From the NCBI GenBank assembly GCA_003576845.1, contig QEVJ01000002.1:1-64000 (forward strand): 64,000 bases of DNA, written 5' to 3'. The position numbers were made by a program, and so were the translations under genes. Position 1 is the stretch's first letter, and every line of letters begins with the position of its first letter. The stretch is from Planctomycetota bacterium (GTDB taxonomy: Bacteria > Planctomycetota > Planctomycetia > Pirellulales > PLA5). A model generated the notes under the pieces. The model searched no databases and was not told the DNA's origin. It was given only the letters and a program-made list of their open reading frames with translations. Below, in pieces: positions 1 through 64,000 of the stretch.

Positions 1-393
1 CCCAACCGTTCCATTCTCGCTGGATTCCGATCGACCAATTCACCCTAACCCGCTAGCCCAACCGACCACGAATTCCAATTCACGCTGAACCAGGACAGGG
101 CGTTTTTCAATTCCCGCGAGGTTTTCGCACGACTTGCGTTATCGCCTCGAAATGCGAAAAACTCACAAACCTCGGGAATATCGCAGTTTCGATCGTCAAA
201 GTGCTAGAAACTACTGCCTAAGGCCCTCGACGACATGCGCGTTCGTTACGATTCGGCCACCGCGATCCAGCCGTCACAATTACGTCCGCTAATGTTGGAG
301 CGGGCGCGTTGCTATCATTCGCGCGAGGTATCGGGGCGTTGGGCCCCCAGGGCACGGCGCCATTCGCTTGGCCTCGTTCATTAAGAGCCGGCG
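1..393. other. no gene recognised
   Basis: Open frames here are short and lack recognisable domains. I see no RNA gene, repeat or convincing promoter. Confidence 0.5.
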
Positions 394-687
394 TCAAATT
401 GCGTGGACTTCCAGCGCTCGCGGAATCAGCCGATCTTGATTGGACTTTCGCAATTGCGTCGCACCGGGAGAGGGCGGGGAGTGAGCTACGTCTCCGGCGG
501 CGTTCTTTGGCGAATCAACTGCGGCATCTCGAAGAGAGCCATTCTTGGATGCCAAGTACCAGACAGTCGGGACGACGGCAGCGAAAGCCACGACCGACGC
601 GATTGCCAACACTCCAAAGCGACATCGCGATCGCGACTCTTGCGGCACGATGTGTTTTGTGTCCAGGTCGGTCGCGAGCCGCATCAT
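394..687 (-). CDS. small single-pass membrane protein, hypothetical
   Basis: A 97-residue product whose function I do not recognise. It has one clear hydrophobic stretch around residues 24-46 (from FGVLAIASVV to VWYLASK) and a polar, proline/serine-rich tail. Its ATG overlaps the TGA of the upstream GYF_2-domain gene by four bases (ATGA), which suggests translational coupling. Alternatively the two frames were once a single GYF_2 plus transmembrane protein split by a frameshift: a GYF_2 domain, a linker and one membrane segment is a common planctomycete arrangement. The sequence alone cannot separate these two options. Confidence 0.45.
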   Translation of the reverse strand: MMRLATDLDTKHIVPQESRSRCRFGVLAIASVVAFAAVVPTVWYLASKNGSLRDAAVDSPKNAAGDVAHSPPSPGATQLRKSNQDRLIPRALEVHAI

Positions 688-1010
688 TTCAGCAATCGTG
701 AGCCCGGCCGAGTAGCTTTGGACGTAGCGCTACTATCCAACGACTCTCGAATACAGGACGCGGCGAATTCATCAGCATCTTGACTTTGGACCGTACTCGC
801 AACGGAAAAGGTTGAATCGTCAAGATTGGCATTACGTTTTTGCAGGCGGACGCCTTTGAGACGTTCTGCCGGAACCCATTCGCCAGTTGATCCTTGGCGA
901 AGCTCATCGCCAATTGCGAGCGTTCCGTTCCGCGCGAGCCTTCGAACGTCAGCGGGAGTGAAGGGACCCTGCACTGCTCCGCGAACGCGGCAAAACCACT
1001 CGGCGGCCAT
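684..1010 (-). CDS. GYF_2 (DUF4339) domain protein
   Basis: A 108-residue product. Residues about 4-52 match the GYF_2 pattern: an aromatic start (EWFCRV), then GPFTPADVRRLARNG, and finally GEWVPAERL. In this family the small domain is thought to bind peptides and usually sits at the N-terminus of membrane proteins. The remainder (about 53-108) is polar and without recognisable fold. It overlaps the downstream membrane ORF by four bases, so the pair probably acts together or is one split gene. The start at 1010 is the only ATG before the domain. Confidence 0.6.
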   Translation of the reverse strand: MAAEWFCRVRGAVQGPFTPADVRRLARNGTLAIGDELRQGSTGEWVPAERLKGVRLQKRNANLDDSTFSVASTVQSQDADEFAASCIRESLDSSATSKATRPGSRLLK

Positions 1011-1105
1011 CGTCTACCTCGGCTTGAACGGGTACATATATGAAACCCGAACCGGAGGAGGCTTCAACTCAACGAGCGGGTCCGAGGGGAACTTTCTTAG
1101 GCTCT

Positions 1106-2869
1106 CTACGAGGTTTGTGTGCCAAGCACGCCCTCCGCCAGCCGCGTCGTTTCTTCGTCGTCATTGTCCCACAGGTCCTTGAGATTTCGCCGAATTCGCC
1201 GCTCGGCCGTCTTTAGATAGTACCGCGCCGTCGCCAGCTCGCTCGCTTTGCGCTCCGCATCCGCGTGGTGATCGCCCACGAGTTGCTCCAGCCGGGCGAG
1301 AACGCAGCGGCTCACGTACAACTCCGTCGCCGCGTCCGCTACGCGGGCGAGTTGATACTGCCGCTCCAAGATCGATTCCCGATACGTCGCCAACAGCCGC
1401 GTCATCTGCAAACCGAAATGCCCGATCGCACTCGCCAACCGCGCCGCGTCCCCTTCGAGTTCCGCGCCGTGCACCGGCACGTCCGGCGACGAAACGAGCG
1501 ACCCAAGCTGCCGCGCCGCGAAGTTGCCGAGCCGCGCAAGGTTTGAGAGTGGCTTCGACATCGCCTTCTGCACGTCCTGCAACTCCATGCCCACCGCCCG
1601 CAGACCGACGAGCGCGATGAACGGCCGCAGCACGTCGTTCGAGCCTTCGCCGACCGTGTTGATCCGGGCGTCGCGAATCATCCGCTCAAAGGGTTGATCG
1701 GCAAAATACGCCATGCCGCCGTGAATCTGAAACGTGTCGTCGAGTATCCGCCACAACACTTCCGTGGCGAACACCTTGAGCATCGCCGTTTCGAGCATGT
1801 ACTCGGCGACGCCCGCGTCGATGAGGGCCGCGGTCTGATACGTCGCGGCTTCCATCGCATACACGCCTGCCGCCATATAGGCCAGCTTCTCCTTGACCAG
1901 CTCGAACGAGCCGATCTTCTCGCCAAACTGCACGCGCTCGTTGGCATAGGCCCGCGACCGCGCAAGGCAGTATTTCGCCGCGCCGGTGCAACTCGCCCCG
2001 AACGTCGTGCGGCCGAAGTCGAGCACGGTAAGCGCGATCTTCAGCCCCTTGCCGACTTCGCCCAGCACGTTCTCGCTCGGCACGAACATGTCGCGAAACG
2101 CCAGCCGGCTCGTCACCGTCCCCCGAACGCCCATCTTCGGCATTCGGGCTTCCGTTACGTCGAACCCTGGCATGTCCGGCGAGACCAGAAACGCCGTCAC
2201 CTTCGTCTCGCTCGAATCGGCAACCGGCGTGCGGGCCATCACGGTCAGCGCCTTGGCAATCGAACCGTTCGTGATGTACCGCTTCTCGCCACGGAGCACA
2301 TATCCGCGGCCGTCGCCCGTCGGCGTGGCGGTCGTTTGCACGTTGGCGGCGTCGCTGCCTGCGTCCGGTTCGGTCAAGGCGAACGCGCTGAGCCACTCGC
2401 CCGTCGCCAGCTTCGGGAGCCACGTCGCCTGCTGCTCGGGCGTGCCGAACAGCACGATCGACCGCGGTCCGATCGAGTGGTGGGCGTTGACGAACAGAGC
2501 CGTGCTGCCGCAATGCCCTCCGAGCACCTCGATCAAGCGGCAGTATTGCGTTTGCGTTAGCTCCAGCCCGCCGCACGACTTCGGCAAACACGCCCCGAGC
2601 ACGCCGAGCTTGCCCAAGCCGGCAACCACGCGGTCGGGAATGTTGGCATCCCGGTCGATCGCCGCGGCATTCACCTCTTCGCGGCAAAATCGCCGCAGCT
2701 CCTCGACCCGCGCGTCGTTCGCCTCGTCGCGATCGGCCGGATAGGGCGCGAGCTTGTCCGACAAATGCAAGCCGAAGTACAAACCTCCGGCAAAGCTCAC
2801 GTTCTTCAGGCGATCGCCGAACAGCGCTTCCGCCTCGGCCATCTGTTTATCGCGGTCGGGCCTCTTCAT
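1106..2869 (-). CDS. acyl-CoA dehydrogenase, long-chain type with C-terminal extension
   Basis: A 587-residue flavoprotein of the acyl-CoA dehydrogenase family, which oxidises acyl-CoA to trans-2-enoyl-CoA in fatty acid beta-oxidation. The N-terminal helical domain is followed by the FAD/substrate motifs ALTEPDAGSDAANVQT and RGEKRYITNGS and the C-terminal signature QIHGGMAYFADQPFERMIRDARI with VGEGSNDVLR. About 150 residues follow the core, as in the VLCAD/ACAD9-like branch, which is longer than the usual ~380-residue enzymes. The open frame extends 113 codons upstream, but that part is arginine-rich and unrelated to the family; MKRPDRDKQ at 2869 gives the family-like N-terminus. The acyl chain length used cannot be read from the sequence. 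Confidence 0.9.
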   Translation of the reverse strand: MKRPDRDKQMAEAEALFGDRLKNVSFAGGLYFGLHLSDKLAPYPADRDEANDARVEELRRFCREEVNAAAIDRDANIPDRVVAGLGKLGVLGACLPKSCGGLELTQTQYCRLIEVLGGHCGSTALFVNAHHSIGPRSIVLFGTPEQQATWLPKLATGEWLSAFALTEPDAGSDAANVQTTATPTGDGRGYVLRGEKRYITNGSIAKALTVMARTPVADSSETKVTAFLVSPDMPGFDVTEARMPKMGVRGTVTSRLAFRDMFVPSENVLGEVGKGLKIALTVLDFGRTTFGASCTGAAKYCLARSRAYANERVQFGEKIGSFELVKEKLAYMAAGVYAMEAATYQTAALIDAGVAEYMLETAMLKVFATEVLWRILDDTFQIHGGMAYFADQPFERMIRDARINTVGEGSNDVLRPFIALVGLRAVGMELQDVQKAMSKPLSNLARLGNFAARQLGSLVSSPDVPVHGAELEGDAARLASAIGHFGLQMTRLLATYRESILERQYQLARVADAATELYVSRCVLARLEQLVGDHHADAERKASELATARYYLKTAERRIRRNLKDLWDNDDEETTRLAEGVLGTQTS

Positions 2870-3343
2870 CGTGTTATCCGCAAGTGTGGTCGGCCGCAAA
2901 AAAATGCGGCGAACGAATGTGCGTGATCGCGCGAATCGGCGCGATGCAATGAATCGTGCGCGGCAGCCTATCCCATGTCCGTCGTCACGGTCTAGGGGAG
3001 AACCGTTGGAGCGGAGCCGCGCCGGGGCGAACAAATCGAGCACGGGGCACGGCATTTGCCCGTGATGACTTGCCCGAGCGGCATAGGTATACTTAAAGTA
3101 TAGGCCCCATCTCACCAAAGTCCGCGGCGGGCCGCTCGCTTGCCGCGATTCAGAATACGCGTTCGGTTCTGCGCTTAAGCGCCCGCCGCAAGCCGCCCGC
3201 CGCGGCAAGACGCCGCGCGTGGCGCAACCTCGCTGAATCCGCTCTCAATAGAGGATCGTCACTCAAGCCACGCGGATCGTCCTATGACTCAATCCACCCT
3301 GCCCGCTAGTCCGGCGGCGAGTCGTGTCGCCCAGGAGCCGGCC
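2870..3343. other. intergenic region, divergent promoters expected
   Basis: This gap separates the minus-strand dehydrogenase from the plus-strand hemerythrin-like gene. I see no gene in it. The frame continuing from the dehydrogenase has non-family composition. Confidence 0.4.
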
Positions 3344-3799
3344 ATGGAACGCACGAACTACGCCTCGCTGTGCTTGATGGAGCACCAGATCATGCAGCAC
3401 GTCAAAGACGCGCTGCGGATCACGCTCGGGTGGGACGTCCGCTCGGTCGGACTCGCCCGCAAAGTGTCCAGCGTCCAGTTCACGATGCAATCGCTTCGCC
3501 GCCACCTCGAGCGCGTCATGAACCTCGAAGAGGAAGACGGTTACATGCGGAGCGTCCGCGAGCTCAAGCCGAACCTTTACGACCGCGTCGCAAACCTGCG
3601 GCTCGAACATCAAGAGTTCCGCCGCACCCTGGAGTCGCTCTTGCCCGCGCTCGAAAAAGTGAACCCCAGCGACGAAGATCGGTTCGACGAAGTCTGCGCC
3701 GAACTCAACGCCTTCCTCGCCCGCATCGACCGCCACGACAAGCAAGAGACGGAACTGCTGCAGACGGCGTTTTACGACGACATCGGCGGTGAGGGGTGA
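3344..3799 (+). CDS. hemerythrin-like (HHE) domain protein
   Basis: About 151 residues forming the HHE four-helix bundle, which in this family binds a di-iron centre and O2, NO or iron. Candidate ligands are spread in the usual order: CLMEHQIMQHV, LRRHLERVMNLEEEDGY, LRLEHQEFRRTL and IDRHDKQETELLQTAFYDDIGG. I placed the start at 3344 because AGGAG lies six bases upstream. An in-frame ATG at 3284 would add 20 low-complexity residues without a good ribosome site. It stands alone between divergent or convergent neighbours, so its partner is unknown. Confidence 0.8.
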   Translation: MERTNYASLCLMEHQIMQHVKDALRITLGWDVRSVGLARKVSSVQFTMQSLRRHLERVMNLEEEDGYMRSVRELKPNLYDRVANLRLEHQEFRRTLESLLPALEKVNPSDEDRFDEVCAELNAFLARIDRHDKQETELLQTAFYDDIGGEG

Positions 3800-3820
3800 G
3801 GTTGGTTACGGTTGTCGTTG

Positions 3821-4138
3821 CTAAAGGCAACCGCCGTACACTGCGCAGACGAAGAACAAGCTATACCAAATCAGCGCGAAATACATTGCCAGCGGATAAA
3901 GCGACGTGATCGCGATTCGAACGATTCGAGGCAAATCGCGCGTCGCGTGCCAGCAGAAAAAGCCGCCGGCCGTGAGTGCGGTTGCTATCGCCGGCCAGAT
4001 GGAGATCGAAGGCAGATTCGCGCTATTGTCGAGGACGATGTAAAAACTCATTGCGGCGCAAGGTACGATCGCCGCTGCAAAGATTCGGCACAAACGCTTT
4101 CCATCACTTATCGTCGGTTGGATCGTTGTTCGATTCAT
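3821..4138 (-). CDS. small integral membrane protein, hypothetical
   Basis: A 105-residue product with about three hydrophobic segments (around residues 18-35, 43-63 and 76-100, the last from ITSLYPLAMYF to FFVCAVYG). Its start overlaps the stop of the upstream RluA-type gene by four bases (ATGA), so it is probably translated by coupling. I do not recognise the family. The membrane character and coupling make it more likely real than a chance frame. Confidence 0.6.
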   Translation of the reverse strand: MNRTTIQPTISDGKRLCRIFAAAIVPCAAMSFYIVLDNSANLPSISIWPAIATALTAGGFFCWHATRDLPRIVRIAITSLYPLAMYFALIWYSLFFVCAVYGGCL

Positions 4139-4827
4139 TCGACATCTCTTTCCGCGATCCCAAACTTCCGCCAGTTCGGCGGCAGCGGCGCAATGAACTC
4201 CAACAATTCGTGCGTCACCGGATGCACGAGTTCCAGCCGCCGTCCGTGCAGCGCAATCCCCTGGGGAAACGGCTGCTTCGACCCGTACTTCCGGTCACCG
4301 AGGATCGGATGTCCCGCGTGCGACAGTTGGACGCGAATCTGATGCTTGCGGCCCGTCTCTAGTCGGACTTCCACCAGTGTCGCTTTACCGAGCGTTTTCA
4401 TCCGCCGATACGCCAGCACGGCCCGCTTCGACCCGGGCGCGTTCTCCTTGACCACGCCCATTCGCTGCGCCCGGTCGTCGTGGGCGAGAAAGTCGACCAG
4501 CTTTCCTTTCGGACGCGCCAATTTCCCTTCGACGATCGCCCAGTAAGTCTTTTCGACGTCGCGGTCCCGAAACTGGTCCGTCAACCGCGCCGCCGCCTTG
4601 GACGTTTTTGCGAGCAGCAGCACGCCCGACACCGGCGTGTCCAGCCGGCTCACCACGCCCAAGTACACGTTTCCCGGCTTATTGTCGCGGTGCTTCACAT
4701 AGCTGCGGGCCATCGACAGCACGCTCGCCCGGTTGTCCGTTACGCCCATCGTCGGCACGTCCGGCGGCTTGGCGATCACCAACAGGTGATTGTCTTCATA
4801 CAAAATGGCGAACGGCGCTCGGGCCAT
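4135..4827 (-). CDS. RluA-family pseudouridine synthase
   Basis: About 230 residues. Members convert specific uridines of rRNA or tRNA to pseudouridine. The catalytic aspartate motif is visible as SRLDTPVSGVLLLAKT (usually HRLDxxTSG), preceded by ILYEDNHLLVIAKPPDVPT and followed by EKTYWAIVEG and the C-terminal TGRKHQIRVQLSHAGHPILGDRKYG. No S4 domain is present. I chose the ATG at 4827 because AAGGAA lies about seven bases before it. An upstream in-frame ATG at 4881 would add 18 basic residues. The target site cannot be assigned from sequence. Confidence 0.92.
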   Translation of the reverse strand: MARAPFAILYEDNHLLVIAKPPDVPTMGVTDNRASVLSMARSYVKHRDNKPGNVYLGVVSRLDTPVSGVLLLAKTSKAAARLTDQFRDRDVEKTYWAIVEGKLARPKGKLVDFLAHDDRAQRMGVVKENAPGSKRAVLAYRRMKTLGKATLVEVRLETGRKHQIRVQLSHAGHPILGDRKYGSKQPFPQGIALHGRRLELVHPVTHELLEFIAPLPPNWRKFGIAERDVE

Positions 4828-5092
4828 GTAAGTTCCTTCGCGCTCCGCTCGAAAGCGCGGCCGCATGGGTGCAGGGGTCAAGATGCCCGGGCCGTTGCAT
4901 ACCCCCGCTCCAGGCCGGGGCCGTAGTTCGCCCGACAGACCGTTTCACTGTATATTAACAGGCCAAAACCGCCCCGCTCACCCTGGCCGTGTCGCATTCG
5001 TCCCGTTTTGGCAATCTATTGGTTAGGGCGCGGCGGTCGCACGTCCCAATTCGTTCATTTCCCAAATCAGATTCGAACCTGGCGAGGCTCGC

Positions 5093-7354
5093 GTGAGCGA
5101 TGCACGACGCCCAGAGCCCGCGGCGGAAAACGCCGGCGACGCGGCCAGCGACCCGCATGCGCCCGCCACGCGCCCCACGCCTTCGCGTCCCGGTCCGCTG
5201 GCGGCCTGGATGCATCGCTCGCCCCACGGCTCCGTGGAACATACCGAAGCGCCATCGGGCGAATCGACGGCCGCATCGCGCGACGCCAAAGAACCGCCAC
5301 AGCCGCGCCGCGCCGCCGACGCCACATTCGACTACGCCCCCGTTGGCATCATGCATCTCGACAAGCGCGGCGAACCGACCCGCGTTAACCAGGAACTCTG
5401 CGAGTTGCTCGGACTCGCCGCCCGCGACCTCATCGGCCGGCCGCTCGCCGCCGCGCTGCATCCCGACGACGCCGCCCGTTGCACGAGCGGCCTGCATCGC
5501 CTCGTCACCGGGCGGAGTGCCTCGTTCGTTCTCGAACAGCGGATGCGCCGCCGCGAGGGCGACTGGCTCTGGACGCAAATGAATCTCGCGATCGTGCCCG
5601 GACGCGAAGGCGCCGAAGACTACGTCCTCGCCGTCGTCACCGACATCTCGCGCCAGAAGCGCGCCGAAGAAACCGCCCGCCAGACGAACGAACGCCTCGA
5701 TTTCGTCATTAACCGTGCGCCCTTGGTCCTCTGGGCGATCGATCGCCACGGCATCTTCACGATGTCCCGCGGCGCCGGGCTCATGGCGCTCGGCCTCGGC
5801 GCCGGCGATGCCGTCGGGCGCTCGGTTTTCGAGATGTACGGCGAGTTTCCCGATCTCGTCGCCAACATCCGCCGCGGATTGGGCGGAGAAACGCTCTCCT
5901 TCGTCGCCCGGATCGGCGCCCTGGCCTACGACGTCTTCCTGATGCCGATTCGCGACGAGCTCGGCGAAATCAACGGCGTCATCGGCGTCGGAACCGACAT
6001 GACGACCCGCCAGCGGTACGCCGACGAACTCGCACACCGTGCGGAATTCGATCGGATTCTCTCGGGCATTTCCTCGCGGTTCATCAACTGCGAAATCCCC
6101 GAAGTCGATCCCGTTATCCGCGCGGCCATCGAAGAAGTCGGCACGGTCTGCCGGGTCGACCGCGACTACGTCTTTCAGCTTCGCGAGGACGGCGCGGCCG
6201 ACATGACCCACGAATGGTGCGCGCCAATCTGCGGCCCGATCGCTCCGCGGTTTCAGGGATTTCGCCTCGATAAGGAAGTCGCCTGGTTGGCCCAATCGCT
6301 CGCCAAGCTCGAAGCGGTCCACGTGCCGAAGGTCGGCGACCTGCCGCGCAAGGCCCAGGCGGAGCGCAAGCGCCTCGAAGCCCGCGGCGTGAAGTCGCTC
6401 CTCGTCGTGCCGATGGCGATTCGCGGACGGCTCGTCGGGTTCGTTGGATTCGAGCGGCTCGAAATCAACAAAGCCTGGACCGACGAAGAAATCGTGCTCC
6501 TCACGCTCTTTGGCGAAATCCTCGCCAACGCCCTCGAACACAAGCGCAATCGCATCGACCTCCTGCACGCCCGGCAGGAGCTGGAATCGCGCGTCGCCGA
6601 ACGCACGGCCGAGCTGTCGGCCGCCAACGTCAGCCTGCGGCAGCAAATCGCCGAGCGACGCCGCGTCGAATCCGACCTCCGCGGCCAGCAGCAGTTGATG
6701 GAGCAACTCCTCGCCGCCCACGAACGCGACCGCCAACTCGTGGCCTACGAAATTCACGACGCGATCGTCCAGGACATCGCCGCCGCCATGATGCACGTCG
6801 AAGCCTATCACGACGCCTGCCGATCCGCGCCGGGCGCCGTGCAGCAACGGCACGACGACGCCGTGCAACGGGCCATCGCCCTGCTCCGGTCGACGATCGA
6901 CGAATCGCGGCGGCTCATTTCCGGCTTGCGGCCGCCGATCATCGACGAAATGGGCGTGGTCGCCGCGATCGAATACCTCGTCGGCGAGCAGCCCCGCGGC
7001 GGCTCGGTCCCGGTGACCTTCAGCCACGACGTCCGGTTCGAGCGGCTCGCCCCACTGTTGGAAGGTGGCATCTATCGGATCGTTCAGGAAGCCCTCGCCA
7101 ACGTCCAGCGGCACAGCGCCGCGCCTCGGGCGGAAGTCCGGCTCTGGCACGAAGACGACCGTGTCTACCTCGAAGTCCGCGATTGGGGCGTCGGCTTCGA
7201 CCCCAACCAGGTCACCGAGCACCGCCTTGGCCTCCGCGGCATCCGCGAACGCGCCCGCCTCCTCCGCGGCAATGCCGAAGTCGACAGCGCCCCCGGCAAG
7301 GGAACGGCCATTCGCGTCAGCCTGCCGATCGCGCCCTCGATGACGTTTCAATAG
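5093..7354 (+). CDS. PAS-PAS-GAF sensor histidine kinase (NarL/DegS-type)
   Basis: A 753-residue kinase without membrane segments. After a disordered, proline/arginine-rich N-terminus come PAS 1 (about 77-190, FDYAPVGIMHLDKRGEPT...), PAS 2 (about 203-310) and a GAF domain (about 325-480, with VKSLLVVPMAIRGRLVGFVGFE). Then there is a coiled coil (about 485-545), a HisKA_3 phosphoacceptor (YEIHDAIVQDIAAAMMH, phospho-His about 555) and a HATPase domain with EALANVQRHS, VRDWGVGFDP and GLRGIRERARLL. HisKA_3 kinases normally pair with NarL-type regulators, but none is adjacent. The start is a GTG. It probably senses a soluble or redox signal through PAS/GAF; the ligand is unknown. Confidence 0.92.
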   Translation: MSDARRPEPAAENAGDAASDPHAPATRPTPSRPGPLAAWMHRSPHGSVEHTEAPSGESTAASRDAKEPPQPRRAADATFDYAPVGIMHLDKRGEPTRVNQELCELLGLAARDLIGRPLAAALHPDDAARCTSGLHRLVTGRSASFVLEQRMRRREGDWLWTQMNLAIVPGREGAEDYVLAVVTDISRQKRAEETARQTNERLDFVINRAPLVLWAIDRHGIFTMSRGAGLMALGLGAGDAVGRSVFEMYGEFPDLVANIRRGLGGETLSFVARIGALAYDVFLMPIRDELGEINGVIGVGTDMTTRQRYADELAHRAEFDRILSGISSRFINCEIPEVDPVIRAAIEEVGTVCRVDRDYVFQLREDGAADMTHEWCAPICGPIAPRFQGFRLDKEVAWLAQSLAKLEAVHVPKVGDLPRKAQAERKRLEARGVKSLLVVPMAIRGRLVGFVGFERLEINKAWTDEEIVLLTLFGEILANALEHKRNRIDLLHARQELESRVAERTAELSAANVSLRQQIAERRRVESDLRGQQQLMEQLLAAHERDRQLVAYEIHDAIVQDIAAAMMHVEAYHDACRSAPGAVQQRHDDAVQRAIALLRSTIDESRRLISGLRPPIIDEMGVVAAIEYLVGEQPRGGSVPVTFSHDVRFERLAPLLEGGIYRIVQEALANVQRHSAAPRAEVRLWHEDDRVYLEVRDWGVGFDPNQVTEHRLGLRGIRERARLLRGNAEVDSAPGKGTAIRVSLPIAPSMTFQ

Positions 7355-7697
7355 CCCGCCGTTTCAACGACTCGCCGCAGATCGCCCAAACGTTCCCGTC
7401 CCCGCCACGACCAGAGTCCGCGACGTTTCCTCCCTACTGTCCACCGCCCACCGCCGCTGCCCACTTGGCGGATCGGATTGCGGCCGAAGGCCCCGCCCGC
7501 TGACTGCCCGCATTCTCGCGCAAATCGCCAAGCGATTGCTCTGGTTTTCGCTTGAACCATTTGCTATGGTCCCCGCCCACGTCTCATTTCGTGCGCGTCA
7601 CGAGGGTGAGGTCGCGCGAACCTACGGCGGGAATCCCCCGTCGCACGTCGAAGCTCCGCGCACAACACCGCCGGACATTTCGGTTATCGAGGCACTC
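7355..7697. other. intergenic region with a weak heptad run
   Basis: No gene is supported. Around 7436-7470 there is a weak seven-base periodicity (ACTGTCC ACCGCCC ACCGCCG CTGCCCA), similar in style to the clearer heptad runs elsewhere in the window. The rest is unremarkable. Confidence 0.35.
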
Positions 7698-9944
7698 ATG
7701 TCGCTGTGTCGCCGCGTTCGTTGCGCATTGTGTAAACGGCTCGCCCCGATGCGCGCTCTGGCGGTCGCCGGTGCGATTTCGCTGCCGTGTCTCGCGGCCG
7801 GATGCAACGGCGTAATGAACGCCGCCGGCGCGAACCTGCTCACGGCCTCGGAAGGCGACGCCGACTACGCGGAAGCCGACCGCTCCGCCCGGACCGGTTC
7901 CACGGCACGAAAACTACAAGTTCCGTCGCTCATGGCGGCGGAAAACGCGGCCGATGCGCCACTCGACGGGCAGCGCGACGATGCCGCGTCCGGCCTGAGT
8001 CAAATCACGACAAACGAATCGCCCGGCGAATCGGCCGCGGGCTCCATCGAAGAGTCCAACGACGAGCCGCGGGCCCTGCCCTCCGATGCGTCGCTCGCCG
8101 CACTCTCGGAAATCCAACCCACAGGCGACGACGCGTTGCCCAGGACAATGCGCGAGCGCGGCTCGGCTCGCTTGGCCCCGTCGAATCGCCTTCCGCGCCG
8201 CGCGCCGACGGGACCCGTCTCGATCTTCGCGGACAGCGCGCTCCTGTCTGAGCCGGCGACGTCGCGGTCTTCGCCGCGCCGTAGCGGCGAACTCCGGCTC
8301 GCCGCCGTGCAGGAAGAAGTCCCCGCCCGCCGCAACGGCGCGACGAACGAACGCACCGGTTTCGACCCCAGCGACGAAGACGAGATGACGGTCCAAGAGA
8401 TCGTGCAATCGACGGCCCAGAATCACCCGTCGCTCGCGGCGATGAGGGCGGAAGTTCGCGTGGCCGAGTCGGCCCTGGTCGACGCGAGCCTCTGGCCTAA
8501 CCCCCAGTTGACGATCGACACCGACAATCGGATTCAAGAGCCGGAAGGCGCGGAAATTACCACCCGGCTCATGTTCACGATTCCAATGGGGTTCAAGCGG
8601 TCTCTTGCCCAACAAGTCGCCGACCTCGGCATCCGCCGCGCGCAAATGGCCGTCAGCCGCGAAACGGAAGTCGTCGTCGACGAGGCGATCGCCGCCGCGA
8701 TGGAGGTCGTGTATTACCAGGAGCTACTCGCGCTTCAGGCCGATCTCGTTCGGCTCGCCGACGAATTGGTGCGGCGCGTGCAAGGCGACGTGGTTCCGGT
8801 CCCCGATCAGGTCACGGCATCCGTCAATCAAACCGCCGTCGAGTTCCAACGCCTCGACACGCTAAGCCGACTCCGCGTTGCCCGCGCCCGCTTGTCGCTG
8901 GCGATGGGTTTCGATCCGCCGCGAGCGATTCGCGTCCGCGCGACGCTTCCGGATACGCCCGCTCCGCGGATCCGCCTGGAAACGCTGCTCGCGGCGGTGC
9001 GCGAGAATCGGCCCGAAATCGCCGAAGCCCGGTTGGCGATCGCCGAAGCCCGCCGAAAGCGGGCCCAGGCCGAGGCGGAAGCCATCCCCGACTTGGAGGT
9101 CGGCCCTCGGTTCAACGACACGTTCGACCGGCCGGAAGACTCGCTCGGCTCGCGGTGGCAATTCGACCTCCCGATCTTCGACCGCAACCAAGGCGGCGTC
9201 GCCGAAGCCGACGCCACCTATCAACTCAACCAGGCGAACCTCCGAGTCACGCAAATGACGACGCTCAACCAGGTCGTCGCCGCCTACGCGGAACTCGAGC
9301 CAATGCAGCGAAAGCTCGAAGAGTATCGCGACCGGATCCCGCGGCTGGCTCGACAAGCCGAAGCCGCGATTGCGAACGCATTCGAAGTCGGCAATATCGA
9401 CGCCAACAAGATGGCCAACGAGCAGCAGCGACTCGGCAAGCTGCGGATCGAGCACCTCAACCTGCGGTATCAATACAACCGCGTGCGGGCGAAGATCGAA
9501 CTCTACGCCGGCCGCTCGCTCGAACAACTCGCCGCGATGGAAGCCGCCGGCGAAGGCCCGGACGAACACGGCTCGCCGTTCCGCGACGATCCCGACCAGC
9601 CGCCAAACGCCGCGCCGAAAGCGGCCCCGCCGAAGTCCGCTCCACCGAAGTCCGCTCCGCCAAAGTCGGCGACGACCGCGCCGCCATCGAGCAAAACGCC
9701 GTCGCGTACGGCCACGCCGCGCACCATCCCCGCGACGCCGAAACCGCGAAAAGAACAAGTCGACACGCGCGTAGCTGGCGCCGGCCGCGACCCAGACGTC
9801 GTGCGCACGTCGGCCGAAAGCACCGGCAAGTCGTCGATCGCATCGCGGCTGGGCGCCCTCAACCCGTTCGGCGCCCGCCCGGCGCCGCCGAAAACCGCAT
9901 CGCTCCCCTATGGCGACGTGAAACCGTCCGCAGCCAAGAAGTAG
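7698..9944 (+). CDS. outer-membrane efflux lipoprotein (TolC/CusC-like OEP)
   Basis: A 748-residue product. The ATG at 7698 gives a signal peptide ending in a lipobox (LPCLAAGC, Cys about 35). Residues about 35-230 are disordered and low-complexity. Two OEP repeats follow: one from MTVQEIVQSTAQNHPSL and one around LETLLAAVRENRPEIAEARLAI. The characteristic long coiled-coil helices and a SRWQFDLPIFDRNQGGVAEAD segment are present. The C-terminus is Pro/Lys/Ala-rich with tandem APPKS units. By family this is the outer-membrane channel of an RND-type efflux or heavy-metal export system. No RND pump or adaptor gene lies in the window, so the partner must be elsewhere. An upstream in-frame ATG (7536) would hide the lipoprotein signal. 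Confidence 0.85.
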   Translation: MSLCRRVRCALCKRLAPMRALAVAGAISLPCLAAGCNGVMNAAGANLLTASEGDADYAEADRSARTGSTARKLQVPSLMAAENAADAPLDGQRDDAASGLSQITTNESPGESAAGSIEESNDEPRALPSDASLAALSEIQPTGDDALPRTMRERGSARLAPSNRLPRRAPTGPVSIFADSALLSEPATSRSSPRRSGELRLAAVQEEVPARRNGATNERTGFDPSDEDEMTVQEIVQSTAQNHPSLAAMRAEVRVAESALVDASLWPNPQLTIDTDNRIQEPEGAEITTRLMFTIPMGFKRSLAQQVADLGIRRAQMAVSRETEVVVDEAIAAAMEVVYYQELLALQADLVRLADELVRRVQGDVVPVPDQVTASVNQTAVEFQRLDTLSRLRVARARLSLAMGFDPPRAIRVRATLPDTPAPRIRLETLLAAVRENRPEIAEARLAIAEARRKRAQAEAEAIPDLEVGPRFNDTFDRPEDSLGSRWQFDLPIFDRNQGGVAEADATYQLNQANLRVTQMTTLNQVVAAYAELEPMQRKLEEYRDRIPRLARQAEAAIANAFEVGNIDANKMANEQQRLGKLRIEHLNLRYQYNRVRAKIELYAGRSLEQLAAMEAAGEGPDEHGSPFRDDPDQPPNAAPKAAPPKSAPPKSAPPKSATTAPPSSKTPSRTATPRTIPATPKPRKEQVDTRVAGAGRDPDVVRTSAESTGKSSIASRLGALNPFGARPAPPKTASLPYGDVKPSAAKK

Positions 9945-9967
9945 GCTCGGTCTAGAACATTCTCGCT

Positions 9968-10037
9968 GTAGGAGGCGAATCCCTTCGCCGACGAAGCCGC
10001 CGTTCGAGCGCGGTCGGCGAAGGGATTCGCCTCCTAC
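9968..10037. repeat. perfect 25-bp inverted repeat (REP-like hairpin)
   Basis: Arms at 9968-9992 and 10013-10037 are exact reverse complements over 25 bases around a 20-base loop. The core reads GGCGAATCCCTTCGCC. It lies between convergent genes (efflux lipoprotein on plus, YbjN-like on minus). It could serve as a two-way transcription stop but has no T-tract, and its length and perfection look more like a dispersed palindromic element. Confidence 0.85.
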
Positions 10038-10056
10038 GCAATTCCGGGCCGCCTGC

Positions 10057-10488
10057 TTATCGCTCCAACTCGCCGCGGCCGCCGGTAAACGTCAACTCCG
10101 ACGCGGCGTAGCTTGTCCCGTAGTTCTTGGCCAGCGCCGCGACCTGCCGCAGGCCCTCCGCCACCTGGTCCGCCGTCAATTCCGCGAGCGGGTGCAGATA
10201 GACGGCCCACAGATATCCGCCGGCGGTCGCATACCGCGCATCGAGCGTGCGATCGAAGTTCGCGGCCAAGAGCACGCGAAAATCGCGAACCCGCAACTCG
10301 TCGTAGGCGGCGATGATCGCCATGATCCGCATGCGGTCCGCCGCTTCGTCGGTCACGACGAGCATTCGATAGCCGCCGAACTCGACGAGCCAGCGGTTCG
10401 CCTCGCCGTCGGCATCGACGATCAGGCAGTTCTCCGCCAAGACTTCGCCGAGCCGTTCGTTGTCCATCAGGGCAATGGGTGCAAGCAT
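10057..10488 (-). CDS. YbjN/CesT-chaperone-like small protein
   Basis: About 143 residues with the alpha/beta pattern of YbjN-type sensory or chaperone-like proteins: NRWLVEFGGYRMLVVTDEAADRMRI in the first half and GGYLWAVYLHPLAELTADQVAEGL in the second. The ATG at 10488 has an AGGGGAA site about six bases upstream. The longer frame adds arginine-rich residues without support. The role is unknown; the family assignment is by eye only. Confidence 0.6.
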   Translation of the reverse strand: MLAPIALMDNERLGEVLAENCLIVDADGEANRWLVEFGGYRMLVVTDEAADRMRIMAIIAAYDELRVRDFRVLLAANFDRTLDARYATAGGYLWAVYLHPLAELTADQVAEGLRQVAALAKNYGTSYAASELTFTGGRGELER

Positions 10489-10796
10489 GATGATTCCCCT
10501 GGCTCCTCGGCGCACACCCTCGGCCCAAGCTCGGTCGCAGCGCGACGAGCTGCCCACCGATCGGTGCGTGCATGTACGATAATCACTTCGATGGCTTCAG
10601 TTCTGTCATTCTCCCTCCGGACTACGAGCAAGGCAAGGAATTTGCGCGCCTCGGGAATAAAAAACCAAGGAAACGCGATACGTGCACACGCCAAAAACCG
10701 TAGCCAAATACCGTAGGTTAGGACAGGCGGCGCTCGACTTGCCACGAGCGAATACCTTGCGCGCGCCGTCCTGACGGCCGGCTACCTGCAATCGGT

Positions 10797-11243
10797 TCAA
10801 TCGCCCAAGGACTCGATCGCTTCCGGCCACGGCCCCCGCGGCACGTACCAGCACGAGCCGTGTGGCGTCATGCCGATGTGCGGGTAATACGTCTCGGCCT
10901 TCGGCGCGGCGATCAGAATGAGCATCGTGTGCTTGCCGGCCGCTTCGTGCGTGCGATGAATCAACTCGCGGCCGATGCCGTGGCCCTGAAACGCTTCGTC
11001 CACGGCCAGATCGGAGAGGTAACAGCAATAGCTATAGTCGGTCACGGCCCGCGAAATGCCGACGAGCAACCCGTGCCGCTCGCCGCCATCGACCCGAGCC
11101 GTCAGCACGATGTCCGCGTTCCGCAGCATCGCCGCGATCACGTCCGGTCGATCCACAGGCCGCCGTTCGGCAAGCGTCGACCGCCGCAGCACGTCGATGA
11201 ACTCGTCGGCGGAGAGATCGGGTTCGAGGGCGTAGCGGATCAT
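10797..11243 (-). CDS. GNAT-family N-acetyltransferase
   Basis: A 148-residue single-domain acetyltransferase. The acetyl-CoA binding motif A is visible as [26 protein letters not shown] (the QGHGIG loop binds the pyrophosphate), with the preceding strand [17 protein letters not shown] and the C-terminal [15 protein letters not shown]. The substrate is not deducible. It is a stand-alone gene. Confidence 0.85.
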
Positions 11244-11451
11244 GGCGGGGTAAACGAGCGCAGCCGTTTGGAAGTGGCCGCATTATTTCAGCAACCAGAG
11301 CGATCGCCAAGCGGCAGACTCCGCTCCGTCGAAGGGCCGTCCTCAGTGGCGGCGAGATCGTCGCAACGTCGAGCGAGAACTGCTGCGAGCGAGTATAGTG
11401 TTGTCGCCTGCCGGACGCGCCGCGAAGCACCTTGGCGGTGACGAGCCGATC

Positions 11452-11475
11452 GCCCCCGGTGTGTTAACCGGGGGC
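11452..11475. repeat. short inverted repeat GCCCCCGGT/ACCGGGGGC
   Basis: Nine-base perfect arms (11452-11460 and 11467-11475) around GTGTTA, just upstream of a heptad run and the enolase-superfamily start. It could attenuate or terminate transcription, but no T-tract follows. Confidence 0.6.
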
Positions 11476-11488
11476 TAAATGGTGTTTC

Positions 11489-11516
11489 CCCGAATCCTGA
11501 ATCCCGACCCCCGATC
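11489..11516 (+). repeat. heptanucleotide repeat run in a gene leader
   Basis: Four consecutive seven-base units: CCCGAAT, CCTGAAT, CCCGACC, CCCGATC. The run ends one base before the ATG of the enolase-superfamily gene, occupying the place where a ribosome binding site would be. See the heptad family finding. Confidence 0.75.
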
Positions 11517-11517
11517 C

Positions 11518-12639
11518 ATGAAGATCACACAAGTCGTTTGCCAAATCTTGCGCATTAAGAACGTCCAAGCGAAAACGGCCAGCAGTCAGGACTCGGTCCT
11601 CGTCCGCGTTCGCACCGACACCGGTCTCGAGGGCATCGGCGAAGCGGATTCTTCGCCGGAAGTCGTCAAAGCCATCGTCGACGCCCCCTTCAGCCACAAC
11701 ATCGCCTGCGGCCTGCGCGAGATCCTCGTCGGCGAGAACCCGCTCGAACACGAACGGCTCTGGCAGAAAATGTATCGCCGCACGATGTACTTCGGCCGCA
11801 CGGGCGTCGCGATCACGGCGATGGCGGCCATCGACATGGCGCTGTGGGACCTCAAGGGCAAGCATTTCGGTGAGCCGATCCATCGCCTGCTCGGCGGCGC
11901 GCACCACAAGCGGATCAAGGCCTACGCCTCGATTCTCTTCGGCCGCGACGGGCGAGAAACGCGAGACATCGGCCACCGCTGGATCGACGCCGGCTATCGT
12001 GCCGTCAAGTTCGGCTGGGAACCGATGGGTCCCGATGAAGCGGTCGACATCGACCTGGTCCGCGGCGCACGCGAAGGTCTCGGCGGTGATGCGACCTTGC
12101 TGATCGACGCGGGCTGCGTGTGGGACGCCCGCACGGCGCTGCGACGTGCAAATCGTTTCGCCGAGTACGACATCGGCTGGCTCGAAGAGCCGCTCCGCGA
12201 GGACGACGTGGCGGGCTATGTCTGGCTGCGCGATCGTTCGCCTGTGCCGATCGCGGCCGGCGAAGGCGAATGTGGCCGCGAGTCGTTTCGCCCGCTCATC
12301 GACCGCCACGCGCTCGACGTGTATCAAGTCGACCTCTCGCGGTGCGGCTTCACCGACGCGGCGTTCATCCGTTCCCGCGTCGAGGAGATCGGCGCGCGGC
12401 TGTGCAACCATTGCTACACGAGTCCGGTCACGGCGGCGGCGAGTCTGCACTGGCTCGCGACGTGCCGCGATGCGTTCCTGTTCGAGGATTGCGTCGAAGA
12501 CTCGCCGCTGCGGCACGAGTTGACGATCGAGAAAGTCCAAGCCCGCGACGGGTATATCGAAGTCCCCGACGGCCCCGGTCTCGGTGTGGCGCTCAACGAA
12601 GACTTCGTGCGCTCGACGCTGATCGCCGAGTCAAGTTGA
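11518..12639 (+). CDS. enolase-superfamily (mandelate racemase/muconate lactonizing) protein 1
   Basis: A 373-residue protein with the capping domain (EADSSPEVV, MAAIDMALWDLKGKHFGEPI) and TIM barrel of the mandelate racemase subgroup. Candidate Mg2+ ligands are D in LLIDAGC, E in WLEEPL and E in AAGEGE. A barrel lysine is seen in AVKFGW, and an Asp/His pair in YQVDLSRCG and LCNHCYTS. The Asp-His dyad and metal triad suggest an acid-sugar dehydratase or racemase; the exact substrate is unknown. The first lysine motif is K-F-G rather than the usual KxK. No Shine-Dalgarno is visible because a heptad run fills the leader. A related paralogue lies 1.7 kb downstream beyond the M20 peptidase. Confidence 0.88.
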   Translation: MKITQVVCQILRIKNVQAKTASSQDSVLVRVRTDTGLEGIGEADSSPEVVKAIVDAPFSHNIACGLREILVGENPLEHERLWQKMYRRTMYFGRTGVAITAMAAIDMALWDLKGKHFGEPIHRLLGGAHHKRIKAYASILFGRDGRETRDIGHRWIDAGYRAVKFGWEPMGPDEAVDIDLVRGAREGLGGDATLLIDAGCVWDARTALRRANRFAEYDIGWLEEPLREDDVAGYVWLRDRSPVPIAAGEGECGRESFRPLIDRHALDVYQVDLSRCGFTDAAFIRSRVEEIGARLCNHCYTSPVTAAASLHWLATCRDAFLFEDCVEDSPLRHELTIEKVQARDGYIEVPDGPGLGVALNEDFVRSTLIAESS

Positions 12640-12694
12640 TCGGCGACCGTGGAAAGTCCCTGGCTCAAGTAAGAAGTTGAGTTCTTTGGCTTTC

Positions 12695-12830
12695 TTAACG
12701 CAGAGGGCGCTGAGGATGCGCAGAGGTCGCAGAGTAGAAAATGACATGTTGTCCCCTCAACGCCACGTTTTCACTCAACACAATCGCATTCTCTGCGCCC
12801 TCCGCGAAACCTCTGCGCCCTCTGCGTTAA
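12695..12830. repeat. imperfect inverted repeat, GCAGAGGGCGC type
   Basis: The outer arms TTAACGCAGAGGGCGC (12695-12710) and its exact complement (12815-12830) are 16 bases long. Pairing continues imperfectly inward for about 40 bases in total, using repeated GCAGAGG-like units on both arms. It lies in the 341-base gap between the first enolase-superfamily gene and the M20 peptidase. No gene is seen in that gap. It probably forms a long RNA hairpin. Confidence 0.75.
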
Positions 12831-12980
12831 AAAACTAACCCGCGCATTTCTTGAGATTGCTCAAACGCGTTAAAGAGACGTCGTAGTTCGGCGGTTCGAG
12901 TGGGCTGGTCGTGCGTCGTGGGCCTTGGCACAATTGAGCGCGTGACTTGGTGGCGCATTTCTCGTAAGGCGAGTTGCATC

Positions 12981-14348
12981 ATGCCCGACATCGACGCTTA
13001 TCTCGACGCGCACCGCGACCAGTTCGAGGCCGATTTATGCGAGCTTCTGCGGATTCCCAGCGTCAGCGCCGATTCGCGGCATCGCGGCGACATTCGGCGG
13101 GCGGCCGAGTGGCTCGTCGCCAAGTTTCGCGGGCTGGGTCTAGCTTGTGACCTGGTCGAAACGGCGGGGCATCCGATCGTGCTCGCCGACTCGCCGAAAA
13201 TCGACGGCGCGCCGACGGTGCTGGTGTATGGGCATTACGACGTTCAGCCGCCGGACCCGCTGGGCGAATGGATCTCGCCGCCGTTCGAGCCGACCGTCCG
13301 CGACGGCAATCTTTACGCCCGCGGCGCGACCGACGACAAAGGGCAAATGCTCACGCACGTGTTGTCGGTCGAAGCGTGGATGACGACGGAGGGCAAGCTG
13401 CCGGTTAACGTCACGCTGCTCATCGAAGGCGAAGAAGAAGTCGGCAGCGAGAATCTCGACAAATTCATCGAAGCGAATCGCGCGCGGCTTGCGTGCGACG
13501 TGGTCGTCATCAGCGATACGAGCCAGTTCGCCGAGGGCGTGCCCGCGATAACGTATGGCCTTCGCGGGATTGCGTACTATGAGCTTCGCCTCCGCGGGCC
13601 GAAACAGGATTTGCACAGCGGCACGTTCGGCGGCGCGGTGAAGAACCCGGCGATCGCGCTGGCCGAGATGTTCGCGGGCCTCATCGACGAGAACGGCCGC
13701 GTGCAAGTGCCCGGATTCTACGATGACGTTGCGGCGCTGTCGGACGCCGAGCGAAAACAGTTCGCCGCGCTGCCGTTCGACGAGGCGGCGTTTCGCAACC
13801 AGGTCGGCGTGGCCCAAACGTTCGGCGAGGCGGGCTTCTCGACGCTCGAACGCCGCTGGGTACGGCCCACGTTCGACGTGCACGGGCTAACGAGCGGCTA
13901 TCAAGGCGAAGGGGCGAAGACGGTGCTCCCGGCGAAGGCGAGCGGCAAGTTCAGCTTTCGCCTCGTGCCGAATCAGGATCCGAAGAAGATCGCGGCCGCC
14001 TTGAAAACGAAGCTCGCGGAACTCTGCCCGCCGGGAATCGAGATGGAACTCGTCGAGTTCCACGGCGCGCCCGGCGTCGTCGTACCGCTGGACAGCCCAT
14101 TCATGGCGGCGGCAGCCCGGGCGATCGAACACGGCTTTGGCCGCGCGCCGGTCTACATGCGCGAAGGCGGGTCGATTCCCGTCGTCTCGACGTTCCGCAA
14201 CCTGCTCGGCGTCGACACATTGCTGCTCGGCTGGGGCCGCGACGACGACAACACGCACAGCCCCAACGAGAAGTTCAACCTGGCCGATTTTCACCGGGGG
14301 ATACGGTCGAGCGCGCGGCTTTGGCGCGAGCTCGCAACTAGGAAGTAG
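12981..14348 (+). CDS. M20-family metallopeptidase (dipeptidase-type)
   Basis: A 455-residue zinc peptidase of the M20 family (dipeptidase/CPG2-like). Visible motifs are VYGHYDVQPP (metal His, catalytic Asp), ARGATDDKGQ (bridging Asp), EGEEEVGS (catalytic Glu and metal Glu), VISDTS, the dimerisation-domain motif DLHSGTFGGAV, GGSIPV, and the last metal His in THSPNEKF. The start at 12981 is preceded by an AAGGCGAG-like site. Three bases separate its stop from the next ATG, so it forms an operon with the second enolase-superfamily gene. Together they may process a peptide or amide-linked substrate, which is inference. Confidence 0.92.
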   Translation: MPDIDAYLDAHRDQFEADLCELLRIPSVSADSRHRGDIRRAAEWLVAKFRGLGLACDLVETAGHPIVLADSPKIDGAPTVLVYGHYDVQPPDPLGEWISPPFEPTVRDGNLYARGATDDKGQMLTHVLSVEAWMTTEGKLPVNVTLLIEGEEEVGSENLDKFIEANRARLACDVVVISDTSQFAEGVPAITYGLRGIAYYELRLRGPKQDLHSGTFGGAVKNPAIALAEMFAGLIDENGRVQVPGFYDDVAALSDAERKQFAALPFDEAAFRNQVGVAQTFGEAGFSTLERRWVRPTFDVHGLTSGYQGEGAKTVLPAKASGKFSFRLVPNQDPKKIAAALKTKLAELCPPGIEMELVEFHGAPGVVVPLDSPFMAAAARAIEHGFGRAPVYMREGGSIPVVSTFRNLLGVDTLLLGWGRDDDNTHSPNEKFNLADFHRGIRSSARLWRELATRK

Positions 14349-14351
14349 CCA

Positions 14352-15521
14352 ATGAAAATCACCGACATCGAATGCCACATCCTGCTCGCCCCCGACGTGC
14401 GCAAGGACGCCACCAGTTCCGCGCAGGACGACATCGTCGTGCTCGTCCACACCGACGAAGGAATCACGGGAATCGGCGAGACGGACGTCAATCCGTGGAT
14501 CGCCAAAGCGTGCATCGAAGCGCCCGGTACGCACACGATGGGCTTGGGCCTTACGGAGATGCTGCTCGGCGAGAACCCGCTCGACATCGAACGCTTGTGG
14601 GAGAAGCTCTACACGGGCAGCGCGATGAACGGCCGCCGCGGGGCGGTCATCTGCGCGATCGGGGCGCTCGACATGGCGCTATGGGACATAGCCGGCAAAG
14701 CGGCGGGGAAGCCGTGTTGGCAGTTGCTCGGAGAGCGGCGGCCCGACCCCATCGTCCCCTATGCGTCGCTGCAACCCAACGGCAACTCGTTCGCCGAATA
14801 TCGCGACTCGCTCGTCGCCTGGGCCGTGCGGGCGAAGGAGCTCGGCTTTCGCGCGGGCAAGATGGAAGTCACGCTCAGCGGCCCGTACAACCACAGCGGC
14901 CTGAACGAACCAGACGAACGCATGACCGAAGTCGTGGCCGCTTGTCGCCGCGCCGTAGGGCCGGAGTTCGTGATGATGGTCGACGTGCAATACACGTGGC
15001 GCGATGCGGAGACGGCGCTGCGGACGCTCCGCGACTGGCGCGAGCTCGACGTGTACTTCGTCGAAACGCCGCTGCAAATCGACAATCTCGCGGGCTACGC
15101 CCAACTGCATCGCGAAGCGCCGATGCCGATTGCCGCCGGCGAATGGCAGAACACGCGGTTCGAGTTCGCCGACTTGATGGACGTCGGCCTGGTCGACGTC
15201 GCTCAGCCAGACGTGGGCCGCGTCGGCGGTTTGTCGGAAGCGCGGCGCGTGTGCCAAATGGCGGCCGAGCGCGGGCGGCGGATCGTGCCGCATTGCTGGA
15301 AGACGGGCATCGGCATCGCGGCGTCGGCGCATCTCGCCGCCGTGACGCCGCACTGCCCGTTCATCGAGTTCCTACCCGCGGCCCTCTGCGATTCGCCGCT
15401 GCGGCAGGAGCTGGTCGCGGACGAACTCTCGATCGAGGGCGGCACGATCCCGCTGCCGGAGCGGCCGGGATTGGGGATCGAGCTCAACGCCGACGCGCTG
15501 CGAAAGTTCCGCGTCGGGTAG
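14352..15521 (+). CDS. enolase-superfamily (mandelate racemase-type) protein 2
   Basis: A 389-residue paralogue of the gene at 11518. Capping-domain motifs GIGETDVNPW and IGALDMALWDIAGKAAGKP are present. Barrel residues include K in RAGKMEV, metal ligands in MMVDVQY, FVETPL and AAGEW, and the Asp-His dyad in QPDVGRVGG and VPHCWKTG. By family it should abstract the alpha proton of a carboxylate (acid-sugar dehydratase or racemase). It starts three bases after the M20 peptidase stop and is surely co-transcribed. The substrate cannot be named. Confidence 0.9.
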   Translation: MKITDIECHILLAPDVRKDATSSAQDDIVVLVHTDEGITGIGETDVNPWIAKACIEAPGTHTMGLGLTEMLLGENPLDIERLWEKLYTGSAMNGRRGAVICAIGALDMALWDIAGKAAGKPCWQLLGERRPDPIVPYASLQPNGNSFAEYRDSLVAWAVRAKELGFRAGKMEVTLSGPYNHSGLNEPDERMTEVVAACRRAVGPEFVMMVDVQYTWRDAETALRTLRDWRELDVYFVETPLQIDNLAGYAQLHREAPMPIAAGEWQNTRFEFADLMDVGLVDVAQPDVGRVGGLSEARRVCQMAAERGRRIVPHCWKTGIGIAASAHLAAVTPHCPFIEFLPAALCDSPLRQELVADELSIEGGTIPLPERPGLGIELNADALRKFRVG

Positions 15522-15797
15522 CGGTTCCAACAGCCGAACGTCATCGGAACCGCCGAGACGCAGAGACGCCGAGAATCGCGGTCGAGCGAACGCCGGCCAC
15601 ACGGTCGCCGCGAACCTCGGCCGTGCCGGCGACATCTGCGTTGGTGGGCGATGCGCTTGCCGCGCGCTCGGCGGACGCCACGCCCTGGGCGATCTTCAGC
15701 GGGCCTGATACGCTGGGCAAATCGAGCGTTGCTCCGGAAAATGCCGGATCGCTCGATTCCTTGCGACGCTTCCCGTTCTTTCGCGGCCTTTGCCTTC

Positions 15798-16637
15798 ATG
15801 ATCGAAAACCTCCCCGTCAGCACGATCCACCATAACGGTCTGACGATCGAGGGCTATTCGCGCGCGGCGGTGCAAACTTATTGGCGATGTCCGGAGTTGC
15901 GGCTGGGGTTCGATTTGGGCGCGCAGCCGTGGTCGTTCATGGGCACGGAGAACTGGTTCGTTTCGCACCCACACCTGGACCACATCGCGGCCTTGCCGGT
16001 CTATATCGCGCGGCGGCGGATGATGAAGATGGAGCCGCCGCGGATTTGGCTGCCCGCCGAGACCATCGAAACATTCGAAAAACTGCTCAAGTGCATTTCG
16101 CGGCTCGATCGCGGGCGGTTGCCGTGCGAATTGTTGCCGATCGAGCCGGGCCAGGAAGTTGAGCTGTCGCGCGAGCTGGTCGTTACCGCGTCGCGCACGA
16201 AACATACCGTGCCGTCGCTCGGGTTCGTCGTCTGGGAGCGGCGGCGAAAGCTCAAGCCGGAATATCACGGCCTACCCGGAGAAAAAATTCGCGACATTCG
16301 GCTCTCCGGCGTCGACGTGACGCACGAATTTCGCATGCCGAAGCTAGCGTATCTCGGCGACAGCGCGCCGCAGGGGCTGGACGATTGCCCGGCGATGTTC
16401 GAGGCGGAAATCCTGATCGCCGAAATGACGTTCGTCGCCGCACGGCACCGCAAGGACAAGATCCACAAGTTCGGTCACATGCACTTGGACGACTTCATCG
16501 ACCGCCGCGCCCGGTTCAAGAACCAACTCATCATCGCGGCCCATTTGAGCACGCGGTATCACGACGACCAGATTCTCAAAGTCGTCCGGCGCCGGTTGCC
16601 CGACATGCTCGACGGCCGGCTGCGGGTGTGGCTATAG
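15798..16637 (+). CDS. metallo-beta-lactamase-fold hydrolase, RNase Z-like
   Basis: A 279-residue MBL-fold protein. The zinc motif SHPHLDH (about residues 56-62) is followed by [10 protein letters not shown], a GDS loop (YLGDSAP), GHMHLDDF and [12 protein letters not shown]. The last resembles the HxSxRY signature of tRNase Z. It is shorter than bacterial RNase Z (~300-310) and the glycine-rich exosite arm is not obvious, so tRNA 3' processing is a guess. The upstream extension of the frame is arginine-rich and I judged it non-coding. Confidence 0.8.
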
Positions 16638-16680
16638 CGGTTCGCTTAAGCGGCCGGCACATCGCAGGCATCGGAAAATG

Positions 16681-17781
16681 CTACGCCTTCCCCGTCCACT
16701 CGCCCAGTTGCATTTCGATCATCTTCAGGCTCATGCGGTTGCCGGGCTTGTAGTCGTTGGGCAACACGGCCGAGCGGGGGGCGGCGTTCTCGTTGGCTAG
16801 GAACACGGACGGGCCGGGACGAAGATCCGTGATGAAGTGGATCGGAATGATGTATTCCTTGCCCGAAAGTTGCCGCGGAAGTTCGTCGCCTTCGAGGATT
16901 TCGGCGCCGAAGACGTGCAGACACTTCATCCGAGGGTGAAAGAACGGCGGATCGTCGACGTCGACGAGCGATGCGCGCGAGCAAAGCAATCGCACCGTCG
17001 CCTCGCCGATGTCGGCCCGCACGACGATGTGCTTGGTGAGCTTCGCCGGGGACATGCGGGCGAAGACGACCCGCGGCAGGCTGGAGGATTGAGGATCGAG
17101 GATCGAGGATTGAAGGGAGGACTGTAGGTCAGGCACTCCCGTGCCTGACGCCGCGCGTGCGTCAACTGCCGCCGCCGACTCCCGCGAATCGCTGTCGGGC
17201 ACGGGAGTGCCTGACCTACTTAGCCAGTCGCGATATTTGTTGGCGGAGAGGGCCCAGGCGTATTTGACGCTGTCTTTGGTCCGCTCGAAGCCGCCATCGA
17301 GGACGATCGTGTCGCCCTCGGCCGCTGCGTATCGCGGGGGCTTTCCGTCCCAGCGGCCGGTGTAGCGGGCGAACGAGGCCGTTTTCTTGTGACACGTGAG
17401 CGGAACGCCAAAACTCTCCGCGATCCGCGACCAGATCGCATCGAGCGGCATTTGGCGACGGATTTCCCCGGCCGGCAAGTCGGGCCGCAGGCGAAGAGCG
17501 ACGCGGAGCGTGATTTTCGCCGGCACGCTGCGATCGACTCGCCATTCCATGCGGGTGAACTCGCCGCTGGTAAAGATCGCTTCGCCCGTGTCGAGCCAGC
17601 GGATGGCGTACAGCACGGCGGGCACGCTGGGAACGACCATCGCATCGTCGCGGCGCTCGAAGGCCTCGATCGCTTCCGCCTCGGTCAAGCCAGCGACAGG
17701 CAGCAGGGCCTGTAACTCCGGCGTGAAGACGTATCGGCTGGAACTAGTCGGGGTTGCGGGCGTGGCGGCGGCGTCGGACAT
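16681..17781 (-). CDS. hypothetical protein carrying an in-frame repeat insertion
   Basis: A 366-residue product that I do not recognise. It looks soluble and well folded: AVLYAIRWLDTGEAIFTSGEFTRMEW early, and VVFARMSPAKLTKHIVVRADIG and YIIPIHFITDLRPGPSVF late. About 45-50 residues in the middle (around 187-233) are composed of Ser/Asp/Gln/Pro and are encoded by a heptad run plus a palindrome (17084-17219). The insertion keeps the frame, so the gene is probably still expressed. The break separates a first part from a second part that could each be a domain. Neighbours give no functional hint. Confidence 0.7.
   Translation of the reverse strand: MSDAAATPATPTSSSRYVFTPELQALLPVAGLTEAEAIEAFERRDDAMVVPSVPAVLYAIRWLDTGEAIFTSGEFTRMEWRVDRSVPAKITLRVALRLRPDLPAGEIRRQMPLDAIWSRIAESFGVPLTCHKKTASFARYTGRWDGKPPRYAAAEGDTIVLDGGFERTKDSVKYAWALSANKYRDWLSRSGTPVPDSDSRESAAAVDARAASGTGVPDLQSSLQSSILDPQSSSLPRVVFARMSPAKLTKHIVVRADIGEATVRLLCSRASLVDVDDPPFFHPRMKCLHVFGAEILEGDELPRQLSGKEYIIPIHFITDLRPGPSVFLANENAAPRSAVLPNDYKPGNRMSLKMIEMQLGEWTGKA
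17084..17219. repeat. heptad run plus 26-bp inverted repeat inside a coding region
   Basis: 17084-17118 holds five seven-base units (GAGGATT, GAGGATC, GAGGATC, GAGGATT, GAAGGGA). Immediately after come inverted arms at 17124-17149 and 17194-17219 (25 of 26 bases complementary; core GGCACTCCCGTGCC). The whole block lies in frame within the hypothetical gene at 16681-17781. A related GTAGGTCAGG arm pair occurs at 39949 and 40093. Confidence 0.85.
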
Positions 17782-18188
17782 GGCGGCGAACTCCCGAGGA
17801 CGGGAAGCGGACGAAAGGAAGCACGAAACGCGCGGCTCTGCGAAGGGATTACTTTCAGTTTATGCGAACGCCGTCGTTTCGCCAGCACATTCGCCTCCGC
17901 AACGCCCGCGTCCCCGGCGGCGGCGAGCGTTACAATCGCACCCGGAAATCCATCCTATACGGTAGACGCCGACCGCGATTGGCAGCGGCAAAGCACCCGG
18001 CCTTCCCGGCTGGGCCGCGTTGCCGGAACGCGGCAAACGACGCGATTTACCGGCACAATCGGTTCTTCGCCGAACACCGTCAATCGGCGGCGGCGATTGG
18101 AGTTCGGCTCGGCAAACTGCCGATCCACTTGCAAACGTGCGCACGGCCGCTTGCAGCAGCGGCCCCGCCTTTCCTATGCCGCCAGCGG
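17782..18188. other. intergenic region
   Basis: This lies between divergent genes. The plus-strand frame through it is arginine/proline-rich and does not look like protein. No RNA or repeat is recognised. Confidence 0.4.
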
Positions 18189-18659
18189 ATGGCGGAATCT
18201 CGCGCTTCGCGCGGAGGAGAATCGAACTTGGCCGCATCGCTCAGCCTTCTGTTGCCGGTCTGTAATGCTCAACGCGGCCTGGAGTCGCAGGTCGAACGGG
18301 TGCTGGATGTCCTACCCGACATTTCCGACCGGTTCGACGTTGTGATTATCGACAATGGGTCGACGGACGAGACGCACGAAGTGGCCGAGGACCTGGCACG
18401 CCGATACCCCCAAGTGGGCGTGATTCGCCACAGCGTGCCGTGCGACTTCGACGAAGCGATCGAAGCCGGCCGCAAGCATTCGACGGGCGAAGTCGTGCTG
18501 GTTCATTCCTCGGACGAACCCCTCGACGCGGCGCGGCTGACGAACCTGTGGAGCAAGAGCAGCGGTGCGTCGAATTCGGCCCGCACGCGCAACGTGCCGG
18601 CCGAAAAGGCGGCCGCGAACGCTTCCCGCCGCCGGCGCACGGCGGCGGCCGCAGATTAG
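18189..18659 (+). CDS. short glycosyltransferase-2-like protein, possibly truncated
   Basis: About 156 residues with the nucleotide-sugar binding half of a family 2 glycosyltransferase: LSLLLPVCNAQRGLESQVERVLDVLP, DVVIIDNGSTDETHEVAEDLARRYPQ and GEVVLVHSSDEPLD. Full GT2 catalytic domains are ~220 residues or more, and the acceptor half is missing here; the tail is Ala/Arg-rich. It may be a remnant, or one of the short GT2-like proteins of planctomycetes. The start at 18189 is chosen because upstream residues do not resemble the family; there is no strong ribosome site. Confidence 0.6.
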   Translation: MAESRASRGGESNLAASLSLLLPVCNAQRGLESQVERVLDVLPDISDRFDVVIIDNGSTDETHEVAEDLARRYPQVGVIRHSVPCDFDEAIEAGRKHSTGEVVLVHSSDEPLDAARLTNLWSKSSGASNSARTRNVPAEKAAANASRRRRTAAAAD

Positions 18660-19709
18660 CCGGCGTTCGCTGATGGAAGTCTCCGCGGAATGCCGCGACT
18701 GGGCGGAGTTTCTCAGCGGACCAAAGTGTCCAGTTCGCGCGATCGCACGGATGAGTGCGCCGACGAACGCTCGCACCGGGTCGGCCACTCCCTTGGACGA
18801 ATGGCGGAGGCATGAGCTTTCGCGCAATGCGATTCCGCGACGCGGCGGCGTGAATACGTCGCTGTGATCCATCGGACCACCGGGGTAATTCCTGATAAGG
18901 AATTGTCGATATTTTCCGCAGAATCGGCCCGCGCCTTCGGTCGCTGTGCCCGCGCCGACGCGGAGCTTACCTCGACCGCAATCCGCTTCCGGAGGGACGC
19001 GCCTACAGCGACGCGCCGCGCTTGCGTCGGGAGCGCCGGCGATTTTTCTCGGCGCCGCGTTACCGATTTGCACCGGCCGTCATCTAGTTGCATGGGACGC
19101 GAAGCAAGGGCAACTTGTCCCTCGCGTCGACCGAACTTACGATTTGTCGGGCACGTCGATTCAACACATCGTTACTCGTTGACGTGTCCGTAGAAGGCGA
19201 AGACGGTCCTTCCCATCACTTGGGACCGAAGGAAGCTGTGGTTTCTCCGAAATGGCGAAACGCACGAAGTAGTCTGTCTCGCGCGAACCTGGTGGACGCA
19301 AGCAACCGTAGAGCGGATTGGAACCCCGTCGCGCGGCGCATGCGTATTGCCGGTCGCAAGGGACGAGTCGCGTAAGAAAAATGCCGCGGTACAAACGGTC
19401 GCGGCGCGCGCTTTAGCCGGAACAGAGAACAGGCACTCGGCAGCAAGCCCGTCGTTTGCGGCCGAAATCTCGCGCGGCGAAGAGCCGCGGCGGTTTCCGG
19501 AAAGGCGCCGAACATGCATCGCAACGAGTCGTATTCGACGACGTGCAAGTGTCGGCCGCGTTGGGCGGTGGGCGACGCTCCAACGCGCGGTTGCGCGACC
19601 TTCTTTCCGGACTCCCGGCCACGGACCGACGCGAGTCCCTTCTCTCCTCTCTCCTCTCCCCAGCCTTCGTATTGCGCTCGCGGCCACCGCGGGCCAGGAG
19701 GGTCACGTC
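18660..19709. other. 1.05-kb stretch without a recognised gene
   Basis: Frames on both strands are short and arginine/serine-rich without domains. I see no CRISPR array, tRNA or strong hairpin. The last bases provide the AGGAGG ribosome site of the regulator at 19710. It could hold an untranslated RNA or decayed genes, but nothing specific supports this. Confidence 0.45.
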
Positions 19710-20330
19710 ATGGGTACGGTTTACTCGCGCGAACGTGGTGATAATTCGCCCCCCACGTCCACGCAAAACGCTCCTTCGGCCGACGGACTGCGCGCTGCGG
19801 TTTCCGCCGCCGAAGCCGCCGAAATGTCCGCGTCCAACGCGGCCAAACGCAAGCAGGCAGCCGCCGCGCGGGCGGCCGCCAAACGCCAGATGCACCGGAT
19901 CAATACGATCCGCCAGCGCGAGGGCGTTTCGCTCCGCAGCGCCTCGCGCAGGATGCACGTCGACATTCGCAGTCTTCGCGCCCAAGAAGATGAGTCGAAC
20001 GACATCCTCTTGAGCACGCTCTACAAATGGCAGCAAGTGCTCGACGTGCCGATCCAGGAACTGCTCGTCGACACCACCGAGCCGCTCACGCCGGTCGTCC
20101 TGCAACGCGCCCGGATGGTCAAGGTGATGAAAACCGTCGCGGCGATCCGCGAGCGAACGGAGCAGAAGTCCGTCGGGCGCTTGGCCGAAATGCTCGTCGA
20201 GCAATTGCTCGAAATCATGCCGGAGCTCAAAGACGTCAGTCCCTGGCACTCGGTCGGCCAGCGCCGCGCGGCCAACGAAGTCGGCCGAGCGGCCGAGCAT
20301 CGGCTACCCGACGAGTTTTTTATGGAATGA
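19710..20330 (+). CDS. helix-turn-helix (XRE-like) transcriptional regulator
   Basis: A 206-residue product. An alanine-rich, charged N-terminus (to about residue 62) precedes an XRE-type helix-turn-helix: MHRINTIRQREGVSLRSASRRMHVDIRSLRAQE, then a second part STLYKWQQVLDVPIQELLVD. C-terminal helices (RMVKVMKTVAAIRERTEQKSVGRLAEMLVEQLLEI) may dimerise. The ATG at 19710 has a perfect AGGAGG seven bases upstream. The frame extends farther back, but that part is not protein-like. Targets are unknown. Confidence 0.8.
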   Translation: MGTVYSRERGDNSPPTSTQNAPSADGLRAAVSAAEAAEMSASNAAKRKQAAAARAAAKRQMHRINTIRQREGVSLRSASRRMHVDIRSLRAQEDESNDILLSTLYKWQQVLDVPIQELLVDTTEPLTPVVLQRARMVKVMKTVAAIRERTEQKSVGRLAEMLVEQLLEIMPELKDVSPWHSVGQRRAANEVGRAAEHRLPDEFFME

Positions 20331-20436
20331 GTCGTAAAACGCTCGTCCTCGTCATTCGGTTGGTTGGCGCTGGCGGATCGGCCGCCGGCGCCAACGCCCG
20401 CAGAAGCACGGGGCATCGGCTCGAACGGCGCGGCCG

Positions 20437-23091
20437 CTACTTCGCCAGGCGTTTGACCCGCCCTTCGAGCGTAGCCATCGTTTCCTTCATGGCGTAGTCG
20501 AGATACTCGTCCTGTGGATGCAGCAGCCCTTCGACGGCAATTTCGATCGCCTTCTCCGCCGCCAAGCCGTCAAAGAAACTCAGCGCTCGCGTCGCTTCGA
20601 GCCGCACGCGGGGATGCTCGTCGTTGATCTGCGTTTGTAGCAAGGTGAGCGGATCGTCGACCCGATGGTGCGAATAGCAGAGTACCCGCGTCGCCGCCGC
20701 TCGGGCCCGCGGCTCCGGACAGCGGAGCAACTTGCGGAGCAACTCGCGATCGACCGAATCGTGGCTCTGCTGCACCCACAGGGCTTCGAGCAGGCCGTGC
20801 CAATAGGCTTCGTCCTTCTCGTCCAAGCCGGCAATCCATCTGTCGACGGCGGCGAGCACTTCCTTCGTGTCGCGGTCGCGCAGCTCGCGGCGAACCGTGT
20901 ACCGCGTGCGATCTTCGTAGGTCTTGAGCAAGTCGAGCAATGCCGGAATTGGCTCTCCGACAATACTCGGCGGCGTCACCAGCGGCCGGTCCTTGTAACG
21001 AATCCGCCAGATGCGGCCTCGCGTCCGGTCGCGGTTCGGATCGCGGATCGAATGCTGCATGTGGCCGACCAGCGGGTTGTACCAGTCGCAAATGTACAGC
21101 GCCCCGTCCGGACCGAACTTGATATCGACCGGCCGATGACTCGGATCGCTCGATCGCAACAGCGGCTCAACCGGCGTGGCGGCAAAGCCCGAGTCCTCCT
21201 CGCGCATCCGATATTGCAGCGTCCCCTGAAAGCCGATGTCGTTGTTCAAGAGGTAATCGCCCTGCACCTCGTCGGGAAAGTTGCGGCTCGAAACCAATTC
21301 GCAGCCGCACGTTGGCCGCCACTGCTTTTCGAGAAACTGCTTCATGTTGGGGTGCTTGCGCGGGTAGTCGACCGCGCCCGAAAACGCCGCCGCGAAGTAA
21401 TTCGCGCCGGGCGAAGCATCGGCAACGAAGTTCTGGCCCCAGCGGTCGAACACGTGGCCCCAGGGATTCGCGAACGGATAAGAGATATACACGTCGAACC
21501 GTTCGCGCTTGGGATCGTAGCGAAACACGCCGGCGTCGCTGCACCGCTGAGGCCCATTGGGGGTTTCGATCTGCGACTGGTTGAACGTGCCTTCCTGGAA
21601 GTACAACTCGCCGCCCGGTCCCCATGTGAACGCGCTGATCGAATGATGCGAATCGGACGAATCGAAGCCGTGGAGCACGATTTCCTTGGTGTCGGCCCGG
21701 TCGTCGCCGTCGGTGTCGCGGACGAATAGCAGATGCCGCTGCTCGGCGACGTAGCAGCCCTTGTCGCCCAACTCCAAACCCGTCGGTAGATACAACCCGT
21801 CGGCAAACACGGTCGACTTATCGGCGCGGCCGTCGTTGTCGGTGTCTTCGAGGATCAGCACCTTGTCGCTGACCGGTTCGCCGGGCGTGTAGTGCGGATA
21901 GCCGGGCATCGTGGTGAGCCACATCCGCCCACGGGCGTCGAACGTGAACTGCGCCGGCTTGGCGAGGTCTGGAAACTCGACCTCCGACGCGAACAGATTG
22001 ATCTCGTAACCCGCGGGCAGCTTGAAGCTCTTGATCTGTTCCTCCGGCGTGCGGAGGCTGATCTTGGCGGTAAAATTGGTTTCGGTTTTCGGCAACTCGC
22101 CCGTGTCGCCGTCGTCGATCTCGGCGGTCACTTCCTGGCCTTGGGCGACGGCCCAGATCCGCTCCTCGCGCTTGGCGATCATTTTCCGCAGCTTGGCAAA
22201 CTCCGGCGGAAAGTTGACGACGCCGAACGGATTCTTCCGCCCGCCGTAGATGTAATACGCATTGCAGGCGCGGTAGTCGAACCAGAACTGGCGGTTCTTT
22301 TCGAGCACTGCGGCCCGCAGCAGCTTGAGATCGGTCTTCGTGTCCTTCGACCGCGGACCGAACAGCGACTCGTCGAGGATCGCCGCGACGCGCTCGTCGC
22401 CCGACTCGGTGAGATGAATCCCGTTGAGCGTTAGCCGCTTGCCGGCCGAGTCGCTCATCAGCTTCTCGGTCGGCGCAAACAAATCGACGAACGCGACACT
22501 GTACTTGGCCGACAGCGTCCGCATGGCTTCCGTATAGAGCTTGATCCGGGCGTTGTTCTGCTTGCCGGCCGACAAGTTTCGCTCGGTCAAATCCTCGTTG
22601 GCGATCGGCGAAATCACGGCCAATCGCGGCGCGGGCAAGTTCGTGTCTTTCGTTGCCTTCGTCTCTTTCGTCGCCTTCGTCGTTGTGACGATGAACGCTT
22701 CGAGGTCCTTCTCGAACTTCGCCAGCCCCCGCTCGCCCTGAAACGACTCGTTGAATCCAAAGAACGCCAGCACGACGGTCGGCTTGTGATCGGAAAGCTC
22801 GTGTCCGTGATCCTGAAACGACGCCGTCCGCAGCCGGATCGTCAATTCGTCCGCCGACCAGCCGAGATTGCGGACGTAGAGCTTGTAGTCCGGAAAGCGG
22901 CTGTAAAGCAGCGTCTCGAAATGCCCGTGATAAAGCATCCGTTCGGCCAGCGTGTTGCCGATCATCACGATGCGGTCACCGGGCTTGATCTCCAACCGCT
23001 CGGGGGACTCGGCCGCCGAGCGAGAAGCCAGAATGCAGCCAATGGCCGCGGCAAGGAGACCAAAGCACAAAGCGAGGCGGCGAAACGGCAT
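20437..23091 (-). CDS. PVC-type exported protein: SGNH hydrolase + beta-propeller + HEAT repeats
   Basis: An 884-residue exported protein. Residues 1-27 are a signal peptide (LALCFGLLAAAIGCILASRSA). An SGNH/GDSL-like domain follows (about 30-235): GDRIVMIGNTLAERM, VLAFFGFNESF and NGIHLTESGDERVA. The PVC-type membrane-bound dehydrogenase/propeller region (about 345-700) contains FTFDARGRMWLTTMPGYPHY, DTDNDGRADKSTVFADGL, GPGGELYFQEGTFNQ and FGPDGALYICDWYNPLVGHMQ. The C-terminus (about 720-884) has HEAT-like repeats. Unlike many relatives there is no C-terminal CxxCH cytochrome domain. Family members are thought to act on complex polysaccharides in the periplasm, but the reaction is not known. 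Five tandem nine-base units insert a TKATKET-type stretch in the SGNH domain. Confidence 0.88.
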   Translation of the reverse strand: MPFRRLALCFGLLAAAIGCILASRSAAESPERLEIKPGDRIVMIGNTLAERMLYHGHFETLLYSRFPDYKLYVRNLGWSADELTIRLRTASFQDHGHELSDHKPTVVLAFFGFNESFQGERGLAKFEKDLEAFIVTTTKATKETKATKDTNLPAPRLAVISPIANEDLTERNLSAGKQNNARIKLYTEAMRTLSAKYSVAFVDLFAPTEKLMSDSAGKRLTLNGIHLTESGDERVAAILDESLFGPRSKDTKTDLKLLRAAVLEKNRQFWFDYRACNAYYIYGGRKNPFGVVNFPPEFAKLRKMIAKREERIWAVAQGQEVTAEIDDGDTGELPKTETNFTAKISLRTPEEQIKSFKLPAGYEINLFASEVEFPDLAKPAQFTFDARGRMWLTTMPGYPHYTPGEPVSDKVLILEDTDNDGRADKSTVFADGLYLPTGLELGDKGCYVAEQRHLLFVRDTDGDDRADTKEIVLHGFDSSDSHHSISAFTWGPGGELYFQEGTFNQSQIETPNGPQRCSDAGVFRYDPKRERFDVYISYPFANPWGHVFDRWGQNFVADASPGANYFAAAFSGAVDYPRKHPNMKQFLEKQWRPTCGCELVSSRNFPDEVQGDYLLNNDIGFQGTLQYRMREEDSGFAATPVEPLLRSSDPSHRPVDIKFGPDGALYICDWYNPLVGHMQHSIRDPNRDRTRGRIWRIRYKDRPLVTPPSIVGEPIPALLDLLKTYEDRTRYTVRRELRDRDTKEVLAAVDRWIAGLDEKDEAYWHGLLEALWVQQSHDSVDRELLRKLLRCPEPRARAAATRVLCYSHHRVDDPLTLLQTQINDEHPRVRLEATRALSFFDGLAAEKAIEIAVEGLLHPQDEYLDYAMKETMATLEGRVKRLAK
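22640..22684. repeat. five tandem 9-bp units inside a coding region
   Basis: Units TTCGTGTCT, TTCGTTGCC, TTCGTCTCT, TTCGTCGCC and TTCGTCGTT run without gaps. Read on the minus strand they encode a Thr/Lys-rich stretch in the SGNH domain of the PVC-type protein. Nine bases keep the frame, so copy number can change without loss of the gene. Confidence 0.8.
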
Positions 23092-23298
23092 GGAAAACTC
23101 TCGCGTCGGGTCGGGGCATACGGCGGGAAAGAATCGAATAATCGGCCCATTCTGCATCAACTGCCCCGCCGGATCAAGGAACCGCCCGCATCCGCGTATC
23201 CGCGTCCTGCTGCGCACCCCGCGGCGCAATACGTTTGCACGACGAACGTTATGTACGCGCCTCTGGCCTCTGGCCTCGAACCTCCGGCCTTCCTAGTC

Positions 23299-24423
23299 AT
23301 GCCCGCCTACCGCTTAATTCAACATCACGACGCCCGCTCGTTCGTCGATCAGGCGGACCGGTGGAACGACCTTTGGCGGCGGAGCGAGGTCGCCGCGCCT
23401 TCGGCCCGCGCCGAGCAGATCGCCCATTGGCTCGCGACATTTGCCGCCGACGAAACCTTCTATGCGCTGACGGTCAACGACGGCGAGCGGCTGGTCGCGG
23501 CGCTGCCGCTCGTCGGTCGCCGCGTCAAGCAACTCATGCGCGTCGGCATGTTGCCGCACAACGAATGGACCTCGGGCGGCGAACTACTCGTCGACCCGAC
23601 AGCCGACGTCGCCGCGGCGCTCGATTGTTTGTGCGAAGGCATCGCCGACGTGCCCTGGCCATTGCTGTGGCTCGACGAAATCGCACTCGGCGCGCCTTAT
23701 TGGCAAGCGTTTCGCGCCGCACTGGAACGCGCCGGCATTTCTTTCGAGGCCACGCGCCTGGCCAGCACCGCTCAGGTGACAATCGCCCACGACTGGCAAG
23801 CCTATGAAGCGACGCGCGATGGCGATCATCGCCGCAGCCGCCGCCGTTACGCGAAAAAGCTGCAACAGGCGGGGAAGCTGGACTTCATCGTCCACGCGCC
23901 GCGCGACCCGAGCGAGGCCGAGCAACTCGCGCGGATTGCCTTCGAAATCGAAGACCGCAGTTGGAAAGGCGCGGCGGGAAGCTCGGTCATCAAAGCCGGG
24001 CTGCTCGACGCCTTCGCCCGCCAGGCCGCGCTCGCGGCGAACTCGGGCCACGTCGAGTTCGCATTCCTTCATCTCGACGACCGACCGATAGCGTTCGCAT
24101 ACTTCTGGCGATCGAAGGGCGTCGTCTTTATCGTGAAACTCGGTTACGACGAGTCCTTCCGCCAGTTCGGGCCGGGTCAGCAACTCGTGATGCACGTGCT
24201 CGAACGGTTGCACGGCGAGCGCGATTGCCGGCTGTTGGACTTTTGGGGCCGCCTCGCGCCGTGGAACGAAAGCTGGGCGACGCATACCTATGACGTGAGC
24301 CGCCTCGTCGTTGCCCCGCCGCGGCTCGTGAGCCGCGGCCTGCTCAAGGCGTATGCCTCGCTGTGCGACCTCAAAGCGCCGGAACGCGAACCAACGCCGC
24401 CGCCGGTCGTTATCGCCGAATGA
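23299..24423 (+). CDS. CelD/BcsL-like GNAT acetyltransferase
   Basis: A 374-residue product with the two-lobed GNAT_6 (CelD/BcsL) pattern: FYALTVNDGERLVAALPLVGRR and a WTSGGELLVDP loop in the first half, YEATRDGDHRRSRRRYAKKLQQAG in the middle, and FAFLHLDDRPIAFAYFWRSKGVVFIVKLGYDESFRQFGPGQQL in the acetyl-CoA lobe. Family members are linked to cellulose or exopolysaccharide synthesis and to Fem-like transfers. It diverges from the PVC-type gene upstream. The ATG at 23299 is the first that gives family-like sequence. Confidence 0.8.
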   Translation: MPAYRLIQHHDARSFVDQADRWNDLWRRSEVAAPSARAEQIAHWLATFAADETFYALTVNDGERLVAALPLVGRRVKQLMRVGMLPHNEWTSGGELLVDPTADVAAALDCLCEGIADVPWPLLWLDEIALGAPYWQAFRAALERAGISFEATRLASTAQVTIAHDWQAYEATRDGDHRRSRRRYAKKLQQAGKLDFIVHAPRDPSEAEQLARIAFEIEDRSWKGAAGSSVIKAGLLDAFARQAALAANSGHVEFAFLHLDDRPIAFAYFWRSKGVVFIVKLGYDESFRQFGPGQQLVMHVLERLHGERDCRLLDFWGRLAPWNESWATHTYDVSRLVVAPPRLVSRGLLKAYASLCDLKAPEREPTPPPVVIAE

Positions 24424-24430
24424 CGCGGCG

Positions 24431-24465
24431 GCATTCCGCATTCTTCATTTTGCCTTTTGCATTCC
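24431..24465 (-). repeat. heptanucleotide run overlapping a stop codon
   Basis: Five seven-base units (GCATTCC GCATTCT TCATTTT GCCTTTT GCATTCC). Read on the minus strand they give the end of the Gfo/Idh gene: the last codons MQKAK and the TGA stop are made of heptad units. The same ATGCAAA/AGGCAAA/ATGAAGA class occurs at 32860, 32916 and 39907. It lies between convergent genes. Confidence 0.85.
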
Positions 24466-25596
24466 GGCCGCCGCCAGCATCTCCAGCGGATGCTTGCGAT
24501 TCACGAGCGGCATCTTGACGGGTCCGCCGACGCGGTGCGACTCGAACACGGCCGAGATCATCTCGACCGTTGCCCGCGCGTCGAGCACGCCGCATTTCGG
24601 CTCGCGGTTCTGTTCGATCGCGTCGAGCAAGTCGTCGATCGCGACCACGTTGCCCGGGTGCAACGGCCCGCCCTCCGGCTTGAGCGGCTCGGGTTTGTCG
24701 ACGCCGGCGGTCGTAACGTTCTGCCATTTCGCGTTGCTGCGGCCGGGCGACCACGCCGGATCGGTGAGCAGCTTCACGCTCGGCAGGTAGCCCGTGAGGA
24801 TTTCGATGATCCCGCGCGAACCGTGAATTTGCAGACCGAAGCGTCCGGCGCCGCCGCCCATGTTGGCGCGCGAGGCAAAAAACCCTTTCGCGCCGCTCGC
24901 CAACTCGAACGTCGCGGCGATTTCATCGCCGGCGAGCGGCCCGAGACCTTCATTGCCCGGCTTGACGTCGGCCGCCGTTACCGGCTTTCCGTTTTGCGAT
25001 AGCGTCGCAAAGCACCGCGTGGCGTCGCCGCCGAAGAGCCGCATCAAGTCGAGCACGTGCGATCCGAGCACCCACAGGTCCTCGCCCCCGCCGCGGCGAT
25101 CTTCCTTGCCGCGGCCGCGAAGTTCCAGCACGTCGCCGATCGCGCCGTCGGCGATCAGCTTCTTCACCGCGTCGATCTTCGGGCTGTAATGCGTCTGGTG
25201 CGCGATCGCCAGGCGAACGTGCTTTCGCTGACAGGCATCGACGATCTCGTCCGCTTCGACGAGCGACCGGCAGAACGGCTTCTCCATATAGACGTGAATT
25301 CCCCGGTCGACGGCGGCCACGATCATCGCGTGGTGCTGGTCGAGCCATCGCGGGCAGATGCTCACCACGTCGGGCTTCACGTCGTCGAGCATCTTGCGGT
25401 AGTCGACGAAGCTCGCGGCGGCGTCGAGATTCAAACGCTTCGCCGCGGCGGCCAGACCCATGCGGTCGGCATCGGCGACGGCGACCATTTTTGCCCGCTC
25501 CACGTCGAGCCATGCGACGTCGAGCCCATGTCCATAGTCGCCCCGGCCCGTATGGCCGATCACGGCGACGCGGTATGTGCGTTTTTCATCGGCCAT
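24445..25596 (-). CDS. Gfo/Idh/MocA-family NAD(P)-dependent oxidoreductase
   Basis: A 383-residue sugar or cyclitol oxidoreductase family member. The Rossmann fold starts YRVAVIGHTGRGDYGHGLDVAW with ADADRMGLAAAAKRL; the DVVSICPRW and HVYMEKPFCRS motifs include the conserved EKP lysine. The C-terminal domain contains RGRGKEDRRGGGEDLWVLGSHVLDLM, which fits the catalytic D/H region. The cofactor motif is atypical (GHTGRGDYG). The ATG at 25596 is preceded by GAGGAGAACC. It is divergent from the Tat-exported TIM-barrel gene, a recurrent pairing for sugar metabolism in planctomycetes. The last residues come from a heptad repeat. Confidence 0.9.
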   Translation of the reverse strand: MADEKRTYRVAVIGHTGRGDYGHGLDVAWLDVERAKMVAVADADRMGLAAAAKRLNLDAAASFVDYRKMLDDVKPDVVSICPRWLDQHHAMIVAAVDRGIHVYMEKPFCRSLVEADEIVDACQRKHVRLAIAHQTHYSPKIDAVKKLIADGAIGDVLELRGRGKEDRRGGGEDLWVLGSHVLDLMRLFGGDATRCFATLSQNGKPVTAADVKPGNEGLGPLAGDEIAATFELASGAKGFFASRANMGGGAGRFGLQIHGSRGIIEILTGYLPSVKLLTDPAWSPGRSNAKWQNVTTAGVDKPEPLKPEGGPLHPGNVVAIDDLLDAIEQNREPKCGVLDARATVEMISAVFESHRVGGPVKMPLVNRKHPLEMLAAAGMQKAK

Positions 25597-25719
25597 CTCG
25601 GTTCTCCTCGAAGTTGGCGCGGCGCAGGGCAAAGATTGTCCGACGATTTTCGGCGACTTATACTGTAACCTTCCGCGTCTTGTGTTCCCACCTTTCCGCC
25701 GATACAGCGAGCCACCGCC

Positions 25720-26640
<921 letters not shown>

Positions 26641-26658
26641 CGAACAGCCGATAGCGAC

Positions 26659-27930
26659 TTAGAATAGTCGGCCTTGCGCATCATTCGGATCGCGGGTTGC
26701 TTGCAAGTCCGCATCGGTGATGATGCCATCTTCCATACCTTTCATCAAGACAAACGGCTGCATCAGTGGATTCTCGAACCGAAATCTTGGGCGGTTAACC
26801 CAATCCGCTTTTTTCAGTACCGGTCCCCGGTCAGACTCGCTGAACGCATGGAGGTGGCGCGCAAAGGCTTCTATACCGTATTCTCGTTTTAGAATTCGCT
26901 CCAGCGGCTCGCGAACGTCGGCGGGCGAGAAATACCCGAACTCGTCGGTTTCGGCCATTGCGCACGCAACTAGAACCTGTTTGTAGAGTGCGTTCTTCTT
27001 CGTACTGATCGTCGCACGCTTATACGCATTATGAATCGTGACCTGCGCCTTACCCGTTGCAACACGGACCGCGGCAGAAACGTGTGTTTGGTGGATTTGT
27101 TTGGACATTTCTTGGAGTGCGCATCTTCCGGAATGGAGACCGAGCAAGTGAGCGTAGTGCGGGAGGCCGATCGCGATTCGCGAAATCTCGTGAAGCCCGG
27201 CTTTGTCGATTTCCATCCCCGTCTTTTCTAGCCCGCTCGTGATGATCATCTCAACTTCATCACGCGACATTCGCGGCATTCGGACTTGAGCGACGCATCG
27301 CTCGATTGACTGATGCTCCTCGATTAGCGAATCGACGTCATCGGCAACTCCAATCAAGACGATCGTAGCGGGCACATTGCGGTCGGAGAAATACTTGATT
27401 GTCTCCGCCATTGCCTCGCGCGATTCGGCGTCTTTCATCGTGTCGAATTCGTCAACGACGAGCACGACGCAGAGCGTCGCGTCGTCGTCGACGAGGTCGA
27501 TCATCACTCGCCGGGCAAGCTCGGGCGAAAAGTCGACTCGGAGGCCATTCTCAAATTCGTGGATCAGCTTCGCCACGGATCTCGGCAACTTCTCGCCCGC
27601 CTTTTCGCTGCGGTAAGCGATGTCGTCCAAAAGCGCTTTCCAGATCGTGCTGTAGTCGCTGTTGCCGGCACAATTGATATGAGGCGCAAGCACCCTCCCT
27701 CCGGGGTTGCGAAGGCGGAACATGAGCATGTTCGCCAACGACGTTTTTCCAACGCCTCGTTCGCCGTAAAGGATAACGTGCTGGCCTTGTTGGTTGATCG
27801 CGCTTAAAACATCCTGACATTGGGCCTGTCGACCGGAAAACAAATCTTCTCGGTTTATTGGCATGTTTGGTTTGAAGTATTGGCCCAGTTGGAACTCCAA
27901 TTCGTCCCGCTCGGATTGAGAAATAGCCAT
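26659..27930 (-). CDS. Orc1/Cdc6-like AAA+ ATPase, winged-helix type
   Basis: A 423-residue ATPase. Walker A is ILYGERGVGKTS (about residues 53-64), Walker B is VVLVVDEFD, and the sensor-1 region is TIVLIGVADDVD. A lid (RMPRMSRDEVEMII) and an all-helical C-terminus that may contain a winged helix (EFGYFSPADVREPLERILKREYGI) follow. It resembles stand-alone ORC/STAND-like ATPases associated with mobile or defence genes. The region looks poorer in GC than its neighbours by eye, so transfer is possible. No partner gene is adjacent. The start at 27930 gives a sensible N-terminus; the frame upstream runs through a tandem repeat. Confidence 0.75.
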   Translation of the reverse strand: MAISQSERDELEFQLGQYFKPNMPINREDLFSGRQAQCQDVLSAINQQGQHVILYGERGVGKTSLANMLMFRLRNPGGRVLAPHINCAGNSDYSTIWKALLDDIAYRSEKAGEKLPRSVAKLIHEFENGLRVDFSPELARRVMIDLVDDDATLCVVLVVDEFDTMKDAESREAMAETIKYFSDRNVPATIVLIGVADDVDSLIEEHQSIERCVAQVRMPRMSRDEVEMIITSGLEKTGMEIDKAGLHEISRIAIGLPHYAHLLGLHSGRCALQEMSKQIHQTHVSAAVRVATGKAQVTIHNAYKRATISTKKNALYKQVLVACAMAETDEFGYFSPADVREPLERILKREYGIEAFARHLHAFSESDRGPVLKKADWVNRPRFRFENPLMQPFVLMKGMEDGIITDADLQATRDPNDAQGRLF

Positions 27931-27956
27931 TAAAGTACCTTCGGAAGACCGTGGGC

Positions 27957-27995
27957 GTGGCTTCGTGTAGTTTCGTGTAGTTTCCGTGTAGCGAT
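27957..27995. repeat. tandem TTCGTGTAG-type repeat in a leader
   Basis: Three near-identical units (TTCGTGTAG, TTTCGTGTAG, TTTCCGTGTAG) lie just upstream of the ATPase gene. On the minus strand this reads as repeated ACTACACGAA. It may be part of the same low-complexity repeat population as the heptad runs. Confidence 0.6.
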
Positions 27996-28106
27996 GATAT
28001 TTCGCCGGGCTTCGGGTGTCAACGAATCGACGCCGTGATCTACTTAACTCCGAGGGGTACCAACTTGCCGGGGCAAGGGGCTGCGGCGCGAAAATGCGAG
28101 CGAAAG

Positions 28107-29597
28107 TTAGTGGTCCTGAAGCCCCAAGAACCGCTCGTAAACCCCGTCCCACGCCGCCGCGTTCGTCGGCTCGTACGTCTCGACGCTGAAGCTTCGCCGG
28201 ATGACTTCGCGCGCTTCGGCGATCGTCGCCACGTCACCCGCCGCCACGGACTGCATCATTAGGTTGCCGATGGCCGTCGCTTCGACGGGGCCGGCGACGA
28301 CGCGGCGGTTGCAGGCGTCGGCGGTCATTTGGCAGAGCTGGTGGTTTTGCGTGCCGCCGCCGACGATGTGGATCGTGTCGATGCGGCCGCCGACCAACTG
28401 CTCCAGCCAGCCGAGCACCTGGCGGTACTTGAGGGCCAGGCTTTCGAGGGCGCAGCGGATGACCGCGCCTTCGCTGTCGGGCACCGTCTGGCCCGTGCGG
28501 CGGCAGTAGTCGCGGATTGCTTCGCTCATGTCCGCCGGAGCAAGGAACGCCGCGTCGTCGGGATTGATGATCGAGCACAGCGGCGGAGCTTGCGCGGCGA
28601 GGAGCGTGAGATCGTGCCAGCCAAAGTTGCGGCCGGATTGATTCCAAATGCGGCGGCATTCTTGGACGAGCCACAGCCCGGCGATGTTCTTGAGTAAGCG
28701 GGTGGTGCCGCCGACGCCGCCTTCATTGGTGAAGTTGAGTTCGCGGCACAAGTCGTTCACGACGGGGGCCGGCGTTTCGACGCCCATGAGCGACCACGTG
28801 CCCGAACTGATGTAGCACCAGTCCGGCCGCGCGCCCGGCTTGCTCGCGGCAGGCACGGCCATGACGGCGCTCGCCGTGTCGTGCGTGCCGGGAACGACGA
28901 CGTTCACGCCGGAGAGGTGCGTGTCTTCGGCGACGGCCTTGGCGAGCGGGCCAAGCTTCGTGCCCGGCGGAATCACGCGGCCGAGAATGGTCGACGGAAT
29001 GCCGAGGCGGTCAACGAGGTCGATCGCCCAGGCTCTCTTCCGCGGATCGTAACACTGCGTCGTCGTGGCATTGGTAAACTCGTTCGCCTTCTCGCCGGAA
29101 AGGAGCCAGTGAAACGCATCGGGCATCATCAACAGCGATTGGGCCGCGCTCAACAACGGCGAATGCCGCTCGCGCATCGCGAGAAGCTGGAAGAGCGTGT
29201 TGAACTGCATGAACTGAAGACCCGTCGCGGCGAAAATTTCGTCGCGAGGGACGATGGCGAAGGCCCGGTCGAGGATTCCGTTGGTGCGGGCATCGCGGTA
29301 GTGGTAGGGATTGCCCAAAAGTTCATCGCCGCGGCCCAGGAGAACGAAATCGACGCCCCAGGTATCGACGCCGACGCTGGCGATGCGGTGGCCGTAGGTC
29401 CCGGCGGCCTGGCGGAGGCCGTTGCGAACGTGGGTCCACTGGCCCAGCAGGTCCCAGTACATCCGCCCGGCGGCGTGGACGGGACCATTCTCGAAGCGGT
29501 GGACTTCGGCGAGTTCCAGACGAGCGCCGTCGAAGAGTCCGGCGACGTGCCGGCCGCTCGACGCGCCCATGTCGATGGCGATGTATACCTTGGACAT
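28107..29597 (-). CDS. rhaB: rhamnulokinase
   Basis: A 496-residue FGGY-family sugar kinase that phosphorylates L-rhamnulose. The N-terminal ATPase-fold motif YIAIDMGASSGRHV and then VDTWGVDFVLLGRGDELLGNPYHYRD are typical of RhaB. Further motifs are FNTLFQLLA, GTHDTASAV (catalytic-type Asp), YISSGTWSLMG and IHIVGGGTQNHQLCQMTADACNRRVVAGPVEATAIGN. No other rhamnose gene is adjacent, so assignment within FGGY rests on these motifs. The start at 29597 follows a heptad run that leaves no ribosome site. Confidence 0.9.
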   Translation of the reverse strand: MSKVYIAIDMGASSGRHVAGLFDGARLELAEVHRFENGPVHAAGRMYWDLLGQWTHVRNGLRQAAGTYGHRIASVGVDTWGVDFVLLGRGDELLGNPYHYRDARTNGILDRAFAIVPRDEIFAATGLQFMQFNTLFQLLAMRERHSPLLSAAQSLLMMPDAFHWLLSGEKANEFTNATTTQCYDPRKRAWAIDLVDRLGIPSTILGRVIPPGTKLGPLAKAVAEDTHLSGVNVVVPGTHDTASAVMAVPAASKPGARPDWCYISSGTWSLMGVETPAPVVNDLCRELNFTNEGGVGGTTRLLKNIAGLWLVQECRRIWNQSGRNFGWHDLTLLAAQAPPLCSIINPDDAAFLAPADMSEAIRDYCRRTGQTVPDSEGAVIRCALESLALKYRQVLGWLEQLVGGRIDTIHIVGGGTQNHQLCQMTADACNRRVVAGPVEATAIGNLMMQSVAAGDVATIAEAREVIRRSFSVETYEPTNAAAWDGVYERFLGLQDH

Positions 29598-29602
29598 AAA
29601 CC

Positions 29603-29710
29603 GGGGCTGGGGATTGGGGGCTGGAGAATCGCGGCGTGGCTCGGATGGCTTGTCCACCCGTGGGAAGGCAGCGCCACACCCGATCATCACGGGTGGACGA
29701 GCCACCCGTG
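29603..29710. repeat. heptad run plus CACGGGTGG hairpins upstream of rhaB
   Basis: 29603-29630 contains GGGGCTG, GGGATTG, GGGGCTG and GAGAATC units. Further out, GTCCACCCGTG (29652-29662) pairs with CACGGGTGGAC (29688-29698), and the latter also pairs with CCACCCGTG (29702-29710) in a tight hairpin with a five-base loop. The region lies between rhaB and a divergent lipoprotein gene. Confidence 0.75.
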
Positions 29711-29843
29711 CCACCCCACGCGCGACAGTCGCTGGTAAATGTTAATGAAGCTGTGCGAATTCGCCAGATTGACCTGGACTCGGTCAAGGGTTTTTGGGAG
29801 ACTCCCGGCCCGAGTTTCCGACTCCGCCGTCCATGTTAGCGTT

Positions 29844-30101
29844 ATGTTGCGACGACTGACCACATTTCGGCCCATGATTGCCGCGTCGGTGCTGCTGACG
29901 TTGGCTGCCTGTGCAACGACCGGCTGCAAGACCTGGACGCCCCGGTCCTGGGGACAGTGGGGACAAGGCGACGACGAAGGGAATCCCGAGAACGACGAGA
30001 AGCTAATACAAGGCCTTCGCCCGCGCGAGCAGAACGCGACGTTCTGGGGCACTGACCCCCGTAGCCGGCAGGTCGAGCGCAACGTTGGAATTGGCCGCTA
30101 G
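29844..30101 (+). CDS. small lipoprotein, hypothetical
   Basis: An 85-residue product with a type II signal peptide (MIAASVLLTLAACATTGCK; the acylated cysteine is the one in LAAC or in TTGC). The mature part is short, polar and rich in Gly, Gln and Arg. The function is unknown. I chose ATG 29844 rather than the in-frame ATG 35 codons earlier because it puts the charged n-region right before the hydrophobic core. Confidence 0.65.
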   Translation: MLRRLTTFRPMIAASVLLTLAACATTGCKTWTPRSWGQWGQGDDEGNPENDEKLIQGLRPREQNATFWGTDPRSRQVERNVGIGR

Positions 30102-30272
30102 AAACGGCGTTTCTCCGCCGTTGGATTCACACTCGACGCGCCGCGGCTTGTGCAACGCACCGGTCGCCGTTACGCTCGCAGGGAATCCGATGCCGGCCGG
30201 CCAGGGTTCGCGCGGTGCGTCCGATCCGCGGGAGGCCCGCCGGCATCCGGTCGTTCTTGCGTCGGCCGCCGC

Positions 30273-31625
30273 GTGTCCGCACTGTCGCTTTCCATCGTCG
30301 AACTAACCGCTGCCGTCCGTCGCGGTGAGCTGCGCGCCGTCGACGTGCTCGACGAATGCCTGGCGCGAATCGACGAGTTGGACCACGTAATTCGGGCATG
30401 GGTGTGCATCGACGCAGACGGCGCGCATCGGGCCGCCGAAGCGATCGACGCCCGAGCCGAGCGCGACGACCCGCGGCCGCTCTTGGGCGTACCAATCGGC
30501 GTCAAGGACATTATCGACGTTGCCGGGTTGCCGACGCTGGCCGGCTCACCGCTTCGCCGCGGACACGTGGCCGAGCGCGACGCAACCATCGTCGCCAGAT
30601 TGCGGGCCGCCGGCGCGATCATCCTCGGCAAGACCGTGACGACCGAGTGGGCGTGTTTCGACCCGCCGCCGACGCGGAATCCCTGGAGCCGCAGCCACAC
30701 GCCGGGCGGTTCGAGCAGCGGATCGGCGGCGGCGGTGGCGGCGCGAATGTGTCCCGCCGCGATCGGCACGCAAACCGGCGGTTCGATCGTCCGGCCCGCG
30801 GCGTATTGCGGAGTCGCAGGCTTGAAGCCGACGTTCGGCCGGGTGAGCCGCAGCGGGGTGCTGCCGGTGAGCGAGAATCTCGACCACGTCGGACCGATCT
30901 CGAAATCGGTCGCCGGACTGGCGTTGCTGCTCAATGTCCTCGCCGGATACGACGAGACGGATCCCCATTCGTCGGACGAAGAGACCGCCGACTACACGAG
31001 CGACATGTCGAGAAAGGACCCGCCGCGGATCGGCGTCATCGAGGAGTTCTTCGCCGAAAACTCCTCGGAGGAGATTGCGGAAGCGACGACCGCGGCCATC
31101 GGCCAACTCCGCGCCGCCGGGGCGCAGGTCGTGAACATCGTGTTGCCAGAGTCTTTTGCGGAAGTCATCGAAATGCACGCCCGCGTGATGGCGGCCGAGA
31201 TTTCCGACGTTCACAAGCAGGCGTTTGCGGAGCATCCCGAGGCATTTGGGCAGAGCGTGCGGTCGCTCATCGAGACGGGCTTGGCCATGACGCAGGACGA
31301 GTATCGGCAAGCGCTCGACCGGCGCGAACAGTTTGCGGACGAAATGGCGGACGCTTTCGGCGACGTCGACGCGCTCGTCACGCCGTCGACCGACACGACC
31401 GCCCCCGACGATCTGGCGACGACGGGCCGGCCGCTGTTTCAGTCGCCGTGGAGTTTTGCCGGTTTGCCGGCAGCGACGATTCCATGCGGGCTGGGCGAAA
31501 GCGGTTTGCCCGCGGGCCTACAATTGATTGGCCGTGAGTTCGACGAACCGCGCCTGTTGGGCGCGGCGGCGTGGTGCGAACGGGTGTTCGATTTTCATGC
31601 GAAACCACCGCTGGTGGATGGGTAG
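30273..31625 (+). CDS. amidase-signature family hydrolase (GatA-like fold)
   Basis: About 450 residues. The Ser-cisSer-Lys triad is visible: Lys in GVPIGVKDIIDVAG, the cis-Ser and nucleophile regions in HTPGGSSSGSAAAVAARM and GTQTGGSIVRPAAYCGVAGLKPT. Members hydrolyse amide bonds; GatA is the transamidosome member, but no gatB/gatC is adjacent, so a free amidase is more likely. A GTG at 30273 starts the protein-like part; the frame upstream is basic and not family-like. The thiolase follows after 32 bases and may be co-transcribed. Confidence 0.88.
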   Translation: MSALSLSIVELTAAVRRGELRAVDVLDECLARIDELDHVIRAWVCIDADGAHRAAEAIDARAERDDPRPLLGVPIGVKDIIDVAGLPTLAGSPLRRGHVAERDATIVARLRAAGAIILGKTVTTEWACFDPPPTRNPWSRSHTPGGSSSGSAAAVAARMCPAAIGTQTGGSIVRPAAYCGVAGLKPTFGRVSRSGVLPVSENLDHVGPISKSVAGLALLLNVLAGYDETDPHSSDEETADYTSDMSRKDPPRIGVIEEFFAENSSEEIAEATTAAIGQLRAAGAQVVNIVLPESFAEVIEMHARVMAAEISDVHKQAFAEHPEAFGQSVRSLIETGLAMTQDEYRQALDRREQFADEMADAFGDVDALVTPSTDTTAPDDLATTGRPLFQSPWSFAGLPAATIPCGLGESGLPAGLQLIGREFDEPRLLGAAAWCERVFDFHAKPPLVDG

Positions 31626-31657
31626 TCAACCGTGCCACCCGAGCAAGGATTCGGAAC

Positions 31658-32851
31658 ATGGAAAGCTCCTACCTCATCGTTGGCTGTCGCACGCCCATCG
31701 GCAAGTTCTTGGGCGGGCTTTCGAGTTTGCCTGCGCCGCAGCTTGGCGCGGTTGCCGTGGGCGAGGCGCTTCGCCGCGCGGGAATTGCCGCCGAGCGCGT
31801 GGATGAAGTCATTCTGGGCAACGTGCTGTCGGCCGGATTGGGCCAAGCGCCCGCCCGGCAAGCTGCACTTGCGGCCGGGTTGCCGCCGACCGTCACGGCC
31901 CTGACGGTAAACAAAGTTTGCGGCTCGGGACTCAAGGCCGTGATGCTCGCCGACCAGGCGATTCGCGCCGGCGATGCCGAAATCGTCGTCGCCGGCGGCA
32001 TGGAGAACATGAGCCAAGCCCCGCATCTGCTGCTCGGCGCGCGGGCGGGCTGGAAGTTCGGCGACCGCACCGCCGTCGACTCGATGATCCGCGACGGGCT
32101 GTGGTGCGCGTTCGAGAACCAGGCCATGGGCGACGAGGCAAACTACATCGCGGTATCGCGCAACGTCGGCCGGGCGGATCAAGACGCCTTCGCGGCCGAA
32201 AGTCACCGCCGGGCACTGGCCGCGATCGCCGCCGGGTGGTTTCGCGACGAGATCGTGCCGGTAACGCTAAAATCCGGCAAACAAGAAACGACGCTCGCGG
32301 CCGACGAAGGCCCGCGCGAGGACTCGACGCTCGAACGGCTTGCGAAACTTGCGCCGGCGTTCGATCCCGGCGGAACGGTGACGGCCGGCAACGCGTCGCA
32401 GCTTTCCGACGGAGCGGCAGCGGTTGTCGTCGTGGGCGAAAAGACGCTCGGCAGCATCGGGCGGCCTGCCGATGCGCTCCCGCCGTTTCGGATTGTCGCC
32501 CATGCGACGAGCGGTGTCGCGCCGAAGGAGATCTTCATCGCCCCGGTGACGGCGATCGAGAAAGTGCTGGCCAAGGCCAAGCTGACGCTCGCCGAGATCG
32601 ACCTCGTCGAACTCAACGAAGCGTTCGCGGCTCAATGCCTGGCGTGCATGCGGCCACTGGGACTCGATCCGGCTGAAACGAACGTCGCCGGCGGCGCGAT
32701 CGCATTGGGGCATCCCATCGGTGCCAGCGGCGCGCGGGTGCTCGTCACGCTCATGCACGCTCTGACGAAAACCGGCGGCAAGCGGGGACTCGCATCGCTC
32801 TGCCTCGGCGGCGGCAACGCAGTCGCCTTGATCGTCGAGCGGGTTTCTTAG
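31658..32851 (+). CDS. acetyl-CoA C-acetyltransferase (thiolase)
   Basis: A 397-residue thiolase, which condenses or cleaves acyl-CoA in fatty-acid or polyester metabolism. The acyl-accepting Cys lies in NKVCGSGLKAVM (about residue 88). The second active-site parts are NEAFAAQ, GGAIALGHPIGASGAR (His) and GLASLCLGGGNA (Cys). The length fits the degradative/biosynthetic class (about 390-400). ATG 31658 has AAGGA eight to twelve bases upstream. The acyl-CoA dehydrogenase at the left end of the window may serve the same pathway but is not linked. Confidence 0.93.
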   Translation: MESSYLIVGCRTPIGKFLGGLSSLPAPQLGAVAVGEALRRAGIAAERVDEVILGNVLSAGLGQAPARQAALAAGLPPTVTALTVNKVCGSGLKAVMLADQAIRAGDAEIVVAGGMENMSQAPHLLLGARAGWKFGDRTAVDSMIRDGLWCAFENQAMGDEANYIAVSRNVGRADQDAFAAESHRRALAAIAAGWFRDEIVPVTLKSGKQETTLAADEGPREDSTLERLAKLAPAFDPGGTVTAGNASQLSDGAAAVVVVGEKTLGSIGRPADALPPFRIVAHATSGVAPKEIFIAPVTAIEKVLAKAKLTLAEIDLVELNEAFAAQCLACMRPLGLDPAETNVAGGAIALGHPIGASGARVLVTLMHALTKTGGKRGLASLCLGGGNAVALIVERVS

Positions 32852-32859
32852 CGGAAAAA

Positions 32860-32943
32860 ATGCAAAAGGCAAAATGAAGAATGCAAAACACCGGTAGGCG
32901 CGATCGCGCGAACCATTTTGCATTCTTCATTTTGCCTTTTGCC
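32860..32943. terminator. heptad-built inverted repeat, likely two-way terminator
   Basis: The left arm 32860-32887 (ATGCAAA AGGCAAA ATGAAGA ATGCAAA) and the right arm 32916-32943 (TTTTGCA TTCTTCA TTTTGCC TTTTGCC) are each four heptads and largely complementary, with 28 bases between. The block lies between the convergent thiolase (stop 32851) and the alpha-CTD/TPR gene (stop 32953) and has A-rich and T-rich flanks, as expected for a bidirectional terminator. That role is inferred from position and structure. Confidence 0.65.
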
Positions 32944-32952
32944 TTCCCCGTA

Positions 32953-34275
32953 TCAGTCTCCGCGGAGCTTGAGGCCGTGGGCCGTGAGCTTCTCGCGGAC
33001 TTCGTTGAGGCTCGTGACGCCGAAGTTCTTGCATTCGAGCAAGTCATCGCCCGTGCGGCGGAGCAATTCGCCGATCGTCTGGATGCCGAGGCGGACCATG
33101 CATTTGCGGGCCCGGACCGACAGGTTCAAGTCGGCGATCGGCCGCTCCAGCGATGCGATTTCGTCCGCCGACATCGACGTGTCGTCGTAGACCGGTTCGG
33201 GCGGGCGGGCTTCGTGGGCGAATTGGCCGAGTTCCAGACCCTTGGACCCGAGCATCTCGCGAATCTCGACGAGCGACGTCTCGCCGAAGTTCTTGCTGCC
33301 CAGGAGCTGCTGTTCCGTGACGCGGGTCAGGTCGCCGAGCGTATTGATGCCCATCTTTTGCAGGCAATTGCGGCTGCGGACCGACAGCTCGAAATCGGTG
33401 ACGGGAATGCTGAGCACCTGCGAGAGGCGGTCCTGCCGCTTTTGCGCTTCTTCGTCGAAGAACATGTCGCGCGAGGCCCGCGCGTCCTTGAGATACAACC
33501 TCGCCCGAGCGTGGTTCGGAAAAGCATCGAGAATCCGCTCGTAGCAATACTGGGCTTTCTCGAACTTCTCTTGATCCTCGTAGAGCACGCCCAGGTTGAG
33601 CAGCGCGCCGACGTTGGCTGGGAAACGGTTGACCGCCCGCTCGTACAGCTGCTGGGCCTGCGAATCGTTGCCGCGGCGATCGTTCTCGCTCGCCAGGCCG
33701 AAGAGCGCGCCGGGATGGTTTGGGTCGACCTCGACCGCACGTTCATACAGGGCGGCGACTTCGTTGGGATTGCCCCCGATGGCGGCCACGGTGGCGCCGC
33801 GCTGATACAAGTATTCGGCGGTTTGCTCCACCGCGCCGCTCAGGGCGTCGAGCGTGGCCAAGGCCGCGTGGTGGTCGCCGCCGTAACGCTGCGCTTCCGC
33901 CTTGGCCAGCGCGCATTGATCGGCGTTGTAACCGGCGGTTTGGGCCGCGGCGTAGGATTCGATGGCTTCCTTATACTTTTCGAGGGCGAACAGCGCCTTG
34001 CCCTGATAGAATCGAGCCAGCGCCCCGCCGTCGCCGTTCTTGAGGGCATTGACCGCGCCCTCGTACCGGCCGAGCACATAATAGCAAACGCCCAACCGAA
34101 CCGACATCGCCGGGCTGCGGTCTTCGATCCGTTCGAGTTCCTGCACGGCGTCGCGGAGCACGCCATACCGCGAAAAGTCTTGCGAAATCGCGTCCTGAAG
34201 ATGAACCACGTCGGCCGGGCCAAACGTGCTGCTCGACAGGACGAACTGTTTGACGTCAAAATCGACTTGTAGCAT
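32953..34275 (-). CDS. TPR protein with two RNA polymerase alpha-CTD-like domains
   Basis: A 440-residue protein. Residues about 30-290 are TPR-like repeats (RGATVAAIGGNPNEVAALYERAVEVDPNHPGALFGLA and similar). Two C-terminal domains resemble the RNA polymerase alpha C-terminal helix-hairpin-helix: ELSVRSRNCLQKMGINTLGDLTRVTEQQLLGSKNFGETSLVEI (about 308-350) and LNLSVRARKCMVRLGIQTIGELLRRTGDDLLECKNFGVTSLNEVREKL (about 388-435). In RNA polymerase this domain binds UP-element DNA and activators. A free TPR fusion probably bridges proteins to DNA or polymerase; its precise role is unknown. ATG 34275 has GGAGTGAG upstream. Confidence 0.85.
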   Translation of the reverse strand: MLQVDFDVKQFVLSSSTFGPADVVHLQDAISQDFSRYGVLRDAVQELERIEDRSPAMSVRLGVCYYVLGRYEGAVNALKNGDGGALARFYQGKALFALEKYKEAIESYAAAQTAGYNADQCALAKAEAQRYGGDHHAALATLDALSGAVEQTAEYLYQRGATVAAIGGNPNEVAALYERAVEVDPNHPGALFGLASENDRRGNDSQAQQLYERAVNRFPANVGALLNLGVLYEDQEKFEKAQYCYERILDAFPNHARARLYLKDARASRDMFFDEEAQKRQDRLSQVLSIPVTDFELSVRSRNCLQKMGINTLGDLTRVTEQQLLGSKNFGETSLVEIREMLGSKGLELGQFAHEARPPEPVYDDTSMSADEIASLERPIADLNLSVRARKCMVRLGIQTIGELLRRTGDDLLECKNFGVTSLNEVREKLTAHGLKLRGD

Positions 34276-34597
34276 GGTCAACTCACTCCGCAGGACACAA
34301 ACGGAAACGGCCACCGATCGAAATGCACGTCACCTAGACTAGAAGCGATCCGCCGCGTGGGGCGGGTCCATGGTCCATGCCGCCAAAGCAACTCGCCCGT
34401 GGAATTAAGTCCACGGCGGCAGGGTCGACGCGAGGTAGGAAAGGGCGGCGCGCATTCAGAGACGGTGGATTCTAGGGCCGAACGAAATGAGCGTCAATGG
34501 CTGGTCCCGTGGAGGGGCATTCGATCTCGACGGAACCGCCGGCCGCGAAGTAAGCTGCCGACCAAGGGGAGCCCCACGGATCGGGAGGGATCATCCA
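34276..34597. other. intergenic region between divergent genes
   Basis: No gene recognised. It should hold the promoters of the alpha-CTD/TPR gene and of the HEAT-repeat gene. A GGGAGGGA ribosome site precedes 34598. Confidence 0.4.
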
Positions 34598-35896
34598 ATG
34601 ATTTTCGTTCGGTCAACGTTCCTCGCGGTAATTGCCCTTACCGCCTTCGGAGTCGCCGTAGGGGCTTCGCAGCCGCACGAAACGTCCGGCGCGGCTTCCG
34701 ATGCGTCATTGCCGCTAACGATTCCGCAAGCGATCGACGACCTTGCCGACCCCCGTGCGCAGGTCCGCGCGGCGGCGTGCTCCATGCTCGACCGATTGGC
34801 GGAAGAACACTTGGACATCAGTCCGTTCATGATAAGCGAAGACGCTCGGCGACTCCGCGACGAGACTGAGCCACTTCTGCCGAAGTTGATAGACGCGTTG
34901 TCGAGCGATGACGCGACCGTCCGAACAAGCGCAACCTACGCGCTAGCGGCCATCGGTCCGAAAGCCCGCGCCGCGCTGCCGATTCTCAAGCGACGGTGGC
35001 TCGCGATCACGGCGAATTCCTCTGACGACAATTACGAAGTATTGATGCTAGCGCTAGTTCGACTCGTGCCCGTGGACGAGCCCGTGCTTCCCATATTGCA
35101 AGCGGGGATGCGACGTTTACAAGACGAATGCGGCGCAGCTTTGGCTCTCGAATTGACGCCCGAGTGTCTGCACTCCATCGGCAACGGCACGTTCTATCTG
35201 AGTTGCATGCTCGCCAACGCCAACCGCACCGTCCAAGAAGTCCCTCATCTCATCGAAATGGCCGAACGACCGACTCCGATCGCGATGCGTCTATTCGCCC
35301 TCGGGATTCTCGAAAACTTCGGCCCAGAGGCGAGAGACGCGATTCCGGCGCTGCGACGTTTATTGACCGACGAAAGCGAGGCCGTGCGCATCTGCGCCGG
35401 CGGGGCATTGGTGGTTGTCGAAAACGATCGTCGCCGCGTCAAAGAGATTGCCGCGTCGCTGCGAACGTCGCCGGAACACGAGGCAGCGTTTCTTGACGGA
35501 GCACACCTGCACTTCGAGCAACAAGACCAGATGCTTGCGTCGCTGCGGAGTGTTGCGAAGGACGTTAGTAGCGACGATGCCATTCTTGCGGAAGAGGCGG
35601 CATATTTTATTCATCATTACGTCGTGGGAATGAATTCTTCCGAAGGGGCTACGCGACGCCAATACATCGACGCGTTGCGCCAAATTGGCCCACCGGCTCG
35701 ATCGGCCGTCCCTCAGTTGATCGTACTAGCTCGCGATGCGGATGCTTTCACCCGCGAATACGCCCAAGCGGCCTTGAGGGCGATCGATCCGGGGACCGCC
35801 GAGCGCCTCGCGTGTGGCGACACTTGTCGTCGTCTGGCTCATCCTCGTCGATTGTTCCGGCGACTTCGTTGTCGCGGGGCGCTCATTCCACGATAG
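34598..35896 (+). CDS. exported HEAT-repeat protein
   Basis: A 432-residue protein with an N-terminal signal peptide (FLAVIALTAFGVAVGASQ). HEAT-like helical pairs follow, each with an Asp/Pro turn: IDDLADPRAQVRAAACSMLDRL, LIDALSSDDATVRTSATYALAAIGPKARAALP, LRRLLTDESEAVRICAGGALV and QLIVLARDADAFTREYAQAALRAID. Such repeats bind proteins; no enzyme domain is visible. The arginine-rich final 25 residues differ from the rest and may be a recent extension. The NifS-like gene starts 17 bases after its stop. Confidence 0.75.
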   Translation: MIFVRSTFLAVIALTAFGVAVGASQPHETSGAASDASLPLTIPQAIDDLADPRAQVRAAACSMLDRLAEEHLDISPFMISEDARRLRDETEPLLPKLIDALSSDDATVRTSATYALAAIGPKARAALPILKRRWLAITANSSDDNYEVLMLALVRLVPVDEPVLPILQAGMRRLQDECGAALALELTPECLHSIGNGTFYLSCMLANANRTVQEVPHLIEMAERPTPIAMRLFALGILENFGPEARDAIPALRRLLTDESEAVRICAGGALVVVENDRRRVKEIAASLRTSPEHEAAFLDGAHLHFEQQDQMLASLRSVAKDVSSDDAILAEEAAYFIHHYVVGMNSSEGATRRQYIDALRQIGPPARSAVPQLIVLARDADAFTREYAQAALRAIDPGTAERLACGDTCRRLAHPRRLFRRLRCRGALIPR

Positions 35897-35913
35897 CGTT
35901 CGATTGCGACTGG

Positions 35914-37161
35914 GTGCGTCCATTGACCGGGATTTACCTCGATCACAACTCGACGACTCCAATCGACCCCGCCGTTGTCGACGCGATGGCCGAGTGCGAC
36001 CGGCAAGGTTATGCCAACCCGGCGAGTTCCCACGCCGCGGGGCGAACGGCGCGGCGGGTTTTGGAAGCGGCTCGCGAGGAAGTTGGGACGCTGCTGGGGG
36101 CCAATCTGGCCGGAATGGCCGCGGATCGTGTGATCTTTACGAGCGGCGGGACCGAGGCGAACAATCTGGCGATTCTGGGATTGGCCGCGGCGGCGCTCAA
36201 GACCGCCAGCGGGAGACAGGAGACAGGAGAGCGGAGCGCCGAGACCGCCGCGTTGCCGCCCCGTGCTGTAATTTCCGCCATTGAGCACCCGAGTGTTCTT
36301 GGACCGGCGCAACAGCTTGAACGGCTCGGCTGGCGCGTAGATCGCGTGAACGTTTCGCGGGCGGGCGTGGCCCAACTCGACGAACTTGAGCGGCTGCTTT
36401 CGCCCGAAACCCGGATCGCGAGCGTCATGCTCGGCAACAACGAGACGGGCGTGGTCGAGCCGGTCGCCGAGATCGCCGCCATTTGCCGGGCCCGCGGAAT
36501 CGTGGTCCATACCGACGCGGTGCAAGCGGTGGGCAAGATCGGCGTATCGTTTCGCGATTTGGACGTTGATGCCATGACGGTCGCCGCGCACAAGTTCCAC
36601 GGGCCGCGGGGGATCGGGGCGTTGATCCTGCGGGGCGGCGTTCCAATCGAGCCGATTCTGTTCGGCGGGTTTCAGCAGGCGGGGCTGCGACCGGGGACCG
36701 AATCGGTGACGCTGGCCGTCGGGATGGCGGCGGCTTTGCGAATCTGGCATGATCGGGCCGCCGACTGCGAACGCCATCTGCGCGAACTTCGAGATTCATT
36801 CGAGGCCCAACTCGCCGCCGCCTGGCCCGGGCTGATCGTCAACGGCGGCGAGGCCGAGCGGTTGCCGCAGACCTCGAACGTCGCGTTTCCCGGAGTCGAC
36901 CGGCAGGCGATGTTGCTGACCCTCGATATGGCGGGCATCTGCTGTTCGACCGGTTCGGCTTGTGCCAGTGGGTCGAACGAGCCGTCGCCGGTGCTGCGGG
37001 CGATGGGCTGCGACGAGGAGGTTGTCGGCTCGGCGCTGCGGTTCAGTTTCGGCCGCCCGAACACGCTTGCGGAAGTCGGTGATGCGGTCGCCCGTATCGT
37101 GAAGTTAGCCAACGAGTTGCGAGTGCGGAAACCGGGCTGCGCGGGCCGGGAAATTAGCTGA
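35914..37161 (+). CDS. cysteine desulfurase (NifS/IscS-like)
   Basis: About 415 residues, a PLP-dependent class V aminotransferase-fold enzyme that mobilises sulfur from cysteine. Motifs are YLDHNSTTPIDP, FTSGGTEANNLAI, AIEHPSV, NNETGVVEPV, HTDAVQAVGKI, the PLP lysine in TVAAHKFHGPRG and the active-site cysteine loop STGSACASGSNEPS. A GTG at 35914 or a TTG at 35923 must be the start; neither has a good ribosome site. A short heptad run (36211-36238) inserts SGRQETGERSA between two conserved parts. The gene lies directly upstream of dnaA in the same direction. No iscU or tRNA-thiolation gene is adjacent. Confidence 0.9.
   Translation: MRPLTGIYLDHNSTTPIDPAVVDAMAECDRQGYANPASSHAAGRTARRVLEAAREEVGTLLGANLAGMAADRVIFTSGGTEANNLAILGLAAAALKTASGRQETGERSAETAALPPRAVISAIEHPSVLGPAQQLERLGWRVDRVNVSRAGVAQLDELERLLSPETRIASVMLGNNETGVVEPVAEIAAICRARGIVVHTDAVQAVGKIGVSFRDLDVDAMTVAAHKFHGPRGIGALILRGGVPIEPILFGGFQQAGLRPGTESVTLAVGMAAALRIWHDRAADCERHLRELRDSFEAQLAAAWPGLIVNGGEAERLPQTSNVAFPGVDRQAMLLTLDMAGICCSTGSACASGSNEPSPVLRAMGCDEEVVGSALRFSFGRPNTLAEVGDAVARIVKLANELRVRKPGCAGREIS
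36211..36238. repeat. short heptad run inside the NifS-like gene
   Basis: Four seven-base units: GGGAGAC, AGGAGAC, AGGAGAG, CGGAGCG. They encode a polar loop between the PLP-binding N-terminal motifs and IEHPSV. Only four units are visible, so this is weaker than the other runs. Confidence 0.55.
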
Positions 37162-37296
37162 TTTTCCGGGGTGCGGATACTCCCGGCGGCGATCGAAAAC
37201 CGGTATAATCTGGGCCGAGTTTTAGGGCTGGCGGTGCGCGCGTTGCCCCGGCGGTTTTTCGCACATTTTTTCCTCCAAGTTCGCGGACGGAGCCGA

Positions 37297-38415
37297 GTGG
37301 TCGACGGCGCGATCCATCTTCCGTTACCTCCCGTGCGGTTGCACGACGAGCGGCTTGCGGCCGAACGGTTGACGGCTGCGCCGCGGTTGCGCTCGTTCGT
37401 GGTGGACCAGGCAAACTCGTATGCCATCGCGGCCGCTCATGCGGTGCTGGACGATGCCTCGCCGCCGCCCGTCGTGTTGCTCTATGGTCCGTCGGGCGTG
37501 GGAAAGACACACCTCGCCGGGGCGCTCGCCCGACGTTGGCAAACATTGCATTCCGAAGCGCGGATCGTGGCGACGACGGGCGCGGACTTCGCTCGCGCAT
37601 GGGACCGGCCGTACAGCGACGACGCCGAAGACTTCGGCGACGATGACACCACATCGCGAACGCGCGAGCCGCGCCGAGCCGCGTGGAAAATGATCGCGCT
37701 CTTCGTGCTCGACAACATCGACGACCTCGCCGGCAAGCCGGCGGCGCAACGCGAATTGTGTGCCGCCCTCGATACGCTGGCGGTTTCCGGCGGAAGGGCA
37801 ATCGTCACGGCCCGATGTAATCCGGCGCGAGAACCTCGCTTCTCGCAGGGGCTCGTGAGCCGTTTGGACGGAGGCTTGGTCCTACCGCTCGGCAAGCCGG
37901 GCAAGGCCGCGCGAACCGCCATCCTCGCGGAGCTGGCGCTCATCCGCGGATTATCCCTATCGTCGGCCGCAATCGAACGGCTCGCCGAGTGCGATTTGCA
38001 AAGCGTGCCCGAGCTTGCAGGATTGATCCTGCGCCTCGACATGGAAGCCCGATCGGAAGGGGTCGCGCTTGACGACCGTTTCGTGGCCGAGCGCGTCGCC
38101 GCGAATCGACAGACTGGGGCAACGCTGCGGACAATTACGCAGCACGTGGCGGAACATTTCGGCGTGAAGCCGTCAGAACTTCGCTCGCCGGTGCGGCGTA
38201 AAGAAATCGTTGCCGCCCGGTGTGTTGCGATTTACCTGGCACGCGAATTGACCGGCGAAAGCCTGGAAGCGATCGGCCGGCATTTCGCGGGACGCGATCA
38301 CGCGACGGTCGCCTACAACGTCCGCAAAGTGGAACGCGAACTCGCGGCCGGCGTCGCGGAAACGACCCTGGCGATAACCCGCATCAAAGAGCGCTTGTAC
38401 GCCGAAGGATGGTGA
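37297..38415 (+). CDS. dnaA: replication initiator DnaA, short divergent form
   Basis: About 372 residues from the GTG at 37297, which has GGAG upstream (a GTG at 37171 would add 42 basic residues). Domain III has Walker A LLYGPSGVGKTHLAGALA and Walker B LFVLDNIDDL. Domain IV has the DnaA signature region RKEIVAARCVAIYLARELTGESLEAIGRHFAGRDHATVAYNVRKVE, which binds DnaA boxes. The domain I part that binds DnaB/DnaD is missing, and the AAA+ part is more divergent than usual. Position next to dnaN, DUF721 and gyrB confirms the identity. The protein is ~80 residues shorter than typical DnaA (about 450). Confidence 0.88.
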   Translation: MVDGAIHLPLPPVRLHDERLAAERLTAAPRLRSFVVDQANSYAIAAAHAVLDDASPPPVVLLYGPSGVGKTHLAGALARRWQTLHSEARIVATTGADFARAWDRPYSDDAEDFGDDDTTSRTREPRRAAWKMIALFVLDNIDDLAGKPAAQRELCAALDTLAVSGGRAIVTARCNPAREPRFSQGLVSRLDGGLVLPLGKPGKAARTAILAELALIRGLSLSSAAIERLAECDLQSVPELAGLILRLDMEARSEGVALDDRFVAERVAANRQTGATLRTITQHVAEHFGVKPSELRSPVRRKEIVAARCVAIYLARELTGESLEAIGRHFAGRDHATVAYNVRKVERELAAGVAETTLAITRIKERLYAEGW

Positions 38416-38780
38416 TGAAGGATTGCATTCCGATTGCGCCGCAAAACGTGTTAGCGGCGCGTTCGAGAATGCTCGCAAAAGAACGACTTACGCACAACGC
38501 CTAAGAGACAACTGCAAAAGCACGCCGGTGACGAACGAACGCTCGACGCACCGCGAACGAGCCGCAAACAGGTTTTCCGCCCCAGCGAACACGGTAGAAG
38601 TCCGCCAATTTCCCGGATACGACGTTCCTTTTCGCCTCCGCCGCAAGCACGAGCGACACGGATTCGCCCCGCTCTTATAACAATACCGTATTCAAAACAA
38701 CAATTAGGTTTCATCATCGCCGACGATTGTTCGTGGGAGTACCCAGTGCCCTCGAGCGTCGGCCCAAAAGGGATTGTGCC
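38416..38780. other. dnaA-dnaN intergenic region, possible origin
   Basis: This 365-base gap sits where many bacteria carry oriC. It holds one loose DnaA-box-like site, TTACGCACA at 38488-38496 (two differences from TTATCCACA), and an AT-richer stretch around 38675-38715 (CTTATAACAATACC). A cluster of boxes is not visible, so origin function is only suggested by position. Confidence 0.35.
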
Positions 38781-39902
38781 ATGAAAATCACCTGCCAGCG
38801 CGAAAAGTTCCTGCACGCATTCCAAACGGCCGCCGCGGTGGCGCCGGCTCGCAGCCCGAAGCCGATCCTCCAGAATGTCAAGCTCGAAGTCACACCGGAA
38901 AAAGCGACGCTCATCGCGACCGACTTGGAGATCGGCATTCGCATCGACGTGGCGGGGATCGACGTCGAGACGCCGGGCGTGGCGGTGCTGCCGGTCGGCA
39001 GATTCGGTTCGATCTTGCGCGAATCGAGCGACGAGAAGATGCGGCTGGAAACCGACGGTCAAGGGACGATCGTCAAGGGCGAGCGGAGCGAGTTCCGCCT
39101 GCCGGCCGAGAATCCCGCGGAATTTCCCACGGTGGCCTCGTTCAACGATGCGAAGTTCTTCGAGCTGCCGGCACGGCTGTTTCGCGAGATGATCCGCCGT
39201 ACGGTGTTTTCGACCGACAGCGAGAGCAGCCGGTATGCCCTGGGCGGCGTGCTCTTGGAGTTCGGCGAGAAGAGCGTGACTGCCGTTTCGACCGATGGCC
39301 GGCGGCTCTCGAAAATGGAAGGCCCGGGCCAGGCGGTCGGCGGTTTCGAGAAGACCGCCGCGAACTCCGCCACCATCGTACCTACGCGGTCGATGCAACT
39401 CATCGAACGGGCGCTCTCCGACGGCGACAGCGAAATCCAAATCGCCACCCGCGATAACGACGTGCTCGTGCGGAGTCCGCGGGCGACGATCTACTCGCGT
39501 CTGGTCGAAGGCCGGTTTCCGCGGTGGCGCGACGTGTTCCCGATGCGGTCGGATTCGGCCAAGATCGAGCTTTCCGTCGGGCCGTTTCACTCGGCCGTGC
39601 GTCAGGCGATGATCGTCACGAGTGAAGAAAGCCGCGGCGTCGACTTCCAGTTCGCCGACGGCACGCTCACGCTTACGGCCAGAGCCGCGGACGCGGGCCA
39701 GTCGCACGTCGAACTGCCGATCACCTACGACGGACCGAAGATCGCGATCATGCTTGATCCGCGGTACGTGAGCGATTTCCTCAAAGTGCTCGACGTCGAC
39801 CGGACGGTGACGTTCGACGTCAAAGACGGCGAACAAGCCGGCGTGTTCTCGACCGACGACGGGTACGGATACGTCGTGATGCCCTTGGCCCGCGAACGGT
39901 AG
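38781..39902 (+). CDS. dnaN: DNA polymerase III beta subunit (sliding clamp)
   Basis: A 373-residue clamp. The N-terminus MKITCQREKFLHAFQTAAAVAPARSPKPILQNVKLE is typical, and the ring-domain features LPVGRFGSILRES, STDGRRLSKMEG and the C-terminal PLAR (VVMPLARER) are visible. It is of normal length. ATG 38781 is preceded by AAAAGGGA. It belongs to the dnaA-dnaN-dciA-gyrB origin cluster. RecF, often next in this order, is absent. Confidence 0.96.
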   Translation: MKITCQREKFLHAFQTAAAVAPARSPKPILQNVKLEVTPEKATLIATDLEIGIRIDVAGIDVETPGVAVLPVGRFGSILRESSDEKMRLETDGQGTIVKGERSEFRLPAENPAEFPTVASFNDAKFFELPARLFREMIRRTVFSTDSESSRYALGGVLLEFGEKSVTAVSTDGRRLSKMEGPGQAVGGFEKTAANSATIVPTRSMQLIERALSDGDSEIQIATRDNDVLVRSPRATIYSRLVEGRFPRWRDVFPMRSDSAKIELSVGPFHSAVRQAMIVTSEESRGVDFQFADGTLTLTARAADAGQSHVELPITYDGPKIAIMLDPRYVSDFLKVLDVDRTVTFDVKDGEQAGVFSTDDGYGYVVMPLARER

Positions 39903-39906
39903 CGAA

Positions 39907-39948
39907 ATGCAAAAGGCAAAATGAGGAATGCAGAATGACGAGCATTCC
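39907..39948. repeat. heptanucleotide repeat run
   Basis: Six units: ATGCAAA, AGGCAAA, ATGAGGA, ATGCAGA, ATGACGA, GCATTCC, starting five bases after the dnaN stop. It is followed by GTAGGTCAGG (39949-39958), whose complement occurs at 40093-40102 just before DUF721. It may end dnaN transcription. Confidence 0.8.
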
Positions 39949-40116
39949 GTAGGTCAGGCTAAGCGGTGAACGACTTTGATTTGTGAATAGGCGTTATCCG
40001 CGCCGGCCTGACGGATGCGGCGACCAGCGCTATGCTGTCAGGCCAGCGCGGGTCGATTCCAACGATAATCAAACGTTCTTTGGCCCGCTTGACCTGACCT
40101 ACTTTCGGAACGTCGC

Positions 40117-40521
40117 ATGGCGAAGAGCAAGGCGAGTGAGTCGATTCACGCGAGCGGCGAGTTTTCGCGGCTCGTCGGCGACATCAATCGGCGACGCGGG
40201 GAGCCGGGCAACTTTTCGCGCGGAAAAACGAAGCGGATGGGCGATGTCGTGTCGCAGTTGCTTGCCCGGCGAGGTTATGCCCAAGAAACGACCTCGGCCG
40301 ACATCGCCGCGGCATGGCGCGAAGCCGTTGGCGAAGCAACCGCGACGTACACCCGTATCGGCGCCGTTCGTCGCGGTGTGCTCGATGTTGTCGTCGCCAA
40401 CTCCGCCGTGTCGCAAGAACTCACGTTTCGCAAAGCGCAGTTGATTGTGCAACTCGCCAAGCGGCTGCCGGAGCACAAAATCAAGAACATTCGATTCCGA
40501 ACGGGAAGTGTGGGAGAGTGA
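40117..40521 (+). CDS. dciA: DUF721/DciA-family protein
   Basis: A 134-residue product. The DUF721 fold is visible from RMGDVVSQLLARRGYAQ through IAAAWREAVGEATATYTRIGAVRRGVLDVVVANSAVSQELTFRKAQLIVQLAKRL. In bacteria without DnaC/DnaI loaders, DciA loads the DnaB helicase at the origin. The position between dnaN and gyrB is the classical one. The N-terminal ~40 residues are basic and probably disordered. Confidence 0.85.
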   Translation: MAKSKASESIHASGEFSRLVGDINRRRGEPGNFSRGKTKRMGDVVSQLLARRGYAQETTSADIAAAWREAVGEATATYTRIGAVRRGVLDVVVANSAVSQELTFRKAQLIVQLAKRLPEHKIKNIRFRTGSVGE

Positions 40522-40526
40522 GCAGC

Positions 40527-43200
<2,674 letters not shown>

Positions 43201-43244
43201 ACTGCCGACGCAAAAACCACAACTCGACGTATCGTTGCCGACTC

Positions 43245-43280
43245 GTTGCGGATTGCTCGCGGGGCGGGAGCGGATACACT
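43245..43280 (+). CRISPR. single 36-bp type II-C CRISPR repeat, no spacer
   Basis: A solitary repeat beginning GTTGCGGATTGC and ending GCGGATACACT. It is identified because its first six bases and last 25 bases pair completely with the tracrRNA anti-repeat at 47974-48010 (31 pairs, four of them G:U). It lies 45 bases after the gyrB stop and 48 bases before the cas2 stop, reading on the plus strand. No second copy is found 30 bases on either side. The TACACT end resembles the -10 box found within N. meningitidis-type II-C repeats (established for that system), so it may start transcription outward. Confidence 0.8.
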
Positions 43281-43328
43281 ATCTCACGCCTAAAGCCTTT
43301 CGCAGAGTGGGTTTGTGAGCAATCGAGG

Positions 43329-43658
43329 TCAGAATAATTCGAGTTGAGCGGGCGGCGGCGCGGGGAGCTTGCGGATTTTTCCCCAAAAGATGCGCATTCG
43401 CTCGAACTGTTTGTCGGTGATGGTGATGATTCGCACTTCGCCGTCGGGTGGGACCATGCGCTCGACGCGCTGGATGTGGACGGCCGCGTTCTCCTCGCTC
43501 GCGCAGTGCCGGGCGTAAACCGAGAACTGCATCTTCGTGAAACCGTCCTTGAGCAAGCCCTTGCGAAAGTCGGCATAGGCGCGACGGGCTTTCTTCGTGT
43601 CGACCGGCAGGTCGAAGAGCGTAAGGACCCACATACATCGGTAGCCGCTCAGTTGCAC
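43329..43658 (-). CDS. cas2: CRISPR-associated endonuclease Cas2
   Basis: A 109-residue Cas2 of the type II-C kind, part of the Cas1-Cas2 spacer-integration complex. Visible are YRCMWVLTLFDLPVDTKKARRAYADFRKGLLKDGF with the conserved Asp after the first strand, QFSVYARHCASEENAAVHI, and PPDGEVRIITITDKQFERM. GYRCMW at the N-terminus favours the GTG start at 43658, although an ATG at 43634 is possible. The start overlaps the cas1 stop by ten bases, so translation is coupled. Confidence 0.95.
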   Translation of the reverse strand: MQLSGYRCMWVLTLFDLPVDTKKARRAYADFRKGLLKDGFTKMQFSVYARHCASEENAAVHIQRVERMVPPDGEVRIITITDKQFERMRIFWGKIRKLPAPPPAQLELF

Positions 43659-44602
43659 GGGACGGGGGCTGGGGAATCGGGGGTCGGGATTCGGGATTCG
43701 GCATTTGGGGAGTCCGCTTTGAGTGGCTCAGGAAACTCGATTGCTTTCGCCTTGCCTTGGAAGCATTTGACGAGCGAGGCGACCATGCGATGGAGGTTGA
43801 CCATCAGCGGTCCCGTTTCGTCGCCGACTTGGGTTTCGATCGTGAGCAGTTCCAGGAGCGCCGCCTTGGTCTGTTGATCGAGCTCGTTGCGCTCGTTTGC
43901 GAGCAGTTCTTTGACGCGGGCGTCGACGAGCGGGCGGAGCGGCTCGATCAGGTCGTCGGCCAGGCAAAAGGCGTTCGCGCGGTTCGAGTGCTTGATGCCG
44001 AGCGACGGCAAGAGACCCGCGGCGACGATCGCCCGCGCGATGGCGGCGCGGAGGACGGCATAGCCGTAGTTCAAGAGCGGGTTCGGTCCGTCGCCGAAGC
44101 GGTCGCGGCGAAAGGCGATGCTCTCGAAGAACGCGGACCAGTACACGCGCGAGGCCTGGGCTTCGTGGTTCTTCGGGTCGCCGCTGCGCACCGTGCGGGC
44201 GAGTTCCAAGAGCCGCGTGCGCGCGGGACCGGCGGAGAGGTTCGCGGCCTGGGCGCGGATCTTTGCCTGAACGATCTGTTTCCAGAGTTGCTTTCGCAGC
44301 GGGCCGGCGAGTGCGACCTGGTCGCGGACGCGCCACACGACCTGAGAATGATCGGCGAGAGGCAGGAGGATGGCGGCCGGCAGATGATCGCGGCCGCAAA
44401 CGACGACGGCGGCGTCGACGGAGGCGAGCTGGGCGAGAGCGGCGTGGGAGTAGGTCGTGCCCGGATGGTCGACGAGGACGACGCCGACGTCCTCGCAGGG
44501 GATGCTGGCGACGGTCTGCCCGTCGCGCTTGAGCAGAAGCTGCTCGAGCTGCACGGTCAGATGCGCCGGCTCGCGCGAGATTTCGATGGTCCGCTTGATC
44601 AT
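43649..44602 (-). CDS. cas1: CRISPR-associated endonuclease Cas1 with heptad-encoded tail
   Basis: A 317-residue type II Cas1, the integrase of spacer acquisition. Candidate metal ligands match S. pyogenes Cas1 in position: E147 (NHEAQASRVYW), H205 (GIKHSNRANAF) and E220 (ADDLIEPLRP). The start and length are normal. The last ~17 residues (about 299-315, rich in Pro/Ser) are encoded by a seven-unit heptad run (43659-43707), just before the overlapping cas2 start. It is unlikely that the tail is needed for catalysis. No cas4 or csn2 is present, which defines subtype II-C. Confidence 0.96.
   Translation of the reverse strand: MIKRTIEISREPAHLTVQLEQLLLKRDGQTVASIPCEDVGVVLVDHPGTTYSHAALAQLASVDAAVVVCGRDHLPAAILLPLADHSQVVWRVRDQVALAGPLRKQLWKQIVQAKIRAQAANLSAGPARTRLLELARTVRSGDPKNHEAQASRVYWSAFFESIAFRRDRFGDGPNPLLNYGYAVLRAAIARAIVAAGLLPSLGIKHSNRANAFCLADDLIEPLRPLVDARVKELLANERNELDQQTKAALLELLTIETQVGDETGPLMVNLHRMVASLVKCFQGKAKAIEFPEPLKADSPNAESRIPTPDSPAPVPCN
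43659..43707. repeat. seven-unit heptad run at the cas1-cas2 junction
   Basis: Units GGGACGG, GGGCTGG, GGAATCG, GGGGTCG, GGATTCG, GGATTCG, GCATTTG run gap-free. They encode the Cas1 C-terminus and sit one base before the cas2 GTG (43658), inside the coupled translation junction. Confidence 0.85.
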
Positions 44603-44722
44603 CCGCGCGGCCTAGGCCAAGGGAAAGGGCAGGGGCGAAGAACCCTCCCTGGCAGCCGAGCAGCTTCCGGGCGCGCTTGTTACCCTAATTGGAGCGTACC
44701 ATGCAAACTACTGGCGATGCGT

Positions 44723-47700
44723 TCAGTCGTTGGCCCAGCGGATGCGGCCGAGCGGGTCGACCGTGACTTTGCGGCCGCGCAGCGTATTTGGCGTGCGACG
44801 TTGGATGAGCGGTGGCTTGTCGTAGTCACTCACTTTGCCGGCGTATGTGTGCGGACGAAGGATGATGCTCCCTTCGGACATTTTCTGTACGCGATGCGGC
44901 ATCGTAGACCCGTTATCGAGTTCCAACAGAATGACGTCGTTAATCGACAGTGACATAATGAAACGGCGTGTCGGGCCGTGGTTGCGCTGTATGACCGGGA
45001 AGCGTTCTGCGGTCTCTCTTTTCGTCACTTGAATACTCCGCTCGAGCTTTGATGCGGAGAGCGTCAGGTGCGATAATTCTTGTCGTCGTGTACGAAGCGC
45101 TCTTTGTGCGTCACGAATTCGTTCGGCAGCTTCGACCATTGAAACTAAGATACCTTCGCATTGCGGAGTTCCGTCACGATTCAGAATGGGGTCACCATTC
45201 TCGTTAAGTAATTCCACGATCTCCATGTGGTGATTGCTGCCGAGTTCGACGTATGTGTGTGTCCGAATGCTGTGATAGGACTCGCCTTTTTCCAGCAAGC
45301 GAACCTTTTTGATCGGAATGCCTGATGCCATGGTTGGGCCATCCTTCCAAACCGTGGGGCTGAACTTTTGTGGGAGCGACGGATCGATTCCACGAACACG
45401 AAGATACTCTTCAAGAGTTTTCCGAATCGCTGAATCGCGTACCTTCGCAATGTGCTTCGTGCTATCGAGTTCCTCAATCTTCTTTCGGCGCACGTACGTT
45501 GTCGCATCTTCTGTCCATGTCTTTGCCCAAGGACGGTCTATCGTCGCGCTTCGTGGCTTCACCGTCGCACCATACATAAAATCCTTGTGTAGCGCTCCTG
45601 CGATCCGGCGTTGCGTTCGGAAGGAAACGACGATGCGGTTTGTGACTTCAATGACTTGGTCGCGAAATTTATCCCAAGGGTCGAGCATGATTTCGCCGGT
45701 GACATCTTCGCCGCCACGGCGATTCATCTCGGCCAGTTGTTGCAAGCGCTTCTGATCCGTCAGGGCGATGGCGATGGCGTCAACGGCGTGGTGACGGTGG
45801 TCGTCGCGGTTCTTGATGTCGAGGTCGTCGTGGCGCAAAACGGAGTTGAGTCCCCAATGCCGGCGGAGCGTCGCGGTTTGCTCTCCCTTGACGCACAGAG
45901 CGTGGTGGGGATCTGCGACTAGGCAGCGGACATATTCCAGCACGGCGCGGCTGATGTAGCGTGTGTCGTTGAGTTGCCGCTGAATGAAATCATCGAGTTC
46001 GAGCGTCTTTTGCGTAAATCGCTTGCGTTTGTTGTATGGCAGCGATGCGACGTGCTGCTTCAATTGCTCGAATTCTGCCGGCTGGCGCGCCGCGAGCCAT
46101 TCGTGGGGCGTTTCTTGTCCCTTGTCGTGATTGGCGGTGCGAAAGCAGACGACTTTGTTGGCCATCGAATCATCGAGGCAGCGGGAGTAGGGCAGGATGT
46201 GGTCGATGTCGATTTCGCCCGTGCCGCTGAGGAGTTGGGCGATGCTGATCGGTTTGCCGCTGTAGGGGCAAGTCTCGCGTTGTTCCTTCCACAGCAAATA
46301 GCGGTCGATCGCGTCGCGGGTGACCTTTACGCCGTGCTCGCGAATCTTGTTCGCGGCATCGTCGCGGACGGCTTCGCGTTCGCGCATGGCTTCGCCAATG
46401 CGCTTCCTCTCTTCGGAAGTCGCCTTGGCGTTGCGGGCAAGCTCAATATGAATTCGGTCGGGCTTGCCGTATTCGCGAATGATGGCGTTGACGACTTTGC
46501 GAACCTCGTGCAGCGCCTGGCGAACGACGGAATTCGTGACCTCGGGTGGCTTTGGCAGGCAATCTAGTTGCGGGCGCATGATTTGGTCGCGCCGCAGGTA
46601 ACCGGCTTCCGAGAGTGCAGACGGCGTGTCGTCGTCGGTCATGTAGAGGAGTCCGTGGCGCATGTGCGGAAGGAGTTTTTCGAGAGCCATACGGCTGAGA
46701 CCCAGGTACTCGGACGGCAGGTCGACATCGACGAGCGCTTCGGCAACATCGGGCGATACGCCCCAGTCGCTTATGGCCCGGCGGCGGATTTCGTCGTCGT
46801 CGGCGTGGATGAGCGTGCGGACGATTTCATCGCGCTGGGTTTCCGGGCGTTTATACCAGGCAGGGCCAAACAATCCTTTCGCGGCAAGGGTCGCGTCCGT
46901 TACCATACCGAGGAGCTTTGTGCGTTTACCGCGTTCGAGGTTGAACGTGACGTTCTCGGAGAAGTTGAGCGTCTTGCGGATGTCGTTGAACGACAGTTCC
47001 TTTTTCTGCGCGAGCTTGTCGATGAGCAGTGTGCGCTGTTGCTCGTCGAGGCGGCAATCGTCGCCGGTCGCCGGGTCGACGTACCGCAAGTTGTTAACTT
47101 CTTGCAGCAGGCGGAACCATTGCGCGAGGCGGTCCGCCCGCGGGCAGCGCTTTTGTGTTGGCTCAAGCTCGCAGCGGCCGACGACGGACGCGGGCCAATA
47201 CATTTTGCGTTGGAAGAAGATCATGCGGTGGATGCGGCCGCGGAGTTCGTCCGTTAGCAGCGAGTTTTTTCGTTGCTGAGCGTCCCAGATGGCATTGAAT
47301 TCGCATTCGTACATCGCCCGCAACGTGTGGCGATGGCGCACGTGGTCGTCTTCGGCGCGGTTTCGATGGTCGAGGGTCTCGGCCTTTTGGCAAAGATACT
47401 CGCCGAGCGTGCGGCAGTTGGCGGCCTTGATCTTGCCTTCGAGGGCGCTGATCTCGGCGAGCATGCCTTTGGTTTCGGCCTTGCGTTCGCGGTCAGTTTT
47501 GCGATTGGAGAGGAAGCCACGGCGCTGATTGAGGTGGATCAGGACGCGGCCGAGTTCATAGGGCGCGAGCGGTTCGTCGAGCGCGCGGCGACGGAGGTGG
47601 TAGGGATCGAGCCCTTCGAGTCGTTGTTGTTCCGCGGGATCGGCGGGCAAGAGCTTGGCTTTGACAAGTGCTTCGCGGAGCTTGCGTTTGCGGCGGCTGC

Positions 47701-47899
47701 GGCGAGCGATCTGACGGCGCATCCCGCGGGCGATGCGGCGGGCTTCGCTTTTGGACTTTTCCTTCTTGGTGTCGAAGTTGTCGACGCCTTCGGGAAATAC
47801 CCGAACGCCGGCGGCGAGGATTTTGTTTTCGTCGGTGTCGACGAGTGCCCAGCCGATCGAGTTCGCGCCGAGATCGAGACCGAGAGTGCGATTTCCCAT
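44723..47899 (-). CDS. cas9: CRISPR-associated endonuclease Cas9, type II-C
   Basis: A 1058-residue RNA-guided nuclease; the length is typical of subtype II-C. RuvC-I is LGLDLGANSIGW (D9), followed by the arginine-rich bridge helix. RuvC-II is RIHIELARN (E486). HNH is EIDIDHILPYSRCLDDSMANKVVC (D566, H567, N581, N590). RuvC-III is HRHHAVDAIAIAL (H703, H704, D707). All catalytic residues are intact, so it should cut both strands. The C-terminal ~250 residues hold the PAM-interacting region. I chose ATG 47899 because D9 then sits where it does in other Cas9s. A TTG at 47944 would extend into the tracrRNA promoter. cas1 and cas2 follow on the same strand. Confidence 0.97.
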   Translation of the reverse strand: MGNRTLGLDLGANSIGWALVDTDENKILAAGVRVFPEGVDNFDTKKEKSKSEARRIARGMRRQIARRSRRKRKLREALVKAKLLPADPAEQQRLEGLDPYHLRRRALDEPLAPYELGRVLIHLNQRRGFLSNRKTDRERKAETKGMLAEISALEGKIKAANCRTLGEYLCQKAETLDHRNRAEDDHVRHRHTLRAMYECEFNAIWDAQQRKNSLLTDELRGRIHRMIFFQRKMYWPASVVGRCELEPTQKRCPRADRLAQWFRLLQEVNNLRYVDPATGDDCRLDEQQRTLLIDKLAQKKELSFNDIRKTLNFSENVTFNLERGKRTKLLGMVTDATLAAKGLFGPAWYKRPETQRDEIVRTLIHADDDEIRRRAISDWGVSPDVAEALVDVDLPSEYLGLSRMALEKLLPHMRHGLLYMTDDDTPSALSEAGYLRRDQIMRPQLDCLPKPPEVTNSVVRQALHEVRKVVNAIIREYGKPDRIHIELARNAKATSEERKRIGEAMREREAVRDDAANKIREHGVKVTRDAIDRYLLWKEQRETCPYSGKPISIAQLLSGTGEIDIDHILPYSRCLDDSMANKVVCFRTANHDKGQETPHEWLAARQPAEFEQLKQHVASLPYNKRKRFTQKTLELDDFIQRQLNDTRYISRAVLEYVRCLVADPHHALCVKGEQTATLRRHWGLNSVLRHDDLDIKNRDDHRHHAVDAIAIALTDQKRLQQLAEMNRRGGEDVTGEIMLDPWDKFRDQVIEVTNRIVVSFRTQRRIAGALHKDFMYGATVKPRSATIDRPWAKTWTEDATTYVRRKKIEELDSTKHIAKVRDSAIRKTLEEYLRVRGIDPSLPQKFSPTVWKDGPTMASGIPIKKVRLLEKGESYHSIRTHTYVELGSNHHMEIVELLNENGDPILNRDGTPQCEGILVSMVEAAERIRDAQRALRTRRQELSHLTLSASKLERSIQVTKRETAERFPVIQRNHGPTRRFIMSLSINDVILLELDNGSTMPHRVQKMSEGSIILRPHTYAGKVSDYDKPPLIQRRTPNTLRGRKVTVDPLGRIRWAND

Positions 47900-47937
47900 A
47901 TCCGCGTACCCCCGCAGTGATTTTATTCTTTGCCCTA

Positions 47938-47966
47938 TTGACAAGGCACCTATTCTAACGGATACT
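47938..47966 (+). promoter_or_regulatory. predicted tracrRNA promoter
   Basis: A perfect -35 box TTGACA (47938-47943), 17 bases of spacing, and a -10-like GATACT (47961-47966) would start transcription near 47973, one base before the anti-repeat. It diverges from cas9, whose own promoter must share this ~70-base gap. Confidence 0.65.
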
Positions 47967-47972
47967 TCCGTT

Positions 47973-48085
47973 CAGTGTATCCGCTCCTGCTCTGCGAGAC
48001 TTTTCGTAACAAGACGAAACATTCGCAGGCACTGCCCTACGGGGCAACCAGCCGCAATGCCGTGAGGTAGGGCGGCTTTTTCTTT
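47973..48085 (+). ncRNA. tracrRNA
   Basis: A predicted ~113-nt RNA that joins Cas9 to crRNA. Anti-repeat: 47974-47998 pairs with repeat bases 12-36 (22 Watson-Crick and 3 G:U pairs) and 48005-48010 (CGTAAC) pairs with repeat bases 1-6 (5 plus 1 G:U). The 5x6 internal loop (ACTTTT against GATTG) is the usual type II bulge. Downstream, TGCCC/GGGCA (48033-48046) can form the nexus hairpin. The last stem AGCCGC/GCGGCT with TTTTCTTT forms the terminator. Free RNA may also fold on itself (TTTCGT with ACGAAA). It is transcribed away from cas9. Confidence 0.85.
48032..48085 (+). terminator. Rho-independent terminator of the tracrRNA
   Basis: Either the nine-pair stem CTGCCCTAC (48032-48040)/GTAGGGCGG (48067-48075) or the shorter AGCCGC/GCGGCT stem is followed directly by CTTTTTCTTT (48076-48085). 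Confidence 0.75.
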
Positions 48086-48176
48086 GCGCTGGGGGCGTGG
48101 CTGGCAGCCTCTTTCGTCGTCTTTTCGCATAGGCGTTGGCAAGCTGGGTCGTTGTCAAGGCCTGTTTTTTCTCACC

Positions 48177-48210
48177 CTTGTTGTGCGTTTCACGTGAAAC
48201 GCACAACAAG
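48177..48210. promoter_or_regulatory. parS-like centromere site in a 34-bp perfect palindrome
   Basis: The centre CGTTTCACGTGAAACG (48186-48201) matches the conserved parS core GTTTCACGTGAAAC exactly; the canonical 16-mer has T/A at the outer bases. The symmetry extends to 17 bases per arm without loop (48177-48210). ParB binds parS to segregate replicated origins, and parS sites cluster near oriC, which fits dnaA/dnaN/gyrB 5-11 kb away. A role as a plain terminator is less likely because the palindrome has no loop. Confidence 0.7.
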
Positions 48211-48393
48211 AGGGGGTTGGCGAGCGTCCGGTTTGTTTCGCTTCGCGCGGCGGGTGTGTATCATAAGCGGGCGTTTGTGGTTTGTTTTTTTGGCGTTGCC
48301 CGCTGGGCTTTTTGCTTGCGGTGGGCGGCAGTTCTTGGTTTTCGCTTGGCTTTGGGTTGGCTTTTGATTTCCGCATTCGATGGGAGAGCGATC
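48211..48393. other. leader region of the ThuA/DUF1080 gene
   Basis: No gene is supported. It contains GT-rich stretches and a GGGAGAG ribosome site before 48394. Confidence 0.4.
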
Positions 48394-50109
48394 ATGGCGC
48401 GGTTTCGGAATCGGGCGGTTTGTTGGCTGTGTTGGATCGTGTTGGGCGGGCTGGCGATGGGGGCGGCCGTCAATCTGGCGGCGCGGGATGGCCGGGCGGA
48501 TGAACCGGCGACCGGCGAACCGGCCGCGGGAGAGCCGGCCAACGGCGCCGCCAAGAAGATCGTCTTCATCGCGGGCAACCCGAGCCACGGCTTCGGGGCG
48601 CACGATCATCAGGCCGGGTGCATGATTTTGGCGAAGGCCGTGAACGAGAACGTGCCGGGGGCGAAGGCGGTCGTGTTTACCGGCGGGTGGCCGAAGGACG
48701 ACGCGGCCCTCGACGACGCCGACTGCATCGTGATGTACGGCGACGGCGGCGGCGGGCACATGGTGATGCGGAAGCTCGAACGCATGGCCGGCATCGCCCA
48801 AAAGGGGACGGGAATCGTTTGCATCCACTACGCCGTCGAAGTGCCCAAGGGCGACGCCGGCGATTACTTCGTCGACTGGATCGGCGGGTATTTCGAGACG
48901 CACTGGTCGGTGAACCCGCACTGGGTGGCGAAGTTCGAGAAGCTGCCGGACCATCCGGTCGCGCGCGGCGTGCGGCCGTTTGCGATCAACGACGAGTGGT
49001 ATTACCACATGCGGTTTCGCGGCGACATGAAAGGCGTTACGCCGATTCTCACGGCGACGCCGCCGGACTCGACGCGCAAGGGCGGCGACGGTCCGCACAG
49101 CGGCAACCCGACGGTTCGCTCGCGGCTGGGCTTGCCGGAGCACGTCGCCTGGGCGGCGGAGCGGCCGGACGGCGGTCGCGGCTTCGGCATCACCGGCGGG
49201 CACGTGCACTGGAACTGGGGCCACGACGATTTCCGCAAGCTGGTGCTCAACGCGATCGTGTGGTGCGCGAAGTTGGACGTGCCCGAGGGCGGCGTCGCGT
49301 CGAAGTCTCTGACGGTCGACGATCTACTCGCCAATCACGACGAGAAGGTGCCCGACAACTTCAACAAGTCGGGCATCGAGAAGATGCTCGAAGCGTGGCG
49401 CGCGGCGCGGGAAGCGGCGGGCGGGGCGACGACGCAAGCAACGTCCGCCAAGAACGACGACGCCAAGGGCAGCGCGAAAGACGACGAAGAGGGCTTCAAG
49501 CCGATCTTCGACGGCAAGACGCTCGACGGCTGGGACGGGAACCCCAAGTTCTGGTCCGTCCAGGACGGCGCGCTCACCGGCAAGACGACCAAGGAGAATC
49601 CGACGAGCGGCAACACGTTCATTATCTGGAAGGGCGGCAAGGTCGGCGATTTCGAGCTGCGGCTCTCGTACAAGATCGTCGGCGGAAACAGCGGCATCCA
49701 GTATCGCAGCAAGGACTTCGGCAACTGGGTCGTCGGCGGCTACCAGGGCGACTTCGAAGCGGGCAAGACTTACACGGGCATACTGTACGAAGAGCGGATG
49801 ACCCGCGGAATCATGGCCCAGCGCGGCGAGAAGGTCGTGTTCGACGAGAACGGCAAGCGCGACGTCACCGGCTCCGTCGGCAAGAGCGACGCGATTCAGG
49901 CCGCGATCAAGCACGAGGATTGGAACGACTACACGATCATCGCCAAGGGCCGCGAGCTCAAGCACGTCATCAACGGCAAGACGACGATCGAAGTGACGGA
50001 CAACGACCCGAAGAAGTTCGTCGCGGAAGGGATACTCGCGCTACAACTGCACGCCGGCCCGCCGATGACGGTGCAGTTCAAGAACGTGCGGATCAAAGAG
50101 CTGAAGTGA
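48394..50109 (+). CDS. exported ThuA-like + DUF1080 (3-keto-disaccharide hydrolase-type) fusion
   Basis: A 571-residue exported protein. A signal peptide (WIVLGGLAMGAAVNLAARDGRA) precedes short GEPA-type repeats. A ThuA-like glutamine-amidotransferase-fold domain (about 55-300) shows KIVFIAGNPSHGFGAHDHQAG, VMYGDGGGGHMV, GIVCIHYAVEVP and INDEWYYHMRF. A DUF1080 LamG-like domain (about 365-570) starts FKPIFDGKTLDGWDGNPKFW, followed by DFELRLSYKIVGGNSGIQYRS. Both families act on sugars, probably 3-keto-sugars or glycosides, in the periplasm. ATG 48394 has GGGAGAG upstream. It is the first gene right of the parS site. Confidence 0.88.
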   Translation: MARFRNRAVCWLCWIVLGGLAMGAAVNLAARDGRADEPATGEPAAGEPANGAAKKIVFIAGNPSHGFGAHDHQAGCMILAKAVNENVPGAKAVVFTGGWPKDDAALDDADCIVMYGDGGGGHMVMRKLERMAGIAQKGTGIVCIHYAVEVPKGDAGDYFVDWIGGYFETHWSVNPHWVAKFEKLPDHPVARGVRPFAINDEWYYHMRFRGDMKGVTPILTATPPDSTRKGGDGPHSGNPTVRSRLGLPEHVAWAAERPDGGRGFGITGGHVHWNWGHDDFRKLVLNAIVWCAKLDVPEGGVASKSLTVDDLLANHDEKVPDNFNKSGIEKMLEAWRAAREAAGGATTQATSAKNDDAKGSAKDDEEGFKPIFDGKTLDGWDGNPKFWSVQDGALTGKTTKENPTSGNTFIIWKGGKVGDFELRLSYKIVGGNSGIQYRSKDFGNWVVGGYQGDFEAGKTYTGILYEERMTRGIMAQRGEKVVFDENGKRDVTGSVGKSDAIQAAIKHEDWNDYTIIAKGRELKHVINGKTTIEVTDNDPKKFVAEGILALQLHAGPPMTVQFKNVRIKELK

Positions 50110-50606
50110 TTGTGGCCGTCATGCTCTGCATGACGGAGAGGCGGCGCGCGAGATAACGTCATTGAGCGACTGGCGTGCGCTGCGATTTTTAGTGGCGATT
50201 GGCTCGACAGCAGGCCCGTTCTTGGACCGTTCCTGCTCGTAGCGCGCGGCCACGCGCATCGCGCCAAGTCATTGGCGGGGCCGCATGGCTTTCCTGCGCC
50301 GCGGAATAGGGTAAACGCACTCGCCCTGCGCCACATATCCGTCGATGTCGCGATTGACCGAACGGCGCGGCGCGTAAAACGCGAATGCGGGATGTTATTG
50401 CGGACATCCGAAGCGTGTCGCCCTCAAAATCAAAGTATGCTTTCAACAGTTGACGGCCCCTCGCCGACCGAGATATCGGCACGGCAGGGAACTCGGATTC
50501 GCCGTCGGCCCCGCCTCGGAAAGCTCCTTCCTCGACGCCGCTTGCGTTTTTTCCGACATGTGTCCGCAGCGAAAGCACTCCCCAGGCCGCCACGGGAGAC
50601 CCTCGC
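50110..50606. other. intergenic region
   Basis: About 500 bases without a recognised gene or repeat. It probably carries the promoter of the receiver-domain cluster; GGGAGA precedes the GTG at 50607. Confidence 0.45.
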
Positions 50607-51098
50607 GTGCCCATCGCTCACGTTCCAAGTTTCCGTCGATCGAGCGTCCGGCGCCGCAAGCGGCCGACGATCCTCTGCATCGACGACGATCCCGACGCCG
50701 TCGGCGCGATCGTCGCGGCGCTGCAACCGTTCGACGTCCGGATTCTCACCGACTTCAACGGCGAACAAGGTTTTTGGGAAGCGATCCGCGCCAAACCCGA
50801 TCTCATCGTGACCGACCTCTGCATGCCGCAAGGTTCGGGCGAAATGCTCATCGAATGCCTTCGCCGCAATCCGGAAACACGGAGCATTCCCGTCATCGTC
50901 GTCACGGGCCGGCGCGGCGGCGACGTCTGGGGCCGCGTCCGGCACTTGGGTGCAGCGCGGGTATTGAAAAAACCGTTCGACGCATCGGCCCTGGTCCGCG
51001 AAATACGCCGGTTCGTATACCTGCGTATGAAAAAACCGCCGGATCCCGGCGACCACGCTCCTTGCACCGCGAAGCGATTGCCCCCGCGAGCGTCTTGA
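50607..51098 (+). CDS. single-domain response regulator (REC) 1
   Basis: A 163-residue receiver without output domain. Acidic pocket ILCIDDDPDAVG, phospho-acceptor Asp about residue 70 (DLIVTDLCMPQGSGEML), Thr in VIVVTGRRGG and Lys in VLKKPFD. A basic N-terminal tail and a Pro-rich C-terminal tail flank the domain. GTG start with GGGAGA site. It is the first of five receiver genes in the same direction, so it likely receives phosphoryl groups in a phosphorelay with the kinase that follows. Confidence 0.88.
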   Translation: MPIAHVPSFRRSSVRRRKRPTILCIDDDPDAVGAIVAALQPFDVRILTDFNGEQGFWEAIRAKPDLIVTDLCMPQGSGEMLIECLRRNPETRSIPVIVVTGRRGGDVWGRVRHLGAARVLKKPFDASALVREIRRFVYLRMKKPPDPGDHAPCTAKRLPPRAS

Positions 51099-51123
51099 GT
51101 AAATCGCGATTCGATAACGAGGG

Positions 51124-52722
51124 ATGCGACGTATGCCGCGCAGCGCCACCCAAGCCTTGTTGATCGAGGATGATCCTGGCTTTCATCAATTGCTCCGGAA
51201 GAGCCTGCTCCATTCCCGAATGCCGCTCGCGTTGGCGTGGGCGGAGAACCTCGCCGGCGGAATCGAGGCGCTCGCGGACGGCCGATTCGACGTCGTGCTG
51301 ACCGATCTTTCGCTGCCGGACGCGGACGGGCTCGAAGCGGTCCGCCGCATCCGCCAGATCGACGCGGCAACGCCGATCGTCGTCCTCACCGCGCTCGACG
51401 ACCCGCGCATCGAAACGCAGGCGATCGAATCCGGCGCGCAGGATTACATTGTCAAGGGCGAGTCGCAACCGCACACGCTCGAGCGCGTCCTATGCCATGC
51501 CATCCAGCGCCAGGAGTCGCTGGCGCAAATCGAACGCTTGCTGGCCGAAGTCCAGGCGAGCGAGCAGAAGTTAGCCCAGCAAGCCGGCCAACTCGAAGCG
51601 AAGAACCGCCGCTTGCGGAAGCTCTACAAGACGGCCCATCGCTTCGTCGACAACGTGTCGCACGAGTTCCGCACGCCGCTAACCGTCATCAAGGACTATA
51701 TCTCGCTCGTCCGCGAAGGAACGATCGGGCCGGTCAACGAAGAGCAATGCCGCATGCTAGACGTGGCGGCGGTTCGCGCGAACGATCTCAACAACATGGT
51801 CGACGACATGCTCGACGTAAGCCGTCTCGAAGCTGGCTTGCTCGGCGCGTGGCGGCGCCGCGCTCAGGTGGCCGACATCCTCGCCGACGTGACGCCGGCC
51901 TTGGCCCAAAAGGCCGCCGTCAAACGCATCGACTTCCAGGTCGATGCGGCCCTCGACGTGCCCGACGTCTACTGCGACAGCGACAAGGCGGGCCGCGTCG
52001 TCATCAACCTCGTCACGAACGCCATGAAGTTCTGCAACGAACCCGGCTGCGTCCGGGTGTCCGTGCGCGCCGATCCGGCAAACGAGGAAGTCGCGATTGC
52101 CGTCGCCGACAACGGTCCCGGAATCGATCCCGACCAGTTGGAGTTGCTCTTTCAGCGGTTCAAGCAACTCAATCGCAACGTCAAGAGCAGTACGAAGGGC
52201 TTCGGTCTGGGCTTGAACATCGCCCGCGAACTCGTGGCGTTGAATCTGGGCGAAATCCGCGTCGACAGCGTCGTGGGGCAAGGGAGCACCTTCAGCTTCA
52301 CGCTGCCCTTGGCGGAGCCGCGGTCGGTCATACGGCGCTATGTCGATGCCATGGCCCAACGCAAGCACGCCCCGCGGATCGTTTCGCTGCTGACGGCCGA
52401 AATCGACGCGACCGTATCTGAGACCGACGCAGAAGACGTCGACGCGTTCTTCAACTACATGCTGCGCCAGCAGGATCTGCTGTTCCGCCGCGACCCGCAC
52501 CGCTGGTTGATCGCGCTCGCGGCCGACGCGCCGGACGTCGACGGATATCTCAAGCGGGTCAAGCGCGAACACCGCAAGGCCAACCGCAATCGGCCCTTCG
52601 GTCCCTTGCCGCCATTTGCGATCGACCGCCTGGGAACGTGGGACGTCGCGGTAGGGCGCGAGGCCCTGCTCGGCCGATTCGACCGGGCGTTGGCCGAGAA
52701 CGAACCGCACTACGCATGCTAA
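51124..52722 (+). CDS. hybrid REC-histidine kinase
   Basis: A 532-residue protein with a reversed hybrid order: REC first (about 10-125, phospho-Asp about 61 in VVLTDLSLPDADG), a coiled coil (about 130-168), HisKA (FVDNVSHEFRTPLTVIKDYISL, His about 180) and HATPase (NLVTNAMKFCN, VADNGPGIDPDQ, KGFGLGLNIAREL). The final ~120 residues have no recognised domain. There are no membrane segments, so input comes from the N-terminal receiver. It probably phosphorylates the neighbouring single receivers. Confidence 0.92.
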   Translation: MRRMPRSATQALLIEDDPGFHQLLRKSLLHSRMPLALAWAENLAGGIEALADGRFDVVLTDLSLPDADGLEAVRRIRQIDAATPIVVLTALDDPRIETQAIESGAQDYIVKGESQPHTLERVLCHAIQRQESLAQIERLLAEVQASEQKLAQQAGQLEAKNRRLRKLYKTAHRFVDNVSHEFRTPLTVIKDYISLVREGTIGPVNEEQCRMLDVAAVRANDLNNMVDDMLDVSRLEAGLLGAWRRRAQVADILADVTPALAQKAAVKRIDFQVDAALDVPDVYCDSDKAGRVVINLVTNAMKFCNEPGCVRVSVRADPANEEVAIAVADNGPGIDPDQLELLFQRFKQLNRNVKSSTKGFGLGLNIARELVALNLGEIRVDSVVGQGSTFSFTLPLAEPRSVIRRYVDAMAQRKHAPRIVSLLTAEIDATVSETDAEDVDAFFNYMLRQQDLLFRRDPHRWLIALAADAPDVDGYLKRVKREHRKANRNRPFGPLPPFAIDRLGTWDVAVGREALLGRFDRALAENEPHYAC

Positions 52723-52747
52723 CCATCGAATTACAGCGAGGCGCGCC

Positions 52748-53170
52748 GTGAGCGACGACAAGCAAGTGTTGGTGGTGGACGACGAAACGGAGCTAGTCCG
52801 CGGCATTAGCCTCAGACTGGCCGCGGCCGGCTTCGAGACGTGCGCCGCGGGCGACGGCGACCGCGCGATCGCGACGGCCGTGCAGATTCGGCCCGACGCG
52901 ATCGTGCTCGACGTCCGGATGCCCGGCCGCGACGGGCTTTCGGTGCTCGACGAGCTCCGGCGGAAGGACGCGACGCACGACATTCCCGTCGTCATGCTGT
53001 CCGCAAGCCTGGTCGACAGGCAGCGAGCGCTCGACGCCGGAGCTCGGTTCTTTCTCTCGAAGCCATACGACGGGAAACAACTGGTCGCCGCCGTGACGGC
53101 CGCAATCGAAAACCCCGAACCCGCGGAGGAAACTCGTGAGTGCCTCGAAACGCATCCTGTTCGTCGATGA
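52748..53170 (+). CDS. single-domain response regulator (REC) 2
   Basis: A 140-residue receiver: VLVVDDETELVRG, phospho-Asp about 55 (AIVLDVRMPGRDG), VVMLSASL and FLSKPYDG. GTG start. Its 3' end overlaps the next receiver by 35 bases, showing tight coupling. Confidence 0.9.
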   Translation: MSDDKQVLVVDDETELVRGISLRLAAAGFETCAAGDGDRAIATAVQIRPDAIVLDVRMPGRDGLSVLDELRRKDATHDIPVVMLSASLVDRQRALDAGARFFLSKPYDGKQLVAAVTAAIENPEPAEETRECLETHPVRR

Positions 53171-53546
53171 CGACGACGACTTCGCCGAAGCGATGGCCAC
53201 CCGCTGCCGCGAACTCGGACTGTCGGCCCTGACCGCCCGCAACGTGCTGACCGCCATGTCGATCGCCGAGAAATGGCAGCCCGACGTCGTGTGCCTGGAC
53301 GTCAACATGCCCACCGGCAACGGCTTGGACGTCTGCGAGTTCCTGGCCCAAGACGCGGGCTTGTCCCGCGCGCGGTTCGTCGTGCTCACCGGTCGCACCG
53401 ATCGTCCGACCATGCGCCGGAGCCTGGAACTCAGTGCGCACTACCTCGCCAAGTCGCCGGCCGCATGGCAACAGCTTCGCGAACTGCTTTACGATTTGCT
53501 GCCCGAGTTGCGGCCGGCGTGCGACGTCGCACCGTCCGCCAATTAG
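53136..53546 (+). CDS. single-domain response regulator (REC) 3
   Basis: A 136-residue receiver: ILFVDDDDDFAEAM, phospho-Asp about 55 (VVCLDVNMPTGNG), VVLTGRTDRP. The usual KP is KS (HYLAKSPAAW), a mild divergence from the family. GTG start within the previous gene. No output domain. Confidence 0.88.
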   Translation: MSASKRILFVDDDDDFAEAMATRCRELGLSALTARNVLTAMSIAEKWQPDVVCLDVNMPTGNGLDVCEFLAQDAGLSRARFVVLTGRTDRPTMRRSLELSAHYLAKSPAAWQQLRELLYDLLPELRPACDVAPSAN

Positions 53547-53627
53547 TCCGCGCTGGCCTGACACCGCGTTTTTTCATCGTACCGCGCGCCGCACCGCGAA
53601 CTCCGCGACTCCGTTGAGGAACCCATC

Positions 53628-54689
53628 ATGTCCGAAACCGCTCTTCCCGCGAAAACGATTCTCATTGCCGACGACGATCGCGATCTCGTCGCCGCGCTCG
53701 CCCTGCGTTGCCAATCGCTCGGCCTGACGCCGCACGTTACCTACGATGCCATGTCGGCGGTGAGGATGATCGACTCGCTCGCGCCGGATATCGTGATGCT
53801 GGACGTGAACATGCCCAGCGGCAACGGCCTCGCCGTGTGCGAACTGGTCACCAGCGGCCGCCTGCTCGGCGACACGCCGATCATCATGCTCACCGGCGAG
53901 TCGCAGCCCGAAACGGTTCGCCGCTGCCACGAGATGTGTGCGTACTACGTTCTCAAATGTCCCGATGTGTGGGAGCGCGTCGGGCCGCTGCTCCAGGAGA
54001 TTCTTGCCAAACCGCCGCGGCAAGCCAAACCGGCGGAAAGCGAGATCGTCGCCGCAACGGACGCCGCGAACGGGGCAGACGACGTCACGACGGCGCCGTT
54101 GCGACAATCGCCTCAAGAGCTACCCGCGCACGGCGACGCCCTGGTCGACGCCGTCTTCGCCGCCTTGACGCCGAACGACCTCGCCGTGCAACGCAACACC
54201 GAAAGGACGCCGGACGATTCGCAATGGTCGACCGAGGCTCCGGCCGCGTGGATACTCTGCATCGACGACGATCCCGACCTGGCCAAGAGCCTCGAAATGC
54301 GCTTGGCCGCACACAACGTCGCCGTTCGCCGGGCCGTTGCCGGCATGGAGGGCTATCGACGCGCATTCACCGAACCGGCTCAGGCAATTCTGCTCGACTT
54401 CGAAATGCCCGGCGGAAACGGCGACTACGTCCTCCGCCGGCTCAAAGAAAATCCCGTCACGCGCGACATCCCCGTCATCGTACTTACCGGGCGGCGCGAA
54501 AAGTCGATCGAGCGCACGATGTACAACCTGGGCGCCGCCGCATTCCTCACGAAACCCTACACGTGGCCAAAGCTATGGAACACGCTGCGGCCGTACGTCG
54601 AAGATTCGCGGGAAAGCGACAACGCTCGCAATTACGTAAAGTTCCGCCGCCTGGGGGCGCAGCGCGAGAACGCGGCAGCCGCCTCTTGA
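53628..54689 (+). CDS. tandem two-receiver protein (REC-REC)
   Basis: A 353-residue protein with two receivers and no output domain. REC 1 (about 10-125): ILIADDDRDL, phospho-Asp about 59 (IVMLDVNMPSGNG), IIMLTGESQ and VLKCPDV in place of KP. A ~75-residue disordered Ala/Pro/Thr linker follows. REC 2 (about 205-325): ILCIDDDPDLAKSL, phospho-Asp about 257 (AILLDFEMPGGNG), VLTGRREKS and FLTKPYTW. Last of the receiver cluster; it may pass phosphoryl groups between partners or act as a sink. Confidence 0.9.
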   Translation: MSETALPAKTILIADDDRDLVAALALRCQSLGLTPHVTYDAMSAVRMIDSLAPDIVMLDVNMPSGNGLAVCELVTSGRLLGDTPIIMLTGESQPETVRRCHEMCAYYVLKCPDVWERVGPLLQEILAKPPRQAKPAESEIVAATDAANGADDVTTAPLRQSPQELPAHGDALVDAVFAALTPNDLAVQRNTERTPDDSQWSTEAPAAWILCIDDDPDLAKSLEMRLAAHNVAVRRAVAGMEGYRRAFTEPAQAILLDFEMPGGNGDYVLRRLKENPVTRDIPVIVLTGRREKSIERTMYNLGAAAFLTKPYTWPKLWNTLRPYVEDSRESDNARNYVKFRRLGAQRENAAAAS

Positions 54690-54760
54690 GCGAGGCGACC
54701 GCCGCGCCGATTACGCGAAGCGGCCACGCGCCGCCATTCCACGTGCGACGTGCCGCGCGG

Positions 54761-55645
54761 TTACGTCCGGTAGCCGCGCCGTCTCACGGTCGAGGCCGCA
54801 AAAATCAGGCCGGTTAGCGCGATGGCGTACGCCGCGGGCTCCGGAATGGGAACGACGCGGCGCATCTCGGCAGTCGACGGGTCGATGACGAACATGCGCG
54901 GCACGTCCTCGACATCCGGCACGACAAGCGCGAGGTACTCGTCAACCGGAACCAGTTGAATGGCGCGGTCGATAAAGTCGCCGAATTGAACGCTTCCGAT
55001 GACCGACAAGTCGAGTGGTCGGCTGCGAACCAGGCTTCCATCCGGCGTAAACTCCAGGAATGCTTGCCCTGACCAACCGTCGGCGGTTATCGCGTATAGG
55101 CGATCGGTTTGCGGATGAAAGGCAATCGCCGTCGGATCGCGACCTTGAAGGTCTGCCAGAATGGACCACGTGTCGGACGCCGGTGCATACGAATACAAAT
55201 AGCCCGTTCCGCCAAGCGTGGCGACGACGAGCCGGTTTCGCGTCTGATCGAACGCGATGCCCATGGTCCAACTGAATTCGGGCAGCGAGGACGGCAGCAG
55301 AAGCGGCGTCAACTTGCGCGCCGCAAGATCGAGCGTGTTCATGCCGTGCAATCCCATCGCGTAGTACGCGCCCTCCGAGGCATCGAAAGCGACTTCTCCG
55401 ACGCCGGACGGCAGCGGTAACATCGTCGCGAGCTTCGGCCCGGCAAAGGTGAATTCGCCGTAGCGCGCTCCCGACGAGACGGAGAGGCTCCGCCTCGACA
55501 ACACGGCGCGAAACGGCGTTTCGGGAAGGTCCGACGACCACACGCACCCGGCACACGGCGGAGTCAGCGTACCCGCCCAATTCGGCTGCGACCCGAGGAA
55601 AGCGACAGCCGAGCAAATACCCAGACGCAATGCTGTTCCGAACAT
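54761..55645 (-). CDS. PEP-CTERM-anchored exported protein
   Basis: A 294-residue protein with an N-terminal signal (ALRLGICSAVAFLGSQ) and a C-terminal PEP-CTERM sorting tail (PIPEPAAYAIALTGLIFAASTVRRRGYRT), which is processed by an exosortase elsewhere in the genome. The middle has beta-propeller-like strands (GEVAFDASEGAYYAMG, MGIAFDQTRNRLVVATLGG, AIAFHPQTDRLYAITADG). The function is unknown; it is likely surface-located. Confidence 0.85.
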   Translation of the reverse strand: MFGTALRLGICSAVAFLGSQPNWAGTLTPPCAGCVWSSDLPETPFRAVLSRRSLSVSSGARYGEFTFAGPKLATMLPLPSGVGEVAFDASEGAYYAMGLHGMNTLDLAARKLTPLLLPSSLPEFSWTMGIAFDQTRNRLVVATLGGTGYLYSYAPASDTWSILADLQGRDPTAIAFHPQTDRLYAITADGWSGQAFLEFTPDGSLVRSRPLDLSVIGSVQFGDFIDRAIQLVPVDEYLALVVPDVEDVPRMFVIDPSTAEMRRVVPIPEPAAYAIALTGLIFAASTVRRRGYRT

Positions 55646-55919
55646 AGCGGGGCTCCTCTTTTCAAGATGGTGAACGTATTGGATTCGTCATTGGCAATTC
55701 AAAAAACGGATGATCCGAAAAAGGAACGACCGGGAACTGCAGGCCGATTACTCCCGCCGCGGATTCGCAAGTGAAAGGGAACCCGTTTGCGACGCGGGCG
55801 TCAGGATAGCCCGTTTGGGTGACGCCGTCAAGCAACGGCTATAGACTAGGGGACGCCGAATACCTCGGCAGGCGAATAAGATTCGCGCTCACATCGAGGT
55901 CGCGTCGCGGAATGCGCGC
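55646..55919. other. intergenic region
   Basis: No gene or repeat recognised. It should contain the promoter of the PEP-CTERM gene. Confidence 0.4.
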
Positions 55920-57200
55920 TCAGAAGATATAGCTGAACCCCAGAATGTACTGCGCATCCATTTGCTCTTTGAGCCGATTGAGCGGGAAGTTGATCCCAAA
56001 GCGAACTTCCGCCGAGTCGGTCAGGATATAGCTGACGCCCGTCAGGAATTGCAGGTACGTTTGCCGCTCGCCGAAAAACTCCGATTGGCCGTTGAATTCG
56101 ACGATCACGCTGGTCAATCCCGGCGGGTAGCCCGGACCCATCGGCGAAATCGTGCCGCCGCGATGCTCGTGGGCTTCCTCACCGTGCGATCCGTTGCCTG
56201 CGCCGTGCCCGTTGCCGTGATGGTGCGGGAAGATCAGCTTCGGTCCCACGAACGAATGCGCGAACACCGCGGTATAGACGAGCGACGTCTCGCCGGAGCC
56301 GACGCCCGATTCGGGACCGACGTTCAGATACGCGGTGTTCCAATGCGTCCAGGGAATCCGGTCCAGGCTGCCGAGGTCGTGCCACGACGTGAGCAGCGGC
56401 GCGATGGTGGTTTCTCCTGCGCCCAAGTCGCGCGAATCGTCGCCCGTCGGCGCCGTGATGAAGATGTTCGTCGCCAGAAAGAAGCGTTCGGATTCGATCA
56501 GCACGACGCGCGGCGCGATTTCGATGTCGCCGAATCCCGTCGCCTGTTCGTCGGGACCGATAAGTCCGAGAAATGGAGCAGCGACGAGAATCCCGAACCG
56601 CCGCGTGAGCGCCCAGTCGAGATGAATCTCGGCTTCGTGCTCGTCGATCGTCGTTCCTTCCGCGTCCTTGGTGTACTTGTAGAACATGAACAGGTCGCGG
56701 TGCAGGTGCGGCGGCTCGATCGTGAAGGGATGCACCCACGGCGTGCCCGACGAGCTGCGGTGCGTCTCGACGAACTGTCCGCGAAGCAGGTCGCGCAAGA
56801 ATCCTTCGTTCGGCGGCGCCATCCAAGAGTAAGGCCGATACTCGTCCGACGGTCGCCACCAGCCGGGCGTGAAGGGATCTTCCCAGGTCCACTCGTCGTC
56901 GCCGTGTTCATCGTCGCCGTGACCGTCGTGCCCTTCGTGCTCATTGTGAGCTTCGTCGCCGTGGCCTGGGCGCGATTCGCCGTGGCCGTCGGACTCGTGA
57001 GCGTGCGCGGAATCATCGCCGCGCGGCACTTGAGTTCCGGCAAGACCAGCAGCTTCCATCGCGCGGAGCCGCGCCGTCAACTCGCGGTGCTGCTCGACCA
57101 GTTCCGCATACGATTGCGCACGGGCGTCGCTGCAATATAACGCCACTGCCGCGAACAGATACGCCGCCGCCAGCCAACCTCCTAAGCTCGAACGCTGCAT
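55920..57200 (-). CDS. His/Asp-rich outer-membrane beta-barrel protein
   Basis: A 426-residue product with an excellent AAGGAGG ribosome site before ATG 57200 and a signal peptide (LAAAYLFAAVALYCSDARAQ). A short coiled coil (YAELVEQHRELTARLRAM) is followed by a striking His/Asp/Glu/Gly-rich segment (about 60-105). The second half looks like an outer-membrane barrel: repeated aromatic strands, GFGDIEIAPRVVL, NTAYLNVGPESGVG, and a terminal GFSYIF ending in Phe. A second His-rich loop (FPHHHGNGHGAGNGSHGEEAHEH) is present. The His clusters suggest metal (Zn, Ni, Co or Cu) binding or import/export; this is inference. Confidence 0.8.
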   Translation of the reverse strand: MQRSSLGGWLAAAYLFAAVALYCSDARAQSYAELVEQHRELTARLRAMEAAGLAGTQVPRGDDSAHAHESDGHGESRPGHGDEAHNEHEGHDGHGDDEHGDDEWTWEDPFTPGWWRPSDEYRPYSWMAPPNEGFLRDLLRGQFVETHRSSSGTPWVHPFTIEPPHLHRDLFMFYKYTKDAEGTTIDEHEAEIHLDWALTRRFGILVAAPFLGLIGPDEQATGFGDIEIAPRVVLIESERFFLATNIFITAPTGDDSRDLGAGETTIAPLLTSWHDLGSLDRIPWTHWNTAYLNVGPESGVGSGETSLVYTAVFAHSFVGPKLIFPHHHGNGHGAGNGSHGEEAHEHRGGTISPMGPGYPPGLTSVIVEFNGQSEFFGERQTYLQFLTGVSYILTDSAEVRFGINFPLNRLKEQMDAQYILGFSYIF

Positions 57201-57592
57201 CGCCGCATACCTCCTTGCTCTGCTGCTCGCCACGGACGCCGCAAATCTGCGGCCACCGGCGCCATCCGTGGACGATTCCGCGCTCGTTCGCCGTCGCGCC
57301 CGCGTCGTCGGGCGTCCGTTTCGTTTGAATCGGTTCGCCCTCGCGTGCACGTTTACCGAGAGAAGCGACCGCCCTACGACCCGTCCCGGGAACGCGCGAT
57401 TGCGTCGAAGTCGCCGGACCGTTCGGCCGATTCCGCGCCGATGCTCGTGCTTGGGCAAACTTTGACGGCGCGCCCCGCTCCGCCACGCCCGAACGCGGTC
57501 GCTAGTTTCATCGGTCGCCCAGATGCCATTCAATTGCAAAAACAGCAGCGTATTTGCATTTCGATTGCGAAACGGAACCGGCCGCGCGCCGC
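57201..57592. other. intergenic region
   Basis: No gene is supported; frames are arginine-rich. It separates the His-rich barrel from pabB (both minus strand). Confidence 0.4.
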
Positions 57593-59098
57593 TCAACGGA
57601 AGGCCCGTAACAGTCCCTCCGCCTTGTGCCAGGTCTCGGCGTACTCGCGCTCGGGAACCGATTGAGCCACGATTCCACCGCCGGCCGGCGCTTGCCACCA
57701 GCCGCGGCCCGCCGTAACCGTCCGAATCAGAATGTTCGTGTCCATGCTCCCATCGAAGCCGAGGTAACCGAGCGCGCCGCAATACGGTCCCCGCGCCGTC
57801 GGCTCCAACTCCGCGATGATCTCCATCGCTCTCACCTTCGGCGCGCCGGTAATCGACCCGCCGGGAAACGCCGCCGCCAGCAGGTCGATCGCCGTCGCAT
57901 CGTCGCGGAGCGTTCCGCACACCGCCGACACGAGATGCTGCACGAACTGATACGACTCAACACGGCAAAGCTGCGTCACGCGGACGCTCTCGTCGCGGCA
58001 CACGCGCGAAAGATCGTTTCGCAACAAATCGACGATCATCACGTTCTCGGCCCGGTCCTTCTCGCTTGCCAACAGATCGTCGCCGGCGTAAAGATCGGCC
58101 TCGGGCAAAGCGAGCCGCCGCCGGGTGCCCTTGATCGGCCGCGTTTCCACTTCCCGCCCACGCACCGCGAGAAACCGCTCCGGCGACGCGCTGGCGATCT
58201 GAAACTCGCCCGCATCGAAATAACCGGCGAACGGCGCGGGATTCCGCTGCCGCAACCGCAGATACAGCGCGGCCGCATGCTCCTCGGCCGCATAGAGCAG
58301 CCGTTGCGACAGATTGACTTGAAAAATGTCGCCGGCCCGGATGTATTCGATCGCCCGCGCGACCGCGTCGAGATACTGCCGGCGCGAGAAATTGCTCGTC
58401 AAACCCGGCGGCGAGTCGACCGAATACTGCGGCGCCAGCTCGGCAAGCGATACGTGCCGCCCCGCGTCGACCGCCGTGTGCCGCGGCAACTCCGTCGTGG
58501 TCGAAAGCCGCTCGACGAGCCACTCAAGCCGCGAAGCGGCCCGCGCGCGGCGCTTCTGCGGTTCTCTCTCGGGCAATCCTTGCGAAATGACCCACGCCCG
58601 ATACGCCGCATGGTCGAACGCCACGACCGTGTCGTACCAGCCGAGCACGACGAGCGGCGCGCGGAATTCGTCGAACGCCGTCCGAGGCACGCGTTCGAGT
58701 TGATGCAACAGTTCGTATCCAAACCAGCCCGCCGCCCCGCCCTGAAACGGGGGCAAATCGGCCTGCGGCGCAACCAGCGCGTATCCCTCGTGCTCGCTTT
58801 CTTCGCGGAACGCACCGCGCAGCCGATCGAACGCTGTTTCGCGCGGCAATTCCGCGAGAGGTTCGCCCGTTCGCGCGGAACGGTTGGCACGGTCGTCACC
58901 CTCGACGAGAAATCGGTAAGGATCGGCCGCCACGAACGAGTACCGGCCCAACTCCGGATGCCGCAGCGCGCTGTCCAAAAAAACGCAGTGCGGCAGCGAC
59001 GCAAGCTGCAAGAACACGGCCTCCGCCTCTGGCATCGGCCGCAACTCGGCCACCAACGGCAACCCACCGGTGCTGCCTCGACCGTCGCCGCTACGCAC
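57593..59098 (-). CDS. pabB: aminodeoxychorismate synthase component I
   Basis: A 501-residue chorismate-binding enzyme that aminates chorismate on the way to p-aminobenzoate and folate. Motifs: GYELLHQLERVP, IRAGDIFQVNLSQRL, SPERFLAVRGREVETRPIKGTRRR, EKDRAENVMIVDLLRNDL, FPGGSITGAPKVRAMEII. PIKGT is the PabB-type motif (anthranilate synthases usually have PIAGT), so PabB is preferred over TrpE. Position overlaps mobB by eight bases. No pabA or pabC is adjacent. The start is a GTG. Confidence 0.9.
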   Translation of the reverse strand: MRSGDGRGSTGGLPLVAELRPMPEAEAVFLQLASLPHCVFLDSALRHPELGRYSFVAADPYRFLVEGDDRANRSARTGEPLAELPRETAFDRLRGAFREESEHEGYALVAPQADLPPFQGGAAGWFGYELLHQLERVPRTAFDEFRAPLVVLGWYDTVVAFDHAAYRAWVISQGLPEREPQKRRARAASRLEWLVERLSTTTELPRHTAVDAGRHVSLAELAPQYSVDSPPGLTSNFSRRQYLDAVARAIEYIRAGDIFQVNLSQRLLYAAEEHAAALYLRLRQRNPAPFAGYFDAGEFQIASASPERFLAVRGREVETRPIKGTRRRLALPEADLYAGDDLLASEKDRAENVMIVDLLRNDLSRVCRDESVRVTQLCRVESYQFVQHLVSAVCGTLRDDATAIDLLAAAFPGGSITGAPKVRAMEIIAELEPTARGPYCGALGYLGFDGSMDTNILIRTVTAGRGWWQAPAGGGIVAQSVPEREYAETWHKAEGLLRAFR

Positions 59099-59588
59099 GC
59101 GCTATCTCCAGCACCCGATCGGCAACGAAGCCCACGTCCCCACGCGGCCAGACCGGAATTCCTATGCTCGCGGCGTCATCGCTTACCACGGCCCGGATCG
59201 TGCTATGCTCGGCGGCATACGGCGGCGTGCCGAGCGCCGCACGCCACACTTCGATCTTGGGCGCTTCCGTCATCAAGTCCCCTTCGACGACAACGAGATC
59301 GCAATTCGCGAACAGGCCGGCGACCTCGCGATATCGATTCTCGTCGCGCTCCGTGCCCGTAGCCGGAATGAACACGGCGCTCATCGCGGGCGAAAGGATG
59401 CCCACCGCCGCGGCCCCCGCCTCGCGATGGCGGAACGAGTCCTTTCCCGGCGCGTCGAGTTCGTGCCGATGATGCGTATGCTTGATCGTGCCGACGCGCA
59501 GCCCGCGCGACGAAAGTTCGGCGACGAGCTCTACGACCAGCGTCGTCTTGCCGCTGTTCTTCCGCCCCACAATATGAACGCGATTCAC
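59091..59588 (-). CDS. mobB: molybdopterin-guanine dinucleotide biosynthesis protein MobB
   Basis: A 165-residue P-loop GTPase-like protein that assists the formation of the molybdenum guanine dinucleotide cofactor. Walker A RKNSGKTTLVVEL, then IKHTHHRHELDAPGKDSFRHREAGA (typical MobB) and DLVVVEGDLMTEAPKIEVWR. It overlaps pabB by eight bases and is transcribed first. Molybdoenzyme genes are not in the window. Confidence 0.92.
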   Translation of the reverse strand: MNRVHIVGRKNSGKTTLVVELVAELSSRGLRVGTIKHTHHRHELDAPGKDSFRHREAGAAAVGILSPAMSAVFIPATGTERDENRYREVAGLFANCDLVVVEGDLMTEAPKIEVWRAALGTPPYAAEHSTIRAVVSDDAASIGIPVWPRGDVGFVADRVLEIARA

Positions 59589-60007
59589 ATAATTCTCGCA
59601 GGATGAAACGAGGTCCTTCGTTCAAAGTAAGTGCGACCCAACGTCGGCGTCAAGGCCCCAGGCCGTACTCGCCGGCGGCCCGCGACCGTCGAGCGAGCGG
59701 GCCGCAGGCTGCTCCAGAGATCTGCGCGTTGCGCACACATTGGGCCGCGCTGCGAAACGCACCCGCGATCGTCGAGTGGCCGCGCATCCGCGATTTGAGT
59801 GAAGCTCGCCCACGGTATGAAGCCGACGACTCGCCGGACGAGTCGCCGATCGGCGCGGCCGCGAAGGGTGGTGTGACGGATACGACCACAGGCGCGCGGT
59901 CTCGCTCGGCCGCCCGGGCCGAAAACCGCGTCACGCTCCTCGGCCTGTCGTGTGGCATCGGATTTGCCCAGCGAACGCCGCGGAAAGCCGCACTCGGAGG
60001 CCCGACT
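59589..60007. other. intergenic region
   Basis: Divergent gap between mobB and the giant surface protein. I see no gene or clear repeat. Confidence 0.4.
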
Positions 60008-63000
60008 ATGAATGCGCGAGTTACGAAACCGCACGCGAGCCGGAAACCTCGCCGCCGACTGCGCGCCGAGCGGCTCGAGGACCGCTGCCTGCTCACGACG
60101 ATCGGCGAATTGCCGGTCCTCTTCATCCTCGTCGAGAACGGGACCGGCTACGAGCACGACTTTCACCCCGACCACAGCGTCGCCGCATATCGCGGACTGC
60201 TCGACGGCAGCGATGGCAGCGGCGCGCCGGTGAACGTCGGGGCAATCAATCTCTCGGACACGCCCGGCGGAAACCAAGGAAGGTTCGCCGGCGATGCGGC
60301 GTTTCCGCGGACGGGTGGCGATCATTTCGCGCTCCAAGCCGCGGCGTCGCTGTACGTTCCACCCGGTTTCGAGGGCACGTATACGTTCGGCGTCAATAGC
60401 GACGACGGAAGTCGATTGCGAATCGACGGGAGTTCGCCGATCGTCGATGACGCGACGCATCCTCCGCAAGATCGCTTTGGCACGATGTTTCTGGCGGCCG
60501 GTATCCATTCCCTGGAGCTGACCTATTTCGAATACGTGCTCGGAGCGACCGTCGAGCTGTTCATCGCGCCGGGCACGCACGCGGCGTGGAACGCGAGTTT
60601 TCATTTGCTCGGCTCGACGGCCGGCAGCGGCCCGTTTGCTATCGGCGGGTTTCGCGTCCGGCAGCGGAGCAGCAACGCCACGATCGCAAGCCTCGCGAAG
60701 GCCGATGCGCTATTGGCCGAACCGTATCACAACGTCGTCGACTACTTCAAGGAAAACTCCGTCGGCAAACTGAAGCTCGTGCCCGCGAGCAACGGCGAGA
60801 CGCATGGCCAGGCCGACGGAATCATTGGTCCGCTGGAACGGCTCATCCCCGCAACGTCGCCTGAAGCCACGCGCCGCAGTGCCTTGGAACTGGCCGATCC
60901 TTATTTCGATTACGCGCGATACGACGCGAACCACGACGGCCAGATATCGCACAACGAGCTGGCTGTCGTGGTTGTCGGCGGCGACGTGAACCACAACTGG
61001 CACCAGGCGACGGTGCTCGACGCCAGCCTCTTCGTTCCCGGTTCGTTCTTTCGACAAACCGTGGTCGACCCGGCAACCAATCTGCATTACGACCGCGTGT
61101 ACGGCGCGCTGCTCTCGCCGCCGGGCGCCGTGACGCTGTATCAATATCAGTACTACGCCCACGCGGGCGGCAACTGGGACTTCTGGACTTCGCCAGCGGC
61201 GCAGACGCACGCCGCAAACAACGGCATCTCGCAATTCCGCACGGCGATCGACGGGGCCAACACGCGAACCCTCGACAGAGCCGTGCCGGCCGACGGCATC
61301 CAACTGCTTCCCTGCCAAAACGCCGCCTGCGATCCAGGCATCCTCGTGGCCGGTTTGGGCCAATGGATCGACTTCATGACCGTCGTCCACGAAATCAGCC
61401 ATTTGCTCAGCAACCAAGCCTACGACCTCTACAACTACGAACAGTTCGGTGTTGCGACGGGCATCAACCGCTACGCCACGATGGGCGTCGGCCGCGATGG
61501 AACCGTGCATCACGATCCGTGGTCCAAGACGCGGTTTGCCTGGATCGCGCCAACCCTGGCGACGCAGCCCGGCTGGTACTCGCTGCCCGCCGTCGAACAG
61601 TCGGGGCAGGTGTTGCGGATTCAGCGCAACGCCGACGAGTATTTCCTGGTCGAAAACCGCTGGAAGGGAACGTCCTACGATGGCACAGCCACCGCGCTCC
61701 GCGAAATCCCCGGTTTTCCCGACATCGGCCTGTTCGATGAAGGGCTGGCGATTTGGCACGTCGACGAGACGGAACTGCCCGCTTTCTTGACCGCCAACGG
61801 TACGCCCGAGCACCCGTTCACCGAGCCGCCGTTCATTCGCAAGGTCGACGCCGGCGCCGCCGCCAACTCATTTGACGACTTGTGGGACGGGACAAAGATG
61901 TTCAGCGCCATCTCCACGCCCAACACCGCGTGGAACGATGGCGCCGTTAGCGACATCGTCATCAGCGCCATTTCCGCCCCGGGACCGGTCGTGACGTTTC
62001 ACCTGGACTTCACGGGAGTGCCTCGCGACTTGTCCGAGCCGAACGACAGTTTCGAGCTGGCCAGGTCGATCGGATCCGGCGACCGGACGCTCGCCAACTT
62101 GTCGATTCACCGCGGCAACGACGATTACTACCGTTGGGTCGCTCTTGCAGACGGTGAGACGCTCGTCCGCATCGAGTTCGACGACGCCCAGGGGGACCTC
62201 GATCTGTACGTGTATCGCGACGACCCGCTGCGCACGCCGGTCGGCGTCAGCGCCGGCGGCACGAATAGCGAGGCGATCTCCGTCGCCGCCGAAGCAGGCC
62301 AGGCGTACTTCATCAAGGTCGTCGGCTACAACAACGCCGTGAACCCGAACTACACGCTCACCGTCGACGGGCCCGAAGCCCCCGGCGACTACCTGGAATC
62401 CAACGACACGTTGGCCTCCGCCGCCAACCTGGGAACTGGGGACCGAACGGAAACCGGGCTGTCGATTCACGCTCCCGGCAACGAAGACTACTTCCGCTGG
62501 TTCGCGCCGGGCGTCGGCAGCGCCGTCGTGACGGTCAACTTCCAACACGCCCTGGGCGACGTCGACCTCGCCGTCTACGACCACGCCGGCACGCTGCTCG
62601 CTTCCTCGACGGGCACCGGCAACTCGGAACAAGTGACCGTTCCCAACGTCGTCCCCGGCGAAGAATTCTTCATCCGCGTTTACGGCTATGCCGGCGCCGT
62701 GAACCCGGCGTACGACCTCGCCATCGATGGCCCGGCAATCGAATCGGACTATCTGGAACCCAACGATTGCACGCTCGGGGGAGCACGGCACTTGGGCACC
62801 GGGGATCGAAGCTACGCAAACCTCGCACTCGAATCGGTCGGCGCGGCAGATTGTTATCTCTGGCACGCTCCCGCCGACGGTTTGCTGACGGTCGACGTCG
62901 AATTCCGTCACGATGTCGGAGACTTGGATGTGCAAGTCTTCGACTCGGCGTGGAACTTGCTCGGAGAGTCGACGTCCACCGACGACGACGAACGCGTGGA

Positions 63001-64000
63001 GTTGGTCGTCCGCCGCGGCCAGACGTACTTCATCGACGTGTACGGCTATCGCGACGCGATGCACTACGACTATCGCCTTTCGCTCGACGGTCCCGACGTG
63101 CCCGCCGACCCCTACGAACCGAATGACGGGTTCGTGCAGGCGGCCCTATTGGGAACGGGCAATGTGTCGCTCGCGGACCTGACGATTCAAGACATTTACG
63201 GTCGGGATTTCTACCGCTGGATTTCGCCCGCCAACGGCGATCTCGCCGTCGACATCGCGTTCGACCATCAGGTCGGCGGCCTCGACTTGTACTTGTTCGA
63301 CGCCGCGCAAAACGAAATCGGGCGGTCGACCGGGAGCGGCGATACCGAGACCGTCGTCGTGTACAACGTCGTCCGCGGCCAAAGCTATTACCTCCTCGTT
63401 CAGGCGCAGGCGTTCCAGGATGCCTACGATCTGCACATCGTGGGACCGCCGCTCTTGCCCGATGCGCTCGAAACGAACGATTCCCGCGAGTTCGCCCGGC
63501 AGACCGCGTCGGGGGACATTACGCTCTCGAACCTGACGCTCCATTCGGCGACCGACGCGGACTATTTCCGCTGGGTTTCGCCGGACAACGGCCCCGTCGC
63601 CGTCGGTCTTTCGTTCGAACACGACGCCGGCGACGTGGACCTGTTCGTCTTTGACGAATTCGGCAGCCTGTTGGGCGCTTCGACTTCGACCGGCGACCTC
63701 GAGCACGTAAGTCTCGCGGCCGTCGCGCGCGGTCAAGCAATCTACGTGCTGGCGGAGGGCTACGGCGGCGCGCTGCAATACGCCTATCGGCTGTCGATCG
63801 ACGGTCCCGATATTCCCGCGGATCGCTTCGAGAATAACGACTCGTTCGACGCGGCCGCATCGCTCGGCGCGGGCGACCGCGTCGAATCCGACTTGACGAT
63901 CGACGCCCCCTTCGACGATGACTACTTCCGGTGGACGCCTGGGGCCGCCGGACCGGCGAACGTCAGCGTCTACTTCCGACACAGCACCGGCGACGTGGAC
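60008..64000 (+). CDS. giant secreted M6-like metalloprotease with PA14, EF-hand and PPC repeats, cut at window end
   Basis: The frame stays open from ATG 60008 to the end of the window (1331 residues so far). The N-terminus RLRAERLEDRCLLTT is an LEPR-xLL-like motif of planctomycete surface proteins. A PA14-like domain follows (about 35-190: GTYTFGVNSDDGSRLRIDG). An EF-hand-like loop is YDANHDGQISHNEL. The zinc motif VVHEISHLL (HExxH, about residue 463) and later GLAIWHVDE fit an M6/immune-inhibitor-A-type peptidase. From about residue 672 six ~119-residue PPC-type repeats begin, each with EPND-like and DYYRW/DYFRW-like motifs; the sixth is cut. Secreted or surface protease with extended C-terminal repeats. 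Confidence 0.85.
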   Translation, partial: MNARVTKPHASRKPRRRLRAERLEDRCLLTTIGELPVLFILVENGTGYEHDFHPDHSVAAYRGLLDGSDGSGAPVNVGAINLSDTPGGNQGRFAGDAAFPRTGGDHFALQAAASLYVPPGFEGTYTFGVNSDDGSRLRIDGSSPIVDDATHPPQDRFGTMFLAAGIHSLELTYFEYVLGATVELFIAPGTHAAWNASFHLLGSTAGSGPFAIGGFRVRQRSSNATIASLAKADALLAEPYHNVVDYFKENSVGKLKLVPASNGETHGQADGIIGPLERLIPATSPEATRRSALELADPYFDYARYDANHDGQISHNELAVVVVGGDVNHNWHQATVLDASLFVPGSFFRQTVVDPATNLHYDRVYGALLSPPGAVTLYQYQYYAHAGGNWDFWTSPAAQTHAANNGISQFRTAIDGANTRTLDRAVPADGIQLLPCQNAACDPGILVAGLGQWIDFMTVVHEISHLLSNQAYDLYNYEQFGVATGINRYATMGVGRDGTVHHDPWSKTRFAWIAPTLATQPGWYSLPAVEQSGQVLRIQRNADEYFLVENRWKGTSYDGTATALREIPGFPDIGLFDEGLAIWHVDETELPAFLTANGTPEHPFTEPPFIRKVDAGAAANSFDDLWDGTKMFSAISTPNTAWNDGAVSDIVISAISAPGPVVTFHLDFTGVPRDLSEPNDSFELARSIGSGDRTLANLSIHRGNDDYYRWVALADGETLVRIEFDDAQGDLDLYVYRDDPLRTPVGVSAGGTNSEAISVAAEAGQAYFIKVVGYNNAVNPNYTLTVDGPEAPGDYLESNDTLASAANLGTGDRTETGLSIHAPGNEDYFRWFAPGVGSAVVTVNFQHALGDVDLAVYDHAGTLLASSTGTGNSEQVTVPNVVPGEEFFIRVYGYAGAVNPAYDLAIDGPAIESDYLEPNDCTLGGARHLGTGDRSYANLALESVGAADCYLWHAPADGLLTVDVEFRHDVGDLDVQVFDSAWNLLGESTSTDDDERVELVVRRGQTYFIDVYGYRDAMHYDYRLSLDGPDVPADPYEPNDGFVQAALLGTGNVSLADLTIQDIYGRDFYRWISPANGDLAVDIAFDHQVGGLDLYLFDAAQNEIGRSTGSGDTETVVVYNVVRGQSYYLLVQAQAFQDAYDLHIVGPPLLPDALETNDSREFARQTASGDITLSNLTLHSATDADYFRWVSPDNGPVAVGLSFEHDAGDVDLFVFDEFGSLLGASTSTGDLEHVSLAAVARGQAIYVLAEGYGGALQYAYRLSIDGPDIPADRFENNDSFDAAASLGAGDRVESDLTIDAPFDDDYFRWTPGAAGPANVSVYFRHSTGDVD

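Follow-up and report, generated by a model that had tools for sequence, protein, structure and literature searches.

The 64,000-nucleotide stretch of DNA analyzed here (the window), which is part of contig C289 (121,867 bases) in the draft genome of a planctomycete of the Pirellulales group (7,048,853 bases in 289 contigs, 99% complete), carries a type II-C CRISPR-Cas locus that, with a probability of about 60%, truly has one repeat and no spacers and goes back to an ancestral array that lost all of its spacers. An earlier note on this sequence had offered three options: an empty founder array, an array stripped of its spacers or a real array located elsewhere in the genome. Among these, the complete loss of spacers fits best, since the repeat seems to have co-evolved with the tracrRNA of the locus, relatives possess long arrays at the same site and arrays of only two or three repeats exist as well. 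The array elsewhere did not find support and the founder array appears unlikely.

The 128-nt gap between the stop codon of gyrB (40609-43200, + strand, with DNA_gyraseB and C-terminal domains), which points at the repeat, and the stop codon of cas2 at 43329 (- strand) holds one 36-nt repeat at 43245-43280, with the crRNA sense on the + strand. It is separated from gyrB by a 44-nt far (trailer) side (43201-43244) and from cas2 by a 48-nt leader (43281-43328) on the acquisition side. This is a genuine type II-C repeat, because its 36-nt boundaries match those of the array repeats in relatives (AGTGTA...CCGCAAC on the cas strand, with the same position and strand), its distance of 48 nt to the cas2 stop lies inside the family range of 47-53 nt, and a matching anti-repeat is located upstream of cas9. 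The claim of the earlier note that the site contains one repeat and zero spacers was borne out: no second copy with up to 3 mismatches occurs in the 64-kb window (0 expected) and no degraded second repeat was found at spacer distance on either side of 43245-43280. The whole-genome search suggested at that time, done with a near-exact pattern and a relaxed family pattern, detected no second copy in the 7,048,853-base draft genome either and thus gives no support to a real array elsewhere. As a CRISPR array needs two or more repeats separated by unique spacers and both the window and the genome contain only one repeat, we class the locus not as a CRISPR array but as a II-C cas locus that retains a one-repeat remnant. 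The repeat itself bears no scar by which a product of recombination could be distinguished from an original repeat.

Cas9, Cas1 and Cas2 are encoded on the - strand by full-length open reading frames, which match type II models. In detail, these are cas2 (43329-43658, 109 aa; PF09827, TIGR01573, PADLOC Cas2_II), cas1 of type II (43649-44602, 317 aa; PF01867, TIGR03639, PADLOC Cas1_II) and cas9 (44723-47899, about 1058 aa from the ATG at 47899; PF13395, PF18541, PF18470 and TIGR01865 with 698.7 bits). An alternative, longer cas9 frame starting with TTG at 47944 would overlap the tracrRNA promoter. The E/H/E triad of the Cas1 active site is present in the alignment to 4zkj, and the alignment of Cas9 to solved type II structures (9ar4) revealed the RuvC-I D, the RuvC-II E, the HNH DH and the RuvC-III HH..D motifs, in agreement with the HNH_4, RuvC_III and TIGR01865 domain matches. 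The combination of a Cas9 with RuvC and HNH domains, type II cas1 and cas2, an operon that lacks csn2 and cas4 and a tracrRNA predicted from the sequence, whose anti-repeat is complementary to the repeat, corresponds to type II-C. Judged by the full-length frames with their family matches, the catalytic motifs and the anti-repeat, cas9-cas1-cas2 and the tracrRNA look intact, which is in line with the functional appearance described in the earlier note.

The cas operon is flanked by gyrB on one side and by a ThuA/3-keto-disaccharide hydrolase gene on the other side. As dnaA, dnaN and gyrB (37171-43200) are located directly upstream, the CRISPR locus lies in the usual neighbourhood of a replication origin. 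Palindromic repeats of the GGGGTCAGGGGTC type occur in frame within gyrB (42634-42769) and at the C-terminal end of cas1 (43665-43700), reminiscent of a dispersed element that has entered coding sequences. Matches to the Rfam families mir-H1 and mir-H20 at 42631-42770 are under the gathering scores, fall on the palindromic repeat within gyrB and were discarded. Just beyond the tracrRNA, a perfect 17-bp palindrome, CTTGTTGTGCGTTTCACGTGAAACGCACAACAAG, is found at 48177-48210 as the sole such core in the window and resembles a parS chromosome-partition site.

The tracrRNA (47973-48083) lies on the + strand, opposite to cas9, upstream of this gene and divergent from it. Its elements follow the same order as in the relatives: a promoter-like site (47938-47966, TTGACA-17-GATACT, 10 of 12 consensus positions with 0.1 such sites expected), the anti-repeat (47974-48010), the nexus region, which is conserved, and a hairpin with a T run that resembles a terminator, as identified by alignment to the repeat and to the tracrRNAs of relatives, by folding and by a terminator scan. 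Repeat and anti-repeat pair at all 22 upper-stem positions (19 Watson-Crick, 3 G-U), whereas the repeat in combination with foreign anti-repeats pairs at 14-20 positions only. The same holds true for the family: over 17 loci the mean own pairing is 21.6, compared to 17.9 with the anti-repeats of other loci, and none of 20,000 permutations attained the observed pairing total. Joined by a short loop, repeat and tracrRNA fold with -93.9 kcal/mol (z -11.7). Furthermore, the C at position 11 of the repeat (cas strand), which is unseen in the other compared repeats of the subfamily, is mirrored in the anti-repeat. This pattern suggests that the repeat has co-evolved with the tracrRNA of its own locus.

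A Cas1-anchored search of public genomes yielded 54 loci, and further loci were obtained from whole-genome searches. The comparison of relatives, as proposed in the earlier note, succeeded in so far as homologous loci mostly carry arrays of 2-78 repeats at this place, but the genome from the same genus (G001) lacks the locus. Most planctomycete relatives possess closely similar 36-nt repeats with a period of 66 nt directly after cas2, and the distance between cas2 stop and repeat is 47-53 nt in the cleanly placeable planctomycete loci, with a few remote or damaged loci outside this range. The repeats of the family were found in 11 of 13 genomes of relatives and, among the copies listed by position, all are located at the cas locus. 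Exceptions to the array position are lone additional copies shortly upstream of cas9 (L008 at 3278 and L018 at 3449; G115 and G123), oriented like the repeats of the array. In several arrays (e.g., L008, L013, L031 and L032) the far-end repeats are altered, which is expected if spacers join at the cas2 side and is consistent with the statement that the last repeat is the site of acquisition in II-C systems and the oldest one gathers mutations (PMC12080349); the one repeat of our locus gives no readout of polarity. The loci of Lacipirellula limnantheis (NZ_CP036339, L013) and of a Pirellulales MAG (JAUWHT010000335, L005) share with it the order cas9-cas1-cas2, a divergent tracrRNA upstream of cas9, the 36-nt repeat family and a repeat about 49 nt after cas2, but contain 7 and at least 9 repeats, respectively, in contrast to one repeat without spacers in the window.

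In G001, gyrB is 90% identical, the sequence after gyrB is unrelated and no matching Cas9, Cas1 or repeat was found. Directly after the gyrB stop on contig C536 of this genome (L154), 11 nt of the repeat (GCGGATTGCTC) recur (Markov p 0.0005), which is possibly a relic of an older locus or due to chance. A close relative with a spacer-bearing version of the allele was not found. Of the features of a collapsed array, a leader and a repeat are present, and the one same-genus genome, G001, offers no spacers for comparison, as it lacks the locus.

Several arrays of the relatives show peculiarities of their own. The far flank of the L006 array contains an inverted copy of most of the repeat (10404-10553), which could pair with the oldest repeat in the transcript and silence an extraneous crRNA. 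In L107 (G028), a very strong hairpin in the far flank adjoins the oldest repeat (z -7.6) and fits the structures proposed against extraneous crRNAs (PMC12080349). The two-repeat array after the cas2 stop in L160 is interrupted in the middle of its second repeat by unrelated sequence, probably an insertion element, and a sequencing-adapter-like sequence (CTGTCTCTTATACACATCT) directly after the repeat at the contig end of L044 is an assembly artefact in the public record.

The single repeat represents the end of a continuum of array sizes, as the 36 distinct loci that are readable, i.e., whose contig runs past the last repeat, include three with one repeat and five more with two or three repeats. 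Arrays of 2-4 repeats exist as well, including two from genomes that are finished or almost so, and none of the three one-repeat loci sits in a finished genome. The other two, L007 (JAGQPX010000080.1) and L052 (JAFIFY010000186.1), each have a single copy of the repeat in their own draft genome, and this copy is located at the family position and matches the own tracrRNA. Both differ from our locus by their place on other branches of the Cas1 tree and L007 also by another sequence beyond the repeat. Three changes are needed to explain the separate branches of the three loci, and the starred branches force at least two.

The leader on the cas2 side looks intact by comparison with its relatives. 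If the loci are aligned at the repeat, a T at position -13 from the repeat is conserved in 56 of 56 loci and in 11 of 11 loci fetched later, and an A at -34 in 53 of 56 and in 10 of 11 loci, and both are present here. The two near-invariant positions are about two helical turns apart and are possibly the docking signal of Cas1-Cas2 in the II-C group. The 44-nt far flank was also considered as the place of a surviving old spacer, which was rejected, as it has no viral match.

The main rival to a loss of all spacers is a collapse during assembly, with a normal array in the cells and a short-read assembler that bridged from the leader to the far flank by way of the 36-nt repeat and left out the spacer units. 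We consider this improbable, but it has to be taken seriously, as the source is a draft metagenome assembly in 289 contigs, in which the one-repeat junction was read from the assembled contig, and many contigs of relatives end inside or at the array, indicating that assemblers struggle at such sites. On the other hand, the repeat occurs in no other contig of the bin, and a join longer than the repeat would by reasoning require reads spanning leader, repeat and flank. The same genome (G000) also provides an internal comparison: it encodes a type I-G set (Cas4-Cas1, Cas2, Cas8g, Cas3g, Csb2 and Csb1), whose array (L092) is cut off after three repeats by the end of contig C206, so that a real array did break the contig, whereas the II-C site was assembled through. 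The same one-repeat state in the two other assemblies, L007 and L052, argues in the same direction, and so does the continuum of array sizes. It is very improbable that a plasmid or another part of the genome harbours the working array. At 99% completeness a small part of the genome is missing, and short contigs with arrays are often left out of bins, but a second copy is missing from the genome, the copies listed by position in relatives are all found at the cas locus, and a search of plasmid, phage and viral collections and viral contigs with the repeat gave no match.

A founder array, which was gained with leader and one repeat and never stored a spacer, would agree with the undamaged repeat and with the absence of the locus from G001, according to which the gain may be recent. 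We regard this as unlikely, because substitutions atypical for the family occur jointly in repeat and anti-repeat, which implies that functional guide RNAs were once under selection in this lineage. In addition, the loci of relatives nearly always contain spacers, and the 11-nt match directly after gyrB in G001 is a weak hint of an older presence. It is also conceivable that the locus was repurposed and that read-through from gyrB results in a fixed crRNA-like RNA that directs Cas9 against a target in the host. The gyrB gene runs towards the repeat at a distance of only 44 nt, and no terminator-like site was found on the + strand between the gyrB stop and the repeat (43201-43244). Nevertheless, this is hardly credible: the last 24 nt of the far flank, which would serve as pseudo-guide, have no other match in the genome with up to 3 mismatches, and a crRNA-like RNA with a host target was rejected for this reason. 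A hairpin between the repeat and the upstream sequence, which might lock the repeat, was rejected as well, since it is not significant (p 0.19 when 24 nt of upstream sequence are included, 0.64 for 44 nt).

If all spacers were lost, the simplest route would be a recombination between the first and the last repeat of the ancestral array, which would remove every spacer and leave leader, one repeat and far flank as product. Without a spacer-derived guide, Cas9 would provide no targeted defence and the locus would be silent in interference; transcription of gyrB through the repeat would yield at most an extraneous crRNA with a non-viral guide. By analogy with known systems, the locus could still be able to acquire spacers. 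In Legionella, the loss of whole arrays by recombination of the first and last repeats leaves one repeat that can be refilled (PMC7056967). The collapsed arrays of Legionella pneumophila resemble our locus in that all spacers are gone and one repeat remains beside the cas genes, but they belong to type I, the refillable one-repeat strain was engineered and the natural cases were inferred from repeat scars (PMC7056967). In laboratory experiments, type II-A loci with one repeat gain spacers when challenged with phage (PMC8034620, PMC12216489). These Streptococcus pyogenes plasmids, for which acquisition was demonstrated, likewise combine Cas9, Cas1 and Cas2 with a single repeat and differ from our locus as engineered II-A systems with csn2 that acquire at the first and not at the last repeat. 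In principle, the collapse of an array to one repeat has therefore been described before and is of low novelty; the literature searched contained no paper on natural spacerless one-repeat II-C loci.

It is tempting to speculate that total collapse to one repeat, the state of 3 of the 36 readable loci, recurs naturally in this II-C family and acts as a bottleneck that lets regrown repeats follow changes of the anti-repeat, but we consider this generalization doubtful. Regrowth from a single survivor would swap all repeats at once, and the covariation of repeat and anti-repeat would be its trace. As array finders require at least two repeats, they score one-repeat loci as cas genes that lack an array. 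For type II, isolated cas loci with no array close by were put at 22% (PMC5294841), and some of them may be like the locus described here. One-repeat loci, if real, also suggest that counts of “orphan cas” genes hide loci that may still acquire spacers. If the one-repeat state is real, such loci would be natural naive CRISPR-Cas9 systems, in which the acquisition of the first spacer can be studied without priming, and the cost of a guide-less Cas9 as well as the refilling of a wiped memory would become open to study.
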